The notes beneath the pieces were generated by a model. That model worked only from the letters and a program-made list of their open reading frames with translations, was not told the origin of the DNA and made no database searches. The position numbers and the translations under genes are program-made. From positions 21,448-53,914 of the forward strand of contig NZ_KN882186.1 in assembly GCF_000934755.1 (NCBI RefSeq): a stretch of DNA of 32,467 bases. Reading direction: 5' to 3'. The stretch comes from Desulfonatronovibrio magnus. GTDB lineage: Bacteria; Desulfobacterota; Desulfovibrionia; Desulfovibrionales; Desulfonatronovibrionaceae. Of the stretch, positions 1 to 32,467 are shown piece by piece (the first letter of the stretch is position 1; every line of letters begins with the position of its first letter).

Positions 1-85
1 CCGAGTCCCCGAGTCCCCGAGTCCCCGCGTCACTCTTCATCCGAGTCTCCGAGTCTCCAAGTCCCCGAGTCCCCGCGTCACTCTC
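1..85. repeat. Heptamer-like tandem repeat tract (GAGTCCC units)
   Basis: The first 85 bases are built from short degenerate units of the type CCGAGTC / CCCGAGT, with two longer sub-blocks ending in CCCGCGTCACTCT. The tract reaches the last codons of the methyltransferase on the minus strand (stop at 78-80). It may continue to the left of the window. A related degenerate 7-bp tract lies inside the same gene at 3256-3371. Confidence 0.7.
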
Positions 86-3000
86 CCCCCCCGTCCCTCG
101 TCACCGCCTGATCATACCACATGAGCAGTTTGGGATCTTCTTCAAGAATTTTATTGGGTATTTTTTCAGCAATGGTGATTATTGTTGAGTAGTCACGCTG
201 TTGCCAGGCTTTTTTGAATCCCGCCCGGACTGCTTCCAGTCGGAAAACCTTGAGCTTCTTCTTAGCCTGCTTGTATTGCTCAAACTCTTTGAGCAGAACC
301 TTGTCCCGCATCTTTTCCAGATCACCTGCCTTTCTTGGATCAGGCACATACCAGCGGTCTTTGGCCTTGGATTTCAAAACTGGATCATCCTTATCCATAT
401 TTCTAAGCTCAGGCCAGTTGGTTGAAAGATAGCTGTGAATCTGGCTGGGTACGGCTTCTTTGCCATCATAACAGAGAAAATTCTGATTAAGCAGTTCTCG
501 CAGATCAAGTGGGGCTTCATTCTTTTTCCAGCCGCCAAGCTGCTTCATGAATTGGGGATTGATGTCAGAAAAGGTTTGAGGCTTTTTTCTTAATAGGTAG
601 CGCAGCCACTGAATGGCAGAGTTTTCATCAAACACAGCCATATAGAGCTGTACTTCCTTACCTGACATCATTTTCTTGCGGTCATACTCATTGGTCTGTT
701 CCGGCAAAAAGTACATGCCATCCCGTTCGCTGAAACGCTGGGCCAGACCTTCCTGAAATTCCTGGCTGGATATTGGTACTGGATAGCCTTTACGAACATA
801 ATAGGCCACCATCTGATCAAAAAGAATACGTGGATCTCGCTCAGGAATTACTTGAGGGACACCGGCCTGGTTTTTGGTTACAGGCAGGTATTTGAGATGA
901 GTACGAACAAACTCCCACACCCCTTCTTCAGATTGGACTGATTGCAGGAAACGCTTTTCAAAACCGCCGTTGGGTTTGTAGGCTGAGATGACAAGGTCTT
1001 GTTTGACGGAGGTTGTATTTGTGACTGCATTAAAGCTTCCCTGCTTTTTATTTAGCGCAGAGACATTAGCAACGATAAATCCAGCCTCAGTAAGGGCTGT
1101 TTGGATGCTGTTCCAGACAGACGCTTTGGTGTTAGAAAACTCAACAGTCATCCACCTGCCAGGCTTTAATAGTCTGTACGCTTCAGAGAAGCATTTGGTC
1201 ATAATATCCCTGTACTCAGCACCCCCTTTGCCTTGACTCTTGTTTTCGATTGCTTCCGGTTCAATATTAGTCTTGACTCCCAACCAAGACTCCCAAAGAA
1301 AGCTAAGCTCAGAATAATTAAGATTCGAACCAAAAGGGGGATCTATAAATATATAATCAAGGCACTCATCATCGGCATGAAAATTTGAGGATGAACTGAT
1401 AGATAAAATAAAATCTTTCGTAAAATGACAATTAGCCTCAAATATCCTCCCAAGTCGGCTTTGCCCCCTTTTGTAAGATGAAGACGCACTCAATCCTCTA
1501 ATCAATGACGGCACATAAAGAGTCCCTGTTAAAATGCCACCACCTTGACCTTTATAATTCGGTTTTTTAACGTTGTACCTGTACAGCTTACTTATCGTAT
1601 TGATCATTGAAAAAGGCACAAGATAACGATAATCAAGACGCTTACATTTCTCTCGAAATGCCGAAAGCCATCCAAGACCTGATGCGCTATAAAAATGATG
1701 GGCATGTGTTATCCCTATCCTCAACGGCTCGCCAGTTTTATCACCTTCAGATATGGGATCAGTAGGATACCAATAGGGAATTTCACTGTTTTCAATTTTT
1801 TCAATCAATCCCAGGTCAAAAATATCCGGTTTCTTTTCATATCTTTTTCCCCTGGCTTGATAAGTGGAGCCTGCTTCCAGCAGGCTTTTTCCTGACTGGA
1901 TGCTGCTGGCAGCAGAAATATTTGAAGATTTGTCAGAAAGCCTGCTGGAAGCAGGCTCCACTATAGAGGCAGGAATCAAGGAATAATTTATAAGTACAGG
2001 AACCTGTTTGGCATGTCTAATGGTTTGCTTTATAGCCTGATCATATTTGGACACCCAGGCTCGCTCCATTGTCCTCTTGGTGAGAGTCGCCTGACATTTA
2101 CTACAGGGAAAAGAATCCCTGACCTTGCCAGCTTTCTTATCTACTGCAGCTTCCCAGAAGATCACTTCTTGTGAACACTCAGGACAAATAAAGACATCAG
2201 ACCAGACCGTGTAGTTTATCTTTCCAAGTGGAGCCGGCTTCCAGCCGGCTTTATTAAGACTTCCAGCTACATAACTGTAAGGATATCCATCTCCAGAAAC
2301 AATTCCAGCTCTATAAGGATTCAAGTAAATATAAGTAAGGATAGCGCTCAATTCATCTGCATCCCTGACTATTCGATCATAATATTCTGTCTGCCAAACT
2401 TTAGAACCTGGTGATTCATCAAGTTTATTGATTTCATTTGCAGAATAACTTTTAATACTGTGAATAATTTCTTCTAATTTCCAGCATTCACCTTCATCAT
2501 TCTTAGGTAAAGGTTTGGCAAGTAGATGAACATGGTCGGGCATTACTACTGCAGAAAAAATTCTCCAACGTTGTTTATCCCAGTACAGTAAGGAATCAAG
2601 GAGCTTTTGACGAGCAGCTTTTGACAGCTTACGATTATTGTGTGTTCTGAATGTAATAAAATAAGTTGCCTGTTTGACCTCTATATGCGGTAAGTTGTCT
2701 TTGCGGTAAGATGCATCAGTTACTTCAAATGGATTACAGCCTTGGAATTCCAAAGCCTGTAAAAGCCTGCTGGAAGCAGGCTCCACGTGAAGAGTCTCAT
2801 ACATCCACCCACACTCTTCCTCTACTTCCTTTAATATCCTTTTGGCCTCTTTTTCAAAGGCTTTGACATCAACAGGTGTATTGTAATTGTAGGCAATAAA
2901 AGTAGCAGCTGGGGACAGATCATTAAGCACAGCTTTTCTGGCTCCAAGTTTTGAGAAAGGGTTCAAAACCTTTTTGCCGGTTTCATCTGTTTCTTCCTGC

Positions 3001-3686
3001 AAAATGGTTCCATCTTTTTCCACCCGGTAACCAAGAGACATGACTGTATCCCGATCACCACACATCTGGGCGGCCACACCCGTCATTCCCGTACCACAGA
3101 ACCCGTCAAACACGATATCTCCAGGTTCTGTATAGTGCAGGATATAGCGCATGATGGCTTTGTGTGGAACCTTGGTGTGATAAGAATGGGCATTATAGAT
3201 GGGGTCATTTTTACCTTCGCTGACATCGGCTGCAAAAGGCTCACGGTGGTATGGTGGGTCCAGGGTCTCTGGTCCAGGGTCTAAGGTCGAGTCACCCCCA
3301 CCCCCGGAACCTTGAACTTCAGACTCTTGACTTTGGACTTTAGACTTTGGACCTTGGACCTTGGACTTCAGTCTCTTCTTCTCCTCTTCCCACTCAGCAA
3401 TAAAATCAGCAATCCAAGGATTGGGGCAGGCAGTGTAATACGGAGGGTCAGACAGGGCCAGGATATCTTCATCCTCTCCTATGGGAAAGCCTTCAATTTT
3501 TCTGAACTCCGGATCTTTTAGCTTTTCCCGCAACAGTTTAGTGAAATATTTCCTGCGCTCATCATCACTTTCAAAGGTAATGCCCAGGCAGGTAACTGGT
3601 TTTGGTTCTTCCTTTTCCTCAGGCTCAACACCCCATTCAAGTTTCTTCTCAACATAAGTTCTGCCTGATTTTTTTGCCTGCTTCAC
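78..3686 (-). CDS. pglX: BREX adenine-specific DNA methyltransferase PglX, with three in-frame repeat/transposase insertions
   Basis: Predicted N6-adenine methyltransferase that marks host DNA in a BREX anti-phage system (COG1743-like, with a zinc ribbon). The start chosen is GTG at 3686, preceded by GGAGG with a 7-base gap; this gives 1202 residues. An upstream in-frame TTG at 3716 lacks such a site. Visible motifs are DPPY at about 80-83, the SAM-binding FDGFCGTG at 193-200, CPEC/CSKC zinc-ribbon pairs at 501-504 and 528-531, and a second DPPF at 782-785. Three segments look foreign to the family: a heptamer-repeat linker at about 106-144, a whole RAYT transposase between REP palindromes at about 301-487, and a REP pair at about 576-608. 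All stay in frame. The gene follows a small antitoxin-like gene by a few tens of bases and is probably in the brxF-brxC operon. Activity with these insertions is uncertain. Confidence 0.85.
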   Translation of the reverse strand: MKQAKKSGRTYVEKKLEWGVEPEEKEEPKPVTCLGITFESDDERRKYFTKLLREKLKDPEFRKIEGFPIGEDEDILALSDPPYYTACPNPWIADFIAEWEEEKKRLKSKVQGPKSKVQSQESEVQGSGGGGDSTLDPGPETLDPPYHREPFAADVSEGKNDPIYNAHSYHTKVPHKAIMRYILHYTEPGDIVFDGFCGTGMTGVAAQMCGDRDTVMSLGYRVEKDGTILQEETDETGKKVLNPFSKLGARKAVLNDLSPAATFIAYNYNTPVDVKAFEKEAKRILKEVEEECGWMYETLHVEPASSRLLQALEFQGCNPFEVTDASYRKDNLPHIEVKQATYFITFRTHNNRKLSKAARQKLLDSLLYWDKQRWRIFSAVVMPDHVHLLAKPLPKNDEGECWKLEEIIHSIKSYSANEINKLDESPGSKVWQTEYYDRIVRDADELSAILTYIYLNPYRAGIVSGDGYPYSYVAGSLNKAGWKPAPLGKINYTVWSDVFICPECSQEVIFWEAAVDKKAGKVRDSFPCSKCQATLTKRTMERAWVSKYDQAIKQTIRHAKQVPVLINYSLIPASIVEPASSRLSDKSSNISAASSIQSGKSLLEAGSTYQARGKRYEKKPDIFDLGLIEKIENSEIPYWYPTDPISEGDKTGEPLRIGITHAHHFYSASGLGWLSAFREKCKRLDYRYLVPFSMINTISKLYRYNVKKPNYKGQGGGILTGTLYVPSLIRGLSASSSYKRGQSRLGRIFEANCHFTKDFILSISSSSNFHADDECLDYIFIDPPFGSNLNYSELSFLWESWLGVKTNIEPEAIENKSQGKGGAEYRDIMTKCFSEAYRLLKPGRWMTVEFSNTKASVWNSIQTALTEAGFIVANVSALNKKQGSFNAVTNTTSVKQDLVISAYKPNGGFEKRFLQSVQSEEGVWEFVRTHLKYLPVTKNQAGVPQVIPERDPRILFDQMVAYYVRKGYPVPISSQEFQEGLAQRFSERDGMYFLPEQTNEYDRKKMMSGKEVQLYMAVFDENSAIQWLRYLLRKKPQTFSDINPQFMKQLGGWKKNEAPLDLRELLNQNFLCYDGKEAVPSQIHSYLSTNWPELRNMDKDDPVLKSKAKDRWYVPDPRKAGDLEKMRDKVLLKEFEQYKQAKKKLKVFRLEAVRAGFKKAWQQRDYSTIITIAEKIPNKILEEDPKLLMWYDQAVTRDGGGE
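1864..1961. repeat. REP pair (BIME) inside pglX, in frame
   Basis: GTGGAGCCTGCTTCCAGCAG at 1864 is mirrored by its inverted copy ending at 1961, with about 48 bases between them. Each half has a GTGG tetranucleotide followed by a palindrome, the layout of REP sequences handled by RAYT transposases. It is read through as peptide (VEPASSRL ... LLEAGST) between the conserved-looking NYSL and RYEKKPD stretches of the methyltransferase. Confidence 0.85.
2228..2786 (-). mobile_element. REP-RAYT-REP unit (REP-associated tyrosine transposase) inserted in pglX
   Basis: A Y1/HUH single-strand transposase domain (RAYT, TnpA-REP type) nested within the pglX reading frame and bounded by inverted REP palindromes at 2761-2786 and 2228-2252. 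Family motifs in order (pglX numbering): LPHIE with ATYFITF near 335-346, the metal-binding HVH at 385-387, and the region around the likely catalytic tyrosine, TYIYLNPYRAG, from 451. The length between REPs fits a complete small RAYT. It has no clear start codon or stop codon of its own, so it would be made only as an internal domain of PglX unless an internal start is used. The REPs match pairs at 1864, 4265 and 28569, so this is a plausible source transposase for them. Confidence 0.88.
3256..3371. repeat. Degenerate heptamer tract inside pglX
   Basis: About 115 bases made of units like GGTCCAG, GGACTTT and GTCTAAG, with a short run of C between two blocks. On the coding strand it reads as a low-complexity linker with peptides such as KSKVQGPKSKVQSQ and STLDPGPETLDP between AEWEEEKKRL and YHREPFAAD. 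A small fragment of the same kind is at about 4529-4553. It is a repeat expansion tolerated in frame. Confidence 0.7.
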
Positions 3687-3723
3687 CTGTAATCCTCCAG
3701 AGTGTTTATTTTTCAAGCCAGTT

Positions 3724-3963
3724 TTAGAAACGCAGGGGACCCTTTATTTCCTTGATAATATCCTGAGCCGGACGCGCGTCCTGCCAGCTGCCGAAACTAT
3801 CCCAGAATTCCTGGCAATCTTCATCTTTTTGCTCATCAAGCTGAAGCACTTCCTTCTTTAAAAAGTGAATCATTTTAATAACTTTTATTATTTCAGATTC
3901 AGGGAGATTTTTTATCTCCTGAAGCACGAGTTTTTCATATTCGCTTCTTTGGGTTATCTGCAT
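3724..3963 (-). CDS. Small antitoxin-like protein (VapB/DUF2281-like), orphan
   Basis: A 79-residue soluble protein with an N-terminal helical half (LVLQEIKNLPESEIIKVIKM) and an acidic C-terminal tail containing FWDSFGSWQDARPAQDIIKEIK. That tail resembles the toxin-binding tail of antitoxins paired with PIN-domain VapC toxins; this is a resemblance by eye only. The start is supported by AAGGAAG before the ATG. No toxin gene follows: the next gene on the strand is pglX, whose GTG is 37 bases past the stop. It may be an operon regulator of the BREX genes or the remainder of a lost toxin-antitoxin pair. Confidence 0.6.
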   Translation of the reverse strand: MQITQRSEYEKLVLQEIKNLPESEIIKVIKMIHFLKKEVLQLDEQKDEDCQEFWDSFGSWQDARPAQDIIKEIKGPLRF

Positions 3964-4097
3964 AACTTCCTTCTAAGTAACTGGAATAGTTTTGCTAATA
4001 AAATCAGATATTTACAGTTTTCACATTTTGACGATTTTTGCTTTGATTGATGCACATTTGCCAGCAAAATTCCGTCAAAGATGGGAACTTTGCACCT

Positions 4098-4145
4098 GGC
4101 ACAGCTTCCTGCCCGGAGGCTTACAGCCCGGAGGGGGACTGTCCC
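4098..4145. repeat. Dispersed GC-rich repeat core (GGCACRGCTTCCTGCCCGG)
   Basis: A 48-base sequence with two direct GCCCGGAGG copies and the end GGGGGACTGTCCC. The same core occurs at 28135-28180 and inside the three MITE copies (8373-8532, 25495-25677, 28225-28408). Here it lacks recognisable MITE ends, so the core may be an older or independent unit. Confidence 0.7.
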
Positions 4146-4264
4146 TCGCTGTGTAAATTTTTCCATTGAAGCAAATTTCTTCCAGGAATCAATGGAGCAT
4201 CAATCTTTTTTATAGTACCTCGCGTGGACTGTCCCAGTTTCCAAATATGGGACAGCTCTTCAAG

Positions 4265-4320
4265 GTGGAGGCGGCTTCCAGCCGCCTGGAATTTAATAGC
4301 CTGCAGGATGCAGGCTCCAC
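4265..4320. repeat. REP pair (BIME), intergenic
   Basis: GTGGAGGCGGCTTCCAGCCG faces AGCCTGCAGGATGCAGGCTC, giving the same GTGG-palindrome ... palindrome-CCAC layout as the REPs around the RAYT domain in pglX. The stems differ in sequence (GGCGGCT and GCCTGCA), as expected for a diverged family that preserves structure. Confidence 0.8.
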
Positions 4321-4330
4321 TTTAAAGACA

Positions 4331-4377
4331 GTTACTCGCAGGTTCGGTCCTGGTTCGCCCAGGTGAGGAGCTTACAA
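4331..4377. repeat. GTTACT-type dispersed repeat, copy 1
   Basis: Runs from GTTACTCGCAGGTT to GAGCTTACAA and contains the imperfect hairpin TCCTGGTTCGCCCAGG. It matches the layout of 4479-4526. A possible weaker third copy, without the hairpin, is at 13194-13236 over the end of a MinD-like gene. Confidence 0.5.
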
Positions 4378-4396
4378 GTAATTTCAAAAAAACTGG

Positions 4397-4417
4397 ACCC
4401 CGGATCAGGTCCGGGGT
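4397..4417. repeat. Palindromic repeat ACCCCGGA...TCCGGGGT
   Basis: An 8-bp inverted repeat with a 5-base centre, of the CCCCGGATCAGGTCCGGGG kind that is common as a dispersed intergenic palindrome in Proteobacteria. It lies in the repeat cluster between brxC and the antitoxin-like gene. Confidence 0.6.
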
Positions 4418-4450
4418 GACGGTTAAAGCAGGCTGTTACTCTTTTCCTTC

Positions 4451-4470
4451 ATTCCGGCAAAAGCCGGAAT
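4451..4470. repeat. Palindromic repeat ATTCCGGC...GCCGGAAT
   Basis: A perfect 8-bp inverted repeat (ATTCCGGC / GCCGGAAT) around AAAA, also a widespread dispersed intergenic palindrome type. The stretch 3964-4579 holds only repeats of this kind and no convincing gene. Confidence 0.6.
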
Positions 4471-4478
4471 CCATGGCA

Positions 4479-4526
4479 GTTACTTATCGGTTTGGTCCCG
4501 GGCGCGCCCGGGTGGGACGCTCCTAA
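4479..4526. repeat. GTTACT-type dispersed repeat, copy 2, with a perfect 16-bp palindrome
   Basis: Same start (GTTACTTATCGGTTTGGTCC) and end (GACGCTCCTAA) layout as copy 1 at 4331. The centre is the perfect palindrome CCCGGGCGCGCCCGGG at 4497-4512. It lies just downstream of brxC and could act as a terminator-like stem, but it has no following T run on the minus strand. Confidence 0.5.
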
Positions 4527-4579
4527 AAAAGTCTAAGGTCCAAAGTCTATAGTTTAAAAACGGTTGCTGGTGCATCTCA

Positions 4580-7500
4580 TCATTCCAAAACAATCCTAAC
4601 CTTGGCCTGATCCTTTCCTCTGGACAGGCTGTCCACATATTCGCTTATGGCCCGCTTGAATTCATCCGGAGTGGATGGGCCAAGCTTTGCTGCAAGGTCA
4701 ATCAAGTCAGATTTTTTAACAGGCACTTTCTGAAGCCCGGCAAGCACTGTCTTGATTATCTGCACAAAATTACTGTCTAAGGGCTCAGGCAGTGTGCCTG
4801 ACTCAACAAAAGACTCTATAACCTTTCTTTCCTCATCATGGAGAAGTTCAGTCATGTTGGCCCTGGTAATTGGGTCTTCAAGGTTATTCAGTATTGTCCT
4901 GGTCCAGCTTTCCACAATCTGGTCCAGCTCATCATCCATGCGGTCAAGAATATCAGGATCAGCAATACCTGTGCTTTGTCCGGAATGAACAGCTTCAGAA
5001 GCAGGCTTGAAACTGCAGTGCGGACATACAGGGTAAGATACAAGTTCGCTTTCAGTCAAAGCAAAACAGGATTTCAAAGAAGCCAGACGATTCTGGAAAT
5101 CAACAAGCTGCTGAGTGGGCATAAGGTCTATGGCAGCGAGTTTCTGGAGAACCTTCAGGCGCGGATCAACAGATAAAGCGCTTTTTTGTTTGTCCTGTCT
5201 GCTTCCGAGCCTGGCCCTGGTGTGCAAAGACATATATTTTGTCAGATAATCTTTTTTCAGACTATGAAGTCTTTGTCCAATGGTGGGCAGTGCGTTTTGT
5301 TGTCCATTAAGGAAAGATTGTATTTCTTCAATTAAATCCTTTTTAAACCTATGCATTTCTCCAATCCATGGATCATCTGCCTGTAAAACTGCTTCTGCAG
5401 TGGAGAACCAGGCAGCTTCCTGACCGTGATCTTTGACAAAATCACTGACTCTTTGCAGTTGATCCAGTGACTTGAGAGCAGATGCCTGGGCTTTGACCTC
5501 ATCAGAGGAATAACGGAAATTTTTCAGCCTGCCCGGGGTGGAGTAAGGCTGGAGTGACTCGAAAAATTCCTTGGATTTTGTCAGCTCATCCGCCTGACTG
5601 GAAAGATGGGTATCCGCCAGCAGATCCACGCCCCAGAAATTAAGACCCTGCCTGAGCATCTGCTGCATAAGCACGATTCTTTTAACTATCTTGTCAACTT
5701 CCTGCTGCATGGTGCGGACCGGTTCATCCTGGCCCTGAATGGCCAGTTGGGCCAGGCCGGGGCTCAGTCCCAACAACTCAAACAGAGTCTTTATTGCCGG
5801 AAGGTTTGGTTCCTTAGGTTTGTTTATATGTCTGAACTTTGCCAGCTCATCCATATCCAGGGCAGCCATCTGACCAAGACCTGTAGCATCGAATTTTCTG
5901 CCCTGGATGGATATTTCAATATTGCCTGAATAAACCAGTGCCGCCAGAATGACCATTACCAGTTCCGGTTCAAGTCTCATATTTCCCGGATTCATATATT
6001 CCAGGCCATAAACATCGGAGATTAACTCCCCCCGGTTAACCACCTGTCCCTGTCCTTTGGCATCCAGTATCTCCTGAATAAACCGGGCATATCTTGATTC
6101 AGAAGGATCAATCCTGCTGTCTTTCAGAAGCTCTAAGGCATCCAGAACAGCTGTTGCCTGTTTGGTCATAGTTTGGCCGCCAATGGCTCTAAGGGCTTCT
6201 CTGGCTGCCTGGGGCAGATTTTCCCGGGTAATGATTATCTGAAAAAAAGGATACTCAGGGGCCTGGTTCTCAAAATTCGGGGCCAGGCAAATAGCAGATA
6301 CTGTATTGACCAGGTCACGCAGGTTAATGGTTTCAGAAGGGGCTATGCCGGATAAATCCCGAATGGATTTGCCTTTGGCCCACTCGGTCATGGATTTTGA
6401 CCGTCCCTGATAAGTAACCTCAAAGGCTTTGGTCATGTTTTTCTGCAGCCATTGGACCAGGGCCTTAAGATAAGTTCCTGCTTTGGATTCATATGTTGAC
6501 TTGGCCTGCCCGGATGATACGAGACTCAGATCAACAGCTGCCGCGTAGTATCTCAAGGCTGTCTGGAATTCATCATCTATACCTTTAAGCCTGAAGAAAA
6601 CCTCATCGCTGTGTTTCTCATCCTTAAATCTGGGGGGATCAAAAGGCTGGATAAAATATATATAATAATCTCTCTGAGGGACTGCTGTAGAACGCTCATT
6701 GGGAGCTCCAAAAAAGAGATATCCGGACCTGCCGACATTTCGTTCCAGCCAGACCAGCTCATGCTGCCATATCTGGTAGCCGGTAACATAGGTTTTATCC
6801 TGGCATTCCATGACCCTTTTCAGAGCTTCATAATAAAACCTGTCTAACTGGGAATCGTCAAAAGTTTCAGCCTTGGTTCTTATTTTTTCATCATAATCAA
6901 TATCCTTGCTGATATCGAGGTAAAACTGACCGCTCAGTTTGCCCTTTGCATTGATTTCCGTGGCTGAAATAAACTGGCCGCTCACAGCCTGGCTGATAAG
7001 GCGGATAGCGGTTTCTATTTCACCTCGCAGATCTTCAGATGGATCATCCCCGCCAAGTTCTGCAATCAATGGATCAAACAGGCACAAGGAATCCCGCAGT
7101 GCCTCAGCAGTTAAGCCATTGGGAGATGACAGGCTGCCCACTGTAAGCCGGTGAACACTAAGGGCCTGGACAATTCGCAGCGCAAAATCCTTGTTTTTGG
7201 CTCTTGAATAATTTGAATTCACCAGATCCTGTAACGTGGCGCTGCAGTCAATGACTTTCTTGACCTCAGGCAGCATCTTAAAGGCCGGATTTGTAGAAAG
7301 AACTTTCCAGTAACTGTCAAAGGCCAGAAGCCCAGGTCTGTCTTTGGGCACATCCTGATCCATGATATCTTTCATGGCCGATGAAAGAGTCCTTAAGGCC
7401 TCTCGCTTTTCAACAACTGTAATTCTTTCAAAGGTATCAATATATTCAGGGTGGACTGGAAAAAGACGGACAAAGTCATCCATTCTCTCGTTCATGCTCC

Positions 7501-8344
7501 CGTAGAACCTGGCAAAAGCGGTCAGGTATTCCCTGATTCTGGTTTTCTGTTCGGCAGTTTTCCTGAGCAGACGCTCGGCAACAACAAACTTGACGTCACT
7601 GCGGGCTATGTGAATTTCCACAAAACGGTCTTTGACCCGGCGAATGCTCTCAGCCACAAAAGCAAACCTGGGGCTGTCAAAAATAGCTTCCTGGATGCCC
7701 GCCATAAACCTGAAGCGAAGATCTCTGCATACCTCGCCCACCTCCCGGAGAAAATTAAGATCCCTGATCAGCTCAAGTTCGTTGCGGCCTCTCAAATAAT
7801 CCAGGAGCTCGTCAACAACCAAAAGCAAACCCTGGTCAGGATAAGCCTGTCCGAATTTATCCATTAGATCTTCAAATACTTTCTTGTGGCCGGTGATCGT
7901 GGATGGGTCCGGAAATACAAACTCCACGCCGAACTTTTCCAGGTTCTCCTCAAGTACTGAAACCAGGATATCACGCAAAGACATGGTGCTTGCTCCGATT
8001 TCAGCACGGATGACTTTAAACTTCCCGGCAATTTTAGATGCTTCTTCCCGGACCTGGGAGTGATTCAAACTGTCTACTACAGAAGCATCTTCGGCAATGC
8101 CTGAAATGACTGACATGAGATGAGATTTACCGGTTCCATAATTGCCCACCACCAGCAGACCTTTGTTATCTGCAGGGATCTCAAACTGCAGGTGTTGTAT
8201 GGCAACTTTGACTAAGCGCTCTGCCATTTCATCCGAAATGACAAATGTGTTCACCAGACGTCTGGCTTCATCTGACCGGTCGGCGTGGCGAAGCTGGACC
8301 ACGGTTTCAATGGGATCAAACTGAATAAGATCTGAGTACTTCAT
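4580..8344 (-). CDS. brxC: BREX ATPase BrxC/PglY-like (DUF6079)
   Basis: A 1254-residue P-loop ATPase, the large core ATPase of BREX systems, expected to work with PglX and PglZ in methylation and phage exclusion. Walker A is GNYGTGKS at 67-74 and Walker B is LLLVVDE at 173-179. An AAA-type region follows ([14 protein letters not shown], then [14 protein letters not shown]). The rest is a long helical protein, with a CPHC pair in the last 200 residues. The N-terminus ([20 protein letters not shown]) is typical of the family. The ribosome site upstream is weak, and a MITE lies directly 5' of the gene, so its expression may now depend on or be reduced by that element. A repeat cluster of about 600 bases separates it from the next gene. 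Confidence 0.85.
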
Positions 8345-8372
8345 AATTGTTTCTGCCTGTGTAAATCAGTAG

Positions 8373-8532
8373 AGAGCATTTCGAGTTGCTGAAAACTGAA
8401 AACATAAGGTGTTTGTCATAGCGTTTTTTGGGTTAAAAGCGTTTATTATGCTGGCACGGCTTCCTGCCCGGAGGCTTACAGCCCGGAGGGGGACTGTCCC
8501 CAATGGGCTTTTCTGAGACACGCAATGCTCCC
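8373..8532. mobile_element. Degenerate MITE copy between brxF and brxC
   Basis: An older relative of the elements at 25495 and 28225: the left end AGAGCATTTCGAGTTGCTGA and the right end TTTCTGAGACACGCAATGCT are diverged versions of the shared terminal repeats, and the core repeat GGCACGGCTTCCTGCCCGG is intact. The 9 bases on each side (AATCAGTAG at 8364 and AATCAGTGT at 8533) agree at 7 positions, as expected of an aged target duplication. Confidence 0.75.
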
Positions 8533-8547
8533 AATCAGTGTTATGGT

Positions 8548-9012
8548 CTACTCCATGCTTACCCAGACCAGGCCTTCAAGACTGTAATTCTGGTATTCAG
8601 GGTGGCCAGGTTGGGCATAGACCAGTTTATCCCCGGAAGCATGTCCATTCCAGGCGGTAAGGATTGTCTTGTTTCTGGACATGCCCTGGAGCAGGCGAAG
8701 AGGGTTTTGTTTCAAGGTTTTATCAAAAAGAATTTCAATATTATCCATTATTACAGGCGAATTTTCTCTTAAAATAATCTGATCAAGAGTTTCAGATAAC
8801 TTTATAGCTCTTTGCCTTTGAGTCAGCTCAAGCAGCTTTGAGGAAACTTCAAGATTGATGTTTATAACTTTGGTGTCAAGGGTTTTGGCCAGTTCCTGAA
8901 GCACCCTGGTTTTACCTGAACCGCTTGGACCTGCAAGAACTATTAATCTGAAGTACAGGCTACTTGCAGCCTCAATGGAGCTGATCAATTTGTCATAAAG
9001 AGATTTAGACAT
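8548..9012 (-). CDS. brxF: BREX P-loop protein BrxF
   Basis: A 154-residue small P-loop ATPase. Walker A is GPSGSGKT at 28-35 and a Walker B-like PVIMDNIE is at 86-93. Its size, its motifs and its position directly upstream of a BrxC/PglY-like gene match BrxF of type-3 BREX loci; the C-terminal half is less conserved-looking. AAGGA lies four bases before the ATG. The gene starts 28 bases after the YkvA-like gene and is followed by a MITE before brxC. The type-3 assignment is inferred from BrxF and cannot be completed here, because the helicase, pglZ and brxA genes are not in the window. Confidence 0.8.
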   Translation of the reverse strand: MSKSLYDKLISSIEAASSLYFRLIVLAGPSGSGKTRVLQELAKTLDTKVININLEVSSKLLELTQRQRAIKLSETLDQIILRENSPVIMDNIEILFDKTLKQNPLRLLQGMSRNKTILTAWNGHASGDKLVYAQPGHPEYQNYSLEGLVWVSME

Positions 9013-9039
9013 AAAATCCTTGGCGAGTCAGCCGAGCTG

Positions 9040-9396
9040 TTACACGTCTTGCTGGTTCTGGATCTTGAATCTGCTGATCTCACCGGATAATTTTGCGATG
9101 GTGGCCGCCAGAACAGCAGCATCATCCAGCCATCCCACCACAGGTATAAAATCGGGAATAATGTCTATGGGCATAATCACATAGGCCAAAGCACCAGCAA
9201 TAAGCGCCCAGGTTGCCGGGCTCATCTTGAAATTTGGATCAGTGATCATGGCATACAAAAGCTTAAAGTCATTATACCATGATTTGTCTGTATGCTTCTG
9301 ACTGAATTCCTGAGCTCTCCCAGCATCAAAGTCATCAGCCATTTTCTCTGCCATATTCAGGGCTTTTTCCTTTTCATCACGTGTAAGTCTGGTCAT
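9040..9396 (-). CDS. YkvA/DUF1232 family small membrane protein
   Basis: A 118-residue protein with the DUF1232 signature YVIMPIDIIPDFIPVVGWLDD preceded by a hydrophobic stretch (MSPATWALIAGALA), so probably inserted in or lying on the membrane. The start at 9396 is chosen for the AGAGGAG site seven bases upstream; a longer start at 9429 adds MLFNIFKEETV and has no site. It is the first gene of the minus-strand run that leads into brxF, 28 bases away. The function of the family is unknown, and whether it belongs to the BREX operon is inferred only from spacing. Confidence 0.8.
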   Translation of the reverse strand: MTRLTRDEKEKALNMAEKMADDFDAGRAQEFSQKHTDKSWYNDFKLLYAMITDPNFKMSPATWALIAGALAYVIMPIDIIPDFIPVVGWLDDAAVLAATIAKLSGEISRFKIQNQQDV

Positions 9397-9444
9397 AACG
9401 GTCTCCTCTTTGAAAATGTTAAAAAGCACATTATCAGACCAGTG

Positions 9445-9460
9445 CGAACACGTGTGTTCG
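9445..9460. promoter_or_regulatory. Inverted repeat upstream of the ykvA-brxF run (possible operator)
   Basis: CGAACAC-GT-GTGTTCG is a perfect 7-bp inverted repeat with a 2-base centre, 49 bases upstream of the YkvA-like start. It is followed on the plus strand by a very AT-rich stretch (9461-9510), so the minus-strand promoter probably lies here. The binding protein is unknown. Confidence 0.35.
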
Positions 9461-10019
9461 TTTTATTTTTATATTTTTTTTCAAAAAAATATTTTTGTAT
9501 TTCATTTTCACATTTTGCTCTTTTTATAAAGGCTCCACCCGGACATCATGGGATCCAGCCTGTGCGGAACTGCTATAATAATTAGATCCTGGATCCTGCA
9601 GTCATTTCAAAAGAGACGGTTGAAATCTGGAAACAAGCAGCAGTTATTCCGTGATATTCAGTGTGTTCCGTGGGCAATCTCTTTGAATCCTGCAAGGGCT
9701 GTCTATCAGTGCGTGATCATCTGGAAAGGCACAGTAATTTGCTAATGATTTAAGCCAAAAAATGGCGAAAGTCATTTAACTTTTAAACACTGGGGTCTGT
9801 GTTCTGGGTTGCAAATATGGTTAGCCATAAAATGTTGATGAAATGTATGTTTCTCATTTTATGTTTAAAGTAATCATTCTTACCCAAACAATAATGACGG
9901 TCAACAATTTTTGATGTTATAATTGTCGTTGAACACTTCACTCTATTGATACGGCGGGGAGTATTAAGCGTTTATGGAAAGTCAATTGGGAACAATCCCG
10001 AAGCTTAGAGGAGGCCGAC
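9461..10019. other. Intergenic region without a recognised gene
   Basis: An AT-rich stretch of about 50 bases is followed by sequence with only short open frames in either direction that lack ribosome sites. I see no convincing gene or RNA here. It ends in the receiver-domain remnant at 10020. Confidence 0.5.
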
Positions 10020-10183
10020 TGTCAGGACAATTATGGGGATATCCTTTTTGATCCCCGGATCAGAAGATGAGCGGATGATTCTTGCAGCCTCGACTCCGTC
10101 CATGACCGGCATGCGGATATCCATCAGGATTACATCATAATCTTGGGTTTTGAGCTGATCAAGGACCTGCCGGCCGTTAGGGC
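10020..10183 (-). pseudogene. Remnant of a response-regulator receiver domain
   Basis: On the minus strand this reads as NGRQVLDQLKTQDYDVILMD followed by IRMPVMDGVEAARIIRSSSD and KKDIPIIVLT. That is the middle of a receiver domain with the phospho-acceptor Asp in VILMD. It closely resembles the terminal receiver of the kinase at 19231-20877. It is cut off on both sides: it lacks the N-terminal acidic residues and the C-terminal KP region, so it is a leftover fragment. Confidence 0.8.
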
Positions 10184-10320
10184 ATTTCCTTACATGTTGC
10201 TGGTCTCAGAGGCCTTGGCTACCTTAGCGCGCCGGGCCAACGCGAATGAATGTCAGTTATGAAGACGACGGGCGGAGGGTGAGCATGCCGCCCTCCGTGT
10301 GCTGCCAAAGCAATACCAAC

Positions 10321-10674
10321 CTATCCGCACTTTTCAGGTGTCGGAGAGTCTATGGCCCCGTTGTACAGGTACTGATAGATATCCAGGCGATCATGTTCCA
10401 AAAGCTTCTCACCCCAGTGTTCGACGCAAGGCATGATTTGCCAGGCGTCGAAAACCGCTGTCCAGTTGGCCTGGGTCTTGGAGTCCGGCCCAAGGCAGTG
10501 CGCAGGCACGTCCCCCACCGGGTTTTCCATGTGACAGGGCCGACATTCCTGGCGGAACAGGAAGCGTCCTTTGCGGGCGTTGCCAGCTTCATCCATGGCC
10601 ACGGCAATGCCAATGCCAATGTAGGATAAGATCATCACGACCACGGCAATGCCCAAGAGTGTTTGCTGTCTCAT
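10321..10674 (-). CDS. Monoheme c-type cytochrome, membrane-anchored or exported
   Basis: A 117-residue protein with an N-terminal hydrophobic segment (LLGIAVVVMILSYIGIGIAVAM) acting as signal or anchor, then one heme-attachment motif CRPCH at about 44-48. Later residues include further Cys (HCLGPDS, MPCVEHW, EKCG) and the helical DRLDIYQYLYNGAI of class I-like cytochromes. Its role would be periplasmic electron transfer. The start has a strong AAAGGAG site. It stands alone: the ATPase beyond its promoter is divergent. Subfamily not recognised. Confidence 0.8.
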   Translation of the reverse strand: MRQQTLLGIAVVVMILSYIGIGIAVAMDEAGNARKGRFLFRQECRPCHMENPVGDVPAHCLGPDSKTQANWTAVFDAWQIMPCVEHWGEKLLEHDRLDIYQYLYNGAIDSPTPEKCG

Positions 10675-10862
10675 ACCCGTCTCCTTTCTTTCGTGGTTAT
10701 ATGAACTTGGGTACGTTTAAAGTCAGTTGTTACGCTTCAGAACGCACAATGTATGCCAATCTGGTATATGTTGCTACAAGCTTTTAAATGATTATATTAT
10801 ACGTCAGGACAACTTATCACAAATGAATTGACTTGAGCTCCAAATTATCATAGCTGTTCTGC

Positions 10863-12017
10863 ATGCCACAACATAATTTTATTCCCCGGATTTTGAGCAT
10901 TGATCTGCCGGAAAACAGGTCCGCCTTTCTCTGGGGACCTCGCAAGACCGGAAAGACCACGCTGCTCAGACAACAGTTTTCTGAAGCGTACTGGATTGAT
11001 CTCCTTGACTATGAACTGTTCATGCTGCTGAGCAGGGAGCCGTTCAGACTGCGCCGGATCCTGGAAGCCCAGTCGTCCATGACCGTGGTCATCGATGAAG
11101 TCCAAAAAATCCCTCATTTGATGGACGAAATTCACTGGCTCATGGAGAATCGCTTTTACCGCTTTCTTTTGTCCGGTTCCAGCGCCAGAAAACTTAAACG
11201 CGGCAACGTCAACCTGCTCGGTGGACGGGCCTGGCGTTTCGAACTTTACCCTCTGGTCTCACGTGAGCTTGGGGACTTTGATCTGGAAAAAGCTCTTGTC
11301 TCGGGATTTTTGCCTTCTCACTACCTTTCCCCGGATTATCGCATGGATCTTCAGGCATATGTTCACGATTACCTTAAGGAAGAAATTCAGGCTGAAGCAT
11401 TGACCCGCAACCTCCCTGCATTCTCCAGGTTCCTGCAGTCGGCTGCGGCAACCAGCGGCATGCTGCTGAACTATTCCAACGCTGCCAGAGACTCGGGCGT
11501 ATCTGTGAAGACCATCCGTGAATACTATCAAATCCTTGAAGACACTTTGATCGGCAGAATTTTGCCGCCTTGGAAAAAAAGCTCAAGGCGACGGCTCATA
11601 GAAACTGCCAAGTTTTATTTTTTTGATGTTGGTCTGGTCTCTGCGCTGCTGAACCGGTATTCTCTCAGTCCCAAGACCAGGGAGTTCGGCAGGGCCTTTG
11701 AACAGTTCATCCTTCAGGAATGCTGGGCTTACAGGCACTATAGCCGCAAGGACTTTCCCGTTTCATACTGGAGGACAGCCAGCGGATCTGAGGTGGATAT
11801 CATCCTGGGAGACGCGGATGTGGCCATTGAGGTCAAGGCTGGAGAGCACGCTGCATCGAAATTGCCTAAAGGGCTGCACCTGTTTGGGGAGGAGTGCAGG
11901 CCAGGGAAAAGTATCATTGTTTCGCGAGACAGGTATCCTGAAAAAATCAACAGCCGGATCACGATTTTGCCTTGGGAGCAGTTCTGCGCAAAGCTCTGGA
12001 ACGGAGATATCATATAG
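10863..12017 (+). CDS. AAA ATPase with C-terminal DUF4143 domain
   Basis: A 384-residue protein of the AAA_14 plus DUF4143 type. Walker A is GPRKTGKT at 25-32 and Walker B is TVVIDEV at 74-80, followed by the sensor-like FLLSGSSARKL. A winged-helix-like region with NAARDSGVSVKTIREYYQIL comes next. The C-terminal half has a nuclease-fold-like signature (FEQFILQE, then SEVDIILGDADVAIEVKAGE) shared with PD-(D/E)XK proteins. Cellular function of this common family is not settled. The ATG lacks a clear ribosome site. The gene is single and convergent with the cluster that ends at 12150. Confidence 0.8.
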   Translation: MPQHNFIPRILSIDLPENRSAFLWGPRKTGKTTLLRQQFSEAYWIDLLDYELFMLLSREPFRLRRILEAQSSMTVVIDEVQKIPHLMDEIHWLMENRFYRFLLSGSSARKLKRGNVNLLGGRAWRFELYPLVSRELGDFDLEKALVSGFLPSHYLSPDYRMDLQAYVHDYLKEEIQAEALTRNLPAFSRFLQSAAATSGMLLNYSNAARDSGVSVKTIREYYQILEDTLIGRILPPWKKSSRRRLIETAKFYFFDVGLVSALLNRYSLSPKTREFGRAFEQFILQECWAYRHYSRKDFPVSYWRTASGSEVDIILGDADVAIEVKAGEHAASKLPKGLHLFGEECRPGKSIIVSRDRYPEKINSRITILPWEQFCAKLWNGDII

Positions 12018-12149
12018 GCAGCTTTCATCGTTTTTGGCCCCAAAAAAAGTATCCTAAGATAATTTTTTAGCCCTGTAGAGACAATTTACTCAATCAGTTC
12101 AATAACCTGGTCAGGTCCGACCCCATAAGTCACCCCAAAACATTCTAAT

Positions 12150-12521
12150 TTATGAGTAGCTATGCAAAGCCTGATTGAGCCTGGACATTAACTCCCGGCC
12201 TTCCTGCATCCCCGGTTTTAGAGGCAAAGACATAAGAATTCCCAGACCTTCCCCTTTCTGGTGAAACTCATCCTGATCCATACCTGTAATCACCGCAGTA
12301 TTGACCATAGCATCCAGCTTCAGAATATGGCGAATCAGCCCAAAGATATCTGTTTGAGCAAGGCTCTCATCCACTATTACCAATTCTGGCTTATACTCTT
12401 GAACAAAATCCAGAACCTCTTGAGCGCTTCCCGCTAATATGGGCTCATGCCTTTCCAGGTCAAGACCAGCCACAAATCCTTCAAATTCGCGCGGTCTGCT
12501 GGTTGCCAGTACAATTTTCAT
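12150..12521 (-). CDS. Stand-alone receiver-like protein at the end of the ORP-like cluster
   Basis: A 123-residue protein with a CheY-like outline: MKIVLATSRP start, the Asp-containing strand ELVIVDESL where a phospho-acceptor would be, and MSLPLKPG near the end matching the conserved Lys-Pro. The usual acidic pair after the first strand is missing (ATSRPREFEG), so phosphorylation is doubtful. The start at 12521 is chosen for AGGAG eight bases upstream; a start at 12545 would overlap the previous stop. It follows the NifX-like gene by 20 bases and should be its operon partner. Confidence 0.7.
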   Translation of the reverse strand: MKIVLATSRPREFEGFVAGLDLERHEPILAGSAQEVLDFVQEYKPELVIVDESLAQTDIFGLIRHILKLDAMVNTAVITGMDQDEFHQKGEGLGILMSLPLKPGMQEGRELMSRLNQALHSYS

Positions 12522-12541
12522 ATTGACTTTCTCCTGTTTGT

Positions 12542-12928
12542 TCAATGCTGTCCCTGTCCGCCTCCGCAGGTGTATTCTGCAGTGAACTTTACCAGAGTCC
12601 CGCTCATAAAGGCATTAACTGCATCTTCCACTTTCCTGGAGTCTCCACCAAAAAATACATCTATTCCCACTTGATTAAAACCCATCAAGGGACGCATGCC
12701 CATCCCCCCGGCAATGAGGATCTCTACACCATTGCCAGCCAGATGATTTACAGGAGCCATACAACCACCCTGAACATGCGGCACATTGGGCAGAGTTTCC
12801 ACAGAAGATATCCGGCCGTTTACCACATCAATTATGGTGTAAAGGTCACAATGGCCAAAGTGCTGGCCAAGTTCTGAATTCAGTCCTCCTGGATTGGTTG
12901 AAGGTACTGCTATTCTTTTCTTTTCCAT
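12542..12928 (-). CDS. NifX/NifB-type metallocluster-binding protein (128 aa)
   Basis: A member of the dinitrogenase iron-molybdenum cofactor family (NifX/NafY/MTH1175-like). The N-terminus IAVPSTNPGGLNSELGQHFG and the central GGCMAPVNHLAGNGVEILIA are typical of the fold that holds metal-sulfur clusters. The His/Cys tail TCGGGQGQH could bind metal. In the sulfate reducer D. vulgaris, proteins of this type form the orange-protein complex with ferredoxin-MinD ATPases. Here it lies downstream of two such ATPases, separated from them by an inverted-repeat element. Confidence 0.82.
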   Translation of the reverse strand: MEKKRIAVPSTNPGGLNSELGQHFGHCDLYTIIDVVNGRISSVETLPNVPHVQGGCMAPVNHLAGNGVEILIAGGMGMRPLMGFNQVGIDVFFGGDSRKVEDAVNAFMSGTLVKFTAEYTCGGGQGQH

Positions 12929-12951
12929 AAACTTTTTCTCCTTTCAGATGT

Positions 12952-13147
12952 TAATTAGTTTCCATCCGGAAAGTCTTTCTTTCCGGATGTTGAAGCTATT
13001 GGTTTTCTTTCCGGAAACGAGGAGTTTTTTCTTTTAGCAAGGAAATCAAGCAATTATGAGGAGGCGTATCTTAGTACGTTGACGAATAATTGTGCAGATT
13101 GACGCCGCTAAAAGGAAAAAGAACCGTTTCCGGATGAAAACTAATTA
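12952..13147. repeat. 196-bp inverted-repeat element within the ORP-like cluster
   Basis: The ends TAATTAGTTTCCATCCGGAA (12952) and its inverted copy ending at 13147 match at 20 of 21 positions. Inside are nested partial repeats: CTTTTAGC near 13038 against GCTAAAAG near 13106, and CAATTAT near 13051 against ATAATTG near 13085. The whole can fold into a long cruciform. It encodes no protein. A partial look-alike, TAGTTTCCATCTGGAAACTC, is at 26262. It separates a MinD-like gene from the NifX-like gene downstream and may affect read-through. Confidence 0.7.
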
Positions 13148-13232
13148 TCATGGTTAAGGCATATTTACTTGCAGGATCCACTTATGAAGTACGGTTACTT
13201 ATCGGCTTAAACATACCCCCAGGATGGAGTTC

Positions 13233-14099
13233 TTACAGCAACTTTAAAATCTGATCCCAGATCCTGCTGACCTTACCTGCAATATGGCTTGTATTGACCT
13301 CGGTAACAACTTTTTTATCTACCATGGCCGTTGTAAACTGCGGATCATAAGGAATATTCCCAACCAGGCTGAAGCCCTTTTCCCTGCAGTATCCTTCAAT
13401 CTCTCTGCTCTGTTCGCTGTTCAAGTCAAACTTGTTGATGATCACTGCAACCCTGATTTTAAAATGAGAGCAAAGCTGGGCAACACGCTGTAAATCATGC
13501 AGACCTGACAGGGTCGGCTCTGTAACAATTACCGCCAGATTAGTCCCGGACAGGGAGCTTATGACTGGACAGCCTATGCCGGGAGCACCGTCACAAAGAA
13601 TCAGGTCATGGCCTTCCTGCCTGGCCTTTTCCCTGGCCTGATTACGCAAAAGAGTAACCAGGCGGCCTGAATTTTCAGCTCCTGGAAAAAGCCTGGCGTG
13701 GACCATAGTTCCAAATCTGGTGGAACTGACAAACCATTGCCCGCAATATCTTTCCGGAAAATCAATGGCTTCTTCAGGGCAAAAACTGACGCAAACCTTG
13801 CACCCTTCACAGCGTAGGTTTTCAATAAAATACCTTGCTCCATCAAACTGCACTGCTCCGAACTGACACATGTCAAGGCAGGTTCCACACATCTGGCATC
13901 TGGAATTATCAATTACTGCCTCATGTCCAGAATAAAAATCTTCAGTACGGGCCATGTCCGGAGACAGAAGGATATGCAAATCCGGTGCATCCACGTCCAG
14001 ATCACAAATGATCTTATTCTCAGCAAGATGGGCAAATGCCCCGGTCAGAGAAGTTTTTCCTGTTCCACCTTTTCCGCTTATGACAACTATCTCACGCAT
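13233..14099 (-). CDS. Ferredoxin-containing MinD/Mrp-type ATPase (ORP cluster), distal
   Basis: A 288-residue P-loop ATPase of the MinD superfamily with an inserted pair of [4Fe-4S] motifs. The deviant Walker A GKGGTGKT is at 9-16. The iron-sulfur ligands are CQMCGTCLDMC and CEGCKVCVSFC, followed by CPVISSLSGTNLAVIVTEPT of the switch region. The start at 14099 (MREIVV) has GGAGG upstream and overlaps the previous stop by 8 bases, showing translational coupling. It pairs with its paralog directly upstream; such twin ATPases accompany the orange protein and are thought to handle the cluster or localise the complex. The stop overlaps a possible degenerate repeat. Confidence 0.85.
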   Translation of the reverse strand: MREIVVISGKGGTGKTSLTGAFAHLAENKIICDLDVDAPDLHILLSPDMARTEDFYSGHEAVIDNSRCQMCGTCLDMCQFGAVQFDGARYFIENLRCEGCKVCVSFCPEEAIDFPERYCGQWFVSSTRFGTMVHARLFPGAENSGRLVTLLRNQAREKARQEGHDLILCDGAPGIGCPVISSLSGTNLAVIVTEPTLSGLHDLQRVAQLCSHFKIRVAVIINKFDLNSEQSREIEGYCREKGFSLVGNIPYDPQFTTAMVDKKVVTEVNTSHIAGKVSRIWDQILKLL

Positions 14100-14985
14100 C
14101 TCTGCCTCCAGCTCCCATCTCTTTAATGGACCGGGCAAGCTGCACAAACACAGACCTGAGTTCCGGACTCAGTTCAGCAATGACCTTACCTCTGGAATAT
14201 GCTCCTGCTATATCTCTATCAAAAGGAATATGAGCCAGAACCGGGATGCCCTGTTCACTGCAGAACCTTTCAACACCTGCATCGCCCAGACCTGAACGGT
14301 TAATCACTGCTGCCACTGGTTTATTAAACGGGACAAAGGCTTCTAATGCCAGCTTAAAATCGTGTAATCCAAAAGGAGTAGGTTCTGTAACCAGGAGAAT
14401 AAAGTCGGTGTCCATTACTGCACATACTGCCGGGCAGCTGACCCCTGGAGGTGCGTCAATTATTGCATCCCCTCCCCTGTGATCCAGATTTTTCACAAGT
14501 CTCTCTTTAACTGCCCGCATCAGGGGAGGACTCATGGCCTCACCCACACGCAGTCTTCCCATGAGAAAGTCATTGAATCCTGATTTTCCAGTGCTTAAAG
14601 TGCCAAGCTCCCGTCTTCCCCAGGAAATGGCCTTTTCCGGACAGATTGCCATGCACCCGCCACAGCCATGACACATTTCTGGAAATGTAAGGATGGCTGA
14701 GCCCATGACATTTATGGCTTTAAACTGACACAGACTGGAGCACTCACGGCAGAGCGTACACAAGGATTCATCAACTTCCGGGACATTGAGATAGACCTTG
14801 TCTTCTGAAGCTATCCAGGGGTTGAGAAACAAGTGAAGATTCGGCTCCTCCACATCCAGGTCAACCGCTGTAACCGGGCCATCCCAGACTGTGGTCAGGG
14901 ACGCTGATACAGTAGTCTTTCCTGTTCCACCCTTACCGCTGGCAATAGATATCAACACTTTTTCACCTGCACTTTGTAATTGCAC
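14092..14985 (-). CDS. Ferredoxin-containing MinD/Mrp-type ATPase (ORP cluster), proximal
   Basis: A 297-residue paralog of the next gene in the operon. GKGGTGKT is at about 18-25, and the two cluster motifs are CTLCRECSSLC and CHGCGGCMAIC; the switch region VSCPAVCAVMDTDFILLVTE follows. The start is uncertain: GTG at 14985 lies only 6 bases after the preceding stop without a strong site. An in-frame GTG ten codons later (14958) has AGGTG nearby and would begin just before the conserved LISIASGKGG. The gene is tightly packed between the NifX-like ORP gene and the second ATPase. Confidence 0.83.
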   Translation of the reverse strand: MQLQSAGEKVLISIASGKGGTGKTTVSASLTTVWDGPVTAVDLDVEEPNLHLFLNPWIASEDKVYLNVPEVDESLCTLCRECSSLCQFKAINVMGSAILTFPEMCHGCGGCMAICPEKAISWGRRELGTLSTGKSGFNDFLMGRLRVGEAMSPPLMRAVKERLVKNLDHRGGDAIIDAPPGVSCPAVCAVMDTDFILLVTEPTPFGLHDFKLALEAFVPFNKPVAAVINRSGLGDAGVERFCSEQGIPVLAHIPFDRDIAGAYSRGKVIAELSPELRSVFVQLARSIKEMGAGGRDA

Positions 14986-14991
14986 CGACTT

Positions 14992-15345
14992 TTATTTATT
15001 TGGCTGTTGTGCATACTGAACATCACCGCTTTTGTATCTTTGGACAGCCTGTTCAACACTCATATTGTCCAGATTCTGAATTACCTTGATCCCGACAGCC
15101 TTGAGGGCCTCAAAAGCCTTTGGCCCCACAAAGCCGGTCAGCAGCACTTTTGCCCCGGAATCAGCAATTGTCTGGGCAGCCTGGATTCCAGCGCCGTGTG
15201 CCATGGCCTGAGACTGTCCATTATCAACATATTCATGCTCCATGGTTTCGGGATCAACCACTACAAACCCTCCGGCACGCCCAAATCTTGGATCGACCAT
15301 ATCCTGCATGTTTGGGCCTTCACTGGTAACTGCAACTTTTGTCAT
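14992..15345 (-). CDS. Orange-protein-like NifX family protein (117 aa)
   Basis: A small NifX/MTH1175-type protein, the closest in size and context to the orange protein (Orp) of Desulfovibrio, which is known to carry a molybdenum-copper sulfide cluster. Features are KVAVTSEGPNMQDMVDPRFG at the N-terminus, FVVVDPET, and GIQAAQTIADSGAKVLLTG. The start at 15345 is used because AGGAG lies six bases before it; the ATG at 15351 touches that site. It is followed by the two ferredoxin-MinD ATPases. Assignment to Orp itself is by context. Confidence 0.8.
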   Translation of the reverse strand: MTKVAVTSEGPNMQDMVDPRFGRAGGFVVVDPETMEHEYVDNGQSQAMAHGAGIQAAQTIADSGAKVLLTGFVGPKAFEALKAVGIKVIQNLDNMSVEQAVQRYKSGDVQYAQQPNK

Positions 15346-15382
15346 TATCATCTCCTGACTTTCTGCATTGTAATAAGATGCG

Positions 15383-16105
15383 CTATACTCTTCCCCGCAT
15401 TACCTCGCCGCACTCAGGACACTTCATGTTCATGCATGGATTGCCTCTTTCATGTGGAGCCTGATGACCGCATTTGGGGCAGGTGCAGACACCGGCAGAA
15501 CCACCCGCTCTGGACTTTCCCATACCTGAACTTCCAGGTGATGCGCTGCTGCCGGACTGTTCACGACCCAGTCCCTGGCCACTGCCCTGCCCCTTGCCTC
15601 CTCCCTGGCCGATTCCCTGAGCGCGACCTTGGCCGCCTCTCTGGCCCTTGCCTCCTCCCTGGCCCTGGGCCATGCATTGTCCTTTTCTCTGCCTTTGTGT
15701 ATTGGGACAATCGTTTCTCTGATTTCTAACTCTCATGGTTACCTCCATATTTTTCCCGCCTGAACTGTTCATCCTAAAACAACAGCCGGGCATATTAAAG
15801 CTTTCAAGTCTTAAATCCTTTTCCAGCCAGGTATCTATCACCTCTGATATGTCTCCAGCCACAAAAGGAATAATCCTTACATTTTTCCATTCCAGCCTGA
15901 GCTGAAGGTGGCTGGATATTGCACCGCAAACCAGAAAATTTGCTCCCTGTTCAACTATCCACAAACACCTGTCCATGCCATCAGGCAAAATCCTATGTTC
16001 TTTAATTGTTTCCTGTCCTGGACCTGCATGGACAAGAAAAATTTCTTTCGAAACATCAAACACAGGAGAAATTCTGTTTTTCCATGTAGAAAAAGCAACT
16101 TTCAT
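15383..16105 (-). CDS. NifX-like domain fused to Gly/Gln-rich linker and zinc-ribbon tail
   Basis: A 240-residue first gene of the ORP-like operon. Residues 1-105 form a NifX-type domain (MKVAFSTWKNRISPVFDVSK, then NFLVCGAISSHLQLRLE). About 120-205 is a low-complexity stretch rich in Gly, Gln, Arg and Lys (GQGGGKGQ repeated). The end carries CTCPKCGHQAPH and CMNMKCPECGEVM, which look like a zinc ribbon. An internal Met (MEVTMRVRNQR) with GGCGGG upstream could be a separate start if this arose from two genes. A sigma-54 type promoter lies about 60 bases upstream. Confidence 0.78.
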   Translation of the reverse strand: MKVAFSTWKNRISPVFDVSKEIFLVHAGPGQETIKEHRILPDGMDRCLWIVEQGANFLVCGAISSHLQLRLEWKNVRIIPFVAGDISEVIDTWLEKDLRLESFNMPGCCFRMNSSGGKNMEVTMRVRNQRNDCPNTQRQRKGQCMAQGQGGGKGQRGGQGRAQGIGQGGGKGQGSGQGLGREQSGSSASPGSSGMGKSRAGGSAGVCTCPKCGHQAPHERGNPCMNMKCPECGEVMRGRV

Positions 16106-16165
16106 TAAACACCCGTACTCCGGCAGGGTTGCAGACTTATTGTTTGAATGAATTGTTCAGTACAA

Positions 16166-16181
16166 AGCAATACCCGGGCCA
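16166..16181 (-). promoter_or_regulatory. Sigma-54 (-24/-12) promoter of the ORP-like operon
   Basis: Minus strand TGGCCCGGGTATTGCT, with GG and GC separated by exactly 10 bases as sigma-54 requires and TTGC at -12. It is about 60 bases upstream of the first operon gene. The neighbouring activator has the sigma-54 contact motif, which supports this reading. Confidence 0.65.
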
Positions 16182-16266
16182 CAATTATCATTGAAGCCTA
16201 AATCAAGACAAACGCCTGGTATTAAAGGGATATTTTTAAGAAGCAGGAATATGAGGAAGGGGATAA

Positions 16267-16304
16267 GGTCTCATAAAAGAGACTGCATGCCGATGCATGG
16301 TCTC
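16267..16304. promoter_or_regulatory. Repeated GGTCTC/GAGAC motifs, possible activator-binding site or terminator
   Basis: GGTCTCA occurs twice with GAGAC and two TGCATG copies between them, just after the stop of the sigma-54 activator gene. It sits about 90-140 bases upstream of the -24/-12 promoter, the usual place for an enhancer of a sigma-54 activator. It could equally be the 3' hairpin of the activator transcript. Confidence 0.35.
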
Positions 16305-16308
16305 ACAA

Positions 16309-17703
16309 TCAAGACTGTTGTCTGGAGCGACCATCCTGTTCAGGAAGCGTAATATTTAATTCTTTGATCTTTCTGAACAGTGTGCTTTTATGGATGCCAA
16401 GCTCTCTGGCAGCTGCCTGGCGATTAAAGTTATTTCTTTCAATGGCGTCATAAATTGCCCTGGCTTCAATATTTTGCCTGGCCATTTTTATATCCGTCCC
16501 GACTGATAAACGGTCCATACCGATAATTTCCGGTGGCAGATGCTTGATGGTGATTTCACTGTCAGCACAAAGAATAAACGCCCTTTCAACTGCGTTCTCA
16601 AGCTCCCTGATATTCCCAGGCCAGTCATGTGCCATGAGCAGGGATAACGCCTGGACATCCATTCCAGGGACCTTTCTGTTCTGAATTCTGTTGAATTTTT
16701 GGATGAAGTTATCCACAAGCAGAGCTATATCTTCCTTACGCTTTCGCAGAGGTGGAATTTCCACCCTGACCACATTTATTCTATAATATAAATCCTGTCG
16801 AAAAACCTTATCCTCAACAAGCTTTTCCATGTCCCTGTTGGTTGCAGCAATTATCCTGGCCTCAAGCCTTTCAGGTTTGACAGACCCAAGAGGTTCAAAG
16901 GTCTTTTCCTGCAGAACCCTGAGCAGCCGGACCTGCATGGCCGGACTGATTTCACCCATTTCATCTAAAAAAATAGTGCCCTTTCCAACCAGAGAAAAAC
17001 GCCCGGGCTTGTCCTTGACAGCACCCGTAAAAGCACCGCTCTTGTATCCAAAAAGCTCCGACTCTAACAAAGTATCAGGAAGAGCACCACAGTTCACAGC
17101 CACAAAAGGCTCATCTGCTCTGGGACTCAGGGAATGAATAGTCCTGGCTAAAAGCTCCTTGCCTGTTCCGGTTTCTCCAAGAATAAGCACTGTACTTGGG
17201 CTTTCCGCCACTGCGGGCATAATCTCAAAGATGGCCTCCATGAGCGGACTTCGGCTTACAAGATCACCCATTCTGAATTTGCCTTCCAGCTCCTTTCTGA
17301 GGCCTTCCACCTCACTTAAGTCACGAAAGGTCTCAGCCCCGCCAATAATTTTTCCATTTTCATCACGGAGCACAGCAGTAGAAACACTTATGGGGATACG
17401 GCTGCCCTGGGCATTGATAATAAATCCGGAACGGTTGATTATTGGCCTGCCGGTTCCCATTGTTTTTTCCAGAGCACACCCTGTCTCGCACATGCTGGAC
17501 CGAAACACTTCGCAGCATTGCCTGCCCAGGGCCTCTTTTCTAAGTATTCCGGTTATTTCTTCTGCAGCCCTGTTGAATGAAGTAATCTTCCATGACCTGT
17601 CCACAGTGAATACGCCATCCGAAATACTCTCCAGGATTGCCTGAGTTCCACTTTGCAAGCCATGAGCAATGTCTGGCTCTGAGTAATAGTTTTTATCTTT
17701 CAT
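16309..17703 (-). CDS. Sigma-54-dependent activator with Cys-containing PAS domain
   Basis: A 464-residue enhancer-binding protein. The N-terminal PAS domain (about 22-130) has clustered cysteines, C63, C64, C72 and C76 (CCEVF ... CETGC), which could sense redox or bind a cofactor. The AAA+ domain has Walker A GETGTGKE at 176-183 and the sigma-54 contact loop GAFTGA at 223-228. The C-terminus is a Fis-type helix-turn-helix (RQAAARELGIHKSTLFRKIK). It lies upstream of the ORP-like genes in the same direction, as a sigma-54 regulator accompanies the orp operons of D. vulgaris, so it is the likely activator of the promoter at 16166. Confidence 0.9.
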   Translation of the reverse strand: MKDKNYYSEPDIAHGLQSGTQAILESISDGVFTVDRSWKITSFNRAAEEITGILRKEALGRQCCEVFRSSMCETGCALEKTMGTGRPIINRSGFIINAQGSRIPISVSTAVLRDENGKIIGGAETFRDLSEVEGLRKELEGKFRMGDLVSRSPLMEAIFEIMPAVAESPSTVLILGETGTGKELLARTIHSLSPRADEPFVAVNCGALPDTLLESELFGYKSGAFTGAVKDKPGRFSLVGKGTIFLDEMGEISPAMQVRLLRVLQEKTFEPLGSVKPERLEARIIAATNRDMEKLVEDKVFRQDLYYRINVVRVEIPPLRKRKEDIALLVDNFIQKFNRIQNRKVPGMDVQALSLLMAHDWPGNIRELENAVERAFILCADSEITIKHLPPEIIGMDRLSVGTDIKMARQNIEARAIYDAIERNNFNRQAAARELGIHKSTLFRKIKELNITLPEQDGRSRQQS

Positions 17704-17842
17704 ATGAAAAGTTATGGTAACAGTTCACCATGATGAAGGGATTGTTGATCTTAAATGGAGAAGACATCATTTGTCATTGTTGCCCCCTCCGGATTGACAC
17801 TGTTCGGGAGTGGCTAAATCGTTTCCTTTATTCTACCGTCCT

Positions 17843-17908
17843 TTAAAGTGCTTCCTCCAGTTCTTTCATATCAACCTGCTTGGCGATGTAGTCATTCATG
17901 CCAGCTCC
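17843..17908 (-). pseudogene. C-terminal tail of a receiver domain (remnant)
   Basis: The minus strand reads GAGMNDYIAKQVDMKELEEA followed by L and a stop, matching the receiver end KAGMNDYLAKPVEMKDMEKA of the kinase at 19231. Pro of the KP motif is replaced by Gln, and sequence further upstream is not related. It is an isolated leftover. Confidence 0.7.
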
Positions 17909-18086
17909 CGGATTTTTTTGAGGTGGGTCAAATGAATCGGCAGGGTCAAGACTACGTGCATTTCACTTACAGAAGTCCAAAACTACCTGAATTGTCAAGC
18001 TTTCTTTTGTCGTCTTCACGATTATCATAAGCTAAAAATTATGATTATTACTCTGACCCAAATACTTTTTCAATATGATTGGGTAA

Positions 18087-18227
18087 TCAAGACTCTGCAA
18101 CTATTGAATCATTTTGTCCACAGTAACTCCAGTTCTTTTCCACATCTTTTGTGATTTCCATTGTTTTCTGGTCCATCCCAGAATCGCCCAAGGCTTCTCT
18201 TGTTGAATTTTTTCCTTAAGAGTCATA
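18087..18227 (-). CDS. Possible small protein (46 aa)
   Basis: An open frame from ATG at 18227 to TGA at 18087, with sequence MTLKEKIQQEKPWAILGMDQ and then KTMEITKDVEKNW. The composition is protein-like and rich in Lys and Glu, but no clear ribosome site precedes it and it has no recognisable family. It lies in an 800-base stretch that otherwise has only remnants. Low confidence. Confidence 0.25.
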
Positions 18228-18261
18228 AGCGATTATTTTGGCTTATAGGTAGTATACCTGC

Positions 18262-18372
18262 CCCGGAGCATGAACACCTGGATCATCAGATCCGGGAGAC
18301 AGGTAGTCTTCAAAATTCAGGGCCAAGGACTATCCCATAAATTAGCCGGAGGCTATACAATCAGATCAGTAC
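18262..18372. repeat. Dispersed repeat next to receiver remnants, copy 1
   Basis: Shares CAGGTAGTCTTCAAAA, a CTGCCCCGGAG-like left part and a TACTCTCC-like right end with 32205-32320. Both copies lie close to a receiver-domain C-terminus on the minus strand. It has no intact reading frame here; it may be a common 5' region of a gene family. Confidence 0.5.
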
Positions 18373-18527
18373 TCTCCACGATCAATGGACGACAATTGGA
18401 GATCGTCTTCAAACATGACCTCCTCATTAACGAACCTGCCTTGCCTTCGTGTGTGTTCATGCTTGACATGGCTGTTAAATGTAATTACGGTATACACAAA
18501 TAGATATAGCTTTAAGGAGCAGGACCC

Positions 18528-18800
18528 ATGAAAAATCAAATACGAACAAGAGATGTTAAATTGGTTCCCATTGGAAATTCCAAGGGAATTCGTATACCCA
18601 AGGCTCTTATTCAGAAATATGGTCTGGCAAATTCTCTTTTACTAGAAGAAACAGAGAGTGGGCTACTTCTTCGTAAGAAAGAAGAAAAGAAGCTTTCCTG
18701 GGAAGATACCTACAAAAGCATTGCTGCTGAAAATGAAAACTGGGACGATTTTAATGTAGCCCTTCTTGATGGCCTGGAGGATGAGGACTTTGAATATTAA
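18528..18800 (+). CDS. AbrB/MazE-type antitoxin
   Basis: A 90-residue antitoxin with an N-terminal SpoVT/AbrB swapped-hairpin DNA-binding domain (VKLVPIGNSKGIRIPKALIQ, then LLLEETESGLLLRK) and an acidic C-terminal tail (ENENWDDFNVALLDGLEDED) that would wrap the toxin. AAGGAG precedes the ATG. The toxin gene overlaps its 3' end, the normal order for MazEF-type modules. It should repress its own promoter, which probably lies in the AT-rich bases just upstream. Confidence 0.88.
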   Translation: MKNQIRTRDVKLVPIGNSKGIRIPKALIQKYGLANSLLLEETESGLLLRKKEEKKLSWEDTYKSIAAENENWDDFNVALLDGLEDEDFEY

Positions 18801-19116
18801 AAGATACGACATATTTGTTGCTGATCTTAACCCCACTTTGGGAAGCGAAATTAAAAAAGTGCGCCCCGTCGTCATAGTAAGTCAAGATGAAATGAACAAA
18901 TATTTAGATACTGTTGTTGTCTGCCCATTAACTTCTAAGCTGCATCCTTTATGGAGAACCCGGATACAGACAAAATGTGCAAACAGAAATGCTGAAATTG
19001 CTGTTGACCAAATCCGTACCATTAGCAAGCAAAGGTTGAGAAAAAAAATTGATAATTTATCAGAAGGCAAAGCAGCCCAATTACGGAAACTTATCACTGA
19101 TATGTACGGCGAATAG
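18781..19116 (+). CDS. MazF/PemK-type endoribonuclease toxin
   Basis: A toxin of about 111 residues of the MazF family, expected to cut mRNA when the antitoxin is lost. Family motifs are RYDIFVADLNPTLGSEIKKV and RPVVIVSQDEMN, then VVVCPLTS and AVDQIRTISKQRL. The start is not certain: ATG at 18781 has GGAGG immediately before it, and TTG at 18790 has a better-spaced GAGGA and starts NIKRYD. Either way it overlaps the antitoxin gene, so the pair is translationally coupled. All expected motifs are present. Confidence 0.88.
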   Translation: MRTLNIKRYDIFVADLNPTLGSEIKKVRPVVIVSQDEMNKYLDTVVVCPLTSKLHPLWRTRIQTKCANRNAEIAVDQIRTISKQRLRKKIDNLSEGKAAQLRKLITDMYGE

Positions 19117-19230
19117 CCATTATTTAAAAAAAGCCTATGAACATATTCTGTGAGAAGATTCTTTTGCCAGTCTTGCAAATAATTGAACTGGACTATGCCA
19201 TGTCCCATAGCCGTTATATTGTGAGTTGGG

Positions 19231-20877
19231 TTATGTTGCAAGCCTTGAAAACGCTTTCTCCATATCCTTCATTTCAACCGGCTTGGCCAGGTAGTCATTC
19301 ATGCCGGCTTTTAGATATTTTTCTCTATCACCCTGCATTGCATAGGCAGTCAGGGCAATTATAGGAATGTCTTTTTTTGTTCCCAGGTCAGTTGACGAAC
19401 GGATGTTTCTTGTAGCCTCAACTCCATCCATGACCGGCATGCGGATATCCATCAGGATGACATCGAAATCCTGGGCTTTGAGCAGATCAATGACCTGCCG
19501 GCCATTTTCAGCAAGGAAAACAGTGTGCCCCATCATCTCCAGGATCTTCTGAGCGGGATACTGGTTTGTCGGATCATCTTCAGCCAGTAGAATGCGCAGA
19601 CTTTTCTCAGACTGAAGTAAAGGTTTTGTCTGATGATGCTTGGGAGCTGACTTTCCCTCTGGCAGCTTGAATGGTAAAACAACATAAATGCTGGTTCCTT
19701 CCCCTACCTGACTGGTAATATTGATGGTTCCGCCCATGAGGTCCACAAGTCTTTTGACAATGGCCAGGCCAAGGCCTGCACCCTCATATTTCCGGGTATA
19801 AGAATCCTCCACCTGGACAAAGGGCTTGAGAAGGTTTTCAATCTTGTCTTCAGGAATGCCAATGCCGCTATCGGATATTGTAAACATTATCCGAATATCA
19901 CAATGTTTACCTGGGGCAACGGACATTATGTCCATGCTCACAGTCCCATGCTCAGAAAATTTAATGGCGTTGCCCACAAGGTTGAAAAGAACCTGCTGCA
20001 CCCTTGTGTCGTCTCCGATGAGCGTTTCTGGGAGCGAAGAATCAACAAAAAAATCCAAAGAGAGCTCTTTCTCACTGGCTGGAATTACAAAGAGATCATT
20101 CAAAGAGTCACAAATACTTTTAAGATTGATTTCATTTTCCCGGATTATCATTTTCCCTGCATCAATACTGGAAAGATCAAGGATATCGGATAAAAGTTGA
20201 GTCAGCCTCCTGGCTGAAATATTCCCCAAATTGACCAGCTCCTCCTGATCCTGCTTAAGGCCTGTTGATGATAACAACTGCATCATGCCCATTATTCCGT
20301 TCAAAGGTGTGCGAATCTCATGGCTCATATTGGCCAGAAATTCAGACTTGGCCAGATTGGCTGCTTCAGCCTGCACCTTGGCATGAAAAAGGGTTTCTTC
20401 AGCCTGTTTACGGTCAGTTACATCCCAGACCGTAGATACCATGAGGTTGCTTTCTGGAAGAGGGATGTTCTGAGCAGTAATATAAAATGGCTCCTGACCA
20501 GGGCGAAATACCGGTATATCTTTCCAGTACATCCTGGCAGGGTTGCCGCTGGCGCAATCATCAAGAACCATGGCTTTTATTTTTTCCCTGAATTCAGGCT
20601 CCTGATAAACGGCTTCCCAGAAATCGTTAGGGGCAGCCAACGCTTCGCGGGTGGTCCGGTAGAATTTGGCAAAGTTGTCATTCATATAGGTAAACTCCAC
20701 TTTCGGATCGACCGAATTCACGGCAACCCCAACTGGAAGATTGTCTAAGGTCGCCTGGATAAAAGCTTCCCGCTTTCGCAGCACCTCTTCAGACTTTTTT
20801 ATGTCGGTTATGTCCCTTACCCACTCCAGAAAGAACTCAACATTATTAGCTTGATCCAACAAAGGTATTACCCGCAC
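19231..20877 (-). CDS. Hybrid histidine kinase, 3' part of a frameshifted gene
   Basis: 548 residues, but the open frame extends further upstream to about 21040 and joins the gene at 20972-21982 if one base is removed. Domains are a PAS end (WVRDITDIKKSEE), a second PAS, HisKA with ANMSHEIRTPLNGIMG, a HATPase with NAIKFSEHG, DSGIGIP and GAGLGLAIVKRL, and a terminal receiver (DVILMDIRMPVMDG, LAKPVEMKDM). It would phosphorylate the His then the receiver Asp. The region just 5' holds CYRTYRGYDDICPDC, a Cys-bearing PAS. The intact protein would have about 910-920 residues. Confidence 0.85.
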   Translation of the reverse strand: MRVIPLLDQANNVEFFLEWVRDITDIKKSEEVLRKREAFIQATLDNLPVGVAVNSVDPKVEFTYMNDNFAKFYRTTREALAAPNDFWEAVYQEPEFREKIKAMVLDDCASGNPARMYWKDIPVFRPGQEPFYITAQNIPLPESNLMVSTVWDVTDRKQAEETLFHAKVQAEAANLAKSEFLANMSHEIRTPLNGIMGMMQLLSSTGLKQDQEELVNLGNISARRLTQLLSDILDLSSIDAGKMIIRENEINLKSICDSLNDLFVIPASEKELSLDFFVDSSLPETLIGDDTRVQQVLFNLVGNAIKFSEHGTVSMDIMSVAPGKHCDIRIMFTISDSGIGIPEDKIENLLKPFVQVEDSYTRKYEGAGLGLAIVKRLVDLMGGTINITSQVGEGTSIYVVLPFKLPEGKSAPKHHQTKPLLQSEKSLRILLAEDDPTNQYPAQKILEMMGHTVFLAENGRQVIDLLKAQDFDVILMDIRMPVMDGVEATRNIRSSTDLGTKKDIPIIALTAYAMQGDREKYLKAGMNDYLAKPVEMKDMEKAFSRLAT

Positions 20878-20971
20878 ATCAACCCACGTGCCGTCAGGCA
20901 GTTCACTCTCTGCACCAAAGGGCTCTTTGGTCTTAAGAACTGAAACAGCTTTGCAGTCAGGACATATATCA

Positions 20972-21982
20972 TCATAGCCCCTGTATGTGCGGTAACACTT
21001 GGTGTTCAGGACCCTTTTTTCCGGAGGAACTGCTGCAAACCCCCTGCCAGTTGCTGTAGATAATGTTCATGTCCGGATCATGTATGGAAATCATATCCGG
21101 AACCATGGACAACATTTTTTGAAAGCGTTCTTCGTTTTGCTTCAGTGTCTCCTCAAGCTGCCTGTATTCTGTTATATCCTGGACTGTAGCAAAAACCAGG
21201 GGAGCTTTACTCTGTCTGTAGTGTATAATGCCAGTGGTCCTTACGGATAAAACCTTTCCGTCCTTGCGGATAATCCTGAATACTTCAGGTCTTAGCTCTT
21301 TGCTTCCGGATGTGATACATTCATTAAACCAGTGAGTTATTGATTCCATATCTTCCGGGTGAAAAATTTTTATATGAGAAGCCGGATCGCTGATTTGAGA
21401 CTTTTCGTATTGCAAAATATCACACATTGTATCTGACCAGCTCACTTCTCTAACTTCCATATCCCAGATAAAATCTCCTGTTTTTGCCATTCTCTGTGCC
21501 GCAACAAGTCTTTGCTCACTTTGCCTCAACTTTTCCTCAGTCTGGACAGTTCGCATAACAGCTTCTATCCGGGCAAGTAACAGTTCTTTATGGACCGGTT
21601 TTGTTAAATATCCGTCAGCACCGGCTCGCAGACCTTGGGCCTGATCTTCAGGACTGGTCTTTATCCCGGATAAAAAAAGGATATGAGTATTGGCAATATC
21701 CGGATCAGCCTTGATCTGCATACAAATATCAAAGCCGCTGGCATCCGGAAGATTGACATCCAGCAATATTAGGTCAGGTCTATGTCGAGGAATCAGCTCT
21801 AAACATTCAGAGCCCGTTCCTGCCTTAAAAATCCGGTAGCCCGCTGAAGTCAGGATCTTTTCAATGATCAATAAATATTCAGGGTCATCATCTACTATAA
21901 GGATGGAACGGAAGGCATGCCTGTCCGTAAAAGGAGCTTCACATATGTATTTATTAACAATCGTTTTGTCGGTGCTTGTCAT
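20972..21982 (-). CDS. Receiver-PAS protein, 5' part of a frameshifted hybrid kinase
   Basis: About 336 residues starting at 21982, where AGGGAG lies seven bases upstream. It has an N-terminal receiver domain (SILIVDDDPEYLLII, LILLDVNLPDASG, GYLTKPV) followed by a PAS domain and the start of another (EERFQKMLSMVPDMISIHDP). In this frame it ends with SSSSGKKGPEH and a stop. Removing one G from the run of five G (plus strand 21039-21043, CCCCC) restores GFAAVPPEKRVLNTKCYRTY and joins the kinase half. As it stands it would be a receiver-PAS protein without a kinase. Confidence 0.82.
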   Translation of the reverse strand: MTSTDKTIVNKYICEAPFTDRHAFRSILIVDDDPEYLLIIEKILTSAGYRIFKAGTGSECLELIPRHRPDLILLDVNLPDASGFDICMQIKADPDIANTHILFLSGIKTSPEDQAQGLRAGADGYLTKPVHKELLLARIEAVMRTVQTEEKLRQSEQRLVAAQRMAKTGDFIWDMEVREVSWSDTMCDILQYEKSQISDPASHIKIFHPEDMESITHWFNECITSGSKELRPEVFRIIRKDGKVLSVRTTGIIHYRQSKAPLVFATVQDITEYRQLEETLKQNEERFQKMLSMVPDMISIHDPDMNIIYSNWQGVCSSSSGKKGPEHQVLPHIQGL

Positions 21983-22091
21983 TAATATCTCCCTGAGTAT
22001 AAAGCTGGTCAAGCAAACCTATGGCAAAGCAGAAATATATTGGATAGCTTTCAAGGTCATGCATAATTTGATTCTATAGTGATTATCTATG

Positions 22092-22250
22092 TCATTTTTG
22101 ACATGAGCTCGGCAAAGTAAAAAACACCTTTGTCCCCTTGCCCGGCTCACTTTCCACCCGAATTCTGCCGCCATGCTTTTCTACAAACTCTTTACACAGG
22201 ACAAGCCCAAGGCCGGTTCCTTTTTCTCCTTCTGTTCCATACTGTCTTTT
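22092..22250 (-). pseudogene. 3' fragment of a histidine kinase ATPase domain
   Basis: The minus strand reads [20 protein letters not shown] then [20 protein letters not shown] and a stop after SSCQK. This is the G2-box end of a histidine kinase HATPase. Upstream, homology stops abruptly, and the exported-protein array begins at 22266, so the rest of the kinase is missing. Confidence 0.8.
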
Positions 22251-22265
22251 GCATTTGTTTCAGTT

Positions 22266-22688
22266 TTATTTAAGCAAAAGGTCTGCTTCTTTATAAACAT
22301 CTTCACATGCCTGCCTCTGGGTGGCAGCTCTTGGATAAAAAAAAGGCCTCACTCTACTTTTTATGCCATAAAATTGTTGATCTCCAGCCTGCTCCCTGAC
22401 AACGTTACAATCGAATTGTGACCATGCAGTATCACTCTCATCAGAATAAATGCATCTGTAAGTGATCAATGTTTGAGAATCATTTGCTGATGTGTAAGTT
22501 ACGCTAATCTGCCTCCAGTATCCAAACAGTGAAGTCTGTTCTACATTTGCTGAGCAATGAATTGTCTGGTGGTGATTTGTCCAATCATGTGCATGTGCAG
22601 GTTTAAAGAAAACAAAAAGAGAAAGTGCGAACAAAAGTGAAGTAGCAGCATAAGAAAAACAAAAGTAATTTTTGATTGTTTTGACCAT
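22266..22688 (-). CDS. Exported protein of unknown function (140 aa)
   Basis: First (3'-most) of ten minus-strand genes for small exported proteins. The signal peptide is KTIKNYFCFSYAATSLLFAL through FKPAHA, cleaved before HDWTNHH. The mature part has 4 Cys and tyrosine/serine-rich beta-looking segments (YWRQISVTYTSANDS). GAGGA precedes the ATG. No family recognised. Confidence 0.65.
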   Translation of the reverse strand: MVKTIKNYFCFSYAATSLLFALSLFVFFKPAHAHDWTNHHQTIHCSANVEQTSLFGYWRQISVTYTSANDSQTLITYRCIYSDESDTAWSQFDCNVVREQAGDQQFYGIKSRVRPFFYPRAATQRQACEDVYKEADLLLK

Positions 22689-22903
22689 AATTTCCTCAGT
22701 ATCTATTGAAGGTTAAGTTCTGTGTTATGCTATGCGTTTTTTAATAATTTGTTTGTAACATGCCTTGTCCGTTAATTTCATCTGTCCCGCACCTCTGTCT
22801 TACCGGTATCCACTCACCATCAGGCAAAGGCCTCATCAAAATTGAAGTTCTTAACTGATGAATGTTCGAAATGACTCTAACGGTCATCCTCATGACAAAA
22901 CTT

Positions 22904-23251
22904 TCATTCTGAAGCCTTCGCCATACCAGGTTGCGGACCTCCAGCCTTCCAGTGCGGGCAGTCGAAGTCCCGCATGTCCTGCATAAGGCAATAGCTTCTG
23001 AACCTGACGCATGCGAAGAGACAATCCACGTCCCCCGGAGGGCACAGGGCTTCACATTGATCCCGATTAGCATCACAGGCCCGCAGGATACTGCTGAACG
23101 TCACGTTGCAGCAGTAGTTGCAGTCGATCAGGTCGGAGCAGCCGTGGACGCAGTCGATGTAGGTTCCGGAGGCGGCGTGAAGGTTGGGCGTTGCCATGAA
23201 CAACAGGGACAGGGCCAGGGCCAGGAAGGTGGTCAGGAATAGTTTTTTCAT
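22904..23251 (-). CDS. Exported Cys-rich protein, paralog A, with UGA before its CxxCH-type end
   Basis: A 115-residue protein that is a close paralog of the one at 25027. Signal peptide MKKLFLTTFLALALSLLFMA, cleaved after HA. The mature part is Cys-rich (DCVHGC, DCNYCC, ALCPPGD, DCLFACV). The paralog ends with SECKFCHEDDR. Here the first Cys of that CxxCH heme motif is TGA, so the protein ends at SE, although the frame stays open for KFCHEDDR up to a TAG at 22877. AAGGAG precedes the start at 23251. It is either a nonsense loss of the heme site or, less likely, selenocysteine. Confidence 0.8.
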   Translation of the reverse strand: MKKLFLTTFLALALSLLFMATPNLHAASGTYIDCVHGCSDLIDCNYCCNVTFSSILRACDANRDQCEALCPPGDVDCLFACVRFRSYCLMQDMRDFDCPHWKAGGPQPGMAKASE

Positions 23252-23331
23252 TTTCAGTCTCCTTGTGGCGAGGTCAGTGTAAAAGTGTTGAACTGCCAAG
23301 TGTTCCGAAAGGCCAAAGATCCAAAGCTACA

Positions 23332-23772
23332 TCACTGTCCGGCGCGGACCGGCCACACGTGGCTGTAGGGGGCCTTGCGGTGGTGCACGTAGACGTTGCC
23401 CATGTGCACGCCACATGCGTGGTCCGCCATGTCCGGGTAGGGCGTGCTGGACCAGTAGTAGGACGCCTGGACCCCGGTAAAGGGATGTCCGCCTTGAATT
23501 GCATGGTATATAGCCTCAAGCTCATCCTTGCTCGGCAGCAGCCAGCCGTCAATTCCGGAGATGCTGAAAGAGCTGCACCTGGACATGGCGTCTTTCCAAT
23601 TCAATCTGCCGAACGGGTTGGCATCCTTGGTCCACATCAGCCCCGTCACCGTGTCCGTCACCGTCCCGTTCCCATTGTCCGTGAACCGCTGGGCCTGGGC
23701 TTCCCCGGACATGACCATCCAGGTCAGGCAGAGCATGACTGCCATAGCTGCAAACGCAAGAATCTTTTTCAT
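23332..23772 (-). CDS. Exported DUF1566 (C-type-lectin-like fold) protein, paralog 1
   Basis: A 146-residue secreted protein. Signal peptide MKKILAFAAMAVMLCLTWMV through GEAQA. The DUF1566 domain shows FTDNGNGTVTDTVTGLMWTK, GWLLPSKDELEAIYHA, YYWSST and a HVWPVRAGQ end. An AGGAG site precedes the start at 23772. It is about 80-90 percent like the gene at 27355 except for a hypervariable stretch of 35 codons at 23362-23466, flanked on both sides by almost identical DNA. The fold family and variable C-terminus fit a ligand-binding surface protein; the ligand is unknown. Confidence 0.85.
   Translation of the reverse strand: MKKILAFAAMAVMLCLTWMVMSGEAQAQRFTDNGNGTVTDTVTGLMWTKDANPFGRLNWKDAMSRCSSFSISGIDGWLLPSKDELEAIYHAIQGGHPFTGVQASYYWSSTPYPDMADHACGVHMGNVYVHHRKAPYSHVWPVRAGQ
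23362..23466 (-). other. Hypervariable codon block in DUF1566 paralog 1 (possible DGR variable region)
   Basis: 35 codons between GGGGTCCAG and CACGTGTGGCCGG. Compared with the block at 27385-27492, 24 of 35 aligned codons differ, and 20 of those retain the third base (for example TAC/TCC, GGC/TAC, GCC/CAC). The 30 bases that follow on the minus strand are identical in both genes and GC-rich. The block includes the aromatic YYWSST segment. Confidence 0.6.
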
Positions 23773-23906
23773 GATTAGTTCTCCTGTTGATGGTGAATTT
23801 TTGGGGCTTGCATCTCTGCCAGCACGACCCATCCCATGGCAAAACTTTATGAATCTAAAAATCATACATGTAAACGACAACAGACATCCCGCATTACTGA
23901 TAGTTG

Positions 23907-24275
23907 TTAACGCATATTGTTAATGCAATCCGGAATGGAACTTCCGCTCATTTCCACGCAATTCCATCCTGAATCAGGGTAATATCCGCACTGCGAGTTT
24001 CCTGAAGTTACCTGACCTATGACTCCGGAAGGAATATAGCTGGTGAGACCGTCACGGGAGATGTCCCTTGTCACCGCGCCTTTGCTGCCATCGACAAAAC
24101 CGTTTCCGCAGTTGCCATATGAGGGAACGAACAGAATCCAGTACTTTATACCTTTACACCTACAGGCGTAATTCTCGTCAGCCGATGCAGGCGTGACCGC
24201 TGTCAAGACCAGGGCGCAGGCGATGACCAGCGCACAGGCAGCTATTTTTGAATCCGTTTTCCACATTGTACTCAT
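23907..24275 (-). CDS. Exported Cys-containing protein of unknown function (122 aa)
   Basis: Signal peptide KIAACALVIACALVLTAVTP ending ASA before DENYACRC. The mature part is Gly/Ser-rich with about eight Cys (ACRCKG, GNCGNG, SQCGYYP, NCVEM, DCINN). The start at 24275 is chosen because a GAGGA site precedes it; a longer start at 24350 has none. A promoter-like TTGTAA-16-TATCAA lies about 40 bases upstream. No family recognised. Confidence 0.65.
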   Translation of the reverse strand: MSTMWKTDSKIAACALVIACALVLTAVTPASADENYACRCKGIKYWILFVPSYGNCGNGFVDGSKGAVTRDISRDGLTSYIPSGVIGQVTSGNSQCGYYPDSGWNCVEMSGSSIPDCINNMR

Positions 24276-24311
24276 GATCGTTCCTCTTTGGTTGGATGGT
24301 GAGATGTTGAC

Positions 24312-24339
24312 TTGATAATGAATGTTCCATGCCTTACAA
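24312..24339 (-). promoter_or_regulatory. Sigma-70-like promoter upstream of the 24275 gene
   Basis: Minus strand TTGTAA (24334-24339) and TATCAA (24312-24317) separated by 16 bases. The -35 is followed by GGCATGG, matching TTGTAT-GGCATAG upstream of the DUF1566 gene that starts at 27807. The shared layout suggests common promoters in the exported-protein array. Confidence 0.35.
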
Positions 24340-24405
24340 AAAAAATACATAATTTAAAAATGTTAGAATAAAATGCCAACCAGTTAAAACCGTGCTGTTT
24401 GAGGA

Positions 24406-24437
24406 GCTTGGTGCAAAAAGTGCTTTTTGCACCAAGC
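24406..24437. repeat. Perfect 15-bp inverted repeat with TG loop
   Basis: GCTTGGTGCAAAAAG-TG-CTTTTTGCACCAAGC forms a strong stem of 15 pairs between two exported-protein genes. A partial copy of the right arm (GGACTTTTTGCACTGACC) is at about 24508. It could end transcription of the gene at 24600 (upstream on the minus strand), though its U run is inside the stem. Confidence 0.6.
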
Positions 24438-24599
24438 AGTGGTCAGTGGTTAGTTTGCTAGTAAAAACAATGTGTTGCCGGAAGTCCATAAGGCATTTTG
24501 TTTGGTCCAAAGGACTTTTTGCACTGACCTCTAAAATGGTACAACGCCGCTGGTCGTATCGCCGGCCCCCATGCCTTTCGTTTTCGTGCCAGGACCGGA

Positions 24600-24833
24600 C
24601 TAGGTAACCCGTACCATGCCATTATGGATACCGACAGCATTTATCGTGTAACCATAGCTTTTTATACAGCCAGGAATTTCATAAACAATATCAATGATCG
24701 GGTTGGGTATTGTGTTTCTGTATCCCCAGGCATTCAGGTTAGTTCTCATGCAGCTCATTCCGGAATCGGCATCGGCCTTTGGCACAGTGACCACACAGAA
24801 CAAGACAATCGAGGCAAAGAGGGCACCTGACAC
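24600..24833 (-). CDS. Small exported protein, start region apparently frameshifted
   Basis: A 77-residue protein from GTG at 24833. Its signal peptide seems cut short: the frame remains open upstream as EKKIDLRYLLFFVSGALFAS but has no start codon. A good site, AGGAGG, precedes ATGATG at about 24878-24883 in the other frame, which reads MMGEKN and stops. Removing one A from the A7 run (plus strand T7 at 24860-24866) would give MMGEKIDLRYLLFFVSG. The mature part (DSGMSCMRTNLNAWGYRNTI, IPGCIKSYGY) has two Cys. No family recognised. Confidence 0.5.
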   Translation of the reverse strand: MSGALFASIVLFCVVTVPKADADSGMSCMRTNLNAWGYRNTIPNPIIDIVYEIPGCIKSYGYTINAVGIHNGMVRVT

Positions 24834-25026
24834 AAAAAAAAGAAGATACCGTAAATCAATTTTTTTCTCCCATCATTTCCTCCTGTTCAGTGGTTGAATC
24901 ACCACTTTTAAATTGTTTGAATGCCCCGGGTAGGCCCCCAGTACTGAAACACGATGTCACGCCATGATGCTTTTCATTCGTTCGTGAAACGATGCCGGAG
25001 AATGTCTATCAAATATCAATATGACT

Positions 25027-25395
25027 CTACCGGTCATCCTCATGGCAAAACTTGCACTCTGATGTCTTCGTCAAACCAGGCTGCGGGCCGTCGGCCTTCC
25101 AGTGCGGGCAGTCGAAGTCCCGCATGTCCTGCATGAGGCAATCGCTTCTGAACTTCACGCATGCGAAGAGACAATCCATGTCCCCCGGAGGGCACAGGGC
25201 ATCGCACTGGTCCCGTCTGCCGTCGCAGGCCGCCAGGATACGGCTGAAGGTCTCGTTGCAGCAGTTGTTGCAGTCGATCAGGTCGGGGCAGCCGTGGACG
25301 CAGTCGATGTAGGTGCCAGTTGCGGCATGAAGGTTGGGGGTTGCCATGAACAGCAGGGCCAGGGCCAGGAAGGTGGTCAGAAACAGTTTTTGCAT
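25027..25395 (-). CDS. Exported Cys-rich protein with C-terminal CxxCH, paralog B
   Basis: A 122-residue intact member of a small family with paralogs at 22904 (ends early) and 30506 (broken). Signal peptide MQKLFLTTFLALALLFMATP to LHA. The mature part has 14 Cys: DCVHGC, DCNNCC, AACDGRRDQC, ALCPPGDMDC, ACVKFRSDC, DFDCPHW and the final ECKFCHEDD. The last is a c-type heme attachment motif; the other twelve could form disulfides or bind metal. AAAGGAG precedes the ATG. A MITE lies about 100 bases upstream. Family not recognised. Confidence 0.8.
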   Translation of the reverse strand: MQKLFLTTFLALALLFMATPNLHAATGTYIDCVHGCPDLIDCNNCCNETFSRILAACDGRRDQCDALCPPGDMDCLFACVKFRSDCLMQDMRDFDCPHWKADGPQPGLTKTSECKFCHEDDR

Positions 25396-25494
25396 TTCAA
25401 GTCTCCTTTACGGGTTGAAGGACCAAATAAGGTTTATCCGGCAAAAGCGTACGTTGCCGGGAAAAGGCTTAAAGCCATGTTGAATGAATGTTTG

Positions 25495-25677
25495 GGGAGC
25501 ATTACGCGTTTCTGACAACTGAAAAAAATGATGTGCTTGTCACAGCTTTTTTGTGGTTAGAAGCGGTTTATCATGGCTTGGCACGGCTTCCTGCCCGGAG
25601 GCTTACAGCCCGGAGGGGGACTGTCCCTGGCTTCGGGACTGTCCCCTCTCTGGTTGTCAGAAACGCGTAATGCTCCC
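25495..25677. mobile_element. MITE copy 1 (183 bp, 25-bp perfect terminal inverted repeats)
   Basis: Starts GGGAGCATTACGCGTTTCTG and ends with the exact inverted copy of its first 25 bases. The inside holds the GGCACGGCTTCCTGCCCGG core plus a second GGACTGTCCC unit and no gene. The direct repeat ATGTTTGG lies at both sides, one base off the repeat edge on each side, giving a 9-base duplication with one mismatch. The element is close to identical to 28225-28408. Confidence 0.88.
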
Positions 25678-25744
25678 TATGTTTGGACCAAGGCATAAGA
25701 AGTTATTGTCTCTCACCCAATGTTGGATATAGTTGCGAAAACAA

Positions 25745-26056
25745 TCACTCTCGATAGTGACAATTGGATGGATGGTTGCCGTTTCTGACATTTTGCCACA
25801 TCCACATGCACCCGGACTTGCATGTTTCCTTCTCTTTAGGGACATCGTACCACCCATCACAAGAGGTCAGGCACATGTGATAGGCGTCCCATAGCGAGTA
25901 TTCGCACGGCGGCACCGTTGTCTGGGCATGGGATTCGCGGGGCAGAAAGACTTGGAAAAGGGCCTGCAAGGCGGAATCCGACATGACCAGTCCGGACAGG
26001 CAGAGCATCAAGGCCAGGGCCGTTGTGGTGAAAAGCTTTCTCCATATTTTCCTCAT
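25745..26056 (-). CDS. Exported Cys-containing protein of unknown function (103 aa)
   Basis: Signal peptide MRKIWRKLFTTTALALMLCL then SGLVMSD, very like that of the DUF1566 gene at 27355 (MRKMWRALFITAALAFILCL), yet the mature part is unrelated: CEYSLWDAYHMCLTSCDGWY, then CKSGCMWMW and NCHYRE, with six Cys and many Trp/Tyr. An AAGGAGG site lies before the ATG. The pattern suggests a shared leader with exchanged mature regions. Confidence 0.7.
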   Translation of the reverse strand: MRKIWRKLFTTTALALMLCLSGLVMSDSALQALFQVFLPRESHAQTTVPPCEYSLWDAYHMCLTSCDGWYDVPKEKETCKSGCMWMWQNVRNGNHPSNCHYRE

Positions 26057-26328
26057 GATTTTTCCTCCTTGGTTGAAAAACGCCTGCTTTGGACTTTTGC
26101 GGGGACATCATCATTGATGATGAATTCCTCCGACCCGCTCAACAGTATTTTTTCAGCAGGTGGCTGTCTGACGTTCACCAACAACAATTCTCCCCAAAGC
26201 CGCCGCTCCCGCCTGCCCACAATCAGGGCGAGTTATACGGTGAACGCCGCATAACTATGTAGTTTCCATCTGGAAACTCTTTTGATTCCCCCTTTTAAAC
26301 CATGCTGTCAGGACAGGGGGGCAGCAGT
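26057..26328. other. Intergenic stretch with partial repeat
   Basis: No gene recognised. Holds TAGTTTCCATCTGGAAACTC at 26262, resembling the end of the 12952-13147 element, and a short AGTTAT/ATAACT inverted repeat at 26231-26256. Confidence 0.4.
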
Positions 26329-26721
26329 TCAGCGACACAGAATCCGTTTCACGTTGTATTGTCGTATCGTCGTGGTACCCTCGACCAGCTCCACGTCAGA
26401 TCCGATACACACCAGGGTCCCTAAAGTGTTTATAAAGGATCTGACGCATTGACCAACATTACTTCCGGTTTCCTTTGTAAAATCGCCGTCAAAGTCTCTG
26501 TGCGTATGTCCATCAAAAACAGTTCTGAATATGGACGCATATATGGCAGATGCCTTCCATCGTGCGGCCTCTTCCTCACTGATTTGGATGGGATTCCGGC
26601 CGTCCCCCAGGATGCAGACCTCAAAGGCGATCCTTTCACCTAAAGGGTCAGCATGGGCGGAAAGGACGGGCATGAGCAGAAAAAACGTTATCATCAGCGC
26701 GAAGCAAAGCCTTGTTTTCAT
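26329..26721 (-). CDS. Exported protein of unknown function (130 aa)
   Basis: Signal peptide MKTRLCFALMITFFLLMPVL ending AHA before DPLGER. The mature part is mixed alpha/beta with four Cys (FEVCILGDG, GQCVRSF, LVCIGSDV, RILCR), consistent with two disulfides. GAGGTGA precedes the ATG. Ten bases downstream of the next gene's stop, so it may share its transcript. No family recognised. Confidence 0.65.
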   Translation of the reverse strand: MKTRLCFALMITFFLLMPVLSAHADPLGERIAFEVCILGDGRNPIQISEEEAARWKASAIYASIFRTVFDGHTHRDFDGDFTKETGSNVGQCVRSFINTLGTLVCIGSDVELVEGTTTIRQYNVKRILCR

Positions 26722-26731
26722 AAGTCACCTC

Positions 26732-27154
26732 TCACTTTTTGCAGAAGCCGTATTGATTGTCCTTGAGGGGAAGAGCAACTATCCCCGCCTTCCAGCAAAT
26801 AACCCACGATGTATTTCCAGGCATAGGGGTGAAATTGGAAATTCCGTCCGTGTCACCCCCCTGGATCGTAACCGACCTGATTTGCAGCCATCCTCTTTGA
26901 CGAGGATTCTCCACATATATTCTTCCAGTCAGACCGGAAGGAACATAGTGCATGAAGTCCAGGGATAAGGTTTCTTTGGGATTCAAGCCAATGGTCATGG
27001 CCAGTTCACTGTGGTCCGTGCCGGGCGCCACGCCATACCCATCGACAAATACGCGATGATCGGTCTGATTGGTGATCGTTGCCTCAAATGCTGATGCATG
27101 GGAAGCGCCCAGAAAAAGTATCATCATTAAAAAAATCAAAGCGTTGTTTCTCAT
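26732..27154 (-). CDS. Exported beta-rich protein of unknown function (140 aa)
   Basis: Start at 27154 because GGAGG lies just before it; an earlier in-frame start would begin MYSVSCHSTK. Signal peptide RNNALIFLMMILFLGASHAS then FEATITNQTDHRVFVDGYGV. The mature part has alternating hydrophobic residues and Gly/Asn/Thr-rich turns, typical of a beta-sandwich, and two Cys near the end (VICWKAG, YGFCKK). No family recognised. Confidence 0.65.
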   Translation of the reverse strand: MRNNALIFLMMILFLGASHASAFEATITNQTDHRVFVDGYGVAPGTDHSELAMTIGLNPKETLSLDFMHYVPSGLTGRIYVENPRQRGWLQIRSVTIQGGDTDGISNFTPMPGNTSWVICWKAGIVALPLKDNQYGFCKK

Positions 27155-27354
27155 CTCTACCTCCATTTTCGTTGAGTGACAGGAAACCGAATACATCCTG
27201 TTGCCGGTTCTTTCCGTCGCATCCAATCTCTTACCTCTGCCAACCACCAGGGCATGGGGCTAAATCGCAAATATGGGCCTCGGAGGCTGCGCCTTGGACA
27301 GCCTCATCCCGCCAAAGAGCCCACTATTCCGAACAACCACAGCTCCCAAGCACC

Positions 27355-27807
27355 TCACTGTCCGGCGCGGACCGGCCACACGTGGGAGCGGGTGGACTTG
27401 TGGATGACGTCCACTTGGCCGCCGCGCATGGACACGGCCCACGCGGCGTCCCTGCGGCCCGCGTAGGCCGTGCTGGACCAGTAGCCGTACGACTGGACCC
27501 CGGTAAAGGGATGTCCGCTTTGAATTGCATGGTATATAGCCGAAAGCTCATCCCTGCTCGGCAGCCGCCATCCGCCAATTCCGGAGATGCTGAAAGAGCT
27601 GCACCCCCGCCAGGCGTCATCCCAATTCAACCAGCCGACCGGGTTGGCATCCTTGGTCCACATCAGCCCCGTCTCCGTGTCCGTCACCGTCCCGTTCCCA
27701 TTGTCCGTGAACCGGGCCTGAGCTTCGCCGGACATGACCAGTCCGCTCAGGCAGAGAATAAAGGCCAGGGCCGCTGTTATGAAAAGCGCTCTCCACATTT
27801 TCCTCAT
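27355..27807 (-). CDS. Exported DUF1566 (C-type-lectin-like fold) protein, paralog 2
   Basis: A 150-residue secreted protein. Signal peptide MRKMWRALFITAALAFILCL through GEAQA. Domain landmarks are FTDNGNGTVTDTETGLMWTK, SISGIGGWRLPSRDELSAIY, YWSSTAY and a HVWPVRAGQ end. An AAGGAGG site precedes the start at 27807, and a sigma-70-like promoter lies 36 bases upstream. Most of the gene matches paralog 1 (23332) closely; the block 27385-27492 does not. The DUF1566 family overlaps in fold with DGR-diversified proteins, so a binding role at the cell surface is plausible but not shown. Confidence 0.85.
   Translation of the reverse strand: MRKMWRALFITAALAFILCLSGLVMSGEAQARFTDNGNGTVTDTETGLMWTKDANPVGWLNWDDAWRGCSSFSISGIGGWRLPSRDELSAIYHAIQSGHPFTGVQSYGYWSSTAYAGRRDAAWAVSMRGGQVDVIHKSTRSHVWPVRAGQ
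27385..27492 (-). other. Hypervariable codon block in DUF1566 paralog 2 (possible DGR variable region)
   Basis: 36 codons (one more than paralog 1) between GGGGTCCAG and CACGTGTGGCCGG. Differences to 23362-23466 concentrate on first and second codon positions, with C or G kept third. Next to it, GGCCGGTCCGCGCCGG is a GC-only stretch at the 3' edge, as an initiation site of mutagenic homology would be. Confidence 0.6.
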
Positions 27808-27842
27808 GACGTTCCTCCTTGTTTGGGTGTTGATATTTCTCA

Positions 27843-27869
27843 ATTATAGGCACTATCTATGCCATACAA
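27843..27869 (-). promoter_or_regulatory. Sigma-70-like promoter of DUF1566 paralog 2
   Basis: Minus strand TTGTAT (27864-27869), 15 bases, TATAAT (27843-27848), about 36 bases before the start codon. The perfect -10 and the GGCAT after the -35, also seen upstream of the 24275 gene, support it. Confidence 0.5.
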
Positions 27870-28134
27870 TAAAACCGTTAAATAACAATACGTTATGAAA
27901 AGCAGCCAGCCACGGTCAGTCATAAGTTTGCGCCAACATGGTTGGCGGTAGTTGGTAGTGGATATTATGATGAAGTTCTTAATCTTCAGTTGTGAAACGG
28001 TTGAGAGAGTTTTATCTTGACTTGGAAATTAATTAGAATTGAAAATAATAACAAGGTGTTTCTTGTGATCAAGGTTGAATTTAGCCTGGTCATGGTTGCT
28101 ATGATCAGGAGTATCTGTTTAGTGCTTTGCATGT
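27870..28134. other. Intergenic region without a recognised gene
   Basis: AT-rich sequence with no supported open frame. It separates the exported-protein array from the repeat cluster at 28135-28626. Confidence 0.4.
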
Positions 28135-28180
28135 GGCACGGCTTCCTGCCCGGAGGCATACAGCCCGGAGGGGGGACTGG
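28135..28180. repeat. Dispersed GC-rich repeat core, isolated copy
   Basis: GGCACGGCTTCCTGCCCGGA and CAGCCCGGAGGGGGGACTGG, the same core as 4098-4145 and the MITE interiors, with small differences. No MITE termini around it. Confidence 0.7.
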
Positions 28181-28224
28181 CTCTTCCGGGACCCGCTTGC
28201 CTCATAAATGAGACGTATACAACA

Positions 28225-28408
28225 GGGAGCATTACGCGTTTCTGACAACTGAAAAAATTGATGTGTTTGTCACATCTTTTATTGGGGTTAAAAGCGGTTT
28301 ATCATGGCTTGGAACGGCTTCCTGCCCGGAGGCTTACAGTCCGGAGGGGGACTGTCCCTGGCTTCGGGACTGTCCCCTATCTGGTTGTCAGAAACGCGTA
28401 ATGCTCCC
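28225..28408. mobile_element. MITE copy 2 (184 bp) with perfect 9-bp target duplication
   Basis: Starts GGGAGCATTACGCGTTTCTG and ends with its 25-base inverted copy. TATACAACA is found directly before the first base (28216-28224) and directly after the last (28409-28417), a perfect 9-bp target-site duplication. It carries no coding capacity. Its transposase must be encoded elsewhere. Confidence 0.92.
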
Positions 28409-28568
28409 TATACAACATCGGTTGATGCTCAAGCGGGTCCCCCGGAGTGCCTGTCCCCTGCTTTCCTTTATCTTCCAGCCATCAACGGGTAAGTTACTAA
28501 GCTTTTTCCGTGACCCTGCACGGAAAAAGTGGCCCCTTCGGGGCAGCTGAATGTTATGCTCTTGTAAA

Positions 28569-28626
28569 GTGGGGCCTGCTTCCAGCAGGCCTTCTTTAAA
28601 AACAGCCGGCATCCTGCCGGCTCCAC
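28569..28626. repeat. REP pair (BIME), intergenic
   Basis: GTGGGGCCTGCTTCCAGCAG and AGCCGGCATCCTGCCGGCTC, ending CCAC, in inverted orientation with 10-15 bases between. Same GTGG-palindrome design as the copies at 1864, 2228/2761 and 4265. Confidence 0.82.
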
Positions 28627-28701
28627 TTACAATTGCCACAAGGACCAACATGTTTGTCTGAAATTTCCAATAAGCACCTAATACGTTTTAGGAGGTGATG
28701 A

Positions 28702-28941
28702 GTGCGCCTACCCACAATGTCCGGGCATTTTCTCAAGGGCAAATGCTGTGACGGACGCAGCTTCCGCCTTGTCTTGACGACAAGGAAATATTATGGCAGG
28801 CCTTGCTGTACATTGGATACGTCAGACTGGGTAATTGTTGTAAGGATGGTATTCAGATGCGACTGCAAAAACTCATTTTTACAGTCGCAGGAGTCAGGAG
28901 CCAGTAAAATCAAAGAGTTTATGGAGCTGATTTATTCCTAA
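28702..28941 (+). CDS. Possible small Cys-containing protein (79 aa)
   Basis: An open frame from GTG at 28702 preceded by AGGAGGTGATGA, an unusually perfect ribosome-binding site. The protein would read MRLPTMSGHFLKGKCCDGRS at its start and has CC, GRPCCTLD and FRCDCKN further on. No signal peptide or known family. A 17-codon frame starts from the ATG inside the same site and competes. It may be the broken front of a lost gene. Confidence 0.3.
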   Translation: MRLPTMSGHFLKGKCCDGRSFRLVLTTRKYYGRPCCTLDTSDWVIVVRMVFRCDCKNSFLQSQESGASKIKEFMELIYS

Positions 28942-29034
28942 TTATTCATTTCCCGACTTTTTGCATGTGCATCTATTCAGGCCATGTTTTGCAAGGCTGT
29001 AATACGTTTATTCAACTGCCAGGGAGAAAGGACC

Positions 29035-30222
29035 ATGTTTTTTTGCCGTTACGGATTGTTTTGGGGTACTCGAACTGTGATGCCTTTTCCTTTTTCACCA
29101 TCGCGATACTGGATGTTCCTGCTGGTCCTTCTGTTTATATCCTCAGGATGCGGCGGCGGTTCAGGAAGTTCGCATGATGAAACCCGCCAAAAGGTAAATG
29201 ATGCTTTAGATAAAGTAATGGTCGACAACAATATACCGGGCTTGGTGGCAAAAACCTCGCTTCACAACGATGGACCCTGGACAGTTGTTAAAGGCGTGGC
29301 GAACACAGCCACCAACGAGTGGACGACAGCCGAACACAAGTTTCGAGTGGCTAGTGTAACCAAAACCTTTACCGCGGTGATGGTGCTCATCTTGGCGGAT
29401 AGGGGAGAGTTGGGCTTAGACGATACTGTGGGCAACTACCTTCTCAATGTGCCAAACGGTGACCAAATTACTGTCAGAATGCTTCTCAACCATACCTCAG
29501 GAATAAGAGATGAAGATCCTGACGGAGAGTTGCGACGGGCACTCCGCGAAGAGCCGCTGCGTAAGTGGACGCCCTGGGAAGTGTTCAACACCTATACAGG
29601 AGGCAAACCCCAGGGAAGCCCTGGCATGGAGTATGAATACTCCAATGCCGGCTACGTTCTGGCCGGGATATTGATCGAGGAAATTGCCGGAAAAACAGTA
29701 CAGGAGTTTCTTGAAGAAAGCATAACAGGACCCCTTGAGCTCAATAACACCTACTTTCCCGAAGGCCCAACCATACGTGAACCTCACGCGCACGGTTACG
29801 ACGGCGATAAGGATGTCACCCATTCAGATTTATCGTGGGACTTCACGGCCGGTGCAATGGTATCGTCTGCCGGTGACCTTTACAAATGGGCAAGAGCATT
29901 CAGCTTAGGATACCTGCTGTCACCTGAAATGTTTGCTGAACAAAAAAGATGGATCGAATTACCAAAAGGACGCGGCGAAATTAAGGGCGGCCTGGGAATG
30001 GTAAACCTTTTCGGATGGCTTGGGCATAGCGGCGGTAATATCGGTTGGCTGGCGAATATGTACTACCAGCCTGAGCAGGATGCTGCCTTAGTAGTTCTAA
30101 TGAATAAGTTGAGCAATGACGGTTCTGACCTGCTGGCGGGGCAGCAGGCTTTTGCCCGTGTTGCTGATGTCCTGGTTCCGGGATCCATCCCTCTTTGGTA
30201 TCTTGAAGCTGTAATGCCCTAA
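29035..30222 (+). CDS. Serine hydrolase, class C beta-lactamase/DD-peptidase-like lipoprotein
   Basis: A 395-residue predicted lipoprotein. The start at 29035 is used because AGAAAGGA lies before it. A hydrophobic segment ends in the lipobox ISSGC (Cys 39), followed by Gly/Ser. Catalytic motifs of the family are SVTK at 107-110 (nucleophile Ser and Lys), YSN at 202-204 and HSG at 331-333. Typical stretches are MLLNHTSGI and LAGILIEEIAGKTVQEF. It would act in the periplasm on a peptide, ester or beta-lactam; this family is broad, so the substrate is open. A second lipoprotein enzyme lies on the other strand beyond it. Confidence 0.9.
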   Translation: MFFCRYGLFWGTRTVMPFPFSPSRYWMFLLVLLFISSGCGGGSGSSHDETRQKVNDALDKVMVDNNIPGLVAKTSLHNDGPWTVVKGVANTATNEWTTAEHKFRVASVTKTFTAVMVLILADRGELGLDDTVGNYLLNVPNGDQITVRMLLNHTSGIRDEDPDGELRRALREEPLRKWTPWEVFNTYTGGKPQGSPGMEYEYSNAGYVLAGILIEEIAGKTVQEFLEESITGPLELNNTYFPEGPTIREPHAHGYDGDKDVTHSDLSWDFTAGAMVSSAGDLYKWARAFSLGYLLSPEMFAEQKRWIELPKGRGEIKGGLGMVNLFGWLGHSGGNIGWLANMYYQPEQDAALVVLMNKLSNDGSDLLAGQQAFARVADVLVPGSIPLWYLEAVMP

Positions 30223-30505
30223 AAGGAGCACCCCGCTCAAAAACCCTTGACCAGTTCTTCTTAGCCGCCGCCATTCGCCAGGGCTGCGGCGGCCGCCTTC
30301 AGCCGTCCTCAGCCCGTCATGCCCGGCTACGAGTTACCCAGCTTCGACGTAGGGCGCGTGATGGCAGTCGCCGATGTTTCCCAAAAATAAAGCTCGATCC
30401 ATGCCATAATAAGAAACACAGTGATTCCGGAATGTTGCGAAAAAGAGCCAGCCGGTAAAAGCTGTGCTGTTTGCGCCCATTCTGTTGGCAACGCCAACAC
30501 TTTTA
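30223..30505. other. Region with remnants, no clear gene
   Basis: Contains on the minus strand the reading NIGDCHHAPYVEAG with a stop, which may be a gene end, and TTGCGCCCATTCTGTTGGCA at 30471, repeated with small changes at 30674. No supported start. Confidence 0.4.
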
Positions 30506-30705
30506 CTAATGGCAGAGCTCACAGCCGGCCTTTGTTAAACCCGGCTGCGGACCGCCGGCCTTCCAGTGCGGACAGTCGAAATCCCGTGTGTCCTGCTTGA
30601 GGCAATCGTTTCTGACCATCACGCATGCGTCAAGACAATCCATATCCCCGGAGGGCACAGGGCTTCGCACTGATTGCGCCCATTCCGTTGGCACTGCCAG
30701 GATTC
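30506..30705 (-). pseudogene. Truncated, frameshifted paralog C of the Cys-rich CxxCH protein
   Basis: The minus strand encodes GDMDCLDACVMVRNDCLKQD and RDFDCPHWKAGGPQPGLTKA then GCELCH and a stop, matching 25027 closely. Before GDMDC, one G is missing from the GGGGG run (plus strand CCCC at 30646-30649), so the conserved QCEALCPPG is in another frame. The signal peptide and first Cys motifs are gone. The end keeps a CxxCH motif (CELCH). It has no start codon of its own family. Confidence 0.8.
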
Positions 30706-30780
30706 TTGGCGATCCGGGAGATGCCTGGAAGCTGTTGGAGGCGTGTTCGAAGCGCAAGGGCGAAGAGGTCAGGGACCGCC

Positions 30781-32037
30781 TCACTGCCTGCCGTCGAAAT
30801 ACCCGGCCAGGGGCACCCGTTCCCAGTCCGCGTAGTCGCAGCCCCGAATCCAGATCGTTCTCTCGGCGGGTACGGCCACGACCTGAACGACCGTACCGGT
30901 ATGGTAGGCGCCGCCCTCTTCCATGGGGACTTCCAGGAAGGTCATCATGGCCTGGGGGGTGAACAATCCCTTGTACGCCGGGGACTGGGCCATCCGAAGC
31001 ATGTTGTCGTAGCGCGGGTCAATGTCCGAGGGTTTCGGCGGAGCGACCCTGTTCCGCCAGTGCGCTGGATACGGGGGGACAAAGCTGTTGTAGGCAATGA
31101 CCAGGCCGTGATCGTCCGCCGGGCGGACCCTGGTGTCAAACGTGGGGCGCTCCAGGGAGACGGCGTGGGTCAGGTCCGCGATCTGCAGAATGTAGGAGAC
31201 GTCCGCGGGGATGCTTTTGAGCAGGGCCGCGGCCTGTTGCACCGTGTCGCTTTGATTGAGTACAGTGACCAGGACGGAACTAGTGTCCTCGCGCTCCTCA
31301 TGCACCGTGGGATCGGAGTACTCGCCGTTGTTCAACTCGATGAACAGACCCCGGTTGTTCATCCCTGTTTCCAGATACACGTTGCCCAGGGGGTGGATAT
31401 TGGCCAGGGCGTTGCCTTCCAGGGGATGCAACACGACCACGGCCAGATAGCGCATGTACCGGCTCATGGCCTTCCGGTCGATGTCCCAGTTGCGGCCAAA
31501 AATCAGGGTTCCGTCCCTGGTGTAGCCGTCCCAGACCGCGATGCCGCTGCACGCGCTGGGCGGCTCTCCGCCCAGGACCGCGTTGGTCAGCAGCATCATC
31601 CCGGCATTGAGGACCAGTGTTTCATCATAAGACAGGCCGGATGTCTGACTGATGCCAAGAAGCAGCTCTTGCAACTGGGATGAATACTGGCTGATTACCT
31701 CGGTCGCCATACTCTTCTGTTCTTCTTCGGATATGCCCCGGGCGATGACATCGCGCGTTATCTCGGTATGAAACCGACGCAGCTCCGGCCCCATCAAACC
31801 TCCGTACTGACGACCCATCTCCAGCCAGGATCCCGCCAGATCCAGGACCCAGTAAGTTCCGGAAGCAGTCTTTTCGGCGCGTCCGTTTTCAAAAGACCGA
31901 GGTGAGTCGTTCTCTCCGTCGCTCCCGCCGCAGCCCGGTAAAAGAAGCAGTATAATGAGCGCGACAAAAAACACATGTCGTCCGCCGATCAGGGCCGTCT
32001 TGAGTGGGGAATACCAATTATCGTGTGCAGGCTGCAT
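30781..32037 (-). CDS. C45-type autoproteolytic acyltransferase/hydrolase lipoprotein
   Basis: A 418-residue predicted lipoprotein: hydrophobic segment HVFFVALIILLLLPGC with lipobox Cys 36. The catalytic block SACSGIAVWDGYTRDGTLIF then GRNWD has the N-terminal-nucleophile Cys at about 163, where the pro-protein would be cleaved, and GRN at 181-183. This is the acyl-CoA:6-aminopenicillanate acyltransferase/C45 peptidase family; actual substrates in bacteria vary. The start at 32037 has AGGAGAGG upstream; a longer start at 32073 has none. Its neighbour at 29035 is also a penicillin-interacting-fold lipoprotein on the other strand. Confidence 0.88.
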   Translation of the reverse strand: MQPAHDNWYSPLKTALIGGRHVFFVALIILLLLPGCGGSDGENDSPRSFENGRAEKTASGTYWVLDLAGSWLEMGRQYGGLMGPELRRFHTEITRDVIARGISEEEQKSMATEVISQYSSQLQELLLGISQTSGLSYDETLVLNAGMMLLTNAVLGGEPPSACSGIAVWDGYTRDGTLIFGRNWDIDRKAMSRYMRYLAVVVLHPLEGNALANIHPLGNVYLETGMNNRGLFIELNNGEYSDPTVHEEREDTSSVLVTVLNQSDTVQQAAALLKSIPADVSYILQIADLTHAVSLERPTFDTRVRPADDHGLVIAYNSFVPPYPAHWRNRVAPPKPSDIDPRYDNMLRMAQSPAYKGLFTPQAMMTFLEVPMEEGGAYHTGTVVQVVAVPAERTIWIRGCDYADWERVPLAGYFDGRQ

Positions 32038-32204
32038 AATCCTCTCCTGGTTACAGTGGGTTGTGTCCGTCATCCCAAGCGGGTGCAGGACAGCGGCGCG
32101 GCAGGTGGGAATATTTCCACGGACCGCCGGGCCGCCTCAGTTAAACAGGCTTCGCGTTAAACGGGAATAGTGGCAGCGCCAGGGATGGATAATGTGCCTG
32201 ACCC

Positions 32205-32320
32205 GGAGTATGGCCGCTGTACCTGCAGCCCCGGGAGGCAGGTAGTCTTCAAAAATCAGGGGGCTGGACTATTCCAGAAATATAGCCGCATTGCTGAAAA
32301 TCAAATCTGTATTTTCTCCC
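32205..32320. repeat. Dispersed repeat next to receiver remnants, copy 2
   Basis: Shares CAGGTAGTCTTCAAAA and flanking positions with 18262-18372 and again lies close to a receiver-domain end. The minus strand reads FEDYLPPGAAGT, suggesting that the repeat was once coding, but a stop interrupts it. Confidence 0.5.
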
Positions 32321-32369
32321 TTCCAAAGAACTTGCTGAAAACCCTGTGAAAGTCTTCAAGACCGACCGG

Positions 32370-32467
32370 TTAGCGTATATAATCATCCATTCCGCCCTCC
32401 AGAAACCTTTCCCTGTCACCTGGATGGGTATGAGCGGTTACTGCGATGTATGAATGGCAAGCCTATT
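32370..32467 (-). CDS. C-terminal end of a receiver domain (partial, continues past the window)
   Basis: The minus strand reads IAVTAHTHPGDRERFLEGGM then DDYIR and a TAA stop. This is the end of a receiver domain like IIALTAYAMQGDREKYLKAG at 19231. The TAA replaces the codon where the conserved Lys of KP should be; the frame after it still reads PVGLEDFHRVFSKFFG. The gene has therefore lost its conserved Lys and last helix by one nonsense change. Confidence 0.65.

What the first reader, a model, noticed from the sequence alone, without database searches (positions are those of the whole stretch)
2228..2786. A complete RAYT transposase unit is read in frame inside the BREX methyltransferase
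Seen: a REP palindrome, a full Y1/HUH domain (HVH, TYIYLNPYRAG) and an inverted REP lie between methyltransferase segments, with no stop codon in about 187 codons and the frame restored on both sides. Known: RAYTs are normally stand-alone genes flanked by REPs. Inference: either the transposase is domesticated as a PglX domain, or the insertion is a tolerated loop, or the gene is decaying without frame loss. A phage-defence methyltransferase that carries a single-strand DNA transposase domain would be unusual.
Basis: partly seen in the sequence, partly recalled or inferred. Interest (0 to 1): 0.85.

Follow-up and report, generated by a model that had tools for sequence, protein, structure and literature searches.

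The report
Transposase riding inside a defence methyltransferase
A complete small transposase sits, read in frame, inside a phage-defence enzyme, and the same kind of insertion turns up at the same spot in related defence enzymes and in frame inside other genes, even essential ones, in distant bacteria, which suggests a mobile element that lives as part of its host's proteins.

Summary
Window 2228-2786 (minus strand, 559 nt) is REP - RAYT (REP-associated tyrosine transposase) - inverted REP, read without a stop inside the 1212-aa PglX of a type III BREX locus with all its core genes. The HUH motif and conserved tyrosine are intact.
It is neither unique nor ancestral. Three other PglX proteins carry a RAYT at the same site; 73 of 77 PglX genes scanned do not. 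The PglX backbone tree needs four separate gains and rejects one, while three of the four RAYTs form a clade: the cassette moved sideways into one site.
All four carrier genes hold further in-frame REPs resembling their RAYT's own (any REP in 1 of 73 non-carriers), so it was probably active there.
In four phylum searches 73 of 308 RAYT hits (four being these PglX) lie in frames of 450 aa or more; a control transposase in one phylum gives 1 of 128 (RAYT there 39 of 134). Hosts include alanyl- and leucyl-tRNA synthetases, six of them the genome's only copy found and uninterrupted.
Best reading: a stop-less REPtron persisting as a translated insertion domain in permissive loops. In-frame REPs in genes were known; my searches listed no report of whole RAYTs. 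That hosts still work is inferred.

The parts
78..3716 (-). pglX (PglXI) ORF of type III BREX, 1212 aa, carrying the insertions
   Evidence: PDLC02541, 1402 bits
2228..2786 (-). REP-RAYT-REP unit (REPtron), 559 nt, read in frame
2265..2687 (-). RAYT HUH/Y1 core (ORF residues 344-484) with HVH and the conserved first Y of YIYLNP
2764..2786 (-). 5' REP in coding sense, GTGGAGCCTGCTTCCAGCAGGCT, reads VEPASSRL
2228..2250 (+). 3' REP, inverted (GTGGAGCCGGCTTCCAGCCGGCT on +), reads AGWKPAP in coding sense
1864..1961 (-). second in-frame insertion: inverted REP pair, both REPs identical to the RAYT's 5' REP
3255..3372 (-). in-frame repeat-like stretch (KSKVQGPKSKVQSQESEV...) in another variable PglX loop; edges approximate
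4580..8344 (-). brxC
   Evidence: PDLC02482, 1815 bits
8548..9012 (-). brxF
   Evidence: BREX_3_BrxF, 190.7 bits against cut-off 50

Best explanation
A REPtron (REP - RAYT - REP) without its own stop codon occupies a permissive loop of PglX and is translated as an insertion domain of that protein. SHOWN: open frame, intact conserved catalytic-type residues, REPs at both edges, the same site occupied in four PglX backbones that gained it separately, related RAYTs in three of them, further REPs resembling the RAYT's own elsewhere in each carrier gene, and RAYTs in frame in many unrelated genes including the only alaS or leuS found in some genomes. INFERRED: host proteins stay functional with the insertion; the RAYT acts on single-stranded REP DNA while tethered to its host protein, because no stop lies between it and the pglX stop, so no free RAYT is expected without proteolysis; elements that break the host frame are lost and in-frame, stop-less ones survive and spread, either by RAYT-driven insertion or by recombination between conserved flanks.
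For: Same site in L031, L032 and L151/L292. PglX tree of 27 rows: 4 gains forced by starred branches, one clade rejected (p-AU 6e-11), window+L032 rejected (4e-4). RAYT tree: window+L032+L151 supported (99/88), four-way clade not rejected (p 0.485). Unit length 559 nt and the same junction position in window and L032; 561 nt in L031. Extra REPs in 4 of 4 carrier genes; any REP in 1 of 73 non-carriers; 0.004 per gene expected in codon shuffles. RAYT hits in ORFs of 450 aa or more: 39 of 134, 20 of 92, 9 of 48 and 5 of 34 (counted in 93; they include the window, L031, L032's genome and L151) against 1 of 128 for PF01527 (IS3-type orfA, name recalled) in the same 240 genomes as the 39 of 134 (Fisher 5e-12). 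49 of 50 two-sided hosts scanned match another Pfam family; for 18 the output shows host-family matches on both sides of the RAYT. The only alaS found carries it uninterrupted in 4 of 6 genomes, the only full-length leuS match in 2 of 2. The stand-alone label clusters on the RAYT tree: 20 changes against 47 in shuffles. BREX III core gene set complete.
Against: All inference from sequence; no protein or activity data. L031 and L032 are MAGs; the genomes reached by the genome search are unnamed. L151 was found with the RAYT as query, so 4 of 77 overstates the rate among PglX; (query with the RAYT in it) 2 of 79 loci have one. The embedded set was chosen by frame length; 15 of 72 have under 80 aa on one side and a few host frames may be spurious (L274, L329). 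In G869 alaS is frameshifted and in G1073 split over contigs. Models are modest (PglX pTM 0.49; RAYT alone mean pLDDT 51). The RAYT's exact REP type was found only in pglX; the 259 other pattern matches in the genome are related but differ by 1-2 bases. In L031 and L032 some of the extra REPs resemble but do not equal the RAYT's own. Not every pair suggests lateral movement: RAYT core and host are about equally diverged in window/L032 (59/59%), in two of three alaS pairs (57/57, 58/59) and in priA (60/60), and the RAYT is more diverged than the host in leuS (53/86), NUDIX (53/69) and one FabA-like pair (72/78).
Confidence: 0.72

Rival explanations
1. Domestication: PglX recruited the RAYT as a useful DNA-binding or nicking domain of the BREX methyltransferase.
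For: Conserved HUH and Tyr kept; RAYT core dN/dS 0.10-0.26 in the 8 of 19 embedded pairs where dS could be estimated, near saturation; four separate gains at one site.
Against: 73 of 77 PglX genes scanned lack it; the same kind of cassette sits in AlaRS, LeuRS, RecG, PriA and others where no shared function is apparent; low dN/dS is expected for any RAYT kept as a mobile enzyme.
Confidence: 0.12
2. Decay: the insertion inactivated PglX and the frame survives by chance or because the event is recent.
For: Three in-frame repeat-type insertions in one gene; defence genes are often lost (general knowledge).
Against: No stop in 1212 codons, methylase match kept, BREX III core set complete; the RAYT is 40% different from its nearest in-PglX relative found, so the cassette is not a fresh copy of that one; four lineages keep the frame.
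Confidence: 0.08
3. Same-site reuse is only recombination between pglX genes (cassette carried between conserved flanks), with no RAYT-driven targeting. Not exclusive of the best explanation.
For: Window and L032 share unit length and junction position; the 20 residues before the insert are identical and 19 of 20 after it.
Against: That stretch is conserved in PglX generally; L031 differs in REP type, unit length and left junction; same-site pairs, judged by eye from the flanks, also occur in Eco57I-type, DUF1156, FabA-like and AlaRS hosts.
Confidence: 0.4
4. Assembly or binning artefact.
For: Draft genomes; an N run lies downstream of pglX.
Against: Four PglX carriers in separate genomes; other hosts lie on contigs of 1.9 and 2.2 Mb (L277, L338); REP edges and an open frame in each PglX carrier (the left edge of L151/L292 lies at its contig start).
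Confidence: 0.02

Closest known systems
REPtrons / RAYT (TnpA-REP; e.g. E. coli TnpA-REP, PDB 4er8)
   Same: HUH/Y1 enzyme flanked by two inverted GT(A/G)G-headed REPs; 4er8 is the only PDB match of the profile at E up to 0.01 and the top fold match of a low-confidence model
   Different: PMC2817692 (abstract and passages seen) describes RAYTs as ORFs flanked by two inverted REPs. Here there is no own stop codon and the RAYT is translated as an insertion domain of another protein
Intragenic in-frame REPs and Rickettsia palindromic elements (PMC3733652: sections 15 and 16, part 1 of 17, and passages seen)
   Same: In-frame insertion in coding genes, often DNA-repair and also tRNA-related genes, with loops suggested as sites
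   Different: REP-encoded stretches of 20-30 aa, up to 82; the parts read describe no whole RAYT inside a gene
Inteins and homing elements (recalled)
   Same: In-frame coding insertion at conserved sites, same-site reuse across lineages
   Different: No Hint or splicing domain found by Pfam; the insert apparently stays in the protein (inferred)
Type III BREX PglXI
   Same: Family match, operon partners, methylase match
   Different: About 190-aa insert at one loop and further REP inserts; 73 of 77 PglX genes scanned lack the RAYT

Membership tests
RAYT / REPtron | HUH motif and catalytic tyrosine of the Y1 family | tested here: met
   HVH and the first Y of YIYLNP are invariant in A1, 5 sequences, and align to 4er8 H-M-H and Y115; that Y115 is the catalytic one is recalled
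RAYT / REPtron | Curated RAYT family model over cut-off | tested here: met
   NF047646 88 bits, cut-off 80
RAYT / REPtron | Two inverted REPs with GT(A/G)G head at the edges | tested here: met
   head definition from PMC2817692 passage
RAYT / REPtron | Stand-alone gene with its own stop | tested here: not met
   No stop through the 3' REP; 37 of the 46 stand-alone RAYTs printed stop 3-15 aa after the core
RAYT / REPtron | High-copy cognate REPs in the genome | tested here: inconclusive
   263 pattern matches within 2 mismatches, but only 4 of the exact type, all in pglX; none of the 9 other Y1 loci of the genome has such REPs in its ~1.9-3.4 kb locus at up to 4 mismatches
Type III BREX | brxF, brxC, pglXI, brxH, pglZ, brxA together | tested here: met
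   an AriAB/HEC-01-like pair lies between pglX and brxH
Type III BREX | BREX methylation and phage restriction | not testable with these tools
   needs a methylome and a phage assay
Intein | Hint/splicing domain | tested here: not met
   no such Pfam match in the ORF at E up to 0.01
Domesticated PglX domain (ancestral) | Present across PglX homologs by descent | tested here: not met
   4 of 77 PglX genes scanned, 4 separate gains

The most novel reading that the evidence does not exclude
A class of homing-like coding transposons: stop-less RAYT lineages that have given up stand-alone genes, are expressed only as insertion domains of host proteins (defence methyltransferases, tRNA synthetases, helicases), spread between diverged genes into the same conserved loop sites, seed REPs in cis, and may still run the genome's REP population. 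In this genome the pglX-borne RAYT is the only one of the ten Y1 loci found that has GTGGAG-type REPs beside it.
Probability: 0.45. Interest if true: 0.92.

Novelty: new variant of a known kind. Interest (0 to 1): 0.82.

Why it matters
A transposase translated inside essential enzymes and defence methyltransferases would be a way for a bacterial mobile element to live in genes without splicing or breaking them. It makes testable how RAYTs persist at low copy number, an open question in that field (my judgement), and it warns that long Y1 proteins, set aside as fusions or annotation errors in a published survey (PMC6006769, passage), may be real biology. For BREX it marks a loop of PglX that accepts a whole domain.

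Tried and rejected
Ancestral domain: rejected (73 of 77 PglX genes scanned without it). A single fusion event inherited by all: rejected on the backbone; for the RAYTs themselves one clade of the four is not rejected (p 0.485), one clade of the 14 embedded in that tree is (p 2e-4). The clade test on the full PglX tree did not finish; a chosen 27-row subset was used instead. Phages and plasmids: no match to the RAYT. Codon-based selection: dS saturated in 11 of 19 pairs and near saturation in the other 8, so only indicative; a twentieth pair (L299/L300) did not align over the RAYT. RAYT-only structure poor. One long frame, L143, was set aside by eye as a spurious frame beside hsdM. G765 (two stops inside) was dropped before fetching hosts. 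A general count of RAYTs that break genes out of frame was not made, so the in-frame excess rests on the PglX carriers (four, one of them found by RAYT search) and on the control. Whether stand-alone RAYTs stop before their 3' REP was not checked. Of 72 hosts, 60 were scanned with Pfam, the window's; 11 one-sided ones were not scanned. L339 matched only Y1_Tnp in Pfam and is called DUF1156-type by eye. Among the 79 PglX loci one search also flagged L094 (in frame, same site, another repeat), L107 (with stops), and frame changes in L038 and L106; it cannot see inserts bridged inside one alignment.

Full report
OBSERVATION. The minus-strand ORF 78-3716 (1212 aa) is PglX of a type III BREX system. 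Its neighbours are brxC and brxF in the window; brxH, pglZ and brxA lie further along the same contig, outside the window. An AriAB/HEC-01-like pair and a short N run lie between pglX and brxH. At 2228-2786 the ORF reads through REP - RAYT - inverted REP, 559 nt, without a stop. The RAYT passes its curated model; the sole PDB match of its profile at E up to 0.01 is E. coli TnpA-REP, 4er8, also the top fold match of a low-confidence model. HVH and the first tyrosine of YIYLNP are invariant in five embedded RAYTs. In the same ORF an inverted REP pair lies in frame at 1864-1961 and repeat-like sequence at about 3255-3372.

SITE. In related PglX without insert the loop reads WMYETLHTDGKTKGKINYTVW or close to it; the cassette replaces the TDGKTK part. 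The loop is variable: in 77 PglX the median length is 10 aa, 18 have 20 aa or more, and L094 holds a different in-frame repeat there. In the predicted structure (pTM 0.49) it lies between a helix (model residues 254-276) and a strand next to four conserved cysteines (a zinc ribbon by my reading), with edges of pLDDT under 50 (model number = ORF residue minus 30).

RECURRENCE IN PGLX. Among 79 PglX loci from the genome collection (the query held the RAYT) a RAYT is found in two, L031 (Chlorobiaceae MAG) and L032 (Deltaproteobacteria MAG), both in frame at the same site. A further carrier, L151/L292, came from a search with the RAYT; its contig begins at the 5' REP region. On a 27-row PglX tree the four carriers need four changes, forced by starred branches; one clade is rejected (p-AU 6e-11), as are window+L032 (4e-4) and L292+L032 (2e-4). 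The 77-row tree forces three changes for three carriers. On the RAYT tree window, L032 and L151 form a supported clade and L031 is unresolved; one clade of the four is not rejected. So the RAYT reached the site separately on different backbones, in three cases from related RAYTs. Window and L032 share unit length and junction positions, L031 differs: recombination may have carried the first two, L031 looks like another event.

CIS REPs. A scan for GT(A/G)G-headed perfect hairpins finds REPs beyond the RAYT edges in all four carrier genes and any REP in 1 of 73 non-carriers (L064); codon shuffles give 0.004 per gene (L073 dropped as identical to L122). In the window and L292 the extra REPs are of the RAYT's own type; in L031 and L032 they resemble it. 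In this genome the RAYT's exact REP type occurs four times, all in pglX, among 263 pattern matches within 2 mismatches. None of the other nine Y1 loci of the genome has GTGGAG REPs nearby at up to 4 mismatches, so the pglX RAYT is the best, though imperfect, candidate partner of that population.

BEYOND PGLX. RAYT hits in ORFs of 450 aa or more: 9 of 48 in 395 genomes of the window's phylum, 5 of 34 in 296 (phylum of L031), 20 of 92 in 246 (phylum of the Phycisphaerae locus L104), 39 of 134 in 240 (phylum of the Verrucomicrobia locus L046); counts. The first two include the window, L031, L151 and a genome that by its coordinates is L032's. E-value limits were 1e-15 and 1e-10 in 41 and 42; where a genome gave many candidates only part of them was scored. 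Control: PF01527 (IS3-type orfA) in the same 240 genomes, at 1e-8, 1 of 128 (Fisher 5e-12; the control holds many identical copies and a shorter domain). After dropping one hit with stops, 69 hosts were fetched; with window, L031 and L032 that makes 72, of which 57 have at least 80 aa on both sides. Of 50 such hosts scanned match a non-RAYT Pfam family. For 18 the output shows host-family matches on both sides of the RAYT (one, L284, under the curated cut-off on one side); for five more (L307, L314, L317, L322, L326) there is a second stretch whose place is not shown or a weak second-side match. Ten more sequences were scanned. Hosts include AlaRS (6), LeuRS (3), another class I tRNA synthetase, PriA (2), RecG (3), PurH, exonuclease VII, FabA-like enzymes (4), HypF, MetH, glycosyltransferases (3), a type I R subunit, Eco57I/MmeI-type methylases and DUF1156 methylases. 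Some of these (L273, L295, L341) have a short or contig-cut side.

FUNCTION OF HOSTS. The only alaS found carries the RAYT in all six genomes searched; the frame is uninterrupted in four, split over contigs in G1073 and frameshifted in G869. In two of two genomes the only full-length leuS match carries it; weaker partial matches elsewhere are probably other class I synthetases. In the AlaRS of L294 the insert lies between conserved blocks that align to human AlaRS on both sides (human by my reading of the 'cytoplasmic' chain). Since these enzymes are essential (general knowledge), the hosts very likely tolerate the insert. That is the basis for inferring the same for PglX.

LIFESTYLE. Of 46 stand-alone RAYTs printed, 37 end 3-15 aa after the core and nine 16-30; embedded ones have no stop there. 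On a 148-row RAYT tree (87 stand-alone, 61 embedded; few columns, many weak forks) the stand-alone label needs 20 changes against 47 in shuffles, so embedded RAYTs cluster in lineages, sometimes mixing host genes (AlaRS with FabA-like; radical SAM with HypF). RAYT cores have dN/dS 0.10-0.26 in the 8 pairs where dS is not saturated. In six same-host pairs of DNA methylases the RAYT core is more alike than the host (77 against 53%, 72/57, 70/39, 75/62, 63/51, 62/47), a seventh is about equal (63/60); but in leuS it is less alike (53/86), as in NUDIX (53/69) and one FabA-like pair (72/78), and in window/L032 equal (59/59) (core against whole host, so only a rough comparison).

KNOWN AND NEW. In-frame REPs in genes, including tRNA synthetase and repair genes, are published, with loops suggested as sites (PMC3733652, sections 15, 16 and part 1 of 17 read). 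A survey of Y1 proteins set aside a few long ones as fusions or annotation errors (PMC6006769, passages). PMC2817692 (abstract and passages) describes RAYTs as ORFs always flanked by two inverted REPs. Seven searches of the open PMC library listed no paper whose title or abstract start reports whole RAYTs in frame in host genes; subscription papers are not covered, and the other listed papers were seen as listings only.

VERDICT. Real and recurrent: an in-frame, stop-less REPtron as an insertion domain. Activity, host function and the route between genes remain to be shown.

Noticed in passing
window 1-100 and L342:18680-19040: Minisatellite-like 'ccgagtccc' repeats at the 3' side of pglX, with an N run in the contig
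   Followed up: no
window 3255-3372: Repeat-like sequence read in frame in another variable PglX loop; similar stretches in L109 and L095 (same loop) and L103 (another loop)
   Followed up: partly
L342:16245-18279: AriAB/HEC-01-like gene pair nested between pglX and brxH of the BREX locus
   Followed up: partly
window 16309-17703: RtcR/PspF-like AAA regulator matching PADLOC CARF_AAA_HTH models
   Followed up: no
window 4265-4320 and 28569-28626: REP pairs outside the larger ORFs (pglX/brxC gap and near 28.6 kb)
   Followed up: partly
L094 about 2873-3273: A different repeat (VIARSAAPALSEAEGKQS...) sits in frame at the same PglX loop
   Followed up: partly
L107 6386-9129: PglX broken by an unrelated insertion with stop codons
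   Followed up: no
G869:C30 about 27574: RAYT-bearing alaS with an apparent frameshift between its halves
   Followed up: no
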